Below are positions 1 through 64,000 of a DNA stretch of 64,000 nucleotides, one piece after another. Origin of the DNA: Sorangium aterium. Lineage in GTDB: Bacteria > Myxococcota_A > Polyangia > Polyangiales > Polyangiaceae. The stretch is taken from positions 1,054,001-1,118,000 of the forward strand of contig NZ_JAQNDK010000002.1 in assembly GCF_028368935.1 (NCBI RefSeq). The letters run 5' to 3'. The notes beneath the pieces were generated by a model. That model saw nothing but the letters and a program-made list of their open reading frames with translations, was not told the origin of the DNA and searched no databases. Positions within the stretch are counted from its first letter, which is position 1. The number at the start of each line of letters is the position of its first letter. The translations under genes and the position numbers were made by a program.

Positions 1-1
1 G

Positions 2-190
2 GCGCAGAAGCCATGCGCCGAGGACCTGTTCGTCATCCTCCTCGGGCTGTCGATGTCCTGGTTCAGCTGCGCTCCCAACCAGCCGGCAGCGAAGGGATCG
101 GCGGCGGAGCAGCGGCTCCATGCCTTCAGGCGCTCGCTGGTCACGGCGGTCGACGCGGTCGTGAAGGCGATGGTGCAGCAGAAGCGATAG
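2..190 (+). CDS. C-terminal fragment of a probable TetR-family regulator
   Basis: An open frame enters from the left edge and stops at TAG 188-190, giving the last 62 residues of a protein whose start lies outside the window. The fragment is a mostly helical stretch: a hydrophobic helix with a central Trp-Phe-Ser-Cys, then a charged linker and a long amphipathic helix ending in Gln-Gln-Lys-Arg. This resembles the C-terminal ligand-binding and dimerisation helices of TetR/AcrR repressors, but the DNA-binding domain is not visible, so the family call is tentative. Codon third positions are strongly G/C as in neighbouring genes, which supports real coding. It is convergent with the minus-strand gene ending at 303. 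Confidence 0.4.
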   Translation, partial: AQKPCAEDLFVILLGLSMSWFSCAPNQPAAKGSAAEQRLHAFRRSLVTAVDAVVKAMVQQKR

Positions 191-302
191 CCGGTCCGTG
201 CCGAGCTTCGGCGTTAGCTGCCGCCGAGGGCGCCGACGCCGCGCCACCAGGGCACGCGGGCGCTCGGAAGTCCATGACGGCAGCCCGCGAGCACCGCGGC
301 GC

Positions 303-2738
303 TCAGGGGAACCACAAGGCGACCCGCACCACCTCGCGCGCCGCGCCGGCCAGGCCCTCGTCGCCCGCGAGCGCCGCGATGAGCGGCGCGAGCCGATCGA
401 GGCTCACGCCGTCGCCCGCGAGCGCGGCGTGGCGGAAGTCGCCAGCGAGCGCGTCGAGCAGGAGGCCGAACGCCGCGGCGGCGCCCTCGGGCGGGAAATG
501 GCGGGCCAGCGGGACCAGGTCGAGCAGGCGGCTCGGCTCGTCGGCGCCGAAGCGCAGGGCCAGTGGGAGGGCCTGGCGCGTGAACTCGGGGGCGTGCGCG
601 GGATCGTGGCGCGCCAGGATGCCGAGGGCGGTCAGGCGGCCACCGTCGCTGAGCAGCGCGACCTCGGCGAGGAGCGCGTCGCTGTGGCCCGTCGCCGCGA
701 ACCAGGGGCAGACGTCGAAGAGCATCCAGCCGCGCTCGCGCGGCTCGGCCTGCTGGATGGCCTCGTCGATCCGCGCCAGCAGCCGCGCCGGCTCCGCGGC
801 GAACGGGAGGCTGCGGGCCAGCGCCCGCACGCGCGCCGCTTCCGGCAGCGCCTCGAGCAGGTCCTCGGCGGGATCACCCAGCGCCCGGAGGCGCGGGATC
901 AGGCTCTCGAGGAGCTCGGCGGCTTGCTCGCCGAATTGGGGCGCGAGCGCGGCGGCGCAGCGGGCCTCCGGAGCGGCGAGGAGCGGCACGAGCTGCGCGA
1001 GAGTCCGTTGTATCAGCAGGTCGTACGGGTTGACGTGCTGCTCCACCGCGGCGAAGGCGGCGCGCACGCGATCGGGATCGCCGAGGGCCCGCGCGAGCCC
1101 GGCGAGCGCTCGCGCCCGCGCGGGCCCAGGCAGCGCCTCCGCGTCGGGCCAGAGCGCCTCGGCGACGGCGCGCGGGTAGCGGTCGGCGAACAGATCGAGA
1201 TCGCCAGGATCTCCGCCGCCGTCACGGAGGACGGCGAGCGCCTCGCGCACGACGGCGATCCCTTCCTCTGGTGGCAACCACTTCGCCACGAAGAGCATCT
1301 GGTGCGCTCGCTCCTCCGCGTTCTCCGTGGTCCGATACGCGGCGAGCGCTTCCCGCGCGAACGCGTATCCCGCCTCGCCCCCGACGATTTCGGCGAGGCT
1401 CAGGAGGCCATCCCCGCGGAACTCGACGTCCGGGGTGCGCCGTGCGGCGTCCGTGGCCCACGCGAGCACCTCGGCGCGCGCCGGGCCGGCAGTCATCGCC
1501 GCGCCGAGCGCGGTGAGCGCCCTGGCCTGATCTCGCTCGTCCGCGATCGGCGTCTTCCGAGCGAACGGTTCGACGCCCACCGGGGCATCGTGGTCCTCGC
1601 GGCGGGTGTACGAGTTCATGCTCGCCTCGACCAGAGCCGCGCGCACCGCGAGGGCCGTCGCCTCGTGACCCATTGGAAGCGGCTCGACGGCGCGGCGGCG
1701 CACGCGCTCGAGGTCGGCGACGAAGCCGAGGCAGCCCTCGGGCCGAGCCATCCAGCGGGCGAGGTGCTCCTCGGTGACCAGCGCGGCGAATGCCTGGAGC
1801 GGCGCGGCGGCCTGCTCGAGGTGGGCGCGCGCGTAGGCGCACGGATAGCCGTCCGGCGGGAGCGACAGCAGGCGGCGGAGTGACGCGTCCCGCGCGCAGC
1901 GGTCGAGGCGCTCCTCCACCTCACGGCGGGCCGCGTTCGAGCGGAACGCGTACGTGCCCTCGAAGGCTGCGACGAGCGGCTCGATCCCGGCGAGGGCGCC
2001 GTCGATCGGGGCTCCGAGGGCGGCGGTGATCTCGTCCTCACGAAGCCGGCCGTAGGCGACGGAGAGCAGGCCGAGGAGCTTGGCTGATGCGGCGCCCGCG
2101 GTCGCGAGGAACTCCGCGGGATCGCCCTGCGCAGGCCAGGGCCGCGCCGGCAGTGGATGGATCCGCGTGCGCGCCGGATCGAAGCCGAGGCGCTGGATCC
2201 ACGCGCGGGCCGCGGCGTCGTCGCCCTCGACGGTGGCGAGCACCTTGACGCGGGGACCCACGGCGGAGAACAGCGCTGGCCAGGCGACGAGCGGCTCCGC
2301 TTCCTCGACGTCGGTGATCGCGAGCACCAGCGAGGGCTCGCCCTCGGTCGGCCCCACGCGCAGATGCTCTTCCGAGATCCGCGTGCGCAATAGCCGAGGT
2401 GGGCCGCCCACATAATCGGCGCGCAGTCGCGAGGTGAGCAGCGCGACCAGGTCGCGTTCGAGCCTGAGATCAAGGCCGATGGGAGCGAGCTGCGCGTTCC
2501 ATGCCGGGCTCTCCTGGGACGCGCGGACGATGTGGGCGGCCACGACCGCGCGCCGGCTCGAACGCGGGCCATGCAGGATCGCATAGGGCAGCTCCGGCTC
2601 GTCGAGCCATCGACCGAGCGCGGCGAGCGCGGCTTGCTCTGCGGGGTCGAGCGTGGTGCGCGACGCATCGTCCCAGGCGGAGCGGCAGGCGCGCTCGATG
2701 GGCACGGGGGCGGGGATCCGGGGCGGAGGTGTCGTCAT
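303..2738 (-). CDS. STAND-like NTPase-derived protein with helical repeats, copy 1
   Basis: This 811-residue soluble protein has no signal peptide and no membrane segment. The N-terminal part reads like a degenerate STAND/NACHT module. A P-loop-like HGPRSSRRA lies near residue 50 where GxxxxGKS would be expected. A hydrophobic strand plus acidic run (LAITDVEEAEP) sits near residue 145 in the Walker B position, followed by a sensor-like strand (VKVLATVEG). A winged-helix-like segment follows (about 225-290). The rest (about 300-811) is Ala/Leu/Arg-rich helical hairpins like TPR or HEAT arrays. The Walker A lysine is missing, so ATP hydrolysis is doubtful. It is a near full-length paralogue of the gene ending at 5337, of identical length. 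The function is not known to me. The linkage to the RHS toxin suggests an immunity, sensor or accessory role, which is inference only. Confidence 0.85.
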   Translation of the reverse strand: MTTPPPRIPAPVPIERACRSAWDDASRTTLDPAEQAALAALGRWLDEPELPYAILHGPRSSRRAVVAAHIVRASQESPAWNAQLAPIGLDLRLERDLVALLTSRLRADYVGGPPRLLRTRISEEHLRVGPTEGEPSLVLAITDVEEAEPLVAWPALFSAVGPRVKVLATVEGDDAAARAWIQRLGFDPARTRIHPLPARPWPAQGDPAEFLATAGAASAKLLGLLSVAYGRLREDEITAALGAPIDGALAGIEPLVAAFEGTYAFRSNAARREVEERLDRCARDASLRRLLSLPPDGYPCAYARAHLEQAAAPLQAFAALVTEEHLARWMARPEGCLGFVADLERVRRRAVEPLPMGHEATALAVRAALVEASMNSYTRREDHDAPVGVEPFARKTPIADERDQARALTALGAAMTAGPARAEVLAWATDAARRTPDVEFRGDGLLSLAEIVGGEAGYAFAREALAAYRTTENAEERAHQMLFVAKWLPPEEGIAVVREALAVLRDGGGDPGDLDLFADRYPRAVAEALWPDAEALPGPARARALAGLARALGDPDRVRAAFAAVEQHVNPYDLLIQRTLAQLVPLLAAPEARCAAALAPQFGEQAAELLESLIPRLRALGDPAEDLLEALPEAARVRALARSLPFAAEPARLLARIDEAIQQAEPRERGWMLFDVCPWFAATGHSDALLAEVALLSDGGRLTALGILARHDPAHAPEFTRQALPLALRFGADEPSRLLDLVPLARHFPPEGAAAAFGLLLDALAGDFRHAALAGDGVSLDRLAPLIAALAGDEGLAGAAREVVRVALWFP

Positions 2739-2774
2739 CGCATGCGTCGCTTGCCGTTGATCGGTCAGATTGGG

Positions 2775-2825
2775 CTTCCGTTGCGACGTTCGCTGGGCGC
2801 ATCCTTCGTTGCGGAGCTGGCGCGC
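2775..2825 (-). pseudogene. Relic of the RHS deaminase toxin tip
   Basis: On the minus strand this stretch translates as ARQLRNEGCAQRTSQRK. The deaminase tip of the RHS gene (codons at 5670-5720) reads ARQIRNEGDAQRTAQGK, so 13 of 17 residues match. By direct alignment 42 of 51 nucleotides match. A stop codon in the same frame lies about 10 codons upstream, and the frame runs straight into the start of the 811-residue gene ending at 303, so no intact toxin domain can be made. It appears to be what remains of a second toxin tip after a tandem duplication of tip plus STAND-like gene and internal deletion. Homology outside these 51 bases is weak. Confidence 0.6.
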
Positions 2826-2901
2826 CGTCTCCCCTCGCGGAAGCTTTTACCGCGCCACCGGGGGCGCGTCGGCGTGAGGCTTTCCGCGCCGATAGCGGCG
2901 C

Positions 2902-5337
2902 TCAGGGGAACCACGCCGCGACCTGCACCACCACGCGCGCCGCGCCGGCTAGGCCATCGTCGCCCGCGAGCGCAGCGATGAGCGGCGCAAGCTTCACGAG
3001 GCTCACGCCGTCGCCCGCGAGCGCGGCAGATCGGATGTCTGCGGCGAGCGCGTCGAGCAGGAGACCGAGCGCCGCGACGGCCTCTTCGGCCGGGAAATGG
3101 CGGGCAAGCGGGAGCAGCTCGAGCAGGCGGTCCGGCTCGTCGGCGCCGAGGCGCAAGGCGAGGGAAAGGGCGCGGCGCGTGAGCTCGGGCGCGTGCGCGG
3201 GATCGTAGCGTGCCAGGAAGCCGAGGGCGACCTGGTGGTGGGCGTCACTGAGCGGCGCGATCCAGTCGAGCACCGCGTCGCTGTCGCCCGTCGCTGCGAA
3301 CCAGGGGCCCACGTCGAAGAGTAGCCCGTAGCGCTCGAGCGGCTCGGCCTTCCGAACGGCCTCGTCGATGCGCGCCCGCAGCCGCGCCGGCTCCGCGGCG
3401 AAGGGGAGGCTCCGGGCCAGCGCCCGCACGCGCGACGCGACTGACAGCGCTTCGAGCAGGTCGTCGGCGGGATCGCCCAGCGCGATGAGGCGCGGGATCA
3501 GCTCCTCGAAGAGCTTGGCGGCCCGTTCACCGAACTGGGGCGCGAGCGCCGCTGCGCGGCGGGCCTCCGGGGCGTCGAGGAACGGCACGAGCTGCGTGAG
3601 CCTCCAGTGCTCGTCCAGGTTGTATGGGTCGGGGTGCTGCTCCAGCGCGGCGAACGCGGTGCGCACGCGCTCGGGATCGCCAAGGGCCCGCGCGAGCGCG
3701 GCGAGCACCTGCGCTCGCGCGGGCGCAGGCAGCTCCTCCGCGTCGGGCCAGAGCGCCTCGGCGACGGCGCGCGGAAAATCGCTGACGAAGACCTCGGCAC
3801 GGCCAGGATCTCCGGCGCCGTCGCGGAGGCTTCTGAGCGCCTCGCGCGCGACGGCGATCCCTTCGTCCGGAGGCAACCCCTTCGCCATGAAGAGCATCTG
3901 GTGCGCTCGATCCTCCGCGTTCTCCGTGGTCCGAAACGCGGCGAGCGCTTCCCGCGCGAACGCGTATCCCGCCTCGCCCCCGACGACCTCGGCGAGGCTC
4001 AGGAATGCGTCGCCGCGGAAGTCGGCCTCCGGGATGCGTCGTGCGGCGTCTTCGGTCCACGCGAGCACCTCGGCGCGCGCCGGGCCGGCCGTCATCGCCG
4101 CGCCGAGCGCGGTGAGCGCCCTGGCCTGATCTCGCGCATCCGCGATCGGCGTTTGCCGAGTCATCGGCTCGACGCCCACGGGAGCATCGTGGTCCTCGCG
4201 GTCGGCGTATGAGTTCACGCTCGCCTCGACCAGGGCCGCACGCACCGCGAGCGCCATGGCTTCGTGAGCCGCCGGAAGCGCCTCCACGGCGTGGCGGCGC
4301 ACACGCTCGAGATCGGCGACGAAGCCGAGATAGCCCTCGGGCCGAGCCATCCAGCGGGCGAGGTGCTCCTCGGTGACCAGCGCGGCGAATGCCTGGAGCG
4401 GCGCGGCGGCCTGCTCGAGGTGCGCGCGCACGTAGGCGCACGGATAGCCGTCCGGCGGGAGCGACAGCAGGCGGCGGATCGACGCGTCCCGCGCGCCGCG
4501 GTCGAGGCGCTCCTCCACCTCGCGCCGGGCCGCGTTCGTGCGGAATGCGTAGGTGCCATCGATGGCCGTGAGGAGCGGCTCGATCCCGGCGAGGGCGCCG
4601 TCGAGCGGGGCTCCGAGGGCGGTCGTGATCTCGTCCTCGCGAAGCCGGCCGTAGGCGACGGAGAGCAGGCCGAGGAGCCGCGCTGGCACCGCGCCGGCGG
4701 TCGCGACGATCTCCGCTGGATCGCCCGGCGCGGGCCAGGGTCGCGCTGGCAGCGGATGGATCCGCGTGCGCGCCGGATCGAAGCCGAGGCGTGGGATCCA
4801 CGCGTGGGCCGTAGCGTCGTTGCCCTCGACGGTGGCGAGCACCTTGATGCGGGGACCTACAGCGGAGAACAGCGCCGGCCAGGCGACGAGCGGCTCCGCC
4901 TCCTCCACGTCGGTGATCGCGAGCAGCAGCGGCGGCTCGCCCTCCGTCTGTCCCACGCGCAGGTGCTCTTCCGCAATCCGCATGCGCAGCCACCGAGGAG
5001 ACCCGCCACCGTAACCGGCGAGCAGCCGCGAGGTGAGCAACGCGACCAGGTCGCGTTCGAGCCTGAGATCAGGCGCGATCGGCACAAGGGTCCCAGCGTA
5101 AGTGGTGACTTCCCGCTGTGTACGGACCAGGTGGGCAGCCACGACCGCGCGTCGGCTGGGGCGCGGGCCGTGCAAGATTGCATAGGGCCGGTCTGGCTCC
5201 TCGATCCACCGGCAGAGCGTGGCCAGCGCGCCTTGCTCTCCGGGGTCGAGCGTGGCGCACAACGCCTCGTCCCAGGCGCAGCGACAGGCGCGCTCGACGG
5301 GCGCGGGGGCGGGGATTGGGGGCCGGGGTGTCATCAT
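2902..5337 (-). CDS. STAND-like NTPase-derived protein with helical repeats, copy 2
   Basis: This is the tandem paralogue of the gene at 303-2738, also 811 residues and collinear from end to end. I start it at ATG 5337 (Met-Met-Thr-Pro-Arg-Pro), because that matches the N-terminus of the other copy. The frame is open further upstream, but that extension overlaps the RHS gene. It has the same degenerate P-loop (HGPRPSRRA), a Walker-B-like LAITDVEEAEP, and winged-helix and helical-repeat regions. The start lies 8 bases after the RHS stop codon, so the two are almost certainly co-transcribed and perhaps translationally coupled. Immunity genes normally sit at exactly this position after an RHS toxin, but 811 residues is far longer than usual, so immunity is only a hypothesis. 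Membrane segments and a signal peptide are absent. Confidence 0.87.
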   Translation of the reverse strand: MMTPRPPIPAPAPVERACRCAWDEALCATLDPGEQGALATLCRWIEEPDRPYAILHGPRPSRRAVVAAHLVRTQREVTTYAGTLVPIAPDLRLERDLVALLTSRLLAGYGGGSPRWLRMRIAEEHLRVGQTEGEPPLLLAITDVEEAEPLVAWPALFSAVGPRIKVLATVEGNDATAHAWIPRLGFDPARTRIHPLPARPWPAPGDPAEIVATAGAVPARLLGLLSVAYGRLREDEITTALGAPLDGALAGIEPLLTAIDGTYAFRTNAARREVEERLDRGARDASIRRLLSLPPDGYPCAYVRAHLEQAAAPLQAFAALVTEEHLARWMARPEGYLGFVADLERVRRHAVEALPAAHEAMALAVRAALVEASVNSYADREDHDAPVGVEPMTRQTPIADARDQARALTALGAAMTAGPARAEVLAWTEDAARRIPEADFRGDAFLSLAEVVGGEAGYAFAREALAAFRTTENAEDRAHQMLFMAKGLPPDEGIAVAREALRSLRDGAGDPGRAEVFVSDFPRAVAEALWPDAEELPAPARAQVLAALARALGDPERVRTAFAALEQHPDPYNLDEHWRLTQLVPFLDAPEARRAAALAPQFGERAAKLFEELIPRLIALGDPADDLLEALSVASRVRALARSLPFAAEPARLRARIDEAVRKAEPLERYGLLFDVGPWFAATGDSDAVLDWIAPLSDAHHQVALGFLARYDPAHAPELTRRALSLALRLGADEPDRLLELLPLARHFPAEEAVAALGLLLDALAADIRSAALAGDGVSLVKLAPLIAALAGDDGLAGAARVVVQVAAWFP

Positions 5338-5345
5338 CGCGTGCG

Positions 5346-8300
5346 TCAGGTGGTGAACGGGGGGGTTGTGGAGCGCGTCGTCCGGATGTTCCGTTGTCGA
5401 GAGCGCCTCCTCTCGCCGCTCTGCGTGATGTTCCCGTCCCACCGGCCCATCTTGTTCATCTTGGTTTCCGTCTCGTCGTTTGGGCCGATCACGCCGGCCT
5501 TTGCGTCGTCCCCGATGTTGGCCGGGTGGAGGCCGAGCTCGCGGAAGATCTGCGCGCACATGGGGCAGGGCGCCATGCCCTCGCCATCCTCGTTCGTGGT
5601 CTCGATCGTTGCGCCGTTCCTGAAGCGCTTCTGAAGCTCGGCGCGCACCTCTTCATTGGTCATTTTACGCTTCCCCTGCGCTGTTCGCTGTGCGTCCCCT
5701 TCGTTGCGGATCTGGCGCGCCATCTTGTGAAGCGCGTCCACCTCCGCGCATGTTGTGTCCCCTGTCTGGGTCTCGTTGCGCGCCTTCTGCGCGTTCTTGA
5801 CGGCCTCGGTGATCGCGTCGTCCTTGCCGAACTGCTCACGCTGGGCCTCTGCCTTCGCCCCGCCGCGCTGGCCCTGGCTCTTGCCCTCGATATCGCCCGG
5901 CACCCCGCGACGGTTCTTCGGATCGGTAAAATCCTTCCCCCCGGGGTTGTCCCCGGCCGCGTTCCGGACGGTCGAGAACGGCATCAGCCCGCTCGGATCG
6001 ACGAACCGCGTCGGCGCGTTGCCTGCGTAGTCGAAGCCGTTGAAGCCGCCGTCGAGCCCCGCCGGGTCCGCGCTCAGGTACCGCCCCATCGCGGGATCGA
6101 AGTAACGGTAGCGGTTGTAGACGAGCCCCGTCTCCTCGTCCTCGTACTGGCCCGGGAAGCGGAGCGGCGTGGTGGTCCGCCCGCCCTCTTTCACCTTCGC
6201 GCCGAACGCGGATCGGTCGAGCTCGCACACCACCTCGCCCGCCGGGCCGACCAGGCGCTCCGGCGCGCCCACGTCGTCGTTGAGGTAATGGAACCACGGG
6301 CTCTCCTCGCGCCGCCCGCCCGCCATGCGCGTGTCGCGGTGGGCCCAGGGGGCGTACCGGGCCTCCTCGAAGCAGTACGTGCGCTCCTCCACCACGGGAT
6401 CCCCCGCCGCCTGCGCCACGCGCCTGATCTCGTGGACCAGCACGCCGCCGTCCCACACGAAGCGCACGCTCGACACCTCGCGCCTCCGCCCGTCGGACGC
6501 TCGCTCGAACGTGCGCTTCCCGATGCGCCGTGCGAACGGATCGTAGCTGTGCTCGACCACCCTCCCGTCGGGCCTCTCGACCGCGGCGAGCAGCCCGAGG
6601 GCGTTCCACGTGTACCGCGTCAACCGCCCCTCCGCGTCGCGCGCGCTCGTGAGCCTGCCCGACTCGTCCCATGCGTACGTGGTGCCGCCCTTCTGCACAA
6701 GACGGTTCCCGGCGCCGTAAGCGCGCTGCTCGCCGTCCGGCTCGTGAAGATTGCCCGCGGCGTCGTAAGCAAAGCGCTGCCCCTGGCCCCGCTCGTCGCG
6801 GACCCCCAGGAGCTGCCCCGCGGGGTCGTGCTCGAACAGCCTCCGGCCGAGCGTGTCGTCCCACGACTCGACGAGCTCCGAGCACGGCCCATAGCGGAAC
6901 GCCTGGTACACCGTCGTCCCCGGCGGGCGAGGGCCGACCCAGTCGGGCCGACCGGCGCCCGCGCTGGCCTGTCCGGGGTGGCCCACCCAGCGCTGCGCCA
7001 TGCGGCCGAGCGCGTCGTAGACGACCTGGATGCGCCCGCCATCCGGCAGCGCGCGGGCGATCTCGCGCCCGAGCGCGTCGTGCGCGACCCCGACCGCGGT
7101 GCGCCCGTCCAGCACCACCTGCGTGGCCCGGCCGCAGGCGTCCCGCGCGAAGGCGACCGCGTGGCCCAGCGAAGTCGTCCTCTGCACGACGTTCCCCATG
7201 AGATCATACGTCCGCCGCACGGTAAACAGATCGCCCGAGGCGAGCTGCCGCTCTTCAACCACCCAGCCCACGGCGTTGCGCGTGAACGTGAGCTCCCCGG
7301 CGGGCGTGACGGCGGCGATCAGCTGGCCGCAATGGTCGTACTCGAACGACTCCGTGGCGCCGTCCGGCAGGGTGCGCTGGACCAGCTGTCCGGCCGCGTC
7401 GTAGGTGAACTCGGTCATCTCGCCCGCGCCGGTCTTCTCGAGGATGAGCTGTCCGGCCATGTCGTGCCGGTAGTGCTTCTCCAGCCCGGCGAACGTCCGC
7501 TCGTACACCATGCGGCCCGCTGTGTCGTAGCGCATGAGGTACACGTCCCCCCGCGCGTTCTCGGCCCGCACGAGGCGACCCTCGCGATCGTAGCCGAGCC
7601 GGTTCACCTCGCCGTTCGGGCGGCGGATCGCGCAGACCTTGTGCAGGCCTCCCCGATCGAAGCGCGTCGAGGTGCCGTCCGGGTGGTCGACGCGCACGAC
7701 GTCCCCGTTGCGATCGTGGGCATAGCGGGTCACGCCCCCGTCCGGGTGGCGCATGGCGATGCGATCGCCCCGGTCGTTGTAGGCGTACGACGTGATGTGC
7801 CCGAGCGCGTCGCGCACCGACAGGCAACGTCCCCAATAATCGTAGACGTGCTCGGTGACGGCGCCTGTCCCGTCGATCTTCTGGATCACGTTGCCCTGCG
7901 CGTCGTGGGCGAAGCGCGTGCGCGCGCTGTTCGGCGCGACGGTCTCCGTGATGAGCCCGCGCGCCTCGATGCGCACCTCGAAGGTCGCGCCGATCGGATC
8001 GGTCCAGTACAGGGCGCCCGCGGTGCGCGTCACCTCCGTGACGCCGCCGGCCGGGTCGGTGACGCGGCGGATGTGCCCGTCCGGTTCGCGCTCGATAATG
8101 GTGGTGCGGCCCAGCGGGTCGCTCACTCGGAGCGTGCGGCCGCGGGCGTCGCGGACCCAGGTCGTGGTGGCTCCGAGCGGGTCGGTGAACGAGCGGAGAT
8201 TGCCGTTCTCGTCGTAGGTGCGGCAGTAGACGGCCCCGCCGGATACGGCCTTGTCGAGCTTTCCGAACTCGTTGGCGAAGTAGCGGTGCACGGTGATCGA

Positions 8301-9401
8301 GTCGACCACTTCCGAGTACCCGTCGTCGCCGTAGACGAGCTTGCAGTGGTAGATCCCCCAGGCCTTCGTGCCGTCGGCGAGCGTATCGGGCACGCCCTCT
8401 GCGAGGCCGAGGCGCCCCGGATCGGGGTGATCGCCCCAGGTCTCGACGCAGCGACCACGCTCGTCGTACCGGAAATGGAAGGTGAGGTCCTCGGGATCCG
8501 TGCGCGACGTCAGCCGGTGATCGTCGTAGGTGTAGCGGCTGACGCAGCCTTCCGCGTCCGTATCGGCGACGAGGTCGCCGTGCTCGTCGTAGGTATAGCC
8601 CCGGAGGGCCACCCATCTCCCTCGCTCGGGCGCGTTCTTGCACTCGAGCGCGGCGATGCGGCCGTCGGGCGCGCGCCGCAGGCGCACGACGCGGCCGGCG
8701 GCGTCGGTGAGCGACTCGACGCGCCCCTCGCGGTAGGTGAGCCGCGTCGTGTTGCCATGGGCGTCGCGCACGGCGGAGAGGCGGTATGTCGCGCCGTCGC
8801 GCTCGGAGAAGAGATAGAACGTGCCGGCGGCGTCATCGAGCACGAACCCGCTGGCGTCGCGGGTCAGCACCCAGCCGTCGGGGCCAATGCCCGCGTCCCC
8901 CTCGGCGATGGGGTCGAACGAGAGCTCCGCGCCCGTGTCGGTCCACAGCACGGTGGTCTGGCGCCGCACCTCGACGGCCCACGAGAAGGAGTGCACCCAG
9001 CCGAAGCCGAGGCCGACGTCGCGCTCGCGGGCGCTCGTGCTGTAGCGGCGCACGACCCGTAAGCCGAGGGGACCGAGCAGCTCGAGGTCGACCACGGGAT
9101 CGGTGAACACGCGGCCGGTGGCGACGTCGACGGGGTCGCCCTTCGACACCTTCCCGCTCTTCTTCGACCCGTGGTGGTTCGGGCAGCCGGAGCCGTCGCC
9201 GCCCGCGCCGCCGCAGGCCGACTTCCCCCCTCCGTCGGCGCCGTTACCCCCGTTGGAGCCGTCGGCGCCCTGGTCCTTGCCGCTCCCCTTGCCACCCTTG
9301 CCATTGCCGCCGCCGCCGCTGCCGCCGCCGCCCATGATGAAGACGCCGGGGTTCATGCCGGGGATCGCGGGGATATTCGGGACGGGGGCTGTGCGCGCCA
9401 T
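5346..9401 (-). CDS. RHS-repeat polymorphic toxin with YwqJ-like deaminase tip
   Basis: This is a 1351-residue RHS/YD-repeat protein. The start at ATG 9401 gives a Pro-rich N-terminus (MARTAPVPNIPAIPGMNPG), then a Gly/Lys linker to about residue 85. A DUF6531-like segment (about 88-160) follows, then tandem YD repeats and the conserved RHS core, ending with a DPSGL motif near residue 1138. RHS proteins form a shell that encloses a variable C-terminal toxin. Here the tip (about 1140-1351) contains Cys-Ala-Glu at 1218-1220 and Pro-Cys-Pro-Met-Cys with cysteines at 1279 and 1282. This is the zinc and catalytic pattern of the cytidine-deaminase-like fold, with Cys replacing the usual His as I recall for the YwqJ-like clade. 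The likely role is a contact-dependent toxin that deaminates nucleic acids. No classical signal peptide is seen. The PNIP..PGMNPG start resembles PAAR-like leaders of type VI effectors. Confidence 0.9.
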   Translation of the reverse strand: MARTAPVPNIPAIPGMNPGVFIMGGGGSGGGGNGKGGKGSGKDQGADGSNGGNGADGGGKSACGGAGGDGSGCPNHHGSKKSGKVSKGDPVDVATGRVFTDPVVDLELLGPLGLRVVRRYSTSARERDVGLGFGWVHSFSWAVEVRRQTTVLWTDTGAELSFDPIAEGDAGIGPDGWVLTRDASGFVLDDAAGTFYLFSERDGATYRLSAVRDAHGNTTRLTYREGRVESLTDAAGRVVRLRRAPDGRIAALECKNAPERGRWVALRGYTYDEHGDLVADTDAEGCVSRYTYDDHRLTSRTDPEDLTFHFRYDERGRCVETWGDHPDPGRLGLAEGVPDTLADGTKAWGIYHCKLVYGDDGYSEVVDSITVHRYFANEFGKLDKAVSGGAVYCRTYDENGNLRSFTDPLGATTTWVRDARGRTLRVSDPLGRTTIIEREPDGHIRRVTDPAGGVTEVTRTAGALYWTDPIGATFEVRIEARGLITETVAPNSARTRFAHDAQGNVIQKIDGTGAVTEHVYDYWGRCLSVRDALGHITSYAYNDRGDRIAMRHPDGGVTRYAHDRNGDVVRVDHPDGTSTRFDRGGLHKVCAIRRPNGEVNRLGYDREGRLVRAENARGDVYLMRYDTAGRMVYERTFAGLEKHYRHDMAGQLILEKTGAGEMTEFTYDAAGQLVQRTLPDGATESFEYDHCGQLIAAVTPAGELTFTRNAVGWVVEERQLASGDLFTVRRTYDLMGNVVQRTTSLGHAVAFARDACGRATQVVLDGRTAVGVAHDALGREIARALPDGGRIQVVYDALGRMAQRWVGHPGQASAGAGRPDWVGPRPPGTTVYQAFRYGPCSELVESWDDTLGRRLFEHDPAGQLLGVRDERGQGQRFAYDAAGNLHEPDGEQRAYGAGNRLVQKGGTTYAWDESGRLTSARDAEGRLTRYTWNALGLLAAVERPDGRVVEHSYDPFARRIGKRTFERASDGRRREVSSVRFVWDGGVLVHEIRRVAQAAGDPVVEERTYCFEEARYAPWAHRDTRMAGGRREESPWFHYLNDDVGAPERLVGPAGEVVCELDRSAFGAKVKEGGRTTTPLRFPGQYEDEETGLVYNRYRYFDPAMGRYLSADPAGLDGGFNGFDYAGNAPTRFVDPSGLMPFSTVRNAAGDNPGGKDFTDPKNRRGVPGDIEGKSQGQRGGAKAEAQREQFGKDDAITEAVKNAQKARNETQTGDTTCAEVDALHKMARQIRNEGDAQRTAQGKRKMTNEEVRAELQKRFRNGATIETTNEDGEGMAPCPMCAQIFRELGLHPANIGDDAKAGVIGPNDETETKMNKMGRWDGNITQSGERRRSRQRNIRTTRSTTPPFTT

Positions 9402-9652
9402 GCGAGCGAGCGTAATAGCGGGACAACAGCAGTGGAAATGCGCATCGTCCTCTCCACGGGCGCACAGGAGAGCACGTTGACCCGATCGGGCAGCCGCGAG
9501 GCCCATCGCGCTGCCTCCTCGTTCGGCCTGTCTCAATCCCGCTGGCATGTTCGCGCATTCCTGCGCGTCTCGCGCATTTTCGCGCTCGAGGTTGCGGCAC
9601 GGGGCGAGCTGTCGGTATCGTGCGCGCCATTCGCCCATTCAGGAGCTCTGCC
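9402..9652. other. Divergent intergenic region between RHS toxin and lipoprotein genes
   Basis: About 250 bases separate two divergent starts and must hold promoters for both. I see no convincing sigma-70 boxes. A strong ribosome binding site (AGGAG at 9641-9645) belongs to the plus-strand lipoprotein gene. Open frames here are upstream extensions of the flanking genes and have no independent support. Confidence 0.5.
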
Positions 9653-10507
9653 GTGCACAAGATCTACCTCGTCCTTTCCGCAGCATTCCTCGTCACCTCT
9701 ACGGCCTGCTCGGATGAATCCGATTCTGGCGGTACGAGTAATGACCAGGCCAGCAGCAGCAGCGCTTCGACCAGCAGCGCCTCGAGCGGTGGTACCGGGG
9801 GCAGCGGCGGGTCGGGGAGCTCGAGCGTCGGAGAAGGCGGCGCTGGTGGGGCGGGATCGACGAGCGGCTCGGGCGGCGCCGGCGAGGGCGGCGCAGGGAC
9901 CGCTGGCGGGCCCGCTACCGGGGCCGGCGGGGACCCGGGCACCTCATCCCTGGGTTTCTTCGTTTCCACCCCGAGCGACAGCGGCGGCGATCTCGGAGGG
10001 ATCGCCGGCGCGGACGCGACCTGCCAGGCGCTGGCGGCCGAAGTGGGCGCCGGCGGTCGCACGTGGCGCGCGTACCTGAGCACGAGCACGGAGAATGCCC
10101 GTGATCGCATCGGCAAGGGGCCCTGGGTCAACGCCAAGGGCGTCACGGTGGCCGCCAGTGTCGAGGCGCTGCACGCGTTGCCCGGGGGCAACCCGGAGCT
10201 CTTCGTCGATCACGAAGGCAACCGCATCAACGGCCAGTGGCAGGGCTCTCCCTCGCCGATCGAGCACGACATGCTCACCGGCTCTGCAGCGGACGGTACG
10301 GCCCTCGCCGACACGTGCAACGATTGGACGTCGTCCACCGCCACGCCCGGGCCGCAGGTGGGACACTCCGACGGGCTCGGTCCGAACATGAACGGCGGAG
10401 CCCCGTACAACTCGTGGAACTCCGTGCACGCTCCCTCCGGGTGCAGCCAGCAGCAGCTCGTGGCGGTGGGCGGCGCGGGCCGATTCTACTGCTTCGCCGC
10501 GGACTGA
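9653..10507 (+). CDS. Lipoprotein with endostatin-like (C-type-lectin fold) domain
   Basis: This 284-residue protein starts at GTG 9653, seven bases after a perfect AGGAG. An upstream in-frame GTG at 9620 lacks such a site. The N-terminus is a lipoprotein signal (hydrophobic core then STAC lipobox), followed by about 80 residues of Ser/Gly-rich linker. The C-terminal region (about 100-284) has the order GIAGADATCQ, TWRAYLS, ..NPELFVD.., DTCNDW, ..CSQQQLV, FYCFAAD. This matches the layout of collagen XV/XVIII endostatin domains (GADxxC, xxFRAFLS, xxCxxW, C-terminal Cys). Four cysteines could form the two endostatin disulfides. It probably sits in the outer or inner membrane facing the periplasm or surface. 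The ligand is unknown. The similarity is by eye and not confirmed by a profile search. Confidence 0.85.
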   Translation: MHKIYLVLSAAFLVTSTACSDESDSGGTSNDQASSSSASTSSASSGGTGGSGGSGSSSVGEGGAGGAGSTSGSGGAGEGGAGTAGGPATGAGGDPGTSSLGFFVSTPSDSGGDLGGIAGADATCQALAAEVGAGGRTWRAYLSTSTENARDRIGKGPWVNAKGVTVAASVEALHALPGGNPELFVDHEGNRINGQWQGSPSPIEHDMLTGSAADGTALADTCNDWTSSTATPGPQVGHSDGLGPNMNGGAPYNSWNSVHAPSGCSQQQLVAVGGAGRFYCFAAD

Positions 10508-10585
10508 GGCCGGCCTGTCGGGCGCACGCGGCCTCGCTGCGCCCTCAGGGACCGTCCATCGTTGGGTTTTGCGGATGATCGACGG

Positions 10586-10616
10586 CGCGCCGCGCGGGTT
10601 TCGGCCGCGCGGCGCG
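10586..10616. terminator. GC-rich hairpin between convergent genes
   Basis: A perfect 12-bp stem (10586-10597 with 10605-10616) and a 7-base loop lie between the convergent lipoprotein gene ending at 10507 and desaturase gene ending at 10623. There is no clear T-tract on either side. It is a plausible bidirectional terminator by position and stem strength. Confidence 0.55.
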
Positions 10617-10622
10617 GGACGC

Positions 10623-11624
10623 TCAGGCGGTCGCGCCGGGCTGGATGCCGTTCAGCGCCATCATCTTCCGCCGCTCGTCGTCCTTGTTGAGGTCGCGGTA
10701 CCGCTCGTCGAGCTTCGCGATGTCGAGCTTCAGGATACGGCCGTACAGCGAGAGGGCGACGCCGACGATCGTCGGGTGGCACGCCGACTTCACCCGCTCG
10801 TCGTAGTAGGGATACGCCGCCTCGTGGAAGCTGCGCAGGTTGTAGAACGGGATGCCCGGGAACTTGTGGTGCTCGTTGTGGTACGTGACGTTGTTCCAGA
10901 GGAAGTTCGTGACGCGCGCGCCCGTCCCGTAGGTGCGAGAGCTGTAGGCGTCCTCCCCCGGGAGCATCTCGTAGTGCTCGATCATCGAGGTCACGCTGGC
11001 GAGGATGGCGCCGAAGACGAACGGCAGGATGTAGAAGAAGAAGAACACCTGGCGCGGCATGACCCAGAAGAAGAAGGCCATGAGGCCGTAGAAGCCGAGC
11101 AGCTCCAGGTTCATCCTGACGCGCTGGAGCGGCGACAGCCGCTTCACGTACCGCGCCATGCAGCCGAGGAAGTAGAGCGGATAGGCGAACGTGTACACGG
11201 CGAGGAGCAGGAGCCTCGCGAGGACGGGGTTCCGCGTGTAGTCCGTGACGACGAAGTTGTCGACGTCAGGGTACGTGTTCGCGATCTTGTGATGATGAAG
11301 GTGGTAGTTCGTGTACAGCGTCACGCTCATGCCGGTCGGCGCCCAGCAGAGCAGGGCGATGACGTACGAGGCGAGCTTCGAGCGCGAGCAGCTGCCGTGG
11401 ACGGCGTCGTGCGCCACGGCGCCGAGGCCGCGGACGAGGTTGGCGATCAACCACGAGCAGGCGACCCCGATCGGGATGGCGAGCGGGTGGTGCTGCGTCG
11501 CGTAGAGCACCCACGTGACCGCGGCCCAGATGCCGAAATGAAGCGGGATCTTGAGCAGGTGAATCGGGTTGCGCCTGTAGGCAGCCTGCAGCAGCTCCCG
11601 CGGTACTGTGTCCATGCCGGCCAT
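10623..11624 (-). CDS. Fatty acid desaturase
   Basis: This is a 333-residue membrane-bound di-iron desaturase. The three histidine clusters are HDAVHG (about residue 68), HLHHH (about 107) and HNEHH (about 247), and they bind the two irons that insert a double bond in an acyl chain. Hydrophobic segments flank them: two before the first box (IWAAVTWVLY, IGVACSWLIANLV) and several between boxes two and three. The start at ATG 11624 has a GGAGA five bases upstream on the minus strand. The protein is a standard member of the fatty acid desaturase superfamily. The regiospecificity and whether the substrate is acyl-CoA, acyl-lipid or another compound cannot be read from the sequence. It is a single gene divergent from fumC. 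Confidence 0.92.
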   Translation of the reverse strand: MAGMDTVPRELLQAAYRRNPIHLLKIPLHFGIWAAVTWVLYATQHHPLAIPIGVACSWLIANLVRGLGAVAHDAVHGSCSRSKLASYVIALLCWAPTGMSVTLYTNYHLHHHKIANTYPDVDNFVVTDYTRNPVLARLLLLAVYTFAYPLYFLGCMARYVKRLSPLQRVRMNLELLGFYGLMAFFFWVMPRQVFFFFYILPFVFGAILASVTSMIEHYEMLPGEDAYSSRTYGTGARVTNFLWNNVTYHNEHHKFPGIPFYNLRSFHEAAYPYYDERVKSACHPTIVGVALSLYGRILKLDIAKLDERYRDLNKDDERRKMMALNGIQPGATA

Positions 11625-11812
11625 GCTGATCTCCGTGTTTCTCGCGCGTGCGCGGCCCGGAACTTCGCAAAAAACAGGCGGGAAAACAAGAGCACGCCCG
11701 CTTTTTGGCCCCGCGGCGCGAATGTGCCTACGCGCTTACGCGTCTGCGCACGCGCCGGCGACAGGGCTTCGCGCCGCTTGAGGGGCGCGTCCGCCGCCGC
11801 TAAGACGCGGCC

Positions 11813-13210
11813 ATGGGGACGCGCATCGAGAAGGACAGCTTCGGGCCGATCGCGGTGCAGGACGACCGCTACTGGGGGGCGCAGACGCAGCGTTCCCTCG
11901 AGAACTTCCGGATCGGGGGCGAGCGCTTCCCGCGGGAGATGATCGCCGCGCTCGCCACCGTGAAAAAGGCGGCGGCGCTCGTCAACCGCGATCTGGGGCT
12001 CCTGCCGGCGGACAGGTGCGCGCTCATCGTCGCGGCGGCCGACGAGGTCATCGAGGGCAAGCTCGACGACCACTTCCCGCTCGTCGTCTGGCAGACGGGG
12101 AGCGGCACCCAGACCAACATGAACGTGAACGAGGTCATCGGGAACCGCGCGATCGAGATGAGCGGCGGCGTGATGGGCTCGAAATCGCCGGTCCACCCGA
12201 ACGACGACGTGAACAGGTCGCAGAGCTCGAACGACGTGTTCCCGACGGCCATGCACGTCGTCGCCGCGCTCCAGATCGAGCGCCGCCTGCTCCCGGAGGT
12301 CCGCCGGCTGCGGGACACCCTGGCGCAGAAGAGCGCGGCGTTCGCGGACATCGTCAAGATCGGCCGCACGCACCTGCAGGACGCGACGCCGCTCACGCTC
12401 GGGCAGGAGTTCTCCGGCTACGTGGCGCAGCTCGACGCCGGCATCGCCGCGATCGAGCGCGCGCTCCCGCCGCTCCACGAGCTCGCGCTCGGGGGCACGG
12501 CGGTCGGGACGGGGCTCAACGCCCACCCGGAGTTTCCGGTGAAGGTCGCCGCCAGGATCGCCGAGCTCACGGGGGCGCCCTTCGTCACGGCGCCGAACAA
12601 GTTCCAGGCGCTCGCGTCGCACGACGCCCTCGTCGCGGCGCACGGCGCGCTGAAGGTGCTCGCCTGCAGCCTGACCAAGATAGCGAACGACGTCCGCTGG
12701 CTCGCGAGCGGGCCGCGCTGCGGGATCGGCGAGATCTCGATCCCGGAGAACGAGCCGGGCAGCTCGATCATGCCGGGAAAGGTGAATCCCACCCAGGCGG
12801 AGGCGATGACGATGCTGTGCGCTCAGGTGCTCGGCAACGACGTCGCGGTCGGCGTCGGCGGGGCGAGCGGCAACTTCGAGCTCAACGTCTACAAGCCGCT
12901 CATCGTGCACAACGTGCTGCAGTCGATCCGGCTGCTCGCCGACGGCTGCGCGTCGTTCGAGGAGCACTGCGCGCGGGGCATCGAGCCGAACCGCGAGCGC
13001 ATCGAGCGGAACCTGCGCGAGAGCCTGATGCTGGTGACCGCGCTGAACCCGCACGTGGGCTACGACAACGCAGCGAAGATCGCCAAGAAGGCGCACGCGG
13101 AAGGGAGCACCCTCCGCGAGGCGGCGGTCGCGCTCGGGATCCTCGACGGGGAGAAGTTCGACGAGATCGTTCGACCAGAGAGGATGATCGGGCCTTCCGG
13201 GAACGGGTGA
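11813..13210 (+). CDS. fumC: Class II fumarate hydratase
   Basis: This 465-residue enzyme interconverts fumarate and L-malate in the citric acid cycle; it is the iron-free homotetrameric class. Family blocks are present in order: GSGTQTNMN (about 97), [17 protein letters not shown] (about 128-145), [16 protein letters not shown] with the catalytic His (about 183-198), [10 protein letters not shown] (about 226), and the signature loop [11 protein letters not shown] with the catalytic Ser (about 315-325). The length is typical. ATG 11813 gives the usual fumarase start ([12 protein letters not shown]), although no strong ribosome binding site precedes it. It is transcribed alone, divergently from the desaturase, and followed by an intergenic repeat element. 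It is not clustered with sucCD, which is 16 kb away. Confidence 0.97.
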
Positions 13211-13286
13211 GGTTGCGGTGGACGGGGATGCCAAGGAGAAGAGATCGTACCGAGTTGCCCAGCGCTCGGAGAGGGGGGCCTAGGCG

Positions 13287-13520
<234 letters not shown>

Positions 13521-13554
13521 TCCGGTCTGAATTCTTTTCAATCCGGAGGCTGGA

Positions 13555-14043
13555 CTAAGGAACGGCCCACGGCAGCCGGACATGCGCGCCGGGAAGGATC
13601 CCCTGCTCGCCAGGCAGGTTCCAGACCACCGGCGACACGGGCAGCACCACCGGGGCGAGCGTGACCTCATAGGGGCCAAACTCGAATGTCGCGCCCGCCT
13701 CCGGAAACCCCTGAGTCGGGTCGTCGATCCCCACCTGCGCCCCCGGATCCACAAGAATGTCCGAGGACGGAAGCGCCGGCGCGCTCGCCTGCGGCAGGTC
13801 GCTCACCCGCTGCAGCGCCTCGTCGACCACACGCTTCCAGTTACGTCCCATCTGCGCGGATGGAAGCTCCGCTGCGAGCGCCTCCAACCGCGCCTTGAAC
13901 TGTGCGTCGGACAGCACCGACGCAGGCCGCTCCACGGGCGTCCGGGGCGGCGGCACCACCTCCTGCGCCTGCGCCAGGCCAGGCGCAACCAGCACCGCAA
14001 GCAGCGCCACGGCAGCTCCGTGCGCTCTCCTGCACACCCTCAT
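13555..14043 (-). CDS. Small secreted protein of unknown function
   Basis: This 162-residue protein starts at ATG 14043 directly behind an almost perfect AAAGGAGGTG ribosome binding site, among the best in the window, so translation is likely strong. The N-terminus is a clean Sec signal (arginine-rich n-region, AAVALLAVLVAPG core, AQA cleavage site). The mature part has a short Pro-rich linker, a charged helical stretch (about 45-75) and a C-terminal half rich in Val/Pro likely to form beta strands. No cysteines are present in the mature part. I do not recognise a family. It is divergent from the porin gene at 14377. A periplasmic or outer-membrane-associated location is inferred from the signal peptide alone. 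Confidence 0.8.
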   Translation of the reverse strand: MRVCRRAHGAAVALLAVLVAPGLAQAQEVVPPPRTPVERPASVLSDAQFKARLEALAAELPSAQMGRNWKRVVDEALQRVSDLPQASAPALPSSDILVDPGAQVGIDDPTQGFPEAGATFEFGPYEVTLAPVVLPVSPVVWNLPGEQGILPGAHVRLPWAVP

Positions 14044-14376
14044 TCACCACCTCCTTTGCGCGCCTTGACGCGGCTGACGGACATCCAGCGAGAGGTCGAC
14101 CGCGCGGAGCGCCGGTCACTCCGGCCTTCCGCGCGGCGGCGGGGCGAGCCCGCCTCCGGGAACGGGCGGCGATCGACGTCGATCGCCGCGGGGTTCGGGA
14201 GCAATCAGTGTACGCCCATCGCAGGTGCACGGAAAGGGCAACATGCCTGGTGCGCGCGGGTGCGAGGCGGCGCGTTGACACCCTGTCGACACGTGGGATA
14301 GACGAAGGCGCCTGCCAGCGGCGCTGTCGCCGTGTTCGTTGCGATTCCTCTCGCCCGCCGGCCAGCTCGGACGCCA
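14044..14376. other. Divergent intergenic region, no gene seen
   Basis: These 333 bases separate divergent genes for the small secreted protein and the porin. The only clear signal is the AAAGGAGG ribosome binding site for the minus-strand gene at about 14047-14057. I could not identify confident promoter boxes or an additional coding region. A GTG at 14332 is in frame with the porin and might be its real start. Confidence 0.5.
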
Positions 14377-15993
14377 ATGACACCTTGCGCATGGACTCGT
14401 CGCGGTGCGGATCCTCGATGTGCCCGGCCATGGCGCCGCGGACGCAGCTCGGCGCCGGACGGCGCTGCGATCGCCGCTGTCCTCGTGGCCGCCGTGGCGC
14501 TCGGGTGTCCGCAGGCCAGCGCGCAACCCGCCCAGCGGCTGCCGGTCCAGCCTCCGGCCGCCGACGCGCTTCCGGTTCCCCCGCCCGCCGCGCCGACCCT
14601 CCCTGTCGCGCCGCCGCCCACCGCGGCTCCCCCCGGCGCCGCGCCGGCCACGCCACCTGCCGGGGCCGCGCCGCCCGGCGCCACGCCGGCCACGCCACCT
14701 GCCGTCGCGGCGCCCGGCACCTCCGCGGCCACGCCGGGCGCACCGCCCGCCGGCGCTGCGCCGTCCGCTGTCGCCGCACCCGGCGCACCCGCCGCCAGCA
14801 CGTCGCCGGCAGGCGCCGCGCCGCCGGGCACCGCACCGTCCGCCGGGGCCGCGCCGTCTGCCGGAGCCGCGCCGCCCGCCACGGCCCCGGGCGCTCCGTC
14901 CTCTGCCGGGTCGGACGTCGCGCCTGTCGCAGGCGGCGCGGGCGGATCGCCATTCCAGCTCACGATCGGCCGCCTCGTGCTCTCGCCCATCGTTCTCGTG
15001 CAGGCGCAGGCCGTTCCCTACGTGGGCGAGGACGCCTTCCTCCAGGCGGGCGACGTCGCAGAGGGGCAGGGCTTCCGCCTGCGGCGCGCCCGCGTCGGCT
15101 TCGCGGGGAGGCTCGCCGGATATGTGCCGTTCGCGGTCTCGGGCGAGCTCGCCGGGGGCGCGGACGGCTCGGCGCGGCTCTCCGAGGCGTGGATCGGCTA
15201 CGCCCACTTCCCGTTCGCGAACCTCTATTTCGGCGCGCACGACGTGCCGTTCAGCCGCTCCGCGATGGCGGGCGCCGGCGAGGGCGCGCTCATCGAGCGG
15301 CCCCTCACCGTGCGCGCCATGGCGCCCTCGCGCCAGGTCGGCCTCCACGTCGAGGGGCACTTCCGGGGCAGGGCGTTCAGCTACTTCGCCGGCATGTTCA
15401 ACGGCTTCCAGCGCTCGGATCAGTTCTTCGCCGGCTATGTCGAAAACGCCGCGAGCCTCGGCAACCGCTTCGACCACATCGCCTATGTCGCGCGGCTCGC
15501 CACCGAGCCGCTCGGCCCCCTCCCTCGCTCGGTGCAGGACCTCGCCGTCTCGCGCCTCCGCGTCGGCGCAGGGGCGAGCTACTTCTTCAGCGACGGCGGG
15601 ACGCGCGACATCCATGGCATCGGCGCCGACCTCCTTGTCCACGTCGAGGGCGCACACGCGCTCGCCGAGCTCCTCTGGAACCAGAGCAACCCCGAGAGCA
15701 CCCCGACGCAGCCGCTCGGCCAGCTCGCCCCGGTCACGTCGATAGGGCTCGTCGGCGAGGTCGGCTATTTCGTGAGGCGCATCAAGCTCGGCGTGAACGC
15801 GCGGTTCGAGTGGCTCGATCCCAACCTCGATCTCTCGGACGAGACGGACAGCTGGGCCCTCACCGCCGGCGCGAGTTACCACTTCATCGACAACACCCTC
15901 AAGGCGCAGGCCGACTTCACCCACCGGCAGGAGCGCCACGGCGTCGCGCTCGACAACGACGCCGTGGCGCTCCAGCTGCAGCTCAACCTCTAG
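14377..15993 (+). CDS. Phosphate-selective porin O/P-like outer-membrane protein
   Basis: This protein of about 538 residues has three parts. It begins with a signal peptide with a long Arg-rich n-region (cleavage after QASAQ, about residue 49). An unusually long Pro/Ala/Gly linker follows (about 50-185, with PPAGAAPP-type units). The last part (about 190-538) is a beta-barrel of alternating strands, with GRLVLSPIVLVQ, RRARVGFAG, YFGAHDVPFSR and GYFVRRIKLG, which match the PprO/P porin pattern. It ends in ALQLQLNL, a hydrophobic last strand lacking the common terminal Phe. The start is ATG 14377; GTG 14332 is possible. The Pro/Ala linker may span the periplasm or peptidoglycan. The substrate is unclear; many family members are not phosphate porins. 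A 29-bp hairpin follows it. Confidence 0.82.
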   Translation: MTPCAWTRRGADPRCARPWRRGRSSAPDGAAIAAVLVAAVALGCPQASAQPAQRLPVQPPAADALPVPPPAAPTLPVAPPPTAAPPGAAPATPPAGAAPPGATPATPPAVAAPGTSAATPGAPPAGAAPSAVAAPGAPAASTSPAGAAPPGTAPSAGAAPSAGAAPPATAPGAPSSAGSDVAPVAGGAGGSPFQLTIGRLVLSPIVLVQAQAVPYVGEDAFLQAGDVAEGQGFRLRRARVGFAGRLAGYVPFAVSGELAGGADGSARLSEAWIGYAHFPFANLYFGAHDVPFSRSAMAGAGEGALIERPLTVRAMAPSRQVGLHVEGHFRGRAFSYFAGMFNGFQRSDQFFAGYVENAASLGNRFDHIAYVARLATEPLGPLPRSVQDLAVSRLRVGAGASYFFSDGGTRDIHGIGADLLVHVEGAHALAELLWNQSNPESTPTQPLGQLAPVTSIGLVGEVGYFVRRIKLGVNARFEWLDPNLDLSDETDSWALTAGASYHFIDNTLKAQADFTHRQERHGVALDNDAVALQLQLNL

Positions 15994-16023
15994 AGCACCG
16001 AACAGCTAGGAAACCAGAGAGAT

Positions 16024-16095
16024 GAACCGCCAAGGCGCCATGAGACGCCAAGAAAAACACAAACATCTTGGCGTCTCATGGCGCCTTGGCGGTTC
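16024..16095. terminator. Perfect 29-bp inverted repeat between two co-directional genes
   Basis: Left arm 16024-16052 and right arm 16067-16095 are perfect reverse complements of 29 bases around a 14-base A-rich loop. It lies 30 bases after the porin stop and 55 before the PHP lipoprotein start, both on the plus strand, so it probably acts as a terminator or attenuator. The arm contains repeated CGCCAAG units. I recall similar CGCCAAG-type intergenic repeats in other bacterial genomes, so it may also be a dispersed repeat. Confidence 0.7.
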
Positions 16096-16150
16096 GACTT
16101 CTTGCTGTTTGCATGCGGCTTCAACCCGCTTGTCGTTCTAGCGGCCCGCC

Positions 16151-19100
16151 ATGCGAAAACGCCGCTCCGCCCTCGCGTTGTTCGGCCTGGTCGGCCTGGT
16201 TGGCCTGGTTGGCCTGGTCGGTTGCGACGAGCCGAACCTCCTGCGCGCCAAGCCGATCGAGAACCGGTTCGAGCTGGTCGGCGGCCCGGTGGCGATGGCC
16301 GATGTCGGCGATTTCCTCCTGGAGAACGACGAGATCCGGGTCGCGATCCTCGGCCCGCGCCACTCGCCGGGGCCGGGCGTCTACGGCGGCTCGCTTGTCG
16401 ACGCCGACCTGCGCCGCCCCGATCCGCGCTTCGCGAGCGCGTCGGGCCGCGACCGCTTCGCCGAGTCGTTCCCGGTCGCCAACCTGCTCGTGCCCGACCC
16501 GGGCGCCACCGAGGTCTTCGTGGTCAACGACGGCTCGGACGGGCAGGAGGCGATCGTCCGGGTCGAGGGCGACGGCGGCTTCCTCTTCCACGCGCTCGGC
16601 GTCCTGAAGACCCAGGAGGACCTCCTCGGCCTCCTGTTCGACGGCCTCAAGCCGGCGATGCGCTTCCGCACCGACTACGTCCTGCGCCCGGGCAAGCGGT
16701 TCGTCACGATCCGCACGACGCTCCTCCTGCCGGACAAAGTGCTCGGGTGCCCGAGCGTCGCCTCGTGCGCGCTCGAGTGCGAGGACGGCCTCGCGGCAGG
16801 CGCCGACGGCTGCCCCACGTGCGCCTGCGGAGAGCCGCTCTCGCTCGACAACTACACGGGTCCTTCGGACATCTTCAGGGGCATCCTTGGCGACGAACGG
16901 AACGGAGATCCCGAGCGGAAGGGCGGCATCGTCGCCGGAGATTTCGTCTTCTTCGGCAACCAGAACGACATCTTCGGCCCCGGCATGGGCTTCGACGAGG
17001 AGAAGGCGGTGTTCGACGCCCTCTTCTCCGGCCGGGACACGTTCCAGCAGCCGCTCAGCTTCGATTTCGTCGCCGCGGCGGGCGGCGACGTCAGCTACGG
17101 CTATTTCACGAAGGCCAGAGAGGGCGGCCCGCCCTCCACGGTCAACGTCCCCGTCTTCACGAGCGCGGCGACGGCCTTCCTGAGCGCGGGCCGGAGCTGC
17201 CTCGCGGCGGACTCCGACGACGAGGCGTGCGACCGGAAGCGAGCTTTCACCTACGAGCGCTACTTCGCCGTGGGCGAGGGCGACGTCGCGAGCGTCGCCG
17301 AGGTGGTGTACGGCGCCCGGGGCACGCCGACCGGCGCGCTCGAGGGCGCCGTGCGGTGGCGGTCGACGGGCGCGCCCGTGCCGAACGCGCGCGTCCACGT
17401 CTTCCGCGACCCCGACCCGGGCGCCGCCTTCGCGAGCGTCGACGCGCTGGTCGAGGCGAACCTCGCGCGCTCGGGGGACGTGGGGCTGCTCAGCTCCATC
17501 GACGCCGACCTCGGGCTCGATCCGGTGGAGGACGGCGACTTCCACGCGCGGCTCCCGCCGGGCGGCTACCTGCTCGTCGCCGAGAACCCCGAGGGCACCG
17601 CCGTGTCGGCGCCGATCCGCGTGGCGCTCGGCGCCGGGGCCACGGTCTCGGTGGCGGCGGAGCTGCCGAGCCCCGCGCGGATCGCGTACCGGGTGGTCGA
17701 CGAGGGAGGCCGGCTCGCGCCCGCCAAGCTGACGTTCGTCGCGCTCGACGCCGCGGGGCAGCCGCTCGAGGGCGACGGAACGAGGCGGGTCTACCTCGGC
17801 CATGGCCGCCTCGGCAGCGGCGTCCGGCAGATCGAGCGTTCGGCGACGGGCGAGGGCGCTGTCGAGATCGAGCCCGGGCGCTACCGCGTCCTCGCCACGC
17901 GCGGGCCCGAGTTCGGCCGGTTCGAGGTCCCCGACCTCGAGGTGCGCGCCGGAGAGGTGCGGCGGATCGAGGCGGTCGTGCCGCGCGAGGTCGACTCGAC
18001 GGGCTGGATGTCGATCGACATGCACCTGCACCAGCGCCCGAGCTTCGACAGCGGCCTGCCGCTCGAGGAGCGGGTGACCTCGGCGGTCGTCGAGGGGCTC
18101 GACGTCGCGGTGGCCACCGACCACGACGTGCACACGGATCTCGAGCCCGCGGTGAGGCAGCTCCAGCTCGAGCCGCACCTGAAGACGGCGGTCGGCGCCG
18201 AGGTCTCGACGCTCGAGCTCGGGCACTTCATCGGCTTCCCGCTCCGCTACGACGAGCTCGACGTGCCGGATCACGGCGTCTTCGACTGGGTCTGCCGCGC
18301 GGGCGGGGACGTGATCGACGGGGTGCGCGGCACGGCGGCGGAGGGCGAGGACGCGCTCGTGATCGTCGCCCACCCGCGCGACGGGTTCATCGGGTACATC
18401 GACCAGCTCGGCGTCGACCCCTTCACGCTGCGCCGGTCGATCCCGACGCTCGAGGCGAGCAACCCGCTGTTCCAGGCGGGCAGCTGCGATTTCGACGCGA
18501 TGGAGGTCTTCAACGCGAAGCGGTTCGATCTGCTCCGGACCCCCACCGTGCAGGAGGTCGTCGATTTCAACCGGTGCCTGTCCCAGATCGACGCCGCGCA
18601 CGACGAGGCGTCGCTCCGCGCGGCGTGCGCCGAGCTTCCCGGCGGCCTGCCGGCGTGCAAGCCCGGCGAGCGGTACGCGGTGTGCCAGCAGCGCGCCCGC
18701 TCGGCGCTGGCCTGGAGCGTGACCAAGCGGATCCTGACGAGGACGCCCGAGGAGCAGGACGCCGTCTGGGACTTCGACAGGACCGCGGCCGACGGGGAGG
18801 CGCTCTGCCTGGGAGGCGAGGGCGGCGCAGTCCCGCCGGAGGACGCGGATCGGCCGTGCACCTTCCACGCGGGCCAGGTCGACGACCTGTTCCGCTACCT
18901 CGACCACGGCTTCTCGCCGACGCAGGTAGGGAGCAGCGACAGCCACGGCGCCTCGCTGGAGCCGGGCTTCCCGCGCACCTATTTCCGCTCGCGGACCGAC
19001 CAGCCGGCCGCGCTCGATCTCGCCGAGGCGACGGCGTCGCTCCGCGCCGGCAGCGCGTTCGCGACCTACGGGCCCTTCATCCGCGCGAGCGTCGGCGGCG

Positions 19101-19696
19101 CGACGTTCGGCGGCGTGGCGCGCGTCGAGGGCGACGCGGTGCCGCTCGACCTGAGGATCGAGACGGCGAGCTGGTTCGGCGTGGATCGCGTCGAGGTCTA
19201 CGTGAGCGGCCGCCTGGTCCGGGTGCTCGAGCCGCGTTCGGGGCCGTCGGCGATCGTGGACGTCGACGAGCGGCTCATGTTGCCGGCGCCGCCGTCGGAC
19301 GGCTGGGTCGTGGTGGTGGCGATGGGCCTGCGCGACGAGGACCTCCTCACGCCGGTCGCGCTCCCTGTGTCGTTCGGTGAGCTCCAGCTGCCCCGGGTCG
19401 CGAGCCTCGCGTTCACGCAGGTCAAGGCGCTCTCCCGGTTCTTCACGGCGTCGCCCCCGGTCCCCGACTGGTACCCGGTGGCGCCCTACGCGGTCACGAA
19501 CCCCATCTTCCTCGATCGCGACGGGAACGGCGTCTACGACGCCCCGCGCGGGCCGCCCCCGTTCTGCGCGAGGCCGTGCGACCCTGCCGTGCTCGATCCG
19601 TCGCAGTGCCCGGAAGGGCAGCAGTGCCTGGCGAAAGAGCGCGTCTGCGGGATCTTCGTGCTGGGCCGCTGCGAGGACAAAGAGGCGTCGCCGTAG
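16151..19696 (+). CDS. PHP-domain (CehA/McbA-type) metallohydrolase lipoprotein
   Basis: This is a 1181-residue lipoprotein. The signal peptide contains a five-fold Gly-Leu-Val repeat and ends in VGC. Residues 30-600 hold beta-rich domains, including a Cys-rich knot (CPSVASCALEC...CPTCAC, about 200-230) and carboxypeptidase-regulatory-like strands. The PHP domain follows (about 615-960): DMHLHQ near 624 with the first metal histidines, ATDHDVHTD near 656, VAHPRDGF near 738, and SSDSHG near 928. These are the PHP metal-binding motifs of the CehA/McbA phosphoesterase-like family. The C-terminus (about 960-1181) is beta-rich with a second Cys cluster. A surface or periplasmic hydrolase is likely, with unknown substrate. 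It is convergent with the large kinase gene. Confidence 0.87.
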   Translation: MRKRRSALALFGLVGLVGLVGLVGCDEPNLLRAKPIENRFELVGGPVAMADVGDFLLENDEIRVAILGPRHSPGPGVYGGSLVDADLRRPDPRFASASGRDRFAESFPVANLLVPDPGATEVFVVNDGSDGQEAIVRVEGDGGFLFHALGVLKTQEDLLGLLFDGLKPAMRFRTDYVLRPGKRFVTIRTTLLLPDKVLGCPSVASCALECEDGLAAGADGCPTCACGEPLSLDNYTGPSDIFRGILGDERNGDPERKGGIVAGDFVFFGNQNDIFGPGMGFDEEKAVFDALFSGRDTFQQPLSFDFVAAAGGDVSYGYFTKAREGGPPSTVNVPVFTSAATAFLSAGRSCLAADSDDEACDRKRAFTYERYFAVGEGDVASVAEVVYGARGTPTGALEGAVRWRSTGAPVPNARVHVFRDPDPGAAFASVDALVEANLARSGDVGLLSSIDADLGLDPVEDGDFHARLPPGGYLLVAENPEGTAVSAPIRVALGAGATVSVAAELPSPARIAYRVVDEGGRLAPAKLTFVALDAAGQPLEGDGTRRVYLGHGRLGSGVRQIERSATGEGAVEIEPGRYRVLATRGPEFGRFEVPDLEVRAGEVRRIEAVVPREVDSTGWMSIDMHLHQRPSFDSGLPLEERVTSAVVEGLDVAVATDHDVHTDLEPAVRQLQLEPHLKTAVGAEVSTLELGHFIGFPLRYDELDVPDHGVFDWVCRAGGDVIDGVRGTAAEGEDALVIVAHPRDGFIGYIDQLGVDPFTLRRSIPTLEASNPLFQAGSCDFDAMEVFNAKRFDLLRTPTVQEVVDFNRCLSQIDAAHDEASLRAACAELPGGLPACKPGERYAVCQQRARSALAWSVTKRILTRTPEEQDAVWDFDRTAADGEALCLGGEGGAVPPEDADRPCTFHAGQVDDLFRYLDHGFSPTQVGSSDSHGASLEPGFPRTYFRSRTDQPAALDLAEATASLRAGSAFATYGPFIRASVGGATFGGVARVEGDAVPLDLRIETASWFGVDRVEVYVSGRLVRVLEPRSGPSAIVDVDERLMLPAPPSDGWVVVVAMGLRDEDLLTPVALPVSFGELQLPRVASLAFTQVKALSRFFTASPPVPDWYPVAPYAVTNPIFLDRDGNGVYDAPRGPPPFCARPCDPAVLDPSQCPEGQQCLAKERVCGIFVLGRCEDKEASP

Positions 19697-19708
19697 CGCC
19701 CAAACAAT

Positions 19709-19724
19709 GGCCGCGCGCGCGGCC
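19709..19724. terminator. GC palindrome between convergent genes
   Basis: A perfect 16-base palindrome GGCCGCGCGCGCGGCC lies in the 76-base gap between the PHP lipoprotein stop (19696) and the end of the kinase gene (19773). There is no U-tract. It may be a bidirectional terminator, but a short GC palindrome can occur by chance at this base composition. Confidence 0.35.
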
Positions 19725-19772
19725 GCGCAAACCTCACCAGCGGGCGGGGGGCGCCTGCGGAGCGCAGCGCGC

Positions 19773-22700
19773 TCAGCGGGATCGCGCGGCAGGGGACGGC
19801 GTGATCGCGTGGGCGATGGCGCTCTGGAGCGTCGAGCGCGTGATGATGCCGCGGAGGTCGATCCCGCCCTGCGTGAGCGCGCGGGCGACCTCCGGCTGCA
19901 TCCCGGTCAAGATCGCCTGCGCGCCGAGCAGCCGAAGCGCCGAGGCCGTGCGGATCAGCGAGTCGGCGACCCCAGCGTCGACGTGCTTCAGGCCGGTGAT
20001 GTCGATGATCACGATCGACGGGTTGTGGCGCTCCACGCCGGCGAGGGTCGCCTCCAGCACCTGCGCGGCGCGCGCCGCGTCCATCGTCCCGATGAGCGGC
20101 ATGACCAGGACGCGATCGGTGATCGGGATGATGGGCGTCGCCATCTCCGAGAGGCGCAGCCGCTGCACCCCGATGATCTCCTCCTGGAGCGCTGCCCGGG
20201 CCTGCTCGGCGCGCTCGCGCTCGCGGAGCTCCTCGAGCAAGAGCTCATTGGCCCGGTTCAGCTCATCTGCCTTCTGCGACAGGCGCTCGTTGACCGAGAA
20301 CAGCTCCTCGGTGCGCCGCTGCACCTCGCTCTCGAGCCGATCGTTCATGGCGCGCTGCCTCTCGGAGGCCTCCTGCAGCCGGCCGTAGAGCAGCGCGTTC
20401 TCGAGCGCCGCCGCGACCTGCGCGCCCAGGAGGCGGAGCAGCTCCGTCTGCTCCGGGGTAAACGCCCCGCTCGCGAGCGTGTTCTCGACGTACAGCACGC
20501 CCGTGAGCCGGTTCTGGTGGACGAGCGGGAGGCCCATCACCGACTTGGGCCGGTGCGCGGCGAGGTAGGGATCCGCCGCGAAGCGAGGGCTCGCCGCGGC
20601 GTCGTCCAGGATGAGCAGCTCTCGCGTCCGCGCCACGTAATGGACCACGCTGGCCGGCAGGGCCGAGGACTCCTCCAGCGGACGCCGGAGCTCCACCTCG
20701 ATCGACGCAGGATCGATGGTGACGGACGCCTCGATGAACAACCGCTCCTCGCGCGCGAGCACCAGGAAGCCGCGCTGGCCGCCGGCGCTCGCGAGGACGG
20801 CGCGCATCACGCGGTCGAGCGCCTTCCCGAGCACGAGCTCGCTGGAGATCGCCTGCGTCGTCTGCAGCACCGCCGCGACGTCGGCGAGCTTGTGGAGGAG
20901 CGGGTGGCTCACCGACATGCTGCTCGATCTCGCGGCGGCCTTCTCGTGCTCCGCCGCGGGCCCTCGAGCGATGGGGAGCGGGTCGAGCCCGTGCTGCCGG
21001 ACGAGCTCCGTGGCCTTTCGTTCTGCCCCCCACTGCCGGTAGGCGTGCGTCGCCGCGTCCAGGTAGAGCGTGGCGATGCGCCGCCGGCCCTTGCGAGCGT
21101 AGTAAAGGCCCGCCAGCTCCGACGCGAGCGCCTCGTACTGCACGAACTCGCTCTGACGGGCGGCGTCGATGGCGTCGTCATAGAGCCCCATCGCCTCGAC
21201 GTCGCGGCCGGAGGCGCGCGCCGCCTCGGCCAGGACGAGGGCGTGCTTCACGCGGAAGTTGTCGGGGCAATGGCGGGCCCAGAGCTCGAGCTTCTCGAGC
21301 GACGCGGAGAGCGCCCCGGCGTGCCGCTCGCGCTCGCGCTCGTCGTGCTCGCCGAGCGCGACCAGCGTGAGCGCGAGATAGAAGTGGTAGGTCGCCTCGA
21401 TCGGCATCGCCATGACGGCCCCGAGCACCGGGCGCGCCGCCTCCGCCGCGGCGAGCGCCTCCGCGGGGCGGCCGTGGGAATAGAGGAGGATGAGCCGGAT
21501 GATGTGGTAAAAGGCGATACCGCACCCGAAGCTCGCCCGGGTGAGCGCGGCCAGGCACGCTTCTTCCGAGAATTCGGCAAAGCCCTCCTCGCTCAGCGAG
21601 GCGTCGGCCGCCGTGAGCCCCTTCAGGCTGCGCAGGAACTGCTGCTCCAGCCGGATCGTCTCGAGGACGGCGTGATTGCCTGTCTTGCGCGCGAACGACG
21701 CGAAGCGCTCGGCGACGCGGTGGACCTCCGCCAGCGGATCTCCCTTCTCGTAGACCTGCCAGACGGTCTCGAAGGCCAGATAGCTCGCGTACACGAGGTC
21801 GCCGGCCTCGATGCACGCGAGGAACGCCCGCTCCAGGATGGGGAGATCGTTCCGGATGTGCTGGACCCAGAAGTTGATGTGATCGCCGTGGAGGTGCAGC
21901 AGCGTCCCCCGCAGCGAGACGTCCCCGAGCTTCTCGTTCAGCCGGATCGACATCTCCGAGAAGCGGAATCCCGACGGGATATCGCCGAACGCCGCGACGA
22001 GCATGAACCCGTAAACGCTGTAGGCGAAGCACGACGCCTCGGTGTTGCCGTGCCGCAGCGACAGGTTCAGCATCTTCAGCGCGATGAGCGGGAACACGCC
22101 CGGCCGCCCGATGTACGCGCAGGGGGCGCAGTCGGCGAGCAGGTTGATGACCGCGCGCATCTGCTCGTCGGCGAGCAGCGGCGCGTGCAGGATGTCCTCG
22201 ATGCTCCTGCCCGCCATGCTCTCCGGGATCTGCGCGACCTCGGCGGAGACGGCGGCGCCGATCTCCTCGCTCGCCCCGGGGATCTCGACGCCGAACAGGC
22301 GCAGCGCCTCCTGCCCGACGGTGACGCCCTCGTCGTAGCGGCCGGCGACCTGATAGAGCTTCATCCGCAGGCTCTGGACCCGCGCCCGATCGAGGTTCGA
22401 CGCCGCCACCTCGAGTAGCCTCTGGAACAGCGCCTCGGCCTCGGTGAAGCGACCGCACAGGTACTCGCACTCGGCCGCCTCCAGCGTGAGCGCCCAGCGC
22501 AGCGCGTGATCGCCCGAGGCGCCGTCGTCCCCGAGCGCGCTCCGCCCGGCGCTGAAGTACTCCGCCGCGGCCCCGTACGCGGTCGAGCCCTTGGCCTTCC
22601 TCCCGGCGCGCAGGTTCAGGCGCGCGAGCAGATCGCGCTCGCCGGGATCGGCGATGAGGGCGGCGCCATAGTTAAGATGGTTTACCGTGTCGAAGAGCTG

Positions 22701-24899
22701 CTCTTCCTGCGGCTCGCCGCGCTGGCTGGCCAGCATCAGGCGGCCGACGCGCAGGTGGGCGGCGCACCTGTGCTCGTCCGCGATGAGGGCATAGGCCGCC
22801 TGCTGGACGCGATCGTGCAAGAACTGGTAGGAGACGGCGAGCGACGCGTCGGTCGCCGTCTCGCCGTGGGACGGGTCTTCCGGGTGCACGAGCCGGTAGT
22901 CGGCGTCGATGGGGAGCAGGACCCCTTCCTGCATGGCCTCCCAGAGATCCTGCGCCGCCCGCGAGGCCGGCTGCTCGGAGATCGTCGCGAGCGTGCGCAG
23001 GTCGAACCGGTGCCCGATGCACGCGGCGAGCGTCAGGGCGCGCTGGGTGGGCGGCGCGAGCCTCTGCAGCTTGGCGATCATGAAGTCGGCGACGTTGTCC
23101 GTCACGGCCCGCGACTCGATGGCTGCGAGATCCCATGTCCATCTGCCGGTCTCCGCGTCGCACCGGAGGAGCCCGTCGTCGCCCAGCATGCGCAGGAACT
23201 GCCCGAGGAAGAACGGGTTGCCCAGCGTCTTGTCGTGGAGGAGCTCGGAGAGCTGGGCGACGTCCTGCGCCGCGCGGCCGAGGGCGTCCGAGGCGAGCGC
23301 CGTCACGTCGTCGTGCGAGAGCGGCGCGAGGGGGATGTCGGTCACGGCCGCGCCCGCGGCGCGGATGGCGTCGAGGGTGATGACGAGCGGGTGCGCCGGG
23401 CTCACCTCGTTGTCGCGGTACGCCCCGACGACCAGGAGATGGCGTGTATCGGCGTCGGTGAGCAGGAGCCGCAGCAGCCTGAGCGACGCCGGGTCCGCCC
23501 ACTGGAGGTCGTCGAGGAACAGGACGAGCGGGCGCGACGGAGCGGCGAACACGCCAAGGAAGCTCCGGAACACCATGTCGAAGCGGTTCTGCGACTCGGA
23601 GGGGCCGAGCGCCGCGACGGGGGGCGCCTCGCCGACGATGAGCGCGAGCTCGGGGATGAGGTCGACGAGGAGCCCGGCGTTCGGGCCGAGCGCCGCGCCG
23701 AGCTCCGCTCTCCAGTGGGCCAGCGCGTCTGTCCGCTCGGAGAGGAGCTGCTGCACGAGCCCCCTGAACGCCTGGACGACCGAGGCGCAGGGCACGCCGC
23801 GGTTCAGCTGATCGAACTTGCCGTGGGCGAAGTGGCCTCCGACCCTGGCGATGGCCTTGTAGGTCTCGTGGACCAGCGCGCTCTTGCCGACGCCGGAGTA
23901 GCCGGAGACGAGCACGAGCTCCGCGGCGCCCGCGCGGGCCCGCTCGAAGGCGGCCAGGAGCCGGTCCCGCTCCTCGTCCCGGCCGTAGATCTTCTGCGGG
24001 ACGCGCAGCTCGTGGCTGCGATCGCGCTGACCGATGGGGAAGGGGTGGACCCGGCCCGTCTGCTCGAGGGAGCGCAGGCACTCCGCGAGGTCTGCCTTGA
24101 CGCCGTACGCGCTCTGGTAACGGTCCTCGGGCGCCTTGGCGAGGAGCTTCATGACGATCTCGGAGACCGGCTGGGGGACGTCCTCGCTGCGCTCGTGCGG
24201 CGGCGCGGGCTGCCGCGCGATGTGGCTGTAGAGGACGTCCACCGGATCGCCGTCCGGGAACGGCAGGGCTCCGGTCAGCATCTCGTACAGCGTGACACCG
24301 AACGAGTAGAGGTCGGCGCGGTAATCGATGCCCCTGTTCATGCGCCCTGTCTGCTCGGGCGACATGTACGCGAGCGTGCCTTGCAGGGTGGACGCCGAGG
24401 TCGACTGTTGAAGCTCCTGCTTGAGCCGCGACGAGGCGCCGAAGTCGATGAGCGTGGCGCGGCGCAGGTCCGAGCTGACGATGATGTTGCTGGGATTGAT
24501 GTCCTTGTGCGTGACGTGACAGCGGTGCACCGCGCCGATGGCGTCGGCGATGGCCGCCGAGAGCGCCAGCGCCGCGCGGAGATCCAGCCGGCGATCGTCG
24601 AGGATCGCCCTCAGCGTCGTGCCCTCGACCTCCTCCGTGACGAGGGCGAGGCCGCCGCGCGTCCTCTCGAGCGAGCACACCCTCACCACGGACTCGAGGT
24701 CCAGATCGCGCAGGAGGCCGAACTCGTGCCGCAGCAGCGCGAGATCGCGGACGCTCGGGTGCTCCCCCTTCAGCGTCTTGATGACGACCGGCCGCTGATC
24801 CGCGGCGCGGCGGCCGCGGTAAACGTGGGTCTTGCCGCCCTCATGGATCAGCTGCTCGACGACGTGTCCTGGCAGATCGAACGGTGCTGTGGTGGTCAT
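19773..24899 (-). CDS. Ser/Thr kinase-AAA ATPase-GAF-STAS signalling protein
   Basis: This 1708-residue cytoplasmic protein contains these domains in order. Kinase (about 1-270) has the ATP lysine in VVIKTLK, catalytic loop HKDINPSN (HKD rather than HRD, as I recall for this family), LIDFGAS and LAYMSPEQ. A STAND/AAA module follows, with Walker A GYSGVGKS near 332 and Walker B LVLFLDDLQWAD near 460. A long helical TPR-like region spans about 620-1340, then a GAF domain (about 1355-1505) and a Gln/Glu/Arg-rich coiled coil (about 1505-1580). A C-terminal STAS domain (about 1585-1700) contains IIDITGLKHVDAGVADSL. Related proteins usually end in a histidine kinase; here an RsbR-like STAS replaces it, and the usual phospho-Ser or Thr position of STAS reads Asp-Ala. 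It is transcribed alone. The input signal and partners are unknown. Confidence 0.93.
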   Translation of the reverse strand: MTTTAPFDLPGHVVEQLIHEGGKTHVYRGRRAADQRPVVIKTLKGEHPSVRDLALLRHEFGLLRDLDLESVVRVCSLERTRGGLALVTEEVEGTTLRAILDDRRLDLRAALALSAAIADAIGAVHRCHVTHKDINPSNIIVSSDLRRATLIDFGASSRLKQELQQSTSASTLQGTLAYMSPEQTGRMNRGIDYRADLYSFGVTLYEMLTGALPFPDGDPVDVLYSHIARQPAPPHERSEDVPQPVSEIVMKLLAKAPEDRYQSAYGVKADLAECLRSLEQTGRVHPFPIGQRDRSHELRVPQKIYGRDEERDRLLAAFERARAGAAELVLVSGYSGVGKSALVHETYKAIARVGGHFAHGKFDQLNRGVPCASVVQAFRGLVQQLLSERTDALAHWRAELGAALGPNAGLLVDLIPELALIVGEAPPVAALGPSESQNRFDMVFRSFLGVFAAPSRPLVLFLDDLQWADPASLRLLRLLLTDADTRHLLVVGAYRDNEVSPAHPLVITLDAIRAAGAAVTDIPLAPLSHDDVTALASDALGRAAQDVAQLSELLHDKTLGNPFFLGQFLRMLGDDGLLRCDAETGRWTWDLAAIESRAVTDNVADFMIAKLQRLAPPTQRALTLAACIGHRFDLRTLATISEQPASRAAQDLWEAMQEGVLLPIDADYRLVHPEDPSHGETATDASLAVSYQFLHDRVQQAAYALIADEHRCAAHLRVGRLMLASQRGEPQEEQLFDTVNHLNYGAALIADPGERDLLARLNLRAGRKAKGSTAYGAAAEYFSAGRSALGDDGASGDHALRWALTLEAAECEYLCGRFTEAEALFQRLLEVAASNLDRARVQSLRMKLYQVAGRYDEGVTVGQEALRLFGVEIPGASEEIGAAVSAEVAQIPESMAGRSIEDILHAPLLADEQMRAVINLLADCAPCAYIGRPGVFPLIALKMLNLSLRHGNTEASCFAYSVYGFMLVAAFGDIPSGFRFSEMSIRLNEKLGDVSLRGTLLHLHGDHINFWVQHIRNDLPILERAFLACIEAGDLVYASYLAFETVWQVYEKGDPLAEVHRVAERFASFARKTGNHAVLETIRLEQQFLRSLKGLTAADASLSEEGFAEFSEEACLAALTRASFGCGIAFYHIIRLILLYSHGRPAEALAAAEAARPVLGAVMAMPIEATYHFYLALTLVALGEHDERERERHAGALSASLEKLELWARHCPDNFRVKHALVLAEAARASGRDVEAMGLYDDAIDAARQSEFVQYEALASELAGLYYARKGRRRIATLYLDAATHAYRQWGAERKATELVRQHGLDPLPIARGPAAEHEKAAARSSSMSVSHPLLHKLADVAAVLQTTQAISSELVLGKALDRVMRAVLASAGGQRGFLVLAREERLFIEASVTIDPASIEVELRRPLEESSALPASVVHYVARTRELLILDDAAASPRFAADPYLAAHRPKSVMGLPLVHQNRLTGVLYVENTLASGAFTPEQTELLRLLGAQVAAALENALLYGRLQEASERQRAMNDRLESEVQRRTEELFSVNERLSQKADELNRANELLLEELRERERAEQARAALQEEIIGVQRLRLSEMATPIIPITDRVLVMPLIGTMDAARAAQVLEATLAGVERHNPSIVIIDITGLKHVDAGVADSLIRTASALRLLGAQAILTGMQPEVARALTQGGIDLRGIITRSTLQSAIAHAITPSPAARSR

Positions 24900-24961
24900 G
24901 ACGTGCTAGCGCTCCACCTCGTGATGGCCTCGTCCGCGCGCATCGTGCGGGCGATTACGTC

Positions 24962-24990
24962 CGGGGAAGACCAGTATAAGGCGGTCTTCT
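24962..24990 (-). promoter_or_regulatory. Possible promoter/operator upstream of the large kinase
   Basis: An inverted AAGACC...GGTCTT (stem 6, spacer about 10) encloses TATAAGG/CCTTATA, the only AT-rich hexamer in the 206-base gap between the kinase start (24899) and the HTTM gene end (25106). It may be a -10 box overlapped by an operator. A matching -35 box is not evident, so this is weak. Confidence 0.25.
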
Positions 24991-25105
24991 GTGGATTCAC
25001 CCAGGGAGTGCAAAGAAGGGGGCTCGGCGTGTGCTGTGTCACGCTGCAACGTGGACGAGGGCCTACGGTGTGTGCGCAAGCAAGGAACAGCCTGGCGACG
25101 CGGAG

Positions 25106-26563
25106 CTAGGGTGGTTGCACGAGCGCGAGGAGGCCGCGCGGCTGCGACGCGAGGTCGAGCGTCGGATCGACGAGGTCGCGGGGGGGACCTCCGTTGAGCG
25201 ACGCGACGACCCTGGCCGTGATGATGGGCCGCACCCCGGAGTCCTCTTGCAGGCGATCGGCCACGTGGTGCGCGAAGTCGACGAGCATGTCGGGCCGCGT
25301 GCACATCTCCCCGACCTGGCGGCTCGTGAGCCACGCCTCGACGTCGAGCGGCTCCCGCACACCGGTCCTCGGATCCAGCACGTGAATGCCGAGCTCACTC
25401 ACGCTCTTGTCGCGCAGCTTCATGCGCCACGAGAATCGGTGTCCGGCCTCGTTCCAGGCGACGTCGCCCGGATAGGCCCAGTGGCGGAGCGGCACCACGA
25501 GGTGGAACAGGAGATACCCGTGGAGCAGCGCGAGCGGCAGCGTGGGCCGGCGCGGCGCGGCGGGCGAGGGGACGCCGGCTTCGTCGCCGGGGGCGTTTGC
25601 TTCCTCGAACAGGAAGGGCAGGCGCCGCCTCGGCCACGAGGGATCGCCGAACAGCGCGAGCGCGGCGATCATCGCGTAGGGGAAGATACCGATCTTGAAC
25701 AGGAGGGCGTTGGAGAGGTTGAACGCCACGGCGAGCGCCGCGCCGAAGGGGAAGGTGCGCCGGGAGAAGAGCAGGAAGCCCATCGAGAGGTCGATGAAGA
25801 GCCCCGCATACGAGAGCGCGAGCCCTGTTGTCGATGAGGCCAGGAGCGGCCCGACGAGGGGCGCGTCGCCGTGCTCGGCGAGCCACATGGTGAGCGGCTG
25901 CCCCCGGAGCCAGTCGCCGTTCAGCTTCGCGACGCCCCCGTAGAAGTAGACGATGGCGATCTGGGCCTTCAGGGCGAAGAGATAGAAGCGCGGCACGGAC
26001 TCCGTCGGCGTGTCACGCGGCGCGCCGCCCGGCGAGGCGCGGCGCGCGCGGCGGCGATCCAGCGAGAGCGCGCGGTGCGCCGGGGCGGCGGCGAGCAGCA
26101 GGCCGAGGAGGCAGAGGAGATAGAGGTGGTTGAGGTATTGTGCCTTGTCGAGGAGGAAGACGTACGTGAGCGCGGCGCAGAGCAGCGCGGCGCTCACCCG
26201 GTAGAAGAGCCCGGCGGCGCAGAGCAGCGCGAGGACGAAGAGGGCGCCGAAGTGCCAGTACATCCCTGTCCCGCCCCACGGACGGACGAAGGGGACGAAG
26301 CTGAAGAAGAAGCCTGGCTCGATGTAATAGCGGTAGATCCGATCGTGGAGGGCGTACCGGACGACCTCCCATGCGATCAGGGCGCCATAGCTCGCGCGGA
26401 AGACGGCGAGGGAGGCGGCGTCGACCTCGGCGGTGAGGTAGGCCGCCCAGCGCCGCGCGAGGTCACTTCCAGTGCCCGTGCGCGTGCCCGTGCTTGTGGT
26501 GCTTGTGCTTGCCGTGCACGTGGATGTGGACCGGTCGGCCGTCGTCATCGTCGTCGTCGTCAT
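25106..26563 (-). CDS. HTTM-domain (vitamin K-dependent gamma-carboxylase-like) membrane protein
   Basis: This protein has up to 485 residues and several membrane spans (about 55-75, 95-115, 120-145, 150-170, 230-255, 265-290). The family region begins at VDAASLAVFRASYG (about 47). It also has EPGFFFSF, the conserved FYGGVAKLNGDWLRGQPLTMWL (about 215-237), and a C-terminal soluble part with EMCTRPDMLVDFAHHVAD. This matches the HTTM family, which includes bacterial homologues of gamma-glutamyl carboxylase, but carboxylase activity should not be assumed. The only in-frame start codons (ATG 26563 or 26548) lie inside the preceding lipoprotein gene, so the first 33 residues are a Thr-rich out-of-frame reading of its Asp/His tail. 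The overlap is about 86-101 bases. It is probably co-transcribed and coupled with that gene. Confidence 0.85.
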   Translation of the reverse strand: MTTTTMTTADRSTSTCTASTSTTSTGTRTGTGSDLARRWAAYLTAEVDAASLAVFRASYGALIAWEVVRYALHDRIYRYYIEPGFFFSFVPFVRPWGGTGMYWHFGALFVLALLCAAGLFYRVSAALLCAALTYVFLLDKAQYLNHLYLLCLLGLLLAAAPAHRALSLDRRRARRASPGGAPRDTPTESVPRFYLFALKAQIAIVYFYGGVAKLNGDWLRGQPLTMWLAEHGDAPLVGPLLASSTTGLALSYAGLFIDLSMGFLLFSRRTFPFGAALAVAFNLSNALLFKIGIFPYAMIAALALFGDPSWPRRRLPFLFEEANAPGDEAGVPSPAAPRRPTLPLALLHGYLLFHLVVPLRHWAYPGDVAWNEAGHRFSWRMKLRDKSVSELGIHVLDPRTGVREPLDVEAWLTSRQVGEMCTRPDMLVDFAHHVADRLQEDSGVRPIITARVVASLNGGPPRDLVDPTLDLASQPRGLLALVQPP

Positions 26564-27473
26564 CGTGGACCACCACCACGCCTGGAGCCGTCTTGACCTT
26601 CACATCCACGTTCCACGTCGTCGCCACCACGACGTTGAGGGCAGGCGCGCTCGGGCCGACGATGACGTGCACGCCGGGGCGATAGCCGACGAGCACCACG
26701 TCGGCGTGCGTCGGGTGCGCCACGACGACGGTGAGCTTCACCGGGTTGACCTTTGCCGCGACCTTGCCGACGCAGTACAGGCCGCCCGGGCCGGGGGTGA
26801 GCACGACGAGCTCGGAGCCCTGTCCCACGAAGCCGAGCTTGATCTTGCGGTCGCCGACGGGGACCGGCTTCAGGTCCGCGTCGAGGACGTAGACCCTGAC
26901 CTGGCCGGAGGCCTTGTCCGCGACCACCTCGATCGTGTCGTCGCCGACCACCTGGATCACGCCGCCGTTCGGGCCCGTCTTGCCCGGGGGGATGGGCCTC
27001 TTCTCGGCCTTTCTCGCGCCCTCGACGATGACCTTCGTGCCCCCTGAGGGCAGGTGGAGCGTGCCGTTCCACGGCTTCCCGGCGACGACGATGTTGTACT
27101 TCACCTCGGTGAGATCGGCCTCGAGCTTGGGCCCTGTCGCGACGAGGAGCCCAGTCTTCGCGTCGAGCGCCAGCGGGGCCTGCGCGTCGCCGTTCGGCCC
27201 TTTCCACGTGAGCGTGCCGCTCACGTCCTTGTCGATGGGTTTGCCGTCAGGCGCCTTCACGATCGCCTTCACGGTGCCATCGGGCGCGAAATCCCACCCG
27301 ACCGAGCCGCCGTCGTGCTCCTCGGTCAGCGGATCTTCGATGGCCACGGGGACAGCCTCGACCGACTCCTCGGTCACGCTGGCCTCGGCGGTGGTCTTGC
27401 ACCCTGCCGCGAAGGGGCTGCCGGCGATCAAGGTGGTCAGGGCCACCACGGAAAGGATGCTCTTGGCTTGCAT
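26463..27473 (-). CDS. Lipoprotein with Asp/His-rich C-terminal tail
   Basis: This 336-residue lipoprotein starts at ATG 27473, with GGAG seven bases upstream. A TTG at 27485 is in frame but lacks such a site. The signal peptide ends with the lipobox FAAGC. The mature protein is beta-rich with repeated Val-Lys strands and Gly/Pro turns, suggesting Ig-like or similar beta-sandwich domains. The last 40 residues are a run of eight aspartates followed by a His/Lys/Gly-rich tail with at least 12 histidines, which looks like a divalent-metal binding region (Ni, Zn, Cu or Ca). The family is not recognised. The tail DNA is also read in another frame as the start of the HTTM gene. Confidence 0.85.
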   Translation of the reverse strand: MQAKSILSVVALTTLIAGSPFAAGCKTTAEASVTEESVEAVPVAIEDPLTEEHDGGSVGWDFAPDGTVKAIVKAPDGKPIDKDVSGTLTWKGPNGDAQAPLALDAKTGLLVATGPKLEADLTEVKYNIVVAGKPWNGTLHLPSGGTKVIVEGARKAEKRPIPPGKTGPNGGVIQVVGDDTIEVVADKASGQVRVYVLDADLKPVPVGDRKIKLGFVGQGSELVVLTPGPGGLYCVGKVAAKVNPVKLTVVVAHPTHADVVLVGYRPGVHVIVGPSAPALNVVVATTWNVDVKVKTAPGVVVVHDDDDDDDDGRPVHIHVHGKHKHHKHGHAHGHWK

Positions 27474-27485
27474 CAAAGTCTCCAA

Positions 27486-27949
27486 GCGCAGGAGGCTATC
27501 GCAACCGCCGCGCCGCGTCTGTGCGAACTGACTCGTTCCACGGCGATGGGTAGCACGGGCGACGACATCGGATGCACGATGACCACTTCTCCCGTGCTCG
27601 TCGCTCGCGCGGGCCTCCGTCGTGAGCTCGTACGCTTCGAAGATGCCTTGTGCGGAGCGCCTCGTGGGATGACGAGCGACGTGGATGCTCTGGGCATATC
27701 ACCGAGCGCGACAGCGAACGTGCCGAGCGCGACAGCGAACATGCCGAGCGCGACAGCGAACATGCCGAGCGCGACGTGCCGAGCGTGGAGGATGCCTGTG
27801 GTGGCCCGCCAGGCGCGATCGTGGTTGCGGATGCCTGTGGTGGCTCGCCAGCCGCCGTCATGCGCCTCTGGAGGCTCCTCGGCGTTTTCGCGGCCGGGCT
27901 TCCCCCGAGCGCTTCTTCGGGCTAGCGTCCCGGACGAGCCCGTCCTGCC
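27486..27949. other. Intergenic region with tandem repeats
   Basis: These 464 bases separate divergent genes for the lipoprotein and the oxidoreductase. They hold a 21-bp tandem repeat and a pair of direct repeats (27791 and 27830, about 20 bases, GATGCCTGTGGTGG core). Open frames in this stretch simply read through the repeats. I see no clear promoter. Confidence 0.6.
27702..27778. repeat. 21-bp tandem repeat, three full copies plus a partial
   Basis: The unit CCGAGCGCGACAGCGAACRTG occurs at 27702-27722, 27723-27743 and 27744-27764, then a shortened copy at 27765-27778. Copies two and three are identical and copy one differs by one base. Because 21 is a multiple of three the frame is preserved, but no gene signals support coding. 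Spacing of two helical turns would suit a protein-binding array. Confidence 0.85.
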
Positions 27950-28990
27950 ATGTCCCAACGCATCTTTGTCGGCCTCGTCGGCTATGGTCTTGCTGGCGCC
28001 GTTTTTCACGCCCCGCTGATACGGTCCATCCCTCGGCTGCGCCTCGCCGCCATCGCGACCCGCCGGGAGGGCCAGGTCATGGCCGACCACTCGGGCGTCG
28101 CCGTGCATCCGACGCCCGAGGTGTTGATCGCCGAGCCGGGGATCGACCTCGTGGTCATCGCTTCGCCCAACGAGACCCACTTCCCGCTCGCGCGCGCCGC
28201 GCTGGAGGCGGGCAAGCACGTGGTCGTCGACAAGCCGTTCACGATCACGAGCGCCGAGGCGGGCGAGCTCATTGCGCTGGCTGCGCGCCGTGGCCGGCTC
28301 CTCTCGGTCTTCCAGAACCGCCGCTGGGACGCGGACTTCCGCACCGTGCGCAGCTGCATCGAGCAGGGCCTGCTCGGCGAGGTGGCCTCGTACGAGGCGC
28401 ACTTCGACCGGTTCCGCCCCGCCATCAAGCAGGGCTGGCGAGAGCAGGAGGCGCCTGGCTCGGGGATCCTGTACGACCTCGGCGCGCACCTGATCGACCA
28501 GGCGCTCGTGCTCTTCGGCCTGCCGCGCGCGGTCACGGCCGACCTCCAGGCGCAGCGGTCCGGGGCGCGCACGGTGGACTATTTCCACCTGACGCTCGAC
28601 TACGGCAGGCGCCGGGTGATCGTGCGCTCCTCGACGCTGGTGCCCGAGCCGGGGCCGCGCTTCGCGGTCCACGGCGACGGCGGGAGCTTCCTCAAGTACG
28701 GCATCGACGGCCAGGAGGACGCCCTCAAGGCAGGCACGCGCCCGGGCGTGCCGGAGTGGGGGCGGGAGGACCCGCGCTGGTTCGGCACGCTCGTCACGGC
28801 AAGCGGCGAGCGCCGCACGATCGAGAGCCTGCCCGGCGCCTACGAGGCCTATTACGAGGCCATCGCGGCGGCGATCCTCGACGGCGCCCCGCCGCCGGTG
28901 CGCGCCGAGGAGGCGCGCGACGTGATCCGTGTCATCGAGGCTGCGATGAAGAGCGCGGCCGAGCGGCGGACGATATCGCTCGACGCGTGA
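27950..28990 (+). CDS. Gfo/Idh/MocA-family NAD(P)-dependent oxidoreductase
   Basis: This 346-residue cytoplasmic enzyme has an N-terminal Rossmann domain with GLVGYGLAG near residue 9. The DKP variant of the EKP motif (VVVDKPFTI, about 90-98) carries the catalytic lysine. The C-terminal substrate domain has LYDLGAHLIDQALVLFG (about 174-190), which contains the conserved Asp and His. Closest in layout are YdgJ/scyllo-inositol dehydrogenase-type sugar or cyclitol oxidoreductases. The exact substrate cannot be told. It is a single gene, divergent from the Asp/His lipoprotein and convergent with sucD across a large palindrome. ATG 27950 gives a normal N-terminus. Confidence 0.92.
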   Translation: MSQRIFVGLVGYGLAGAVFHAPLIRSIPRLRLAAIATRREGQVMADHSGVAVHPTPEVLIAEPGIDLVVIASPNETHFPLARAALEAGKHVVVDKPFTITSAEAGELIALAARRGRLLSVFQNRRWDADFRTVRSCIEQGLLGEVASYEAHFDRFRPAIKQGWREQEAPGSGILYDLGAHLIDQALVLFGLPRAVTADLQAQRSGARTVDYFHLTLDYGRRRVIVRSSTLVPEPGPRFAVHGDGGSFLKYGIDGQEDALKAGTRPGVPEWGREDPRWFGTLVTASGERRTIESLPGAYEAYYEAIAAAILDGAPPPVRAEEARDVIRVIEAAMKSAAERRTISLDA

Positions 28991-29146
28991 TCGAAGCGGC
29001 GTAGGAAAACCGCTGCTTGCGTCGAGAAGCGGTTGAAGAGCGCATCGCTCACGCGACCTCCGTCACCCTGTACCCAATGTGCTTATCGAGGAATGAGCCG
29101 ACGCCCGACGTGCGTCGACAACGACAGCGATAGTCCCTGGGGATTG

Positions 29147-29180
29147 CCGATATCCGAGGTGGGCCAAAAAAGGATATCGG
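29147..29180. repeat. Small inverted repeat next to the large palindrome
   Basis: CCGATATCC (29147-29155) pairs perfectly with GGATATCGG (29172-29180) across 16 bases that include an A-tract (CCAAAAAA). For the plus-strand oxidoreductase gene it would be a weak terminator-like hairpin. Confidence 0.5.
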
Positions 29181-29182
29181 TA

Positions 29183-29334
29183 GGCCCGGGGCGAGGGTGC
29201 TCGTCGGGTGGGGTGGGGGATGGGCCGATGTCTGAGCCCGAGGCATCTCTCCTCCAGCTTCGCTGGAGGAGAGATGCCTCGGGCGAGTTCGGCGGGGCCC
29301 CCACCCCACCCGACGAGCACCCTCGCCCCGGGCC
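29183..29334. repeat. 152-bp nested palindrome between oxidoreductase and sucD
   Basis: Outer arms 29183-29219 and 29298-29334 are perfect 37-base reverse complements. Nested inside, 29237-29258 and 29262-29283 form a perfect 22-bp stem with a 3-base loop. The whole could extrude as a long cruciform. It begins 193 bases after the oxidoreductase stop and ends 12 bases before the sucD stop on the opposite strand, so it may terminate both genes, but it is much larger than a terminator needs to be. The 355-base gap holds nothing else that I recognise. Confidence 0.9.
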
Positions 29335-29345
29335 GGGCAATCAGA

Positions 29346-30227
29346 TCAGCGCGCCGCCGCCAGCGCCGCCTGCATCGCGACGCCCATCTCGGCCGGCGTC
29401 GCGGCCACCTTGGCCCCCGCCGCCTCGAGCGCCGCGATCTTCTCGGCCGCCGTGCCCTCGCCGCCCGCGATGATCGCGCCAGCGTGGCCCATGCGCTTGC
29501 CCGGAGGCGCCGCGCGGCCGGCGATGAACGCCGCCACCGGCTTCTTCATGTTCTTCTTGATCCAGGCCGCCGCGCGCTGCTCAGCCGTCCCGCCGATCTC
29601 GCCGATCAGCACCACACCGTGGGTGTCGGGATCCTGGTTGAAGAGCTCGAGCACGTCGATGAAGTCCATGCCGCCGACCGGATCGCCGCCGATGCCCACG
29701 CAGCTCGACTGGCCGATGCCGAGGGCGCTCAGCTGGCCGACCGCCTCGTAGGTCAGCGTGCCCGAGCGGGAGAGGACGCCGATGTGGCCCTTCTTGTGGA
29801 TATGGCCCGGCATGATCCCGATCTTGCACTCTCCCGGGGTGATCACGCCGGGACAGTTTGGCCCGATGAGCCGCGCCGGCTTCCCCTCGAGGAAGCGACG
29901 GACGCGGATCATGTCGAGCACCGGCACGCCGTCCGTGATGCAGATGACGAGCTTGCAGCCCGCATCGACGGCCTCGGTGATCGCGTCCGCCGCGCCGACC
30001 GGCGGCACGAAGATGCACGAAACCTCGGCGCCCTCGTTGCGCACGGCCTGCTCGACCGTGTCGAAGATCGGCACCTTGTCTTCGAATCGCTGGCCGCCCC
30101 GGCCCGGCGTCACGCCGGCGACGACCTTCGTCCCGTACTCGATGCAGGCGCGGGCGTGCTGCGACCCGTAGGCGCCCGTGATGCCCTGGAAGACGACCCG
30201 CGTGTCCTTGTTGACGAGGATGCTCAT
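29346..30227 (-). CDS. sucD: Succinate-CoA ligase, alpha subunit
   Basis: This 293-residue subunit binds CoA and carries the phosphorylated histidine. With SucC it converts succinyl-CoA, ADP or GDP and phosphate to succinate, NTP and CoA in the citric acid cycle. Seen in the sequence: the N-terminal [20 protein letters not shown] CoA-binding start, GVTPGRGGQ (about 39), [22 protein letters not shown] (about 115-137), SRSGTLTYE (about 150), GIGGDPVGG (about 174), and the active-site block with [17 protein letters not shown] and its phospho-His (about 238-255). The length is standard. It lies 95 bases downstream of sucC on the same strand, forming a sucCD operon, and is followed by a large palindrome. 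Confidence 0.97.
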
Positions 30228-30322
30228 CGCTTGATTACTCTACCTTCAACGTGGACAGGAGCTCGGCCACCGCCGCTGGCTCGCTGCTCAACTGGGTTCG
30301 AGGCCCGATGCCCGCGGGCGCC

Positions 30323-31519
30323 CTAGGCGCCGGCCTTGCCGCCGCGCGTGGCGGCGACGATCTTCTGCGCGCCGTCGCCCATGGAGCTCGCCGACTGGAT
30401 GGTCAGCCCGCTCTCGTCGAGCAGCTTGCGGCCGGCCTCGACGTTCGTCCCCTCGAGGCGCACCACGAGAGGCACCTTGAGCCCGAGCTCCTTCGCCGCG
30501 GCGATGACACCGGCCGCGACGACGTCGCAGCGCATGATGCCGCCGAAGATGTTCACGAAGATGCCGCGGACCCGCTCGCTCCGGAGGATGATCTGGAACG
30601 CGGTCTTCACCTGCTCCTGCGTGGCGCCGCCGCCCACGTCCAGGAAGTTCGCCGGCTTTCCGCCGTAATGGAGGATGATATCCATCGTCGCCATCGCGAG
30701 CCCGGCGCCGTTCACGAGGCAGCCGATGTCGCCGTCGAGCGACACGTAGGACAGCCCGGCCCGCTTCGCCTGGAGCTCGACCGGGTCCTCCTCGTCGACG
30801 TCACGCATCGCGTTCCACTCGGCGTGCCGGAACTCGGCGTTGTCGTCGAAGCTCACCTTCGCGTCGAGCGCGAAGACGTCGCCGGCGCCGGTCACGACGA
30901 GCGGGTTGATCTCGAGCAGAGAGCAGTCCTCCGCGGTGAAGCAGGCGTAGAGCGAGGCCACGAGCTTCAGGAACTGGCGCTGCGTCTCCTTCGCGGTGAG
31001 CCCGAGCGCGAGCGCGAGCTGCCGCCCCTGGTACGGGGCGAGGCCGAGCACCGGATCGATGAAGAGCTTGTAGATCTTCTCCGGCGTGCTGTGGGCCACC
31101 TCCTCGATGTCCATGCCGCCCTCGGTCGAGGCGATCACCGCGACGCGGCGGCGCTCGCGATCGACGAGCATCGCGAAGTAGAGCTCGCGCGCGATGTCGA
31201 GGCCCTGCTCGATGTAGAGCCGCCGGACCTTCTGCCCCTCGGGGCCCGTTTGCTTGGTGACGAGCTGCATGCCGAGGATCTTCTCGGCGAGGGCCGTCGC
31301 CTCCGCGCTGCCGCCCTTCGCGACCTTGACGCCGCCGCCCTTGCCGCGGCCGCCCGCGTGGATCTGCGCCTTCACGACGACGACCGGGTTACCTGTCTGG
31401 GCGATCAGCCGATCGGCGATCGGCGCCACCTCGCTCGCCTGGAAAGCGGGCTCCCCTTTCGGTACCGGCACTCCGTAGCGAGCGAAGAGCTGCTTGCCTT
31501 GATACTCGTGGATTTTCAT
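30323..31519 (-). CDS. sucC: Succinate-CoA ligase, ADP-forming beta subunit
   Basis: This 398-residue ATP-grasp subunit partners SucD. I start it at ATG 31519 ([20 protein letters not shown]), the invariant family N-terminus; the open frame extends upstream without support. Key blocks are [19 protein letters not shown] (about 43-61), the [10 protein letters not shown] region (about 147), LEINPLVVT (about 204), [14 protein letters not shown] (about 262), FLDVGGGA (about 285) and [15 protein letters not shown] (about 319-335). It is the first gene of the sucCD operon. The 330 bases upstream contain short ACGTTACG-type repeats and no obvious promoter boxes. Confidence 0.97.
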
Positions 31520-31849
31520 GAGAGGGGCCGCCACCCTATCACAAGGCCGCGCCAGCGCGAGACTCGAAAAACAGGGGCGACGGACGTCGGTGGAGCGGAC
31601 GCGCCCGCGCGCGGGCGCGTGTGAAGTCATGCGTTACGTTTCGTTACGTTCCGGCACGTTACGTTTCGAGTGTTTCGCGCCGACTCACCCATCCATGGAA
31701 AAGTGCGGCGGCGCGGCGCTCGACGTCGTCTGCCTTGGTGGTGCCTGACGTCGCCGGCCTCCGTCGCTCTCGGGCCGCGGCGCTCTCAGGCGGCGGCGCT
31801 GCGCCCTGGCGCGGGCGGATCACGGCGCCACAGCGCCGCTTCCGTGGCC
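31520..31849. other. Intergenic region upstream of sucC
   Basis: These 330 bases separate the sucC start from the end of the next minus-strand gene. Around 31631-31675 the motif CGTTACGTTTCG/CGTTACGTTCC is repeated three times. The stretch contains no gene I can support. The sucCD promoter must lie here. Confidence 0.5.
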
Positions 31850-32800
31850 TCACTTGGCGGCGTAGGGCGGCGGCTCAGGCCGGCGGAGCGCCACGAGGGC
31901 GAACAGGCCGGACAGGACGTCGTCCTCGACCTGGGAGACCTTGCCTTCGAGGCTGATCTTGAGCTCATCGAACGGCGTGTAGGTGAGCCCGGCGCTCGCG
32001 GAGACGCTCGGCTGAGGCGCGAACAGAAAGGCAGAGAGGGCGCTCCCGGGCTCGTGGAGAGCCTGGATTCGAAAGCTCGGATGGATTGCCATCTTCGGGA
32101 GGACATTGGCGATGATCTCGCCTCCCACCCAGGGCTTCAGCTCGATCGCTCCCGCCTCGTCCGCCGCGCCGACCAGCCCGACGCTGCCGTCGAGCGACAC
32201 GGTCAGCGCCTCGGCCGGGTAGAGCTCCAGGGCGACGACCACCGAGTAGAAATCGATCGACGGATACAGCGCGATACCCGACCAGGTCGACCAGAGCGGC
32301 TGCATCGTGGTGAGACCGGCGCCGAACGTCGGCGCGTCGACGTCGAGATCGAAGCCGCCGAAGAGGTTGATCTCGTATCCCTCGCCGAGGACGAGCCCGG
32401 GCTCGACGCCGAGCATCCGGCCCGGGACGGTGCTGATCATGGTCGAGGTCGTCGGGAAGGTGTTGATCCAGCCGTCCCAGTCCTCGATGCCAATCGGGTG
32501 CGTGACGATGCCCAGCCGGAGGTGGTGATCCTCGCGGCCAATCTGGAGCATCGCCCACTCGGGCGGGCCGATCTTGATCCCCGGCGTCGCCAAGGACCAC
32601 GTGGGGTAGACGAACGCCGGCAGCCCGAACGCCGGCAGGCCGAGCGGCGCCGTGGTCGCCTGCACGTCGAGATCGAGCCGGAAGTACAGCGAGCCGCTCG
32701 CGAGCCGCAGCCCGACCTCGGCCTGCGCGAGCGCGTCGAAGCGAAGGGCCGCGGGCGCGTCGCGGTGCACGCCCGCGACGACGCTGGTCCCTCCTCCCAC
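31850..32800 (-). CDS. Probable outer-membrane beta-barrel protein, possibly 5'-disrupted
   Basis: The open part is 316 residues of alternating hydrophobic strands (for example VGLRLASGSLYFRLDLDVQ, LGIVTHPIGIEDWDGWINTFPTT, DFYSVVVALELYP) with Gly/Asp turns. It is typical of a porin-like barrel (BBP2 or similar), such as one that would hold about 14 strands. The only in-frame start (GTG 32800) gives no signal peptide. Yet codons upstream continue a plausible mature sequence, and GTG 32925, overlapping the hisG stop, opens a signal-like [11 protein letters not shown] in a different frame that stops after 11 codons. A frameshift or sequence error in the first 40 codons would explain this. It is downstream of hisG on the same strand. 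Confidence 0.7.
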   Translation of the reverse strand: MGGGTSVVAGVHRDAPAALRFDALAQAEVGLRLASGSLYFRLDLDVQATTAPLGLPAFGLPAFVYPTWSLATPGIKIGPPEWAMLQIGREDHHLRLGIVTHPIGIEDWDGWINTFPTTSTMISTVPGRMLGVEPGLVLGEGYEINLFGGFDLDVDAPTFGAGLTTMQPLWSTWSGIALYPSIDFYSVVVALELYPAEALTVSLDGSVGLVGAADEAGAIELKPWVGGEIIANVLPKMAIHPSFRIQALHEPGSALSAFLFAPQPSVSASAGLTYTPFDELKISLEGKVSQVEDDVLSGLFALVALRRPEPPPYAAK

Positions 32801-32921
32801 CCAGGTGTCGATGTCGGCCGGGAGCGCGGCGAGGTGCGGTAGCAGCTGGGCCTCCTCTCTCTGGGTCTCCGGACGGCGGCAGTCCTCGATCAGCGAGCGG
32901 CGACGAGCGCCCCCGCGGCGA

Positions 32922-33553
32922 TCACCGCCCCGCGCCGGCCGTCGCGGCCCGCAGGCGCTCGACCAGCGGGCGGATGGCGTCGCTCCGCAGCTTGTAGGAC
33001 GCGCGGTTCGCGACGAGCAGGGTGCTCACCTCCGTGACCGTCTCGAGCACCTCGAGGCGGTTCTCGCGCAGCGTCGAGCCCGTCTCGACGATATCGACGA
33101 TGAGGTGAGAGAGCCCGACGAGCGGCGCGAGCTCCACCGAGCCGTGGACGGGGATGATCTCCGCCACCACGCCCTTGCTCGCGAAGTGATCCCCGGCGAT
33201 CCGCGGGTACTTCGTGGCGACGCGCGGCAGATCGGGCACCTCCGTCTGCTCGGGCCCGGCCACGACGAGGCGGCAGCGGCCGATGCCGAGATCGAGCGGC
33301 GTGTAGAGATCGTGGCGGCGCTCGAGGAGCGTGTCGCGGCCGGAGACCCCGAGATCGGCGGCGCCGTACTCGACGTAGGTCGGGACGTCGTCCGGCTTCA
33401 GGAACACGTACCGGATCGCGCCGTCCGCGGTCGGCCGGACCAGGCGGCGATCGCTCGCCTCGAGGGGCGCGCTGTCGAGGCCCGCGCGCCGCACGAGCGG
33501 GATGAGGTCCTTCAGGATCCGCCCCTTGGGGACGGCGATGGTGAGGGGCCTCG

Positions 33554-33557
<4 letters not shown>
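32922..33557 (-). CDS. hisG: ATP phosphoribosyltransferase, short form
   Basis: This 211-residue enzyme catalyses the first step of histidine synthesis, joining ATP and PRPP. The start at ATG 33557 gives [18 protein letters not shown], the family N-terminus. Further blocks are [14 protein letters not shown] (about 62-75), [14 protein letters not shown] (about 88-101), VATKYPRIA (about 113) and the PRPP-binding [15 protein letters not shown] (about 152-166). The protein lacks the C-terminal ACT-like regulatory domain, so it is the short HisG form that normally needs HisZ; no hisZ is in the window. The start overlaps the murA stop by four bases (ATGA), indicating translational coupling. Confidence 0.95.
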
Positions 33558-34822
<1,265 letters not shown>

Positions 34823-35025
34823 GCCCCCGCTATCGCACAACCCGCGGCGGAACGCGATGTTTCGGGGGTCGCCCGCGCGCCGCGCCCCGTGTTTCGCCCG
34901 GCGCTCCGCGTCGACCGCTGCGCCGCCGCGAGCGCGGGGCGCGGCCGGCGCGGAGCGCGGGGCGGGCGGACGACGGGCCCACTTTCCCGTGCGCTTCCCG
35001 TGCGCTGGTCTAGTCTCCACCGGCC

Positions 35026-36210
35026 ATGCGACCGAGCGCCATCGCCCTGTCCTCGCTGCTCGCCGCGTCTGTGGCCCCGCTCGCAGCCGCGCAGCCGTCG
35101 GCCGATCTCCGCGGGTTCCGCGCCTCGATCGACCCCGGGGCCGGCGTCTACCTCGAGCCCGCCGCGACCCCGGACACGGGCGAGTGGAGCGCGAGCCTCT
35201 GGGCCTCGTACGCCTACCGTCCCCTCGTGCTCCGCGATCCCGCCTCGGGGAAGGTCCGCTTCGACGTCATCCGCCACCAGGTGAGCGCCGATTTCGCGGC
35301 CGGCGTGGGCGTCGCGCGGCGCCTGCTCGTGGGGCTCACGCTGCCCGTGGTCCTCCACCAGAGCGGCGACGACCCCACGTCCGACGCCACGCGGGTGCTC
35401 GGCGACACGTGGCTCCCGGCGCAGGCGCTCGGCGATCTCGGCCTCGTCGGCAAGTTCACCCTCGTGCAGCCCATCGGCGGCGATCTGGGCGGCTTCGCGC
35501 TCGCGCTGCACGAGCGCTTCACGCTGCCCACGGGGGACGAGGCGTCGTTCGTGGGCGAGGGGGGCGTCACGAACGAGCTCAGGCTCCTCGCCGAGTACCG
35601 CCTGATCGCGTTCGGCGCGCACCTCGCGGCGGGCGTCAAGCTCCGCGCCGGCGAGGCCCGCTTCGGGTGCGAGGCGACCCCGGTCTCCGCCGCGGGCGGC
35701 GATCCGTGCCCCACGGTGTTCGGCCACGAGCTCCCCTTCGGCCTCGGCCTCTCGTTCCGGCCCCAGATCCTGGGCATCGACCCGGAAGGGCGCGCCACGT
35801 TCTTCCTCGAGGCGCACGGGCACCTCCCGCTCTCGCCGATCGCGCCGTTCGCGAGCCAGGAGGCGGCCGCGCTGGAGCTCGGCCTCGCTGCGCGCTACGC
35901 GCTGGGCGACGTCTCGTTCCTGGCCGGCGTCGAGACGGCGCTGGCCGGGGGCGTCGGCACCGCGCCGCTGCGCGCCGTCCTCTCGGTGGCCTGGACCCCG
36001 CGCGTGCACGACGCCGACAAGGACGGCGTGCCGGACGACGTCGATCAGTGCCGCGAGCTCCCGGAGGACCGCGACGGCTTCCAGGACGACGACGGGTGCC
36101 CCGAAGGGGACAACGACGAAGACGGCGTCGTCGACGAGGAGGACCGCTGCCCGACGCAGAAGGAAGACGAGGACGGCGTCGCGGATGAGGACGGGTGCCC
36201 GGACCCGTGA
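35026..36210 (+). CDS. Outer-membrane barrel with C-terminal thrombospondin type 3 repeats
   Basis: This 394-residue protein has a signal peptide ([23 protein letters not shown]). It is followed by a transporter-like beta-barrel (about 25-325) with strands such as [16 protein letters not shown] and [13 protein letters not shown]. The last 65 residues are calcium-binding Asp-rich repeats ([55 protein letters not shown]) typical of thrombospondin type 3 repeats. In many myxobacterial proteins such repeats link the barrel to a C-terminal OmpA peptidoglycan-binding domain, which is missing here; the gene ends within a repeat. It is divergent from murA. The DUF2452 gene begins 38 bases later on the same strand. 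Confidence 0.87.
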
Positions 36211-36247
36211 CGCCGGGCCGTGGACGATCCATGACGACGTGGACCGC

Positions 36248-36736
36248 ATGAGCGACGACGGCTACACGAAGCACGGCGGCGGCCGCCATGAGGGGCCCTC
36301 CCGCACCTCGCCGTATCCCCTGAGCCGGCTCTCCCCGCCGCACGAGCTCGTCGACGTGGCGCGGGAGATCCAGCAGGCGGACGCGCTGCTCGGCGCGGTC
36401 ACCGGCGGCAAGCTCGCGCAGATCGCGCGGCAGATCCGGTCGCTCCAGGAGGAGGCGCGGCGGGTCCTCGAGGCGGCGCAGCGCGACGGCGAGCTCCACC
36501 GGGCGGCGTGCACCTTCAAGAAGCGGCCCGGCCACGTCTACCACCTCTACCGGCGCGGCGACGGCGTCCCTTACCTCTCGATGCTCTCGCCCGAGGAGTG
36601 GGGCGGCTCGCCGCCGCACGCGTTCGAGGGCTCGTACCGCCTCGAGGTCGACATGTCGTGGACGCCGTCCGAGGAGGCCGAGGCGCACGACGCGGAGGCC
36701 GGCGCGCTCGCTCGCCTCACCGGCCGCGGCGCGTGA
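36248..36736 (+). CDS. DUF2452-family protein
   Basis: This is a 162-residue soluble protein. Core features match my memory of DUF2452: LVDVAREIQQADALLGAVTGGKLAQIARQI (about 35-65) followed by a long helix, then CTFKKRPGHVYHLYRRGDG (about 93-112), SMLSPEEWG and GSYRLEVDMSW (about 134). Members are found from bacteria to animals, and I know no established biochemical role. The start at ATG 36248 was chosen because the upstream frame overlaps the barrel gene. It may be co-transcribed with the preceding gene (38-base gap), and is convergent with the quinone oxidoreductase gene 13 bases away. Confidence 0.88.
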   Translation: MSDDGYTKHGGGRHEGPSRTSPYPLSRLSPPHELVDVAREIQQADALLGAVTGGKLAQIARQIRSLQEEARRVLEAAQRDGELHRAACTFKKRPGHVYHLYRRGDGVPYLSMLSPEEWGGSPPHAFEGSYRLEVDMSWTPSEEAEAHDAEAGALARLTGRGA

Positions 36737-36749
36737 CCGCGGCGCTCGC

Positions 36750-37736
36750 TCACCCGCCGAGCTGGAGCAGCACCTTCCCGAACGACGCGTTGCTGGCGAC
36801 GTAAATATGTGCCGCGGCGGCATCGCCGATCGGAAAGACCCGGTCCACGACCGGCCGCACGGCGCGGCTCGCGAGCCACGGGGAGATGTTCCGCTCGAGC
36901 ACCTGCGCCGCCGCGATCTTCTCCTCGAGCGGGCGCGAGCGGAGCACGGTGCCGATGAGCTCGACGCGCTTCCGGAGGAGCTCGCGCAGGTCGAGCTCCG
37001 TGGACGCGCCGGCCGTCAGCCCGACGAGCGCGATGCGGGCCTTGGACGCGCACGCCTTGAGGTCCTCGCCGACGTACGCGCCTCCGACGAGCTCGAGGAC
37101 CACGTCGACCCCCGCGCCTCCGGTCGCCTTCAGCACCTCGTCCGCGAACCTCGCGCCCGACGCCGCGATCCCGGCGTGCAGCCCGAGCTCGCGGCAGCGA
37201 TCCAGCTTGTCCTGCGTGCGCGACGTCCCGACGACGAAGCACCCGAGCGCGCGGGCGATCTGGAGGCCGGCCGTGCCCACGCCGCTGCCGACCGCGTGAA
37301 CGAGCGCGCGCTCGCCGGGCGCGAGCCGGGCGCGCGTCACGAGCGCGTCGTAGGCGGTCACGAACGCCTCGGGGACCGCGGCCGCCTCCTCGTCCGTGAG
37401 CCCTTCCGGCACCGGCGCGACCTCGCGCTCGTGCGCGACGACCCGCTCGGCGTAGGCGCCGCCCGCGAGGAGGCCGAAGACGCGATCGCCCGGCGCGAAG
37501 CGGCGCGCGCCCTTCCCCGTGGCCTCGACCACGCCGGAGTACTCGAGCCCCGGCACGTCCTGCGGCGCGCCTGGCGGCGCCGGGTAAAGGCCCAGCCGCT
37601 GGAGCAGATCGGCGCGGTTCACCCCGGCGAAGCGGACGGCGACGCGCACGTGCCCGTCGGGCACGTCGGGCGCATCGACCTCCCGCACCTCGAGGACCTC
37701 CGGCCCGCCCGGCTCGCGGATGACGACGGCGCGCAT
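36750..37736 (-). CDS. Zinc-free NAD(P)H:quinone oxidoreductase (zeta-crystallin type MDR)
   Basis: This 328-residue cytoplasmic MDR-family reductase has a GroES-like N-terminal domain with VRFAGVNRADLLQRLGLYP (about 34-52) and PGLEYSGVV (about 62). The NADPH-binding Rossmann domain has VHAVGSGVGTAGLQIARALGC (about 146-166). It ends with FGKVLLQL. Zinc-binding cysteines are absent, placing it in the quinone oxidoreductase/TP53I3-like group. ATG 37736 matches the usual MRAVVI start. An in-frame ATG at 37772 overlaps the stop of the upstream kinase gene (ATGA, 37769-37772) and would add 12 residues, implying coupling. Either start keeps it in an operon with the kinase, although no functional link is evident. 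Confidence 0.92.
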   Translation of the reverse strand: MRAVVIREPGGPEVLEVREVDAPDVPDGHVRVAVRFAGVNRADLLQRLGLYPAPPGAPQDVPGLEYSGVVEATGKGARRFAPGDRVFGLLAGGAYAERVVAHEREVAPVPEGLTDEEAAAVPEAFVTAYDALVTRARLAPGERALVHAVGSGVGTAGLQIARALGCFVVGTSRTQDKLDRCRELGLHAGIAASGARFADEVLKATGGAGVDVVLELVGGAYVGEDLKACASKARIALVGLTAGASTELDLRELLRKRVELIGTVLRSRPLEEKIAAAQVLERNISPWLASRAVRPVVDRVFPIGDAAAAHIYVASNASFGKVLLQLGG

Positions 37737-37768
37737 CTTCAATGTGCCGCATGTGCCGCTCACGCCGT

Positions 37769-38971
37769 TCATTCTTCCATCGGCGGCGGGAGCACGCTCT
37801 TCCGGTAGAAGTATTCCACCTTCTCCGAGTCCGGATCGACCGGCTCCGCCTCCGGCTCGGCCGGCGCGTTGCCGCCGATCGCCGCCTCGATCTGCACCTG
37901 CTCGAGCGCGTCCATCATCGAGGCCGCGCTCGGGAAGCGCTCCTCGCGGTCGAGCGCGAGCGCGCGCATCGTCGCGACGTCGAGCGAGTGGGGCACCTCG
38001 GGCCGCAGCATGCGCGGGCGGATCGGCTTCACCCGCTGGATCTCCGCGAGCAGGGCGGCGGCCGTCGGCGCCTTGAACGGCAGCTGCCCGGTGAGCATCA
38101 CGTAGAGCAGCATGCCCACCGAGTAGAGGTCCGCGCGCGCGTCGAGATCGCGGACGCCTTGCGCCTGCTCCGGCGCCATGAACGCGGGCGTGCCGGCGAT
38201 CGCGTGGCTCCCCGCGGCGGCCATCGAGACGAGGATCGACGGCGCCGCCGCCCCCGTGTTGAACGCCTCGGCGACGCCGAAATCGAGCACCTTCACGGTG
38301 AGCGGGCCGCGGCCGCCGCCGACGAGACAGATGTTGTCCGGCTTGAGATCGCGGTGGAGGATGCCCTCGGTGTGCGTGACGACGAGCGCGCTGAGCACCT
38401 GGACGGCCACGTCCAGCACGACGGGAATGGGCATGGGGCGCTCGCGCGCGAGCCGCTCGGTGATGGTCTCGCCCTCGAGCCGCTCCATCACGAGGTAGGG
38501 CGTGCCGTCGTCGAGCACGCCCAGATCGTAGACCTCGACGATGTTCGGGTGGCCGAAGCGGCCGGCGACGGCGGCCTCGTTGTGGAAGCGCGCGATGGCC
38601 GTCTTGCTCTGAGCGTACTGGCCGCGGAGCGTCTTGATCGCGACCCGGCGCCGCAGGCCGATGTGGATCGCGTCGTAGACCATCCCCATCCCGCCCTTCG
38701 CGATGACGCCGAGGATGCGGTAGCGGTCGTGCAGCAGGCGGCCGACGAGCGGCGCTTCCTTCGTCGGCCGCGGCTGATCGGGATCGATGTCGGGCGGCAG
38801 CGGCCCGTCCACCGGCCACCCCGACTCGCCCCTGCTCGTCGGCGGTACCCGCGTCGAGGAGGGCGGGGCGACGCTCGGCGTGAGCGCCGTGCCGTGCACC
38901 GGGCACCTCTCGGTGTCCGACGGGTGCGGCAACCCGCACGCCTGGCATCGGATGAAGTGCTGCGGCGGCAT
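37769..38971 (-). CDS. Ser/Thr protein kinase with N-terminal zinc-ribbon-like motif
   Basis: This 400-residue soluble kinase starts at ATG 38971 (MPPQHFIRCQACGLPHPSD). The first 30 residues contain C-x2-C...C-x2-H spacing resembling a short zinc ribbon. The kinase domain (about 80-345) has the Gly loop IAKGGMGMVYDA, ATP lysine VAIKTL, LHRDLKPDN, VLDFGVAE and PAFMAPEQA, all intact, so it should be active. There is no transmembrane segment and no sensor domain after the kinase; the last 50 residues are acidic and end in PPPMEE. A small insertion lies between DFG and the APE motif (SILVSMAAAGSHAIAGT). It shares an operon with the quinone oxidoreductase and is divergent from the next kinase. Confidence 0.94.
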   Translation of the reverse strand: MPPQHFIRCQACGLPHPSDTERCPVHGTALTPSVAPPSSTRVPPTSRGESGWPVDGPLPPDIDPDQPRPTKEAPLVGRLLHDRYRILGVIAKGGMGMVYDAIHIGLRRRVAIKTLRGQYAQSKTAIARFHNEAAVAGRFGHPNIVEVYDLGVLDDGTPYLVMERLEGETITERLARERPMPIPVVLDVAVQVLSALVVTHTEGILHRDLKPDNICLVGGGRGPLTVKVLDFGVAEAFNTGAAAPSILVSMAAAGSHAIAGTPAFMAPEQAQGVRDLDARADLYSVGMLLYVMLTGQLPFKAPTAAALLAEIQRVKPIRPRMLRPEVPHSLDVATMRALALDREERFPSAASMMDALEQVQIEAAIGGNAPAEPEAEPVDPDSEKVEYFYRKSVLPPPMEE

Positions 38972-39103
38972 CGGGGACCCGGTCAGAGTACGGGTACATC
39001 CGCCCATGCAGCAAGCTCGTTCAGGGACCGAGCGTCCCGGCCGGGGGGGCACGCCCACAGCGTGTGGTTGGGTAGCCAACCCATGTCATCTTCAGCAGCT
39101 GGG

Positions 39104-39132
39104 TTGGATCGGCTCGCGGCTTACGGTAGGCT
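39104..39132 (+). promoter_or_regulatory. Promoter-like motif shared with the TonB-receptor gene
   Basis: TTGGAT (39104-39109), a 17-base spacer and TAGGCT (39127-39132) resemble sigma-70 boxes. The same motif, with 15 of 17 spacer bases identical, is found inverted at 56874-56902. Conservation through the spacer suggests either a shared regulator or a dispersed element. It is about 310 bases upstream of the PEGA kinase start. Confidence 0.45.
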
Positions 39133-39218
39133 GAGCTCAAACGTGCCGCAGCCGGTCCGAAAGCCAACCCGACGAGCGCGAGAGGTGCCGCGGCGAGGCG
39201 GGTACCAGAATTTGCATC

Positions 39219-39357
39219 AGAACGTAAGCGAGAACGTAAGCGAGAACGTAAGCCGGAACGTGAGCGAGAACGTAAGCCGGAACGATTGGCGGCACGTCGA
39301 CCTGAACGTTGACCAGCACGTGAACCAGTACGTAAGTCGAACGTAAGTCGAGCGTTA
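39219..39357. repeat. Degenerate 12-bp GAACGTAAGC repeat array
   Basis: Units close to GAGAACGTAAGC follow one another from about 39219 to 39285, then continue more loosely (GAACGTTGACC, CACGTGAACC, CGTAAGTCGAACGTAAGTCG) to 39357. The array ends about 85 bases before the kinase start codon. It resembles the ACGT-rich hexamer repeats at 13.4 and 51.1 kb in composition but does not form a long hairpin. Confidence 0.75.
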
Positions 39358-39444
39358 GGCAGCGCGTGACGGGCTCGGGGTACGCTTTCCCCGACTGCCA
39401 GCAGTGGGGGCCAGCGGGATGGGAAGGGGAAAGAGACAGAGGCC

Positions 39445-41115
39445 ATGAGCACGGCGGAGAAGCTTTCGGACGGTGCCTCGGCCAGCGGTGAGTCCGATCC
39501 GCTGCTGGGAAAGGTCTTGAATCAGAAGTTCAAGATCCACTCCCTCCTCGCGACGGGCGGCATGGGCGTCATCTATCGCGGCGAGCAGATCGCGCTCGAG
39601 CGCCAGGTCGCGATCAAGGTCCTGACGCCCACGAACTCATCGAATCAAATCGACCCCAACTTTCATAAGCGCTTCTTCCTCGAGGCGAGCATCCTCGCCA
39701 GGCTCCAGCACCCGAACATCGTCACGGTCTTCGACTACGGCCGAGTCGAGAACATGGAGCCCGAGCGGTACTTCATGGCCATGGAGTTCCTCGAGGGCGA
39801 GACGCTCTTCCGGCGGCTGCGCAAGGCGGGCCGCCTCCCGGCGCCCGACTCGATGGGCATCGCCCGGCAGATCGCGCGCGGGCTGCGCGAGGCGCACAAG
39901 CACGGCGTGGTGCACCGCGATCTGAAGCCGTCGAACGTCATGCTCGTCCCCGGCGAGGACACCGGAGAGCTCGTCAAGATCCTCGATTTCGGCCTCGTGA
40001 AGGTGCTCGCCGACGACTCGGAGGAGCTCACGCAGCAGGGCTCGTTCCTCGGCTCACCGCGCTTCATGTCGCCGGAGCAGATCTCGCACGGCAAGGTCGA
40101 TCTGCGGACGGACGTGTACTCGCTGGGCGTGATCCTCTATCAGATGCTCTGCGGGAAGGTCCCGTTCGAGGCGCAGAACTCGGTCCAGATCCTGATCGCT
40201 CACCTGCAGCAGCCCGTGCCGCGGATGAAAGAGCGCAACCCCGAGGCCGACGTGCCCGAGCCGCTCGAGGCGTTCGTGCTGCGCTGCCTGTCGAAGGATC
40301 CGGACGGCCGACCGGCCAACATGGAGGCCCTCATCCGCGGGCTCGGCGAGTGCGCGCAGGCGATGGGCCTGTCCCCGGCGTTCGGCTCGACGGGCCTCGT
40401 GACCATGGACTCCACCGGCACCGGCAGGATGCCGACGCCGATGCCGCCCGTGCGCGTGATGACGGCGATCCCCGCCAGCTCGTCGTCGCCCTCGTCGACG
40501 TCCGGCGGCACGACCTCGCAGGTGGACGACGCCTCGCTCGGCGCCGCCTCGCGCCCGGCCGACGCCGCGCCGCAGGGCCGCAAGGGCATCGTGCTCGTCG
40601 CGGTGGGCGTCCTCGCCGTCGCGGGCATCGGGGTCGCGATGTCGCAGATGCGCTCGAGCGAGCCGCCGCCGGCGCCGGCCGCCGCGCAACCGGCGAAGCC
40701 GCAGGTCGCGCCGCCGCCCGCCGACGTCGGGTCGTTCGTGCTGATGGTCGAGTCCATGCCGTCCGGCGCCGAGGTGCTGGAAGACGGCAAGCCGCTCGGG
40801 AACACGCCGCTCCAGCTGTCGCTCTCGAACAGCTCCGTGCGCGCCAACCCACGCCGGCTGACCGTGCGCCACGAGGGCTACGAGCCGTACTCGATCGTCC
40901 AGGGCCCCTCCGATCAGTCCGTGCGCCTGGTCGCCACGCTCACGAAGCAGGCCGCGGCGGCGCCGACGAGCACGCCTGCCGCGCCCACGCCGCCCCCGGC
41001 CTCCCCGGCGCCTCGCCCCTACGCTGGCCGGCCGGCCGCGAGGCCCACGCCCGCTCCCGACGCTCCGCCCCCGCCCCCTTCTCCTCGGCCGCTGGATATC
41101 CAGATCGAACGATGA
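39445..41115 (+). CDS. Membrane Ser/Thr protein kinase with PEGA domain
   Basis: This is a 556-residue protein. The kinase domain (about 27-300) has LLATGGMGVIYRGE, ATP lysine VAIKVL, VVHRDLKPSN, KILDFGLVK, PRFMSPEQI and TDVYSLGVILYQML, all intact. A Ser/Thr/Pro-rich linker leads to one membrane span (about 378-396, GIVLVAVGVLAVAGIGVAM). Outside lies a PEGA domain (about 425-505, with SMPSGAEVLEDGKPLGNTP and RHEGYEPY), then a Pro/Ala-rich tail. PEGA domains are small surface-layer-like beta modules often attached to bacterial kinases. It probably senses envelope state. It is divergent from the kinase at 37769. Confidence 0.95.
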   Translation: MSTAEKLSDGASASGESDPLLGKVLNQKFKIHSLLATGGMGVIYRGEQIALERQVAIKVLTPTNSSNQIDPNFHKRFFLEASILARLQHPNIVTVFDYGRVENMEPERYFMAMEFLEGETLFRRLRKAGRLPAPDSMGIARQIARGLREAHKHGVVHRDLKPSNVMLVPGEDTGELVKILDFGLVKVLADDSEELTQQGSFLGSPRFMSPEQISHGKVDLRTDVYSLGVILYQMLCGKVPFEAQNSVQILIAHLQQPVPRMKERNPEADVPEPLEAFVLRCLSKDPDGRPANMEALIRGLGECAQAMGLSPAFGSTGLVTMDSTGTGRMPTPMPPVRVMTAIPASSSSPSSTSGGTTSQVDDASLGAASRPADAAPQGRKGIVLVAVGVLAVAGIGVAMSQMRSSEPPPAPAAAQPAKPQVAPPPADVGSFVLMVESMPSGAEVLEDGKPLGNTPLQLSLSNSSVRANPRRLTVRHEGYEPYSIVQGPSDQSVRLVATLTKQAAAAPTSTPAAPTPPPASPAPRPYAGRPAARPTPAPDAPPPPPSPRPLDIQIER

Positions 41116-41530
41116 CCCTCCAGCGCCCCACACTCCACATCGTCGTCTCCCCGTCTGTCTTCACCGCGCGGCCGCTCTGGGCGGATGTCCCCGCCGGGGT
41201 GGAGGCACCTTGTTCCAGACTTTCCGTGGGCGAGCACCCCCTGCGCGGTGCGCACGGCAACGGTGAAGGAGACGATGTGCCGCATTCTCCGGAATATGCG
41301 CAGGAGTGCGCGCACGGACACGCGCACGCTCGCCAGCCCGCGCAGCGCGAGGAACGTCAAATCCAGCGGCGAACCGGGCCCTCCAAGGCCGCCCGAACCA
41401 GCGCCCGAACGATCGATCGAAGATCCCGGTATTCATCCGTTCCCGCCGGCAGTAGACTCCAGGCTCTGCGTCCCGCAGACGCGCTTCCCAGGCCGATTCC
41501 AAGCGGGATCCGTTGCTGAGGAGCAAGGAA
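41116..41530. other. Intergenic region upstream of the cyclase gene
   Basis: These 415 bases lie between two co-directional genes. The only clear signal is a purine-rich ribosome binding site (GAGGAGCAAGGAA) just before ATG 41531. I see no gene, long repeat or strong hairpin. Confidence 0.5.
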
Positions 41531-44500
41531 ATGAACCCGCTCGTCCCCGACTTCATCATCCAGCAAGACGCTCTCGGCAACACCGAGGGCAGCTTCACGG
41601 GGGCGGTGCTGATGATCGACATCCCCGGCTTCACCGAGCTCACGGAGAAGCTGATGCAGCACGGCCGCGCGGGCGCGGAGACGCTCGCCGGCACGCTCCG
41701 GTACTACTTCGACCCGCTCATCGCAGCGGTCCACCACGCCGGGGGCTTCATCACGAACTTCGCGGGCGACGCGTTCACGGCGCTGTTCCAGGACACGCCG
41801 GACCGCAAGGTCGCCGAGTACGTGCTCGGCGCGGCGCTCGCGATGCGCGACCTGTTCGCGGAGCACCCCGAGCGCGACACGCCCTTCGGCAGCTTCCCGT
41901 TCTCGTTCCGGATGGGGCTCGCGTGGGGCTCGGTCGAGTGGGGCATCGTCCGCATCTCCCCGGAGCGCGCGTACTACCACTTCCACGGGCAGGCGCTCGC
42001 CGCGTGCGTCGCGATCGAGCGGCAAGCGCTGAAGGGCGACATCCTCCTCGACCGCGCGCTCTGCGATCGCATCCCGCCCGCGAGCGCGAAGTACCACGGC
42101 GAGGGCGTCTACAAGCTCGGCGACGTGCCGGCGCCCAGGATGCCGCAGGTCCCGAGGAACCCGCCGCGCGGCGAGGGCACCGCGTTCGTTGCGAGGGGCG
42201 TCGCGGACATGCCCCCGGAGGGCGAGTTCCGCAACGTCACGAGCGTCTTCCTCTCGTTCGAGCAGATCCCGAGCTTCGCGGAGCTCACGCGCCTCCTGCA
42301 CGAGCTCTCCGAGCTCTACGGCGGCACCTTCACGGGCATCGACGCGGGCGATCTCGGCATCGCCGCGCTGATCCACTTCGGCGCCCCGATCACCCACGAG
42401 AACGACAACGATCGCGCGCTCGACTTCGCGCTGGAGCTGAAGAAGCGCGGCCTCCGGCAGATGCGCCTCCGCGCGGGGATCACGCGCGACGTCCGGTACG
42501 CCGGCTTCAACGGCGGCACCGAGCGGCACGAGTTCGCGTGCATCGGCCGCGCGACGAACCTCGCCGCGCGCCTCGTCGCGAAGGCCCCCTGGTCGGCGAT
42601 CTGGGCCGACGAGCAGGTCTTCCGCGCCGGCGAGACGAGCTACCAGTGGACGACGGAGAACATCTTCCGGTTCAAGGGCTTCGATCTGCCCATCCTCGTC
42701 TACTCGCTGGAGCGCCGCCGCATCTCGGTCCAGAAGGAGTTCTACGACCTCGGCCTCATCGGCCGCGAGGCGGAGATCGAGCAGCTCGCGCGCTACGTCG
42801 GGCCGATCTTCGAGGGCAAGCCGGCCGGGATCACGTACATCGACGGCGAGCCGGGGCTCGGGAAGAGCTACCTCGTGCAGCGCTTCCGCCACCGGTGCGA
42901 GGAGCACCAGAGCGACCGGCCCTTCCTGTGGATCGACGCGCGCTGCGACCAGACGCTCCAGAGCTCGCTGAACGCGTTCGAGTTCGCGCTGAAGGAGTAC
43001 TTCTGGGAGTCCTCCGCGCTCGGCAAGGAAGAGAAGCTCACGAACTTCGATGACGCGTTCGAGTACCTCCTCGAGCGCCTGCCCGAGAGCCAGGCCGCGC
43101 TGAAGCGCGAGCTCGATCGCGCGCGCTCGGTGTTCGCCGCGCTCATCGGCATCCGCTGGGAGGACTCGCCGTACGAGCGCCTGCACCCGAAGCTCCGGTA
43201 CACGAGCACGCTGTCGGCGCTGAGCTTCGTCTTCCTCGCCGAGGCGTCGCTCCAGCCGGTGATCCTGCACCTCGAGGACGCCCACTGGGCCGACGAGGAC
43301 TCGCTCGAGGCGGTGCGCGTGATCGCGCGCGCGTGCCGGGGGCTGCCCATCGCGATCATCTGTACGACGCGGCGCAAGGACGACGGCACCCCCGTCCGCA
43401 TCCCGCTCGACCCGGGCATCTCCGAGAACGTCATCGAGCTGAAGCCGCTGCCGCGCGAGCAGCTCCTCGCGCTCGCGGTCCCGTTCTTCGGCGGCCCGAT
43501 GCCGGACATGCTCGCGACGCTCCTCTGCGAGACGGCCGGCGGCAACCCGTTCTTCGCGCAGGAGATCCTCGCCTACTGGCTCGAGGACGGGCGCTACGGA
43601 TCGAGCTCGAGCTCCATCTCGATCTCGAACACGTTCATGCCGCCGAAGAACGTGAACAGCCTGCTCATCTCGCGCCTCGACCGGCTCGACGCGAAGGTGA
43701 AGCAGACGATCGTCGCCGCGGCCGTCCTCGGGCGCGAGTTCGACCTGCGCGTGCTCGCGCTGATGCTCCCCGACGCGTCCGTGCTCGAGGAGCACGTGCG
43801 CATCGGCGAGGCGCAGTGCATCTGGTCGCAGATGACGGAGCGGCGCTTCCAGTTCAGCAACGCGCTCCTCCGCAACGCGGCCTACGAGATGCAGTCCCGC
43901 GCGCGGCTCCAGGAGCTCCACCGGCTCGCGGCCGAGGCGATCGAGAGCCTCTACGGCGACGACCTCGAGGACCAGCTCGTCGCGCTCGGCCGCCACTGGC
44001 GCCGCGCGGGCAAGGTGGACCACGCGCGCCGCTACTTCCTCGCGGGCGCCCGCAAGGCGGCGGCGCGCTACGCCCACGAGGAGGCGACGCGCCTCTACCG
44101 CGTCTACTTCAAGCTCTCGCCGGAGCCCACGCCCGAGAGCGTCGTCGTGCGGTACGAGTTCGCGCGCGACGTCCTCGAGGCGAGGGGGCGGTACCAGGAG
44201 GCGCGGCAGGAGCACATCCGCGTGCTCACCGACGCCCAGAAGCTCGGCGATCGCGGGTCCGAGGCGCTCGGCTTCCTCGGCCTGGGCCGCACGCACTGGG
44301 CGATGCAGCAGCCGGACGACGCGCGCACGTACTGGGAAGAGGGGCTGCGCGCCGCGCGCGAGGCGGGCAACCTGCCGGCCGAGGGGCTCACGCTCGCGAG
44401 CCTCGGGATGGCCTACGCCGTCCAGGGCCGGTACGACGCCGCCCGCACGCTCTACTCGCGCGCGATCACGGTCGAGCGGCAGATCGGGAACCGGCGCGAG

Positions 44501-44617
44501 GAGGCGAGGCTCCTTGGGGAGTTCGCGAAGCTGCACCGGCTGAGCGGCCACCTCGGCGAGGCGGAGGCCCTGCAGGAGCAGGCCGCTGCCATCGAGCGTG
44601 AGCTGGGGGCCTCTTGA
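41531..44617 (+). CDS. Soluble-adenylyl-cyclase-like protein: tandem cyclase, ATPase, TPR
   Basis: This 1028-residue cytoplasmic protein starts at ATG 41531 after GAGGAGCAAGGAA. The first class III cyclase domain (about 20-190) has both metal aspartates, D30 (LMIDIPGF) and D80 (NFAGDAF). The second (about 235-385) lacks the first metal Asp but has the Asn-Arg pair N343/R347 (IGRATNLAARL). This split mirrors mammalian sAC (ADCY10), where C1 supplies metals and C2 the transition-state residues. The order cyclase-cyclase-ATPase-TPR is also that of sAC. The ATPase has Walker A GEPGLGKS (439-446) and a LHLEDAHWADEDS block near 580. Helical TPR-like repeats run from about 790 to the end. The nucleotide-binding Lys of KxxGD is Asn (76) in C1 and Ile in C2, so base specificity and activity are uncertain. 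It is followed by a SulP transporter with a cyclic-nucleotide-binding domain. Confidence 0.93.
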   Translation: MNPLVPDFIIQQDALGNTEGSFTGAVLMIDIPGFTELTEKLMQHGRAGAETLAGTLRYYFDPLIAAVHHAGGFITNFAGDAFTALFQDTPDRKVAEYVLGAALAMRDLFAEHPERDTPFGSFPFSFRMGLAWGSVEWGIVRISPERAYYHFHGQALAACVAIERQALKGDILLDRALCDRIPPASAKYHGEGVYKLGDVPAPRMPQVPRNPPRGEGTAFVARGVADMPPEGEFRNVTSVFLSFEQIPSFAELTRLLHELSELYGGTFTGIDAGDLGIAALIHFGAPITHENDNDRALDFALELKKRGLRQMRLRAGITRDVRYAGFNGGTERHEFACIGRATNLAARLVAKAPWSAIWADEQVFRAGETSYQWTTENIFRFKGFDLPILVYSLERRRISVQKEFYDLGLIGREAEIEQLARYVGPIFEGKPAGITYIDGEPGLGKSYLVQRFRHRCEEHQSDRPFLWIDARCDQTLQSSLNAFEFALKEYFWESSALGKEEKLTNFDDAFEYLLERLPESQAALKRELDRARSVFAALIGIRWEDSPYERLHPKLRYTSTLSALSFVFLAEASLQPVILHLEDAHWADEDSLEAVRVIARACRGLPIAIICTTRRKDDGTPVRIPLDPGISENVIELKPLPREQLLALAVPFFGGPMPDMLATLLCETAGGNPFFAQEILAYWLEDGRYGSSSSSISISNTFMPPKNVNSLLISRLDRLDAKVKQTIVAAAVLGREFDLRVLALMLPDASVLEEHVRIGEAQCIWSQMTERRFQFSNALLRNAAYEMQSRARLQELHRLAAEAIESLYGDDLEDQLVALGRHWRRAGKVDHARRYFLAGARKAAARYAHEEATRLYRVYFKLSPEPTPESVVVRYEFARDVLEARGRYQEARQEHIRVLTDAQKLGDRGSEALGFLGLGRTHWAMQQPDDARTYWEEGLRAAREAGNLPAEGLTLASLGMAYAVQGRYDAARTLYSRAITVERQIGNRREEARLLGEFAKLHRLSGHLGEAEALQEQAAAIERELGAS

Positions 44618-44797
44618 GCCGGTGGGGGACGCTGCCGTGCCCTCCGCCCACGCGAAAGCGGCCCCGCCGTCCGACGTCGTCGCGCGCTCCCTAGATCGCG
44701 GCGCAGAGGCCCCGCCGGCCCGCGCGGCGCCGGCGTGCCCCGGCCCTCGCCGCCCTGCGAATTCCGCTGACAATCGATCAAGAGGTCTCCCAAGAGC

Positions 44798-47047
44798 ATG
44801 ACACGACAGGCAACAAAGGAGTCACCTGCGCTGTTGAACGAGGAGCTCCTTGAGAAGGCGAAGCCTTCCAAGCTCATGCCCGCCGTGATCGCCGGAATGG
44901 TCTCGGGGACGCTGGTCGTCTCGTTCGATATCTCTCTTGGCGCGCTGATATTCAACCACGGGCTGGCCGATTACCTCTCGAGAGGGATCGGCATCATCCT
45001 GATCAGCTCCGTCATCGTCGGCGTGATCGTCTCCCTGCTCAGCTCCTACAAGCCGGTGATCGCCGCGCCGCAGGAGGACGCAGCCGTCATTCTCGCCTCG
45101 ATGGCGGCGGCGATCACGACGGGCATCGCGCAGAAGGACCCGACGGCGAGCCCGTTCCCGACGATCGTGGCCGCCATCGCGATCACCTCGGTGGTCGCGG
45201 GCGGCTTCTTCCTGCTGCTCGGCCTCTTACGGCTCGGCATCCTGGTCCGCTTCATCCCGTACCCCGTGGCCGGCGGCTTCATCGCAGGCGCCGGCTGGCT
45301 CCTCCTCCAGGGCTCGATCTCGGTGATGTCCGGCCAGCCATCGGCGCTCGACATCTTTCCGGCCGTGGCGATGGATCCGGAGCTCTTGAAGCGGGTCCTC
45401 CCGGGCCTCGTGTTCGGCGTCCTGCTCCTCCTGGTGCTGCGGCGGTTCTCGTCGCTCCTGCTCCTCCCCGTGCTGCTCGGGGGCTCGATCGTCGTGTTCT
45501 ACGTCTCGGTGGGGCTCGCCGGCGTCAGCGTGCAGCAGGTGCTCGACAGCGGCTGGCTCCTCGGCCCGTTCCCGGCCGCGTCGCTCTGGCCGCCGATCGC
45601 CGCCTCGGACCTCGGGAAGGTGGACTGGGGGGTCCTGTTCGGCAGCGCGGGCAACATGGCCGCCGTCACGATCATGGCCGCCATCACCGTGTTGCTCAGC
45701 GCGTCCGGCGTCGAGCTCGCGACGGAGCAGGAGATCGATCTCGACCGCGAGCTGCGGGCCACGGGCGTCGCGAACATCGTCACGGGCCTGTTTGGCGGCA
45801 TGGTCGGCTACTTGTCGCTGGCCGAGTCGTCGATGAGCTTCAAGGCCGGCTCGAACAGCCGCGTCTCGGGGCTGGTCGCGGCGGCGATCAGCTGCGTCGT
45901 GCTCTTCGTCGGCGCCGACGCCATCCTGTACTTCCCGCGCCCCGTCCTCGGGGGCCTGATCGCCTATCTGGGCTTCCACTTCCTCATCAACACGCTTTAC
46001 GAGGGCTGGTTCCGGCTGCGGCGCATCGAGTACTTCGTCATCGTGGTGATCCTCCTTGTCGTCGCCGTCCGGGGCTTCCTCGTCGGCATCGGCGTGGGGC
46101 TCGGCGTCTCGTTCATCCTCTTCGCGCTCAGCTACAGCCGCATCGAGGTGGTGCGCAACGCCATCTCCGGGCTCCACCTGCGCAGCAACGTCGCTCGCAG
46201 CGACGGCGAGGAGATGACCCTGACGGAGCGCGCCAAGCAGCTCTACGTGCTCCAGCTCCAAGGGTATATCTTCTTCGGGACGGCGTACAATCTCCTCTCG
46301 ACCGCCCAGCAGCGCATCCAGAGCGACGACGGTGAGGTGCGCTATCTGCTCCTCGACTTCCGCCACGTCAACGGCATCGACTCGTCCGCCATCGCGAGCT
46401 TCCTCCGGCTCCGCAGGCTCGCCAAGGCGAACGGCGTCAAGCTCTTCTTCACGGAGGTGCGTGTGGACATCCGCAATCACCTCGAGCGGGGTGAGGTCTT
46501 CGTCCGGGGCGACGACGACGTCTGCCAGATCTACCCGGATCTGGATCGAGGCCTCGAGGCGTGTGAGAAGGACATCATCGCGGAGGCGCCGCCCAGCATG
46601 CTGCCGCCTCCGATGCTGTTCTACGATCTCCAGGACGTCTTCGGCGGTCGCGATGAAATGCTGCGTTTTCTCGGCTACCTCGAGCGCGTGGAGCTCCCGG
46701 ATGGGTTCGATCTGTTCCGGGCCGGAGATGTCTCGAAGGAGCTCTACCTCATCGAGAGCGGAGAGCTCACGGCCTGGCTCGAGATCGACGGGAAGAAGGT
46801 GAAGCGGCTCCGCACGATGGGGCCGGGGTCGGTCGTCGGCGAGTCCGGGCTCTACATGGGAGAGAAGCGGTCGGCGACGGTCACCGCCAGCCGGCAGTCC
46901 ACGCTCTACCGGCTCTCGGAGGAGGCGCTGCAGCGAATGACGGCGGAGGCGCCCGAGCTGGCCGCGGCCTTCCATCACAACGTGGTCACGCTGCTGGCCC
47001 GGAGGATCGTGCACTCGACGGGGCCCGTGAAATCGCTGTTCAACTAG
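44798..47047 (+). CDS. SulP-family anion transporter with STAS and cyclic-nucleotide-binding domains
   Basis: This 749-residue membrane protein has about 10-12 hydrophobic spans (about 25-440), including AGMVSGTLVVSFDISLGALIF, FIPYPVAGGFIAGAGWLL and FGGMVGYLSLAESS, typical of SulP/SLC26 carriers (sulfate, bicarbonate and other anions). A STAS domain follows (about 470-590) with the LLLDFRHVNGIDSSAIASF motif. The C-terminus (about 605-740) is a cyclic-nucleotide-binding domain. Its phosphate-binding cassette GESGLYMGEKRSATV retains the Glu and Arg needed for cNMP. SulP-STAS-cNMP fusions are known in bacteria. It is 180 bases after the sAC-like cyclase on the same strand, suggesting the cyclase product may control the carrier (inference). 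The transported anion cannot be read from the sequence. Confidence 0.94.
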   Translation: MTRQATKESPALLNEELLEKAKPSKLMPAVIAGMVSGTLVVSFDISLGALIFNHGLADYLSRGIGIILISSVIVGVIVSLLSSYKPVIAAPQEDAAVILASMAAAITTGIAQKDPTASPFPTIVAAIAITSVVAGGFFLLLGLLRLGILVRFIPYPVAGGFIAGAGWLLLQGSISVMSGQPSALDIFPAVAMDPELLKRVLPGLVFGVLLLLVLRRFSSLLLLPVLLGGSIVVFYVSVGLAGVSVQQVLDSGWLLGPFPAASLWPPIAASDLGKVDWGVLFGSAGNMAAVTIMAAITVLLSASGVELATEQEIDLDRELRATGVANIVTGLFGGMVGYLSLAESSMSFKAGSNSRVSGLVAAAISCVVLFVGADAILYFPRPVLGGLIAYLGFHFLINTLYEGWFRLRRIEYFVIVVILLVVAVRGFLVGIGVGLGVSFILFALSYSRIEVVRNAISGLHLRSNVARSDGEEMTLTERAKQLYVLQLQGYIFFGTAYNLLSTAQQRIQSDDGEVRYLLLDFRHVNGIDSSAIASFLRLRRLAKANGVKLFFTEVRVDIRNHLERGEVFVRGDDDVCQIYPDLDRGLEACEKDIIAEAPPSMLPPPMLFYDLQDVFGGRDEMLRFLGYLERVELPDGFDLFRAGDVSKELYLIESGELTAWLEIDGKKVKRLRTMGPGSVVGESGLYMGEKRSATVTASRQSTLYRLSEEALQRMTAEAPELAAAFHHNVVTLLARRIVHSTGPVKSLFN

Positions 47048-47753
47048 GCTCGTCGAGTCGGCTTGGAGTGTCGCGTTCCCGTGGAGACTCGCTTGCAGCA
47101 TGGTGCGATGGCAGGACGCCTCTCCCCGGTGCGCGCCGCGCGCCGGGGGGCCGGCGTTCCCGCTTTTCAATGCTGCACGCGTGAGCACCTGGATCCGGCC
47201 GTTCCGATCGAGCACGACGAGCACGATGCGCACGATGCGCACGATGCGCACGATGCGCACGATCACCGAGCGCAGCCTGCGAGCATTGCGGTCCTGTGTT
47301 CCGGTCGCGTCGAAACATGCATTGCCGTGCCGCGCGCCGTTTCACCTGGGGGAGAACAATCCCGTGTAATCGCTATCCCGGATGCGCGTGGATGCGCGGC
47401 GAACACACATTTGAATGCAATTTCGACGATCTCTTTCGGATTCAGAGCCACGAAATGTACGATTCGCCTAAGCTTGCGAACAGTCGTGGTTTCGCTCCGA
47501 ATGAGAAGGCCAGTCGTGTTGCTTACTGCGCATCACATTTCCCTTGACAAGGGGACGCTCGCTTGCAATCCACGAACCCCAGGGTTGCGGCCGGGGCTGC
47601 CCGGCGTCCCGCGCGCGTCCTACCGGCCGATGGGGGCCTCGGTCCGCAGACGCGCTCCGCTGGTTGGCGCTCCGGGAGATCTCAGAGGCCAGCATCGCGC
47701 CAGCGAACACCCGCAGGCCTGTCCGCCTTGAGCAGCTGGAGAAAGGACAACTT
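47048..47753. other. Long intergenic region upstream of potD
   Basis: These 706 bases include a 9-bp tandem repeat (47222-47265) and a locally AT-richer stretch (about 47400-47560). TTGACA at 47544-47549 could be a -35 box for potD, but the -10 at 17 bases is poor (AATCCA). A GAAAGGACAA ribosome binding site precedes ATG 47754. No additional gene is supported. Confidence 0.5.
47222..47265. repeat. 9-bp tandem repeat
   Basis: The unit CACGATGCG is repeated four times without error, flanked by partial copies (CACGACGAG, CACGATCAC). It lies between the SulP gene and potD and is outside any supported gene. Confidence 0.85.
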
Positions 47754-48869
47754 ATGCAAACTCAACGTCGACCCCTGATGGTACTAGCCATTCTGTGGGG
47801 CATTCTATCGGTTGTCGCCTGCAATAACAACAAGGCCCCTGCTGAGAAGCGCGAGGATTCGGGCGCCAAGGAACCTGCAGCTCAGCCCTCCGAGCTCAGC
47901 GTCCTCATCTTCCCGAACTACCTGGACGACAAGAGCATCAAGGACTTCGAGACGCAGAACAACGCACGTCTGCGGCTCACGATCTACGACTCCACCGAGG
48001 AGATGGAGAGCAAGCTCGCCTATGCGGGCGCCGACGCGCAGTACGACGTCGTCGTGATGGCGGCCCACGCCAGCGGGCGGCTCGCGCGCCGCGGGCTCAT
48101 CCGCCCCCTGGATCACGCCCTGCTCCCCAACCTCAAGAACCTCGAGTCGCGGTTCTCGGGCCCGAACTTCGACGAGAACAACAAGTATTCTATCCCCTAC
48201 CAGTGGGGCACTGTCGCGATCATCTACAACAAGAAGAAGATCCCGAACATGGATCCGACGTGGGGCGTGCTCTTCGACGCCCAGAAGACGCCGGGGACGT
48301 TCGTGCTGATCGACGAGATGCGCGACATGGTCGGCGCGGCGCTGAAGTACAAGGGTTTTTCCAGCAACACGTCGAAGCCCGAAGAGATCCGGGAGGCTGG
48401 GCGCATCCTCAAGGAGGCCAAGAGCAATCCGAAGTGCCTCGGCTTCAAGGGCGGCATCGGCGCGACGCAGGACGTGAAGGGCGGCTCCGTCGACATGGCG
48501 GTCGTCTGGAACGGGGACGCGCAGAAGGTGGTCTGGGAGGACAAGGATCGCCTCGCCCTCGTCATTCCGAAGGAAGGCTCCGTGATCTGGGTCGACGTGA
48601 TGACCGTGCCCACCAAGTCGCCCCACCCCGAGCTGGCCCACAAGTTCATCAATTACATGCTGACCCCCGAGGGCGGCGCGCAGCTCTCGATGATGACGAA
48701 GTACGCGACCCCGAACAGCGCCTCGCAGGCCCAGCTGCCGGTCGAAGATCGGACGAACCAGCTCATCTACCCGACGGGCGACCTGGCGACCCGCCTGGAG
48801 GCCCATCGCGATCTCGGTGAGGCGGCCAAGCTCTACGACGAGGTCTGGGCGGCCGTGAAGTCGAACTGA
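47754..48869 (+). CDS. potD: Spermidine/putrescine ABC transporter substrate-binding lipoprotein
   Basis: This 371-residue lipoprotein is the periplasmic polyamine-binding component of an ABC importer. ATG 47754 follows GAAAGGACAACTT. The signal ends in the lipobox SVVAC (Cys 23). The mature part has family features: LSVLIFPNYLDDKSIKDFE (about 44-62), DVVVMAAHASGRLARRGLIRPLDH (about 98), YSIPYQWGTVAIIYNKKKI (about 145), DEMRDMVGAALKYKGFS (about 186) and a C-terminal Tyr-rich polyamine-site region. It is immediately upstream of speB, so uptake and agmatine processing are coupled. The membrane and ATPase subunits potABC are 8-11 kb away on the other strand rather than adjacent. Confidence 0.94.
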   Translation: MQTQRRPLMVLAILWGILSVVACNNNKAPAEKREDSGAKEPAAQPSELSVLIFPNYLDDKSIKDFETQNNARLRLTIYDSTEEMESKLAYAGADAQYDVVVMAAHASGRLARRGLIRPLDHALLPNLKNLESRFSGPNFDENNKYSIPYQWGTVAIIYNKKKIPNMDPTWGVLFDAQKTPGTFVLIDEMRDMVGAALKYKGFSSNTSKPEEIREAGRILKEAKSNPKCLGFKGGIGATQDVKGGSVDMAVVWNGDAQKVVWEDKDRLALVIPKEGSVIWVDVMTVPTKSPHPELAHKFINYMLTPEGGAQLSMMTKYATPNSASQAQLPVEDRTNQLIYPTGDLATRLEAHRDLGEAAKLYDEVWAAVKSN

Positions 48870-48993
48870 CCGCGAGGCGATGGCGCCAACGAGGTGTTCA
48901 GCCTCAGATCACGCCGATGCCAATCCTGCGCGACGCGCCGGTGTCGAGCGCACGCCCGAGCTGGAGTGCGTCGATCTGAACGTAAGGACCCCC

Positions 48994-50037
48994 ATGGAAG
49001 ATCATCGCTCCAAGACCACTTCTCGCGCGAGAGGTATGATCGTCGACAACGCGTTCACGGCCGATAGCCTCTATGGCGTCCGGCGCGAGCCGACCTACAG
49101 CGGCGCGCTCTCCTTCCTGCGTCGCAAGTACACGCGCGATCTGACCGGCGTCGATGTGGCGGTCACCGGCATCCCGCTCGACACGGCGACCAGCAACCGT
49201 CCAGGGACGCGCTTCGGTCCGCGCGCGGTGAGGGAGGCCTCGGCGCAGCTCGCGTGGAACCGCCCTTACGGCTACGAGTTCGACCCGCTCGACCGGCTCG
49301 CCGTTGTCGACTATGGCGACTGCGTCTGGGATTACGGGCGTCCGGAGGAGAGCCCTGCCGCCATCGAGGAGCACATCGGCCGCATCCTCGACGCCGGGGT
49401 GACGCCCCTCTCGATCGGGGGGGATCATTTCGTGAGCTACCCGATCCTGCGCGCCGTGTCCAAGCGCCGCGGCAAGCTCTCGCTGATCCATTTCGACGCT
49501 CACTCCGACACGTGGAGCGACGAGGTCGGATCGGGGCGGGTCGATCACGGCACCATGTTCTTCCACGCGGCGCGGGAGGGCCTCGTGGAGCCCAGCCGCT
49601 CGGCGCAGATCGGGCTCCGCACCTACAACGCCGATACGCTCGGCTTCCAGGTGCTCGACGCGCCCTGGGTTCATCGCCATGGCGCGAGGGCGGTGATCGA
49701 GCACGTGCGTAACATCGTCGGGGACCACGAGGTTTACCTGACGTTCGACATCGATTTCCTCGATCCGAGCTTCGCGCCCGGCACCGGCACGCCGGTCTGC
49801 GGGGGGATGTCGACCGCTGTCGCGCTGGAGATCCTGCGTGGGCTCCAGGGCATCGCGCTCGTCGGCATGGACGTCGTGGAGGTCGCGCCCGCGTACGACG
49901 TGGGTGAGATCACGGCGCTCGCGGGTGCGACCATAGCCCACGAGGGGCTCGGGCTCATCGCGTGCCGGCCTGGCGCTCAGAAAGCAAGGGAGCCGTCCGA
50001 GAAAGCAAGGGAGCCGGCCGAGGGAGAGCGGCGTTAG
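48994..50037 (+). CDS. speB: Agmatinase/arginase-family ureohydrolase
   Basis: This 347-residue cytoplasmic enzyme belongs to the ureohydrolase family. The binuclear manganese site is complete: GGDH (about 140), DAHSDTW (about 163), and DIDFLDPSFAPGTGTP (about 252). The substrate is most likely agmatine (giving putrescine and urea), because the SNRPGTRFGPRAVREAS loop and neighbouring potD fit agmatinase better than arginase. Guanidinobutyrase and related activities are not excluded. The start at ATG 48994 has AAGGA six bases upstream; ATG 49036 is the alternative. The C-terminus has a charged KAREPSEKAREPAE repeat. It is 124 bases after potD and probably in the same operon. A long inverted repeat begins at its stop codon. 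Confidence 0.92.
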   Translation: MEDHRSKTTSRARGMIVDNAFTADSLYGVRREPTYSGALSFLRRKYTRDLTGVDVAVTGIPLDTATSNRPGTRFGPRAVREASAQLAWNRPYGYEFDPLDRLAVVDYGDCVWDYGRPEESPAAIEEHIGRILDAGVTPLSIGGDHFVSYPILRAVSKRRGKLSLIHFDAHSDTWSDEVGSGRVDHGTMFFHAAREGLVEPSRSAQIGLRTYNADTLGFQVLDAPWVHRHGARAVIEHVRNIVGDHEVYLTFDIDFLDPSFAPGTGTPVCGGMSTAVALEILRGLQGIALVGMDVVEVAPAYDVGEITALAGATIAHEGLGLIACRPGAQKAREPSEKAREPAEGERR

Positions 50038-50162
50038 AGCGGCGGTCACCCGCTTCGGATACGGGCCCATCTCGTCGTTTTCGGTGCTCGGCGCACAGGA
50101 GTGCGCTTCCGCGCCGAAAACGACGATCTGGGCCCGTCTCCTGTGCGGGTGACCGCCGCTCT
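50036..50162. terminator. Long multi-part inverted repeat between speB and hydrolase genes
   Basis: Outer arms 50036-50053 and 50145-50162 pair perfectly over 18 bases. Inner arms 50061-50084 and 50114-50137 pair over 24 bases with about two mismatches, and the tip has GCGCAC/GTGCGC. The structure begins at the speB stop and ends 20 bases before the convergent hydrolase gene ends (50182). A bidirectional terminator is likely. Confidence 0.75.
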
Positions 50163-50181
50163 GCGTCGTGTGTAGCAGCGG

Positions 50182-51042
50182 TCAGCGGCGTGTCTGGCGG
50201 CGCGGAGCCCGCGCTCGGTACGGCGCGAATACCGCTTCTGGCGAGTCTTCGGTGAACTGGCGGAGCACGCGGTTCAGCCCGCGCGTGCCGTGCGCGCGGA
50301 CCGTCTGGACGCGGTCGAGATCGAGCACCTCCCCGAGGTACTCCTCCCCGGAGCCGCCCAGGAAGAGGACGCGGCCCTCGGGATCGACCGCGATGGAGCG
50401 CCCGCCGCCGATCTCCACCGCGGCGTTCACGTTCACCACATAACACTGGTTCTCGATCGCGCGGGCCCGGGCGAGCACGAGCTCCTCCTCGCGATCCGGC
50501 GTCGTGGTGAGCGTCGGGTGCAGGATCACCTCGGCGCCGCGCAGCGCCAGGCCGCGCGCGACCTCGGGATACCAGCCGTCGTAACAGATCATGAGCCCCA
50601 GCCGGCCGACGCGCGGGATGTCGAACACGGGCGCGGGCTCATCGCCCGGCGCACAGGTCTCGAAGGGCATCCAGGGATAGAGCTTGCGGTACCGCGCGAC
50701 GAGCTTGCCGCTCGGCGAGAAGACGAGCGCGGTATTGTGCAGCTTGTCGCCCGCGCGCTCGTAGATCGACCCGGCGCAGAGCCACCTCCCGGCCCGGCGC
50801 GCGATCGCGCCGAGCCGCCTCGTGAGCGGCCCCGGGATCGGCTGGGCGAGCTCGTGCGACGGGGAAGTGTGGCGGAACGGGTGATCCCCCGTGAGCCACA
50901 GCTCGGGAAACAGGTAGAGCTGCGCCTCGGGGAACGAGACCCCCAGCGTCTGTACCTCGCGCTCGAGCTTCTCGAGCGTCGCAGCAGGGTCGCCGGGCAC
51001 GGGCCGGGACTGGACTCCGATGATGTGGAGGAGGCGAGCCAT
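50182..51042 (-). CDS. Nitrilase-superfamily carbon-nitrogen hydrolase
   Basis: This 286-residue soluble enzyme has the catalytic Glu-Lys-Cys triad: FPELWLTG (about 45), RYRKLYPW (about 120) and ICYDGWYPE (about 156). The start at ATG 51042 (MARLLHIIGVQSRP) matches the family N-terminus. Nitrilase-superfamily enzymes hydrolyse amides, nitriles or carbamoyl amines. In this polyamine neighbourhood an amidase acting on N-carbamoylputrescine, putrescine-derived amides or 4-aminobutyramide-type compounds is plausible but unproved. It is convergent with speB and followed upstream by a repeat element. The sequence shows no signal peptide. Confidence 0.9.
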   Translation of the reverse strand: MARLLHIIGVQSRPVPGDPAATLEKLEREVQTLGVSFPEAQLYLFPELWLTGDHPFRHTSPSHELAQPIPGPLTRRLGAIARRAGRWLCAGSIYERAGDKLHNTALVFSPSGKLVARYRKLYPWMPFETCAPGDEPAPVFDIPRVGRLGLMICYDGWYPEVARGLALRGAEVILHPTLTTTPDREEELVLARARAIENQCYVVNVNAAVEIGGGRSIAVDPEGRVLFLGGSGEEYLGEVLDLDRVQTVRAHGTRGLNRVLRQFTEDSPEAVFAPYRARAPRRQTRR

Positions 51043-51413
<371 letters not shown>

Positions 51414-52925
51414 TCAGGTGGTCGGCTCGATCGACCCGCGCGCCGCCGCGATCACCTCGGCGGTGGCGAAGTGCGCCGACTCGAGGGCCCCTTGCGCCCA
51501 GCCCGTGTAGAGGCACGTGTGATCGCCGGCGAAGACGACGCGCCCTTCCCCGCGCTGGAGATCCGCGATCAGGTCGGTCTGATCAGGCCGGAACGCGGGC
51601 CAGCCGCCTCGCGTGTACGGCTGGTGGTGCCACGAGAACGACAGACCCTTCTGGAAGTACTCCCGGGCTTTCGGGAAGAACGACTCCATCGTCTTGAGCC
51701 CGAACTCGATGCGATCGGCCGCGGTGGGCAGCTCGTCGAGCGCCGCGGCGTTGCGGTCCTGCACGTACGCCGTGAGGATGCCGGAGGTGCCCGGCTGGAG
51801 CGAGGTCAGGTCCCACAGACGCTCGATGGGCGTGGTCGTGCATGCCGCGAGCAGCCCGATGATGCCCTCATCCGCCCAGAACCGGTGCGAGAACTGGAAG
51901 TTGAGGCGGGTGACTGTGAACATCGGGATCTCCGACGCGGCGCGGTGCTTGGGGCCGGAGAGCGGCGGGTCGAACGCGACCTCGAGCAGGATGCGGTGAG
52001 GGAGCGCGCACACAACGAAGTCGCCCTCGATCGTCTCGGGGTCCCCGTTCCTGAGGAACTCGACGGTCACGCCGTCCTCGCGGGAGATCACCCGCTGCAC
52101 ATGGGCCCCCTTGAGGATGCGATCGCCGAGATCGTCGGCGAACGCGGTGGTCAGGCGGTCGTTCCCGCCGGCGATCGCGTAGGTGTGGAACCACTTGGCG
52201 TCGAGCCGCTGGTTCGCCGACCAGGCGAGGCCGCTGAACATCTCGATCTCCGTGCCCTCGTACGCGCGGCAGATCTCCCTCGCGGCGTGCGAGGCCCCGG
52301 TCCGGTCCAGGCTGCGGTAGAACGTCTCGCCCGAGAAGTCCTTGCGGACGGTCGCCGGTGGCCACTGCGTGTCCCGCGGGTCTCCGATCGCCGAGAACGC
52401 CTTCGCCGCGAGCTGCAGGTTGAGGGACTCAGCGTCGATGTCCCGCTCTTCCGGGGTGAGCGGAAAGTCAGCAGGATAGTGCGCCTTGCCCCGGGACGTG
52501 CTCAGGAAGCGATGGCCCATGACGTAGTACAGCTGCGTCGCATCGAGCGGATACTCGAGGATCTCCAGCCCGAAGTGGCGCGCATAGGCGAGCGTGAGGA
52601 CGTGGGTGTCGGCGATCCGGGTGACGCCGAGCTCGGCGTGCTGGTCGCCGAAGTGGTTCCGGAGCGTGTAGAAGCGGCCGCCCACACGGTCATTCCGCTC
52701 GAGGATGATCGGGTCGAACCCGGCCTTCCGCAGCGACCATGCGGTGCACAGCCCTGAGATCCCGCCGCCGAGCACGATGACGCGGCGCCCGCCGCCGACG
52801 CTCGGCCATTCAGGTAGAGTGTCCCACAGCCGGGGCAGCATCTCCCCTGCCGCCGCGAGACGACGCCGGTCGTAGACGGATGCGAACGATTGCTCGGGGA
52901 CATCGATCGGGCGGTCGGACAGCAT
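51414..52925 (-). CDS. Flavin-containing monoamine oxidase-family protein
   Basis: This 503-residue FAD-dependent enzyme has the dinucleotide-binding motif VIVLGGGISGLCTAWSLRKAGF (about 49-70) with ILERNDRVGGRF (about 73-85), and the C-terminal FAD motif RVVFAGDHTCLYTGWAQGALESAHFA (about 462-487). Both are intact. The family oxidises primary or secondary amines to aldehydes with release of hydrogen peroxide and ammonia. In this context (agmatinase, PotABCD) a polyamine oxidase is likely, but L-amino acid oxidases share the same fold. No signal peptide, so it is cytoplasmic. It has GAGGTCC just before ATG 52925. It may be controlled by the operator-like palindrome at 53205. Confidence 0.9.
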   Translation of the reverse strand: MLSDRPIDVPEQSFASVYDRRRLAAAGEMLPRLWDTLPEWPSVGGGRRVIVLGGGISGLCTAWSLRKAGFDPIILERNDRVGGRFYTLRNHFGDQHAELGVTRIADTHVLTLAYARHFGLEILEYPLDATQLYYVMGHRFLSTSRGKAHYPADFPLTPEERDIDAESLNLQLAAKAFSAIGDPRDTQWPPATVRKDFSGETFYRSLDRTGASHAAREICRAYEGTEIEMFSGLAWSANQRLDAKWFHTYAIAGGNDRLTTAFADDLGDRILKGAHVQRVISREDGVTVEFLRNGDPETIEGDFVVCALPHRILLEVAFDPPLSGPKHRAASEIPMFTVTRLNFQFSHRFWADEGIIGLLAACTTTPIERLWDLTSLQPGTSGILTAYVQDRNAAALDELPTAADRIEFGLKTMESFFPKAREYFQKGLSFSWHHQPYTRGGWPAFRPDQTDLIADLQRGEGRVVFAGDHTCLYTGWAQGALESAHFATAEVIAAARGSIEPTT

Positions 52926-53169
52926 GGACCTCTTGCTCGGGCTGGCTGACGATGGTCAGGTTGGCAAAAACGCCGTCAAGATGGCGCGCCGCGGGTGGAA
53001 TACCCGACGCGCGCTCCTCTCGTGACCTAGGGGTCGGCGCGAAAATCGGCGCCGATCGCTCTCCTGGTCGCTCCTGGTCGCGGCGCGATCCGCCGAGCGG
53101 CGCGCCCGTTGTTCCGCCGTCGCTCCGGACCGCGCGCGCCGTGTGCCGCGTGATCCGAGGTCGAGGAGC

Positions 53170-53222
53170 AGATAGTCACGAGTGACCATGATGGACAAGC
53201 GATGTTTTGCTTTCAAGCAAAA
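53170..53222 (-). promoter_or_regulatory. Putative promoter with two operator-like palindromes, amine oxidase
   Basis: On the minus strand TTGTCC (53193-53198), a 17-base spacer and CTATCT (53170-53175) form a sigma-70-like pair about 245 bases before the amine oxidase start. The spacer holds GTCAC-GA-GTGAC (53175-53186). Just upstream lies the AT-rich perfect palindrome TTTTGCTT-TC-AAGCAAAA (53205-53222). Palindromes overlapping and abutting a promoter are typical of repressor or activator sites. The regulator is unknown. Confidence 0.4.
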
Positions 53223-53743
53223 TCATGACCGCGCCGATTGCCACAAGAGGTGCGGGCATCCGATGATGTGGTCACTTCGTCTCGGTTACGGGTCTCGGTT
53301 ACGTGGTTACGTGGCCGCGCACCGTCGGATCGCCGCTTTGTCGACGACGGCCATGAGGCGAGCGTACCGCTCCACACCATCGCGCCTCGATCGTGGAACG
53401 CGGAGGATCGTGCGTGATTTGCGCCCCGGCGCACGATTTGCGTCGAGCAAGGAAGTGTCCGAGAGCGCTGCATAACGCGCGAGGCCGGGCCAGGCGCTGG
53501 GTTCACGCGAGATGTTGAATTCGCGCGTGGCGCGAACCGCGTGCAGCGGTGAAGCTCCTGCCAGAGTGGAACGGTGCAGCGAGTGTGGTTTGCGCCACGC
53601 CCGGAATGGATGAGGCCGCTGAGGCGACGCCGTTCGATGGCCCGCTTGGCGCGAGGCTAGGCGCTGCGCTCGCCGCCCTGCGCTGCGGTCGAGCGGGGCT
53701 GTGCGGGCGAGCGCCGAGAGGTGATGGGGGTGAGGTGGAGAGC

Positions 53744-53766
53744 GCGCGGCCAGGACGGCCGCGCGA
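53744..53766 (-). terminator. GC-rich hairpin after the TonB-dependent receptor gene
   Basis: A perfect 9-bp stem (53744-53752 with 53758-53766, GC-only) and five-base loop lie directly after the receptor stop codon on the minus strand. The transcript would fold immediately past the gene. There is no U-tract, as is common in this high-GC DNA. Confidence 0.6.
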
Positions 53767-53769
53767 TGA

Positions 53770-56760
53770 TCAGAAGTTCAGGTTGGCCGAGAGGAGGAAG
53801 GTGCGGCCTGCCTGCGGCATCCTGGTCGCCGTGAACTGGGGCGAGATGGGGGCCTCGTACTCCCAGTCCGCGACGTTGTAGACGCCCATGTTGTAGCGGA
53901 GGCCGGCCACGTCCGCCTGACCGGAGAGGACGACGTCCCAGATCACCGCGGGATCGGTCTCCGTCAGCGTCTTGTCGAGGCGCGACGACTCGACGGTGAG
54001 GCGCGTCGACAGCATCAGGGCCTTTCCGAACAGCGGCACGGTCCCCTTGACGGCGGCCATGTGCTCCGGCGAGTTGGGCACCTTCTTGAGCACCTCGTCG
54101 ACGTCTCCTTCCCTGAGGTACCTCGCCCGTGAATAGGAGTAGGAGACAGAGGCCATCCAGCCCTGGCGCCACTCGCGGCGCAGCTCGGCCTCCGCGCCCA
54201 TCACGAGGATCGGATCCTTGGTGTTGTCGTACCTCCCCGGCACCTCCAGCGTGAACTCGCCGGTCTGCGCGATCATGTCGGTCATGTAGTTCACGTACCC
54301 CGCGCCGAGCAGGGACAGCGTGGACGAGAGCCGGTGCGTGAACTCGACCTCTCCCGAGAGCACGCTCTCGGGACCGATCCGCTCTTCGTCCGACTCCTCT
54401 GGATCGTACCCTGGATTGAAGTTGCTCGAGGGCACCGTCAGGAAGAGCTCGTAGATGGGCGGAGCGCGGAACGCGCGGCCGCCGGTGACCTTCAGGTTGC
54501 CCCCTTCGTAGGGCTTGAGGACGAGCGCGATACGCGGGCTGATCCCGGAGTTGAAGCTGAGACCGTCCTTTCCATAATTGTAGTAATCGATACGAGCGCC
54601 CGCGGAGACGCGGATGCGGTCGGACGGTACGAAGTCGACAACGCCGTAGCCGGCGAGGATCTGGTAAGGATGCGAGTCGAACAGATCCTCGTTGTCGGGG
54701 TCGAGGCCGCCGACGGGCAGGACGAGCTCGTCGATGCACGGAGTAACACCGCACCGGTTCTCCTCGATGCGCTGCCTGCCGAGCAGGTGTATCTGGCCCT
54801 CGGCGCCGACGGTGACCTTCAGCTCGCGGAGCGGTGAGACCTCGAAGCGCTGATCCGCGAGCAGCCACGTGTCCTGGTACTGCTCGACGTCATGGGTCGT
54901 CTCGGTCCCGGCGTCGACCAGCCACAGCGTGTCATCGTAGAGCTGCATGTCGACGCCCACGCGGGTCGTCATCGAGAAGCTATCGGAGAACCGCGGCGAG
55001 AACGTGAGCTCGGCGAACCCGCGCCTGTCGCGGTAAAACGTCCTGTCGTCGCCGACCATGGTGTAGTTGGCGCCGCTCGGGAGCGCCTTCTTGCGCTCGT
55101 TGTAGGACACCTGCGCCGAGAGGGACTTGTACCAGAGCCGCCCCTGGACCGTCCCGACATTGAAGTGGTCCGCGTCGCGGGAGTTGGCATCCCTATTCTT
55201 CCACTTGTCCTCGAGTCCGGCCGGGATCGGCAGGTAGTAGTCTCGCCCTTGACCGTGGCCGCCGGCGACCGACAGCCACATGCCGGAGTCACGCCCGAAG
55301 GGCACCTGCACCTGGGCGCGACCCCGGATGAAGCCGTGCTGCGCCGCGCCCACGCCGACGCCCGCGCCGAACGACGTCGGGCGGCCCTTGGTCACGATGT
55401 TGATGACGCCGACGAACGCGCCCGTACCGTAGAGCAGCGAGCCCGGGCCACGGACGACCTCGATCCGCTCGACGTCCTCCAGGTCGGTGCGCGCCGCTTG
55501 ATCGGCGAACGCGAGGCCGTCCCACGTGTCGTTGATCGAGTGCCCGTTGAGCAGGACGAGCACGCGGTTGCTGTAGTCGCCGGGGATGCTGATCCCGCGG
55601 ATGCCGACCCAGGAGTAGGTGCCGTCGTACGTCGTGTAGACGCCGCGCATGCCCCTCAAGGCCTCTGCGACGGTCGGATACCCCATCGCGCGGAGCTCCT
55701 GGCCCGAGATGATCGTGACCGAGCCGGGCGCGTCCTCGACGGCCTCTGCCGTACGCGACGCGGCCTCGACCTCCTCGAGCTGCCGGAGGGAGATGTCGAT
55801 TCGGGTCTGCTGTCCGGCCACCACGTTGGCTGACTGCTCGACGGGGCGGAAGCCGCGCAGCGAGACGCGCACGCGGCGCTGGCCGCTCTGCACGTTGAGG
55901 ACCGCGGGCGTGAAGCCCATCGGCTTTCCGTCGACCTCGACGAGCGCGTCGCGCTCGTCCGCGTTGACGACGAGGCTGCCGGTGAGCGGGTTGAGCCGGT
56001 AACGCGCGGTCACCGTGCTCGAGGCCGCCACGTTCACGTCCTGCTCCGACGGCTGATAACCCTCCTGCGCAAGGTAGAGGCGGTGCCGGCCGGGAGGCAG
56101 CGTGAGATCGCACGGCGCGGTGCACGCCGGAGGGCCGCTCGCGTCGTTGACCCGCACGATCGTGCCCGCCGTCTCACCGACCACGCGCACCGTGCCGACG
56201 ATGCGCTTCAGCTTGACCGCGACGTTCGTTTGCTCGCCGATCTTCGCCTCGACGTTCTCGACCTCCGCCGGCTCATACCCCTCGAGGTCGACGATGATCT
56301 TGTGCTTGCCGGGCTGGAAGCCGAGGAGGCGGGGCGTGTTGCCGCGGCCGCCGAGATCGCGGCGGTTGATGTACACCGTCGCTCCCGGCGGATCCGTCGT
56401 CACGTTGATGACGGCGACGTTGGGCCGGATGCGCGCGAGCGCCTCCTCGATGGCCGGCCTGCGCGCGGCGTTGGGCTCGAGATCGAGCGCCTGAACATAG
56501 TAGCGAAATGCGTCTGGATACTCCTGGAGAGCCTCGTAAGTTCGGGCGATGTTGAAGATGACGTTTCGGTTCGGGACGAGCCGGTTCGACACCAGGAAGT
56601 GCTCCAGGGCGCCTCGGTAGTCACGCGCCGAATAGCGCTCCGTGGCGATCCTGAAGTGCAGATCGGCCTCATCGGCCAGATCATCCGCCCAGGCAGGCCG
56701 ACCGGAGAATGTGAGGAGTGCTACGAGTATGAGTAGGAGTGCGGAGCGACGAAAGCTCAT
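53770..56760 (-). CDS. TonB-dependent receptor with N-terminal TPR and three PEGA repeats
   Basis: This 996-residue outer-membrane protein starts at ATG 56760 with a signal peptide (RRSALLLILVALLTFSG...AWA). The layout is TPR-like helices (about 26-108), then three PEGA modules (about 115-182, 185-255, 258-325) with the typical DPPGATVYINRRDLG, EGYEP and GFRPV signatures. The TonB plug follows (about 345-455, APGSVTIISGQELRAMG, RIEVVRGPGSLLYGTGAFVGVINIVTKG), then the 22-strand barrel to the C-terminal FLLSANLNF. The plug and barrel are standard for active import of a large or scarce ligand. The TPR-PEGA front end is unusual and might replace a carboxypeptidase-like domain. Its neighbours deal with polyamines, but no ligand can be assigned. 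The upstream promoter-like motif at 56874-56902 is shared with a kinase gene. Confidence 0.93.
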   Translation of the reverse strand: MSFRRSALLLILVALLTFSGRPAWADDLADEADLHFRIATERYSARDYRGALEHFLVSNRLVPNRNVIFNIARTYEALQEYPDAFRYYVQALDLEPNAARRPAIEEALARIRPNVAVINVTTDPPGATVYINRRDLGGRGNTPRLLGFQPGKHKIIVDLEGYEPAEVENVEAKIGEQTNVAVKLKRIVGTVRVVGETAGTIVRVNDASGPPACTAPCDLTLPPGRHRLYLAQEGYQPSEQDVNVAASSTVTARYRLNPLTGSLVVNADERDALVEVDGKPMGFTPAVLNVQSGQRRVRVSLRGFRPVEQSANVVAGQQTRIDISLRQLEEVEAASRTAEAVEDAPGSVTIISGQELRAMGYPTVAEALRGMRGVYTTYDGTYSWVGIRGISIPGDYSNRVLVLLNGHSINDTWDGLAFADQAARTDLEDVERIEVVRGPGSLLYGTGAFVGVINIVTKGRPTSFGAGVGVGAAQHGFIRGRAQVQVPFGRDSGMWLSVAGGHGQGRDYYLPIPAGLEDKWKNRDANSRDADHFNVGTVQGRLWYKSLSAQVSYNERKKALPSGANYTMVGDDRTFYRDRRGFAELTFSPRFSDSFSMTTRVGVDMQLYDDTLWLVDAGTETTHDVEQYQDTWLLADQRFEVSPLRELKVTVGAEGQIHLLGRQRIEENRCGVTPCIDELVLPVGGLDPDNEDLFDSHPYQILAGYGVVDFVPSDRIRVSAGARIDYYNYGKDGLSFNSGISPRIALVLKPYEGGNLKVTGGRAFRAPPIYELFLTVPSSNFNPGYDPEESDEERIGPESVLSGEVEFTHRLSSTLSLLGAGYVNYMTDMIAQTGEFTLEVPGRYDNTKDPILVMGAEAELRREWRQGWMASVSYSYSRARYLREGDVDEVLKKVPNSPEHMAAVKGTVPLFGKALMLSTRLTVESSRLDKTLTETDPAVIWDVVLSGQADVAGLRYNMGVYNVADWEYEAPISPQFTATRMPQAGRTFLLSANLNF

Positions 56761-57278
56761 CTTTCGATCTCGATTCCCAACGGTCGAAGTGGAGCGCAAA
56801 GCGCCGTCCGCCAGGTCCAGCCGTCACGCAAAGACCCGGCGAGCTTGGGACGAAACAGCCGCATTGCCGGGTCAGCTTACCGTAAGCCGTCAGCCGATCC
56901 AACCTGTTCGCACAGGCGGCCGAGGACCTCACGCCCGCGTCGACGCCGCTGTGTAGGCGCCCTGCGCGGAGCGCATGACAGAGTGAGCAGAGCCCGGGGC
57001 GGCGCGCGGTCCGGGCCCGGCGCCCCGCAGGAGACGCGGTCAGGCAAGCGCTCGAGCTCGGCGCCCCGGTGCCCGGCTGCGCGCGAGCCCGAGGGAGCCC
57101 GAGGGAGATGGAGCGCTGGTCAGGCCCGGCGCCAAGGTGAACAAGCGCGCTGCATCGCTGCGCTGACGCGCAGGAGTCCGCCGGGCTCGCGCGGCGCGCG
57201 TGCTCCTCAGCCGCCCGGCGCCCGGCGCGCGGATCTCCGCCGCCTCCGCGGCCTCGTCTGCGAGCCCGGGCCGGCGGC
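56761..57278. other. Intergenic region between TonB receptor and potC
   Basis: These 518 bases lie between two minus-strand genes. Apart from the promoter-like motif at 56874-56902 I see no repeat, hairpin or gene that I can support. The stretch 56950-57278 is very GC-rich, with a short GAGCCCGAGGGA direct repeat near 57085. Confidence 0.5.
56874..56902 (-). promoter_or_regulatory. Promoter-like motif upstream of the TonB-dependent receptor
   Basis: Read on the minus strand: TTGGAT (56897-56902), 17-base spacer CGGCTGACGGCTTACGG, TAAGCT (56874-56879). It is nearly identical to the motif at 39104-39132 upstream of the PEGA kinase, including a following GCTGA/TGAG. It is 114 bases before the start codon, a reasonable distance for a promoter. 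Confidence 0.5.
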
Positions 57279-58109
57279 TCAATTGTGCCTCCAGCGGGTC
57301 AGCCGCTCCAGGAGCACGATGGACACCGCCACGCCGATCAGGAGGAGCGTTGAAATCGCGAACAGGTCGGTCCGCACGCCGCGCATCTGAGATTGGTAGA
57401 CGTAGAGCGGGAGCGTGACCGAGCGTGGGCCGGACGTGAAGAAGCTGATCACGAAGTCGTTGAGCGACAGCGTGAACGCCAGCATGGCGCCCCCCACGAT
57501 CGCCGGCCACAGGAGGGGGAGCGTGACCCTCCGGAAGTGGATCCAGGGCGACGCATAGAGGTCCATCGCGGCCTCGCTCAGCGTCGGCCCGATGGCGATG
57601 AGCCGACTGCGGACGATGAGCGTCACGAACGCGATCTCGAACGTGACATGACCGATGATCATCGTCGTCATGCTGGGCTCGAACCAATGGTCCACCACGC
57701 GGCGGAGCACGTTGAACGCCATGACCAGCACCGCCGCGAACGTGATGTCGGGAGCGACCGCCGGGATGTCGACGATCGACTCGAGCACGCGACTCACGGA
57801 GGTCGGCCACGGAAAGTGCATCCCCAGGGCGAGCAGCGTCCCGAGGACCGTCGCGATGAGCGTGGAGGCGCCGCCGAGCATCAGGGTGTTCACGGCGACC
57901 TCGCGGATCTCCAGGGCACGCCGGTTGGTCTCGGGATCGGCGAAGAGATCGAGGTACCAGCGAACCGAGAAGCCGGTCCAGAGCAGGCCCCGCTCCGCGG
58001 CGTTGAACGAGTAGACGGCGACCGCGAAGAGCGGCAGGTAGAGGAGCGCGAAGCCGAAGAAGGCGGCGATCGTCGTCAGCGCGCGCCAGAGGCCCCGGCC
58101 GAGCTTCAC
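57279..58109 (-). CDS. potC: Spermidine/putrescine ABC transporter permease
   Basis: This 276-residue inner-membrane protein has about six spans (about 12-34, 66-92, 103-125, 137-155, 185-207, 245-265). The ABC permease EAA loop (EAAMDLYASPWIHFRRVTLPLLWPAI, about 167-192) contacts the ATPase. The family is MetI-like, PotC type. It begins at GTG 58109, overlapping the potB stop by four bases (GTGA) with GGAG six bases upstream, so it is translationally coupled. It is the last gene of a potABC operon. Polyamine specificity is inferred from the similarity to PotC and from potD and speB nearby. Confidence 0.94.
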   Translation of the reverse strand: MKLGRGLWRALTTIAAFFGFALLYLPLFAVAVYSFNAAERGLLWTGFSVRWYLDLFADPETNRRALEIREVAVNTLMLGGASTLIATVLGTLLALGMHFPWPTSVSRVLESIVDIPAVAPDITFAAVLVMAFNVLRRVVDHWFEPSMTTMIIGHVTFEIAFVTLIVRSRLIAIGPTLSEAAMDLYASPWIHFRRVTLPLLWPAIVGGAMLAFTLSLNDFVISFFTSGPRSVTLPLYVYQSQMRGVRTDLFAISTLLLIGVAVSIVLLERLTRWRHN

Positions 58110-58999
58110 AGGATCTCCACGGAGCGCCCATTCCGGCGGTAGAGGGACACTCCGCCCAGCGTCAGAACGATGAGCACCAGGCTGAGCGCCGCGCCGTAAG
58201 GGATGTTTCGCCCCGGGCCGAACTGGTGCTGGATGAGGTTCCCAATCAGCCAGTGCTTCGCGCCGCCGAGCATGTCGCTCACCACGAAGACACTCATCGC
58301 TGGGACGTACGTGAGGAGGACTGCAACGCTGAGGCCGGGGAGGGTCTGCGGCAGGATCGCCGCGAGGAAGATGCGCAGCCGCGACGCATAGAGATCCTGC
58401 GCGGCCTCGACGAGCGACCAGTCGAGACGATCGATGCTCGTGTAGAGGGGGACCACCGCGAACGGGAGGGAGGCCGCGACGAGGCCGATCGTGACCGCCG
58501 TCCAGCTGGGATAGACGTCGCGGCCCGGGTCGATCCACCCGAGCCAGGCGGCGAGCTTGGCAGGCAGCAGCTGCGCCGACAGGAGGAGCTTCCAGCTGAA
58601 CGTGCGGATCACGAGGTTCGTGCAGAGCGGGACGATGATGAGCGCGAGCCAGAAGAACCGCCGGCTCCGCGAGCCGCGAGCGATGAAGAAGGCCATCGGA
58701 TACGCGAGCATCACGGAGGCGGTCGTCACGACCAGCGCGAGGACGATGCTCCTGATGAGGATGCGCGCGTTCTCGCCGGACGCGGAGCCGAAGATGCGCT
58801 CGAACGACTCGAACGACAGCTCCCAGAGCAGGGCGCCGTCCGCGTCGCGCTTGAGGAACGACACGACGAGGAGCGCCAGGCTCGGCAAGAGGAGGAAGAC
58901 GGACAGCCAGGAGACGCCGCCCACGATGAGCAGCGACCCCCGCGCGAGGAGCCTGCGCCGCGTCGTCAGCTGGCCATACCAGACCGTGGGCTCAGTCAC
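58106..58999 (-). CDS. potB: Spermidine/putrescine ABC transporter permease
   Basis: This 297-residue inner-membrane permease has about six spans (first at about 22-46, SLLIVGGVSWLSVFLLLPSLALLVV). The EAA loop EAAQDLYASRLRIFLAAILPQTLPGL (about 198-223) aligns with the PotC equivalent. It starts at GTG 58999, overlapping the end of potA by eight bases, and its own end overlaps potC by four. PotB and PotC form the heterodimeric channel through which PotD-bound polyamine passes, driven by PotA. The N-terminal 20 residues are charged and cytoplasmic. Confidence 0.94.
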   Translation of the reverse strand: MTEPTVWYGQLTTRRRLLARGSLLIVGGVSWLSVFLLLPSLALLVVSFLKRDADGALLWELSFESFERIFGSASGENARILIRSIVLALVVTTASVMLAYPMAFFIARGSRSRRFFWLALIIVPLCTNLVIRTFSWKLLLSAQLLPAKLAAWLGWIDPGRDVYPSWTAVTIGLVAASLPFAVVPLYTSIDRLDWSLVEAAQDLYASRLRIFLAAILPQTLPGLSVAVLLTYVPAMSVFVVSDMLGGAKHWLIGNLIQHQFGPGRNIPYGAALSLVLIVLTLGGVSLYRRNGRSVEIL

Positions 59000-60059
59000 T
59001 GAGCACCTCGAGCCGCTCGGCGGGCAGGGCGAGCCAGACCGAGGAGCCGGGCTTGAGCCGCGAGCGGGGGCTGAGCTGCACGCGCAGCGGCCCGGGCTCG
59101 ATGATGAGCTCCACGTGATCGCCGCGGTAGAAGCTCTCCTTCACCACGCCGCGCACGCCGTTCTCCGCCGGCTCGTTCTCGCAGAGCTCGATCCACTCGG
59201 GGTGGATCGCGAGCGTGCCGTACTCCCACTGAGGCTTGGTCTGCACCCGCAGCGCGCCCACCGTCGTGAAGACCAGCGTGGCGCCGACGCGCTGCGCAGA
59301 GATGAGGTTGGCCGCGCCGAAGAACTCGGCGGCGAAGCGGCTCTGCGGCCGCTCGTACACCTCGGCCGTCGCCCCCTGCTGCTCGATGCGGCCCTTGTTC
59401 ATCAGCACGATGCGGTCCGAGACGGTCATCGCCTCGTCCTGATCGTGCGTGACGAGCACGAACGTCTTCCCGAGCGCGCGCTGGAGCCGGCGCAGGTCGA
59501 GCTGGACCTCGGCGCGCAGCTTCGCGTCGAGCGCGGACATCGGCTCGTCGAGCAGCAGCACCTCAGGCTCGTTGACGACGGCGCGCGCGAGCGCGACTCG
59601 CTGCTTCTGACCGCCCGAGATCTGGTGCGGATACCGCTCCGCGAGGTCATCGAGCTTCAGCATCGAGAGGCTCGAACGCACGCGCTCGCGCACCTCGGGA
59701 TCAGGGAAGCTGCGCGACCTCAGGCCGAAGGCGACGTTCTCGAACACGGTCAGATGCGGGAACAGCGCGTAGTTCTGGAACACGGTGTTCACCGGCCTGC
59801 GGTTCGCCGGCAGGTGGTCAACCGCCCTGCCCGCGAGGCGGATTTGCCCCCGATCCGCGCGATCCAGCCCCGCGATGATGCGGAGCAGCGTCGTCTTGCC
59901 GCAGCCGGAAGGCCCGAGGAGCGTGACGAACTCGCCGGCCTCCGCCGTGAACGACACGTCGTTCAGTATCTGTGTCTTACCGAAGCTCTTGCTGACGTTC
60001 TCTACAACGAGGCTACATCCCGGGTTGCGCTCGGCCGCGCTCTCGGTCAGGGGCGTCAT
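58992..60059 (-). CDS. potA: Spermidine/putrescine ABC transporter ATP-binding protein
   Basis: This 355-residue ATPase has Walker A GPSGCGKTT (about 49-57), Q-loop VFQNYALFPH (about 96), the signature LSGGQ variant ISGGQKQRVALARA (about 151) and Walker B VLLLDEPMSALD (about 170), followed by the switch His in VTHDQDEA (about 205). A C-terminal TOBE domain (about 260-350) is typical of the PotA/MalK group. The start at ATG 60059 was chosen because the upstream frame is a GC-rich extension without support. It leads the potABC operon, whose substrate-binding partner is encoded by the distant potD. Confidence 0.94.
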   Translation of the reverse strand: MTPLTESAAERNPGCSLVVENVSKSFGKTQILNDVSFTAEAGEFVTLLGPSGCGKTTLLRIIAGLDRADRGQIRLAGRAVDHLPANRRPVNTVFQNYALFPHLTVFENVAFGLRSRSFPDPEVRERVRSSLSMLKLDDLAERYPHQISGGQKQRVALARAVVNEPEVLLLDEPMSALDAKLRAEVQLDLRRLQRALGKTFVLVTHDQDEAMTVSDRIVLMNKGRIEQQGATAEVYERPQSRFAAEFFGAANLISAQRVGATLVFTTVGALRVQTKPQWEYGTLAIHPEWIELCENEPAENGVRGVVKESFYRGDHVELIIEPGPLRVQLSPRSRLKPGSSVWLALPAERLEVLSD

Positions 60060-60549
60060 GCTGCGCTGCCCCGGCGACGAGAAGAAGTCTCTCAACCTCT
60101 GGATCACCCCAGCAAACCCTTTGCGCGTGGCGCTTTCCGAACCGCTTCCGAAGCCTCGGAGCGTACTACGCAGACCATGATGCCCTCCCGTTGTCAACTG
60201 GGTGCGCGCCGGGCTGACCGGCTGAGCGGCGCGCGCCCGGCCGGGCTCTTTCGCTCGCAGGCGGCGTACGCTACCGCCCTTCCCCTGGGCGTGCCACCTT
60301 TCTGCCGATCCTGCTCGCGGCGCGCTCCAGCGCCGCGCAGGGTTTGCGCGTCGCTGGAGCGCGCCCAATGCGTTCGGAGCGCGCTTTCCCTGCCCGTCCG
60401 GGCGCGCTTCGCCGCGCGTCGGGCGCGCGTTCCCCACGCGTTCGCCGCGCGTTCTCAACGCGCTCCCGACGCGCTGCCCACGCGCTGCCCACGCGTTCCC
60501 CACGCACTGCTTGCCACCGCTCGGCGCCGGTGATTTCTTGGTCCCACGC
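60060..60549. other. Divergent intergenic region between potA and kinase genes
   Basis: These 490 bases hold a degenerate tandem repeat (60390-60510) and no clear promoter boxes. It must carry the divergent promoters for potABC and the kinase. The open frames crossing it are upstream extensions of potA and antisense frames. Confidence 0.5.
60390..60510. repeat. Degenerate GCGCGTT/CCCACGCG repeat tract
   Basis: Units close to CCCCACGCGTT and GCGCTGCCCACGC recur about eight times with substitutions. The tract begins about 160 bases and ends about 40 bases before the kinase start codon. No hairpin is formed. The function is unknown. Confidence 0.6.
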
Positions 60550-63500
60550 ATGGGCCTGAGGAACGCGAGACCCGAGTTTGGAGGCACGCGTCGCTTCCAG
60601 GTCGTTCGCGTCGTGGGCCGCGGCGGGATGGGGGTTGTCTACGAGGCCTTCGATCGCGAGCGGAAGGGGCGGGTCGCGCTCAAGATCCTCCGGAATCTGA
60701 GCGCCGACGCGCGCCTCCGGTTCAAGAACGAGTTCCGCGCGCTCCAGGACATCCAGCACCCGAACCTGGTCAGCCTCGGCGAGCTGCACGAGGAAGAAGG
60801 GCAGCTCTTCTTCACGATGGAGCTCATCCGCGGCGTCGACTTCGTGGTCCACGTGCGGCTCCACGAGGAGGGCGACGCCGGGCCGAGGGGCGAGCCCGCG
60901 GGCGTCGGGCGCCGCTCCACCCTGCCGTCGAGCCCCATGTGGTCTGCGGTGCAGGGCCCTGCCTCGGAGCCACAGCCCCGGATCAAGCGCCCCTTTCACG
61001 AGGCCCGCCTCCGCTCGGCCCTGGCGCAGCTCGCCCAGGGGCTCGCGGCGGTGCATGCGGCTTACAAGGTTCACCGCGATATCAAGCCTTCCAACGTGCT
61101 CGTGACCGCGGAAGAGCGGGTGGTCCTCCTCGACTTCGGCTTCGTCGCCGACGCGAGCGGCGCAGGGCGCGAGCAGGCCGTCGTCGGAACGCTCCATTAC
61201 ATGGCGCCCGAGCAGGCCGAGGCCAAGGCGGCCGGGCCCGAGGCCGACATCTACAGTGTCGGGGTCATGCTTTACCTTGCGCTGACCGGCGTCTACCCGT
61301 TCCAGACGGCGCCCAAGGCGGCGCTCGACATGATGCGGCGGGCGGAGCCTCCGCCGCCGAGCCGGCTCGTCGAGGACATGCCCCCCGACATCGACGAGCT
61401 CTGCGTGGACATGCTCCGCATCGACCCGGCCGCCCGGCCGACGGCGCGCGACGTGCTGCGCCGGCTGCAAGTGCAGGAGCTCATCGAGGAGCCGCCCGTC
61501 CTCTCGCAGCGCATCGGCTTCGTCGGCCGGCGCAGCGAGCTCGCCGCGCTCGAGGGCGCGTTCGCGGAGGCGAAGCTCGGGCGCGCGGTCACGCGGTTCA
61601 TCGAGGGCGAGTCGGGCGTCGGCAAGAGCGCGCTCCTGCGCCGGTTCCTGGAGCGCATCGACAAGGAGGCGCTCGTGCTCGCGGGGCGCTGCTACGAGCG
61701 GGAGGCGGTCCCCTACAAGGCGGTGGACGAGCTCATCGACGGGCTGAGCCGGCACCTCGTGCGCCGCCCCCCCGAGCAGGTCAAGGCCCTCCTGCCGCCC
61801 AACGCGGGCCTGCTCGGCACCGTGTTCCCGGTGCTCCGCACCGTCCCGGCGATCACGGAGGCGCGCGCGCGGCGCAAGGCGATCGACCCGCCCGAGATCC
61901 GCGCGCTCGTCTTCGCCGCGCTGCGGGAGCTGCTCGGCCGGCTCGCGGCCGAGCGGCCGCTCGTGCTCGCGATCGACGATCTCCAGTGGGCGGACGCCGA
62001 CAGCGTCGCGCTGCTCTCGGAGGTGATGCGCCCGTGGACCGAGGCCGATTTCATCGCCGCGAGCAGGCCCGGCTCGTTCGCCGGCCTCGATGGGCCGGTG
62101 TCGTCGGGCGCGCAGGTGGACCCCTCGCGCCCGCGCGCGATGATGCTCGTGGCCACGGTGCGGACCGCCTCGGAGACCGCGCCGCCCGTCTCGCGGCAGC
62201 TCGGGGTGCCGATCGACTCGCTCGGGCACATCATCCTCCACCGCCTGTCGCTCGCGGAGGCGCAGGAGCTCTGCGCGCTCCTCCTCCGGGGCGCCCCGGT
62301 CGGCCGCCCGCTCAGCATCGAGGCGATCGCGCAGGAGGCCGGCGGCCACCCGCTGTTCATCGACGCGCTCCTGCGCCACCGGATGATGTCCCCGGACACC
62401 GACGGCGGCCCGGTGCGCCTCGACGACGTCCTCTGGGCGCGGATCAGCCGGCTCGACCCGCGGGCGCGCCAGCTGCTCGAGCTCGTCGTGTGCGCCGGCG
62501 CGCCGGTGCTGACGTCGGTGGCCGCGCACGCCATGGCCGCGGACTTCGGGGAGCTCACGCGGGTGCTCTCGGCCCTGCGCGCGGCGAACCTCGTGCGGAC
62601 CGGCGGCTCGGGTCAGGACGAGTTCCTCGAGCCGTTCCACAACCGCATCCGGGAGACGGTGGCGAGCCGGCTCGACGAGCAGGCGGCGCGCAGCTGGCAC
62701 GGCCGGCTCGCGCTGGCGCTGGAGGCCTCGGGGCGCGCGGAGCTCGAGGCGCTGGCCGAGCACTGGCGCGCCGCCGGGGACCCCGAGCGCGCCGCCGGCT
62801 ACGCGGTGCGCGCCGGCGAGCATGCCGAGGCCGCGTTCGCGTTCGACCACGCCGCGCGCCTCTACCGCATGGCGATCGACCTCCACCTGCCCGGCGGGGC
62901 GGAGCGGCGGGTCGTACTCGCCAAGCTCGGCGACGCCCTGAGCAGCGCGGGCCGCGGCGCCAAGGCGGCGGAGGCCTACATGGCCGCGAGCGACGGCGCA
63001 CCGGAGTCCGAGGCGATCGATCTCGGCCGCCGGGCCGCGGAGAACCTGCTCCGCGCCGGCTACGTCGACGCCGGCATGGCGGGCCTGCGCTCGGTGCTCG
63101 GCGCGGTCGGCATGCAGGTGCCGAAGACGCCGGAGCTCGCGGTCGCGTCGCTGATGCTGCGGCGCGCGCAGGTGCGCCTGCGCGGGCTCAACTTCGTCGA
63201 GCGCCCCGCCGACGAGGTCTCGCCCGAGGACCTCATGCGCATCGACGTGTGCTGGTCGGCGGCGATGGGGCTCGCCATCGTCGACCCCACGCGCGGCGCC
63301 GACTTCCAGGCGCGCAACCTCCTCCTGTCGCTCAAGGCGGGCGAGCCGTACCGCGTGACGCGCGCGCTCGCCTTCGAGGCGACCTACCTCGCGATCGACG
63401 GCGGCCCTTCCGCGTCCCGCGTCGCCGATCTGCTCTCGACCGCGAGCGCGATCGCGGCGCGCATCGGCAGGCCTCACGCGCTCGGCCTCGTCGGGTTCGT

Positions 63501-64000
63501 CGGCGGCGTCACGGCGACGCTGTTCGGCCGCTGGCAGCAGGGCGTGGCCGATCTCGATCGGGCGGACACCATCTTTCGCGAGCGCTGCACCGGCGTCACG
63601 TGGGAGCGGAGCTGGGCGCACACCTTCTCGGTCTGGGCGCTCTGGTACGGCGGCGAGACGCGCGAGTTCATGCGCCGGGTCCCGATGTACCTGCAGGCGG
63701 CCGACGAGCGCGGCGACCGTTACCTCGCCACGAGCCTCCGCTCCTCGCAGAGCAACGCCTACTGGCTCGTCGGCGACGACCCCGACTCCGCGCTGCGCCA
63801 GGCGCAGGACGCCATCCGGAGCTGGTCCAAGGCGGGCTTCCAGCTGCAGAGCTACTTCGATCTCGTCGCCCGCGCGCACATCGGCCTTTACCGGGGCGAG
63901 GGCGAGGCCACCTACCGCCTCTTCGCGGAGCAGCGGGCGGGCCTCGAGAGCTCGCTCGTCCTGCGCATCCAGGCCGTGCGCATCATCATCACCCACCTCC
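60550..64000 (+). CDS. Ser/Thr kinase-AAA ATPase signalling protein, 3' end outside window
   Basis: An uninterrupted frame from ATG 60550 runs to the right edge without a stop, giving at least 1150 residues. The kinase domain (about 15-290) has VVGRGGMGVVYEAFD, ATP lysine VALKIL, VHRDIKPSN (about 175), LLDFGFVAD and LHYMAPEQA. A 50-residue Pro/Ser insert lies between the hinge and the HRD loop. A STAND/AAA module follows: FVGRRSELAALEGAFAEA (about 320), Walker A GESGVGKS (about 354) and Walker B LVLAIDDLQWAD (about 473). Helical TPR-like repeats follow from about 700. The overall plan resembles the 1708-residue kinase at 19773. Any C-terminal sensor or output domain is outside the window. Confidence 0.92.
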   Translation, partial: MGLRNARPEFGGTRRFQVVRVVGRGGMGVVYEAFDRERKGRVALKILRNLSADARLRFKNEFRALQDIQHPNLVSLGELHEEEGQLFFTMELIRGVDFVVHVRLHEEGDAGPRGEPAGVGRRSTLPSSPMWSAVQGPASEPQPRIKRPFHEARLRSALAQLAQGLAAVHAAYKVHRDIKPSNVLVTAEERVVLLDFGFVADASGAGREQAVVGTLHYMAPEQAEAKAAGPEADIYSVGVMLYLALTGVYPFQTAPKAALDMMRRAEPPPPSRLVEDMPPDIDELCVDMLRIDPAARPTARDVLRRLQVQELIEEPPVLSQRIGFVGRRSELAALEGAFAEAKLGRAVTRFIEGESGVGKSALLRRFLERIDKEALVLAGRCYEREAVPYKAVDELIDGLSRHLVRRPPEQVKALLPPNAGLLGTVFPVLRTVPAITEARARRKAIDPPEIRALVFAALRELLGRLAAERPLVLAIDDLQWADADSVALLSEVMRPWTEADFIAASRPGSFAGLDGPVSSGAQVDPSRPRAMMLVATVRTASETAPPVSRQLGVPIDSLGHIILHRLSLAEAQELCALLLRGAPVGRPLSIEAIAQEAGGHPLFIDALLRHRMMSPDTDGGPVRLDDVLWARISRLDPRARQLLELVVCAGAPVLTSVAAHAMAADFGELTRVLSALRAANLVRTGGSGQDEFLEPFHNRIRETVASRLDEQAARSWHGRLALALEASGRAELEALAEHWRAAGDPERAAGYAVRAGEHAEAAFAFDHAARLYRMAIDLHLPGGAERRVVLAKLGDALSSAGRGAKAAEAYMAASDGAPESEAIDLGRRAAENLLRAGYVDAGMAGLRSVLGAVGMQVPKTPELAVASLMLRRAQVRLRGLNFVERPADEVSPEDLMRIDVCWSAAMGLAIVDPTRGADFQARNLLLSLKAGEPYRVTRALAFEATYLAIDGGPSASRVADLLSTASAIAARIGRPHALGLVGFVGGVTATLFGRWQQGVADLDRADTIFRERCTGVTWERSWAHTFSVWALWYGGETREFMRRVPMYLQAADERGDRYLATSLRSSQSNAYWLVGDDPDSALRQAQDAIRSWSKAGFQLQSYFDLVARAHIGLYRGEGEATYRLFAEQRAGLESSLVLRIQAVRIIITHL

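What the first reader, a model, noticed from the sequence alone, without database searches (positions are those of the whole stretch)
2739..9401. RHS deaminase toxin followed by STAND-like genes at the immunity position
Seen: an RHS core ending in a tip with CAE and PCPMC motifs, and 8 bases later an 811-residue gene with a degenerate STAND-like N-terminus and helical repeats. Known: RHS toxins are followed by a cognate immunity gene, usually small. Inference: the 811-residue proteins may be unusually large immunity or sensing partners, or the true immunity function lies elsewhere. A STAND-derived partner of an RHS deaminase would be a new arrangement.
Basis: partly seen in the sequence, partly recalled or inferred. 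Interest (0 to 1): 0.7.

Follow-up and report, generated by a model that had tools for sequence, protein, structure and literature searches.

The report
NLR-like proteins paired with RHS toxins
In a group of soil-dwelling myxobacteria, a kind of secreted toxin that probably alters DNA or RNA is followed directly by a large protein descended from immune-sensor (NLR-like) ATPases, which most likely serves as the antidote that protects the toxin's owner.

Summary
On the minus strand an RHS protein (9401-5346) ends in a YwqJ-like deaminase tip (CAE...PCPMC). Eight bases later comes an 811-aa gene (5337-2902), then a 79%-identical paralogue (2738-303).

The link is systematic within the family. Partner-first, 12 of 12 loci above 66 bits (three are seeds) carry a tip, a tip relic or an RHS stump directly upstream. 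Tip-first, 13 non-seed tips were opened in score order: 10 of the first 11 have a neighbour matching the partner profile; the next two (71 and 60 bits) do not.

Some relatives have a full NACHT/STAND domain; the 811-aa genes and 16 of 22 tip-linked partners show no P-loop. Partner divergence follows the tip, not the adjacent RHS core (a cruder first test did not separate them). Partner frames stay open where the toxin is broken or gone. The gap between the two 811-aa genes holds a toxin-tip fossil.

Best reading: STAND-derived, mostly pseudo-NTPase immunity proteins that bind the deaminase tip through a helical solenoid. Neutralisation was not tested. Eight literature searches, seen mostly as partial listings, showed no description of this class.

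The parts
5346..9401 (-). RHS polymorphic toxin, 1351 aa; the DNA of its N-terminus (MARTAPVPNIPAIPGMNPGVF) is similar to that of nine other loci of the genome
5349..5984 (-). C-terminal tip, YwqJ-like deaminase domain (212 aa)
   Evidence: Pfam PF14431 26.6 bits, cut-off 25.9
5742..5750 (-). CAE motif (first zinc/active-site motif of deaminases; role recalled); C and E invariant in 17 of 17 aligned tips
5556..5570 (-). PCPMC motif (PCxxC, second motif; role recalled); P, C, C invariant in 17 of 17 aligned tips
5338..5345 (-). 8-base spacer between toxin stop and partner ATG
2902..5337 (-). P0002, 811-aa STAND-derived partner (predicted immunity protein): degenerate P-loop (ILHGPRPSRRA) and Walker-B-like LLLAITDVEEA, helical solenoid from about residue 400
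2739..2901 (-). intergenic gap that holds a toxin-tip fossil
2760..2830 (-). 71-bp fossil of the tip coding sequence, 58 identities to the L039 tip (part of it reads EGCAQRTSQRKPNLTD against EGDAQRTAQGKPKMTN)
   Evidence: scores 77, 68 and 46 against the tips of L039, window and L038, maxima of 200 shuffles 32, 29, 32; best unrelated stretch 32 among 546 compared
303..2738 (-). P0003, second 811-aa paralogue (79% identical), read as an immunity gene left behind after loss of its own toxin

Best explanation
The RHS protein is a polymorphic toxin whose tip is a YwqJ-like nucleic-acid or nucleotide deaminase. The 811-aa genes encode its immunity proteins. They descend from STAND/NACHT NTPases (NLR-like proteins); many lineages, including this one, have lost the P-loop. 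The likely mechanism is stoichiometric binding of the tip by the C-terminal helical solenoid, which blocks the deaminase inside producing and kin cells. Shown: position, association with this tip subtype in the family searched, STAND ancestry, P-loop loss, divergence that follows the tip, coding constraint, and retention after toxin decay. Inferred: the deaminase activity, the binding, the solenoid as binding surface, and neutralisation.
For: (1) Partner-first: 12 of 12 loci above 66 bits (108 genomes; window, L006 and L007 are seeds of the profile) have RHS traces directly upstream: 10 a tip ORF or tip fragment, L044 a 30-residue tip relic, L007 an RHS N-terminus joined to the partner. (2) Tip-first: the 13 best non-seed tips were opened; the first 11 (76 bits and more) each have an ORF of 330-901 aa at the next position, and 10 of the 11 match partner profile A2 at E<0.01; the other, L132, groups with L128 (100/99). 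(3) Starts lie -4 to +35 bases from the toxin stop, nine of 22 with a 4-base overlap (my script favoured the start nearest the stop, and for L137 its choice was unsuitable). (4) Distances over 19 of 22 loci: tip against partner rho 0.30, P=0.003; core against partner 0.08, P=0.31; 15 non-redundant loci 0.36, P=0.0008 against -0.02, P=0.52. (5) Four other RHS of the same genome with deaminase-like motifs in different tips have no STAND match; one is followed by an LRR protein, one (877 bp away) by a protein with a below-cut-off SUKH-3 match. (6) Partner frames stay open beside broken or lost toxins: L007, L038, L040, L044, L045 (IS110 insertion), L049, L130, L137, L138, L151, and P0003 with its fossil. 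(7) dN/dS of partners 0.25-0.63; in the 811-aa group residues 401-730 give 0.67-0.73 and 51-400 give 0.29-0.38.
Against: No neutralisation or binding data. Partners are far larger than most immunity proteins known to me. The tip AF2 model is poor (mean pLDDT 50.7) and gives no fold match. P0002 itself has no Pfam match. The tip-partner correlation is moderate, and a first version on multiple alignments did not favour tip over core (tip 0.20, core 0.27). The next two tips in score order, L139 and L140, lack the partner. Five of 22 first partners keep a P-loop, and so do L044, L151 and the second partner of L039, which a pure blocker would not need. L050 is a linked-type protein with no RHS seen beside it. 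Residues 1-50 have the highest dN/dS (0.85) and 731-811 a low one (0.45), so fast change is not confined to the solenoid. Partners diverge faster than their tips. Long chance ORFs are common in this GC-rich genome, so open frames alone are weak evidence; some broken toxin frames (such as L049) could be sequencing errors.
Confidence: 0.74

Rival explanations
1. The partner is an active toxin sensor (guard) that recognises the incoming deaminase and triggers a downstream response, as NLRs do, rather than a direct blocker.
For: STAND ancestry with NACHT/NPHP3_N above cut-off in L045 and L044; 5 of 22 first partners keep GxxxxGK[ST], as do L044, L151 and the second partner of L039; of six relatives without RHS, five keep it, and one (L048) carries a PNP_UDP domain.
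Against: 16 of 22 tip-linked first partners show no P-loop match and one more (L006) has K changed to R (several of the 16 are close relatives of P0002); L135 is only 330 aa; in the 14 partner proteins scanned no Pfam domain other than the NTPase domain reaches its cut-off.
Confidence: 0.13
2. RHS and STAND form one regulated conflict (defence) system in which the STAND senses an invader and the RHS deaminase is its effector.
For: STANDs are NTPase components of conflict systems in multicellular bacteria, including an inactive iSTAND class (PMC7159879, passages).
Against: Partner divergence follows the tip and not the RHS core; partners persist without the toxin; NTPase motifs are often lost; one RHS of this family sits behind two VgrG-like genes, which suggests export (L049).
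Confidence: 0.05
3. The partner is a chaperone or loading factor for the toxin, and true immunity lies elsewhere.
For: Large helical solenoids can act as chaperones (recalled); no binding data exist.
Against: The partner starts at the toxin stop and follows the tip, not the core; it is kept without the toxin; the space between toxin and partner (at most 35 bases) leaves no room for another gene, and the ORF next downstream of P0003 with coding-like composition is on the opposite strand.
Confidence: 0.07

Closest known systems
Polymorphic toxin-immunity pairs with RHS cores (PMC3482391, passages read)
   Same: RHS core with variable C-terminal toxin tip and an immunity gene with it; tandem immunity genes are described there as polyimmunity loci
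   Different: The passages list Imm6 and SUKH for YwqJ deaminases, and NTF2, LRR, Ank and HEAT types elsewhere; 'NACHT' does not occur in the held part of the text (300,000 of 357,715 characters), and 'STAND NTPase' occurs twice, both for effectors of endosymbionts
Imm-HEAT immunity proteins (same paper, passages)
   Same: Helical repeat protein as presumed toxin-binding immunity protein
   Different: Listed with Ntox34 and Tox-REase-7, not with YwqJ; nothing in the passages read gives them a STAND-derived N-terminal half
STAND/NACHT NTPases (Pfam PF05729, PF24883, PF13191)
   Same: Homologous N-terminal domain in relatives, followed by a helical repeat region
   Different: P0002 and P0003 lack a P-loop; placed as toxin partners; no fused effector domain found in those scanned
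Inactive STANDs (iSTAND) of vWA-MoxR ternary systems (PMC7159879, passages)
   Same: NTPase-dead STAND in a conflict system of multicellular bacteria
   Different: iSTANDs sit with MoxR and vWA genes, not with RHS toxin tips; no sequence comparison was made here

Membership tests
RHS polymorphic toxin | RHS/YD repeats and Rhs-associated core ending at the tip boundary | tested here: met
   RHS_repeat E=5.9e-79, Rhs_assc_core 5.2e-25 ending at residue 1139
RHS polymorphic toxin | Same N-terminus with different C-terminal tips in one genome | tested here: met
   ten loci share the N-terminal DNA; the tips that are present differ
YwqJ-like deaminase (PF14431) | Profile match above the curated cut-off | tested here: met
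   trimmed tip 26.6 bits (cut-off 25.9); whole protein 22.5, below; 6 of 17 tips match at E<=0.01
YwqJ-like deaminase (PF14431) | Two zinc-motif signatures (here CxE and PCxxC; recalled) | tested here: met
   C, E, P, C, C invariant in 17 of 17 aligned tips; L038, L040, L133, L137 and L138 were left out of that alignment, and L138 lacks the CAE stretch, L040 most of the tip
YwqJ-like deaminase (PF14431) | Deaminase fold | tested here: inconclusive
   AF2 model from 3 sequences too poor
YwqJ-like deaminase (PF14431) | Deaminase activity | not testable with these tools
   needs an enzyme assay
STAND/NACHT NTPase | Homology of the N-terminal half to a STAND domain | tested here: met
   indirect for P0002: alignment with P0004 and L045/L044; L045/L044 match NACHT/NPHP3_N/AAA_16 above cut-off, P0004 below it
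STAND/NACHT NTPase | Intact Walker A P-loop | tested here: not met
   ILHGPRPSRRA in P0002; so P0002 is STAND-derived, not an active STAND
STAND/NACHT NTPase | C-terminal superstructure-forming repeats | tested here: met
   confident helical region about 400-730; Z up to 11.6 to solenoid proteins, a range that common helical arrangements also reach, so the repeat type is not settled
Immunity protein of a polymorphic toxin | Gene directly downstream of the toxin | tested here: met
Immunity protein of a polymorphic toxin | Cognate to the tip rather than the core | tested here: met
   the cruder one search did not separate tip from core
Immunity protein of a polymorphic toxin | Neutralises the toxin | not testable with these tools
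   needs co-expression
Known immunity families in Pfam (Imm6, SUKH and others) | Pfam match | tested here: not met
   no immunity family among the matches of P0002, P0003 and 12 relatives at E<=1

The most novel reading that the evidence does not exclude
An NLR-type immune receptor family was taken into toxin loci as dedicated antidotes. P-loop-intact members (such as L045, L130, L134, L137, L138) are NTP-driven receptors that switch and oligomerise on recognising a rival's deaminase, a bacterial effector-triggered response to a competitor's toxin; P-loop-dead members such as P0002 and P0003 are reduced to binding decoys, kept as a record of past toxins.
Probability: 0.2. Interest if true: 0.85.

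Novelty: new variant of a known kind. Interest (0 to 1): 0.68.

Why it matters
It would add an immunity class drawn from the NLR/STAND superfamily to polymorphic toxin systems and give a natural series, from P-loop-intact to P-loop-dead to a 330-aa partner, in which to ask how a sensor becomes a plain inhibitor. It also links two fields, competitor toxins and NLR-like defence, in the same loci, and the pairs can be tested by simple co-expression.

Tried and rejected
Limits of the surveys. The family search with the partner profile scored at most 9 candidates per genome and did not report partners that later turned up beside tips (such as L130, L131, L133, L134, L151), so it is incomplete. The phylum search with the 16-row partner profile scored only 2 per genome: 7 of 377 genomes, four of them outside the family; of these I opened three (L143, L144, L145: solo STANDs with no RHS or tip match in the stretches read) and not G428. 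The phylum search with the tip profile scored 8 per genome: 3 of 377, all in the window's family. Absence in both is soft.

Results against. Tips next in score, L139 (71 bits) and L140 (60 bits), have no partner match, 0 of 2; own-genome L082, L083, L085, L086, 0 of 4. The cut at 76 bits was drawn after seeing this. Below that, the only other tip opened was the relic in L141 (58 bits); weaker tip matches outside the own genome, and the partner hits in G085 and G086, were not opened. A first distance test on multiple alignments, with three tip boundaries later corrected, gave tip-partner 0.20 (P=0.014), core-partner 0.27 (P=0.064) and partial values 0.16 and 0.25, so it did not favour the tip; I judged it saturated and replaced it by pairwise scores. 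In one search, with shortened tails, only one of three tails beat the shuffles for the window gap; with whole tips all three do.

Rejected: that P0002 and P0003 are chance ORFs (dN/dS and profile matches over 811 residues). PADLOC: P0002 only E=0.02; L045 partial matches up to 2.9e-8; solo L048 STAND_TPR 2.2e-16, partial; none for P0004, L143, L145. Foldseek gave no telling match for either model. Sequence search of solved structures gave nothing convincing for P0002 or P0004. Papers: 'rhs' with 'immunity protein' and 'nacht' gave 0 papers. The other seven searches listed none that names this pairing, but 48, 82 and 83 showed only part of their hits (20 of 42, 12 of 47, 15 of 2,116); passages were read of PMC3482391 and PMC7159879 only. 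Motif roles, usual sizes of immunity proteins and behaviour of NLRs are recalled where no call is cited. The tree has weak deep branches and several long ones, so it serves only for close groupings.

Full report
What is there. On the minus strand an RHS protein of 1351 aa (9401-5346) is followed after 8 bases by an 811-aa gene (5337-2902) and, 163 bp further, by a 79%-identical paralogue (2738-303). The tip matches YwqJ-like deaminase just above the Pfam cut-off when trimmed and keeps CAE and PCxxC. The genome (13.5 Mb) belongs to the genus of three named Sorangium cellulosum records: their contig lengths equal those of G101, G102 and G103 contigs, and these genomes are listed as same genus.

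Is it systematic? The partner profile A1 (seeds: window, L006, L007) was searched in 108 genomes of the family: 12 have matches at E<=0.001 (at most 9 candidates scored per genome). I opened all 12 loci above 66 bits. Ten have the RHS tip, or a fragment of it, directly upstream (window, L006, L038, L039, L040, L041, L042, L043, L045, L046). L044 has a 30-residue tip relic. L007 has the RHS N-terminus joined to the partner, with group II intron genes upstream. Below that score L049 is tip-linked and L047, L048 and L050 are not; G085 and G086 were not opened. In the reverse direction, a tip profile built from ten of these loci found 21 tips of 76 bits or more (at most 28 candidates scored per genome). 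Ten are the seeds. I opened the 13 next in score order. The first 11 (L128-L138) each have an ORF of 330-901 aa next to the tip, and 10 of 11 match partner profile A2; the other, L132, groups with L128 in the tree. The next two, L139 and L140 (71 and 60 bits), have no partner match.

Specificity. The genome has ten loci with similar RHS N-terminal DNA. Three have this tip subtype and all three have the partner (window, L006, L049). One (L007) has lost core and tip and keeps the partner. Four have other tips, deaminase-like by motif, and no partner match (L082, L083, L085, L086). After the L086 tip an LRR protein follows; at L085 the next same-strand gene, 877 bp away, has a SUKH-3 match just below its cut-off; the 457-aa ORF after L083 has no Pfam match, and I identified no partner for L082. 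Two loci are N-terminal remnants (L081, L084). Across 19 of the 22 loci, partner divergence correlates with tip divergence (rho 0.30, P=0.003) and not with divergence of the adjacent RHS core (0.08, P=0.31); with near-duplicates removed (15 loci), 0.36 (P=0.0008) against -0.02 (P=0.52). A first version on multiple alignments did not show this (tip 0.20, core 0.27).

What the partner is. P0002 and P0003 match no Pfam family, but relatives do: L045 NPHP3_N 3.9e-11, AAA_16 9.7e-10, NACHT 1.1e-8; L044 likewise. By pattern, GxxxxGK[ST] is kept in 5 of 22 tip-linked first partners (L045, L130, L134, L137, L138), is K-to-R in one (L006), and is not found in 16, some of them close relatives of each other. 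It is also kept in L044, L151 and the second partner of L039. Of six relatives without RHS, five keep it (L047, L048, L143, L144, L145) and L050 does not. Those five group together, with the long-branched linked L049 and L129 among them, apart from the other toxin-linked proteins on weak deep branches; L050 nests inside the linked group. Partner length runs from 330 to 990 aa. The AF2 model of P0002 is confident only in the solenoid, about 400-730, which aligns with solenoid proteins at Z up to 11.6, a range also reached by unrelated helical repeats.

Evolution. dN/dS is 0.25-0.63 for partners (15 pairs) and 0.11-0.26 for tips (4 pairs), so both are under constraint and partners change faster. 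In five genes of the 811-aa group, residues 1-50 have 0.85, 51-400 have 0.29-0.38, 401-730 have 0.67-0.73 and 731-811 have 0.45; the fast solenoid fits a surface that faces a changing target, the fast first 50 residues are unexplained. Toxins are broken or missing while the partner frame stays open at L007, L038 (truncated, in-frame stop; the same desaturase and fumarase neighbours as the window), L040, L044, L045 (IS110 transposase), L049 (two frames, possibly a sequencing error), L130 and L137 (core deleted), L138 (CAE stretch deleted) and L151. The gap between P0002 and P0003 holds a 71-bp fossil of the tip coding sequence at 2760-2830 (58 identities to the L039 tip; score 77, maximum of 200 shuffles 32; best unrelated stretch 32 of 546 compared), and the matching gap in L038 holds the toxin's 3' end. 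So the second gene, too, was once beside a toxin. Among the loci opened I saw none with an open toxin frame and a broken first partner; both are broken in L141, and the second partner of L039 is frameshifted behind a tip relic.

Reading. The simplest account is a toxin-immunity pair in which the immunity protein is STAND-derived and often NTPase-dead, binding the deaminase tip with its solenoid. Neutralisation, binding and enzyme activity are inferred. The main rival is an active toxin sensor; it is weakened by P-loop loss but not excluded for P-loop-intact members. T6SS export is suggested only by two VgrG-like genes upstream of L049; I saw none among the neighbours of the window RHS that I checked.

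Known work. In PMC3482391 (passages read) YwqJ deaminases are listed with Imm6 and SUKH; repeat-type immunity proteins exist (HEAT, Ank, LRR) but NACHT does not occur in the held text. PMC7159879 (passages) describes inactive STANDs in another kind of conflict system. Eight searches listed no paper on STAND-derived immunity proteins of RHS toxins; three of them showed only part of their hits, and most subscription papers are not held.

Noticed in passing
L007:5076-8104: Two reverse transcriptase/group II intron maturase ORFs with the same C-terminus lie in tandem just upstream of the RHS-stump/partner fusion.
   Followed up: partly
L048:4178-9571: A solo 1798-aa STAND relative with an N-terminal PNP_UDP phosphorylase domain and an intact P-loop, no RHS match in the 16 kb read.
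   Followed up: partly
L086:4366-5076: A 237-aa leucine-rich-repeat ORF directly follows a different, deaminase-like RHS tip in the same genome.
   Followed up: partly
L049:2-4592: Two VgrG-like ORFs lie directly upstream of an RHS-deaminase/STAND locus, a hint of T6SS delivery.
   Followed up: partly
L151:827-4661: A second RHS truncated in the core and followed by an open, P-loop-intact STAND partner, similar to the loss seen at L007.
   Followed up: partly
L137:5296-5765: A lysine-coding run at the end of the toxin tip overlaps the start of the partner, and the toxin frame runs on past it.
   Followed up: no
window 2902-5337, residues 1-50 of P0002: The first 50 residues of the 811-aa group have the highest dN/dS (0.85) of all parts.
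   Followed up: no
window 9620-10507: Divergent gene with a DUF1554 match next to the RHS gene.
   Followed up: no
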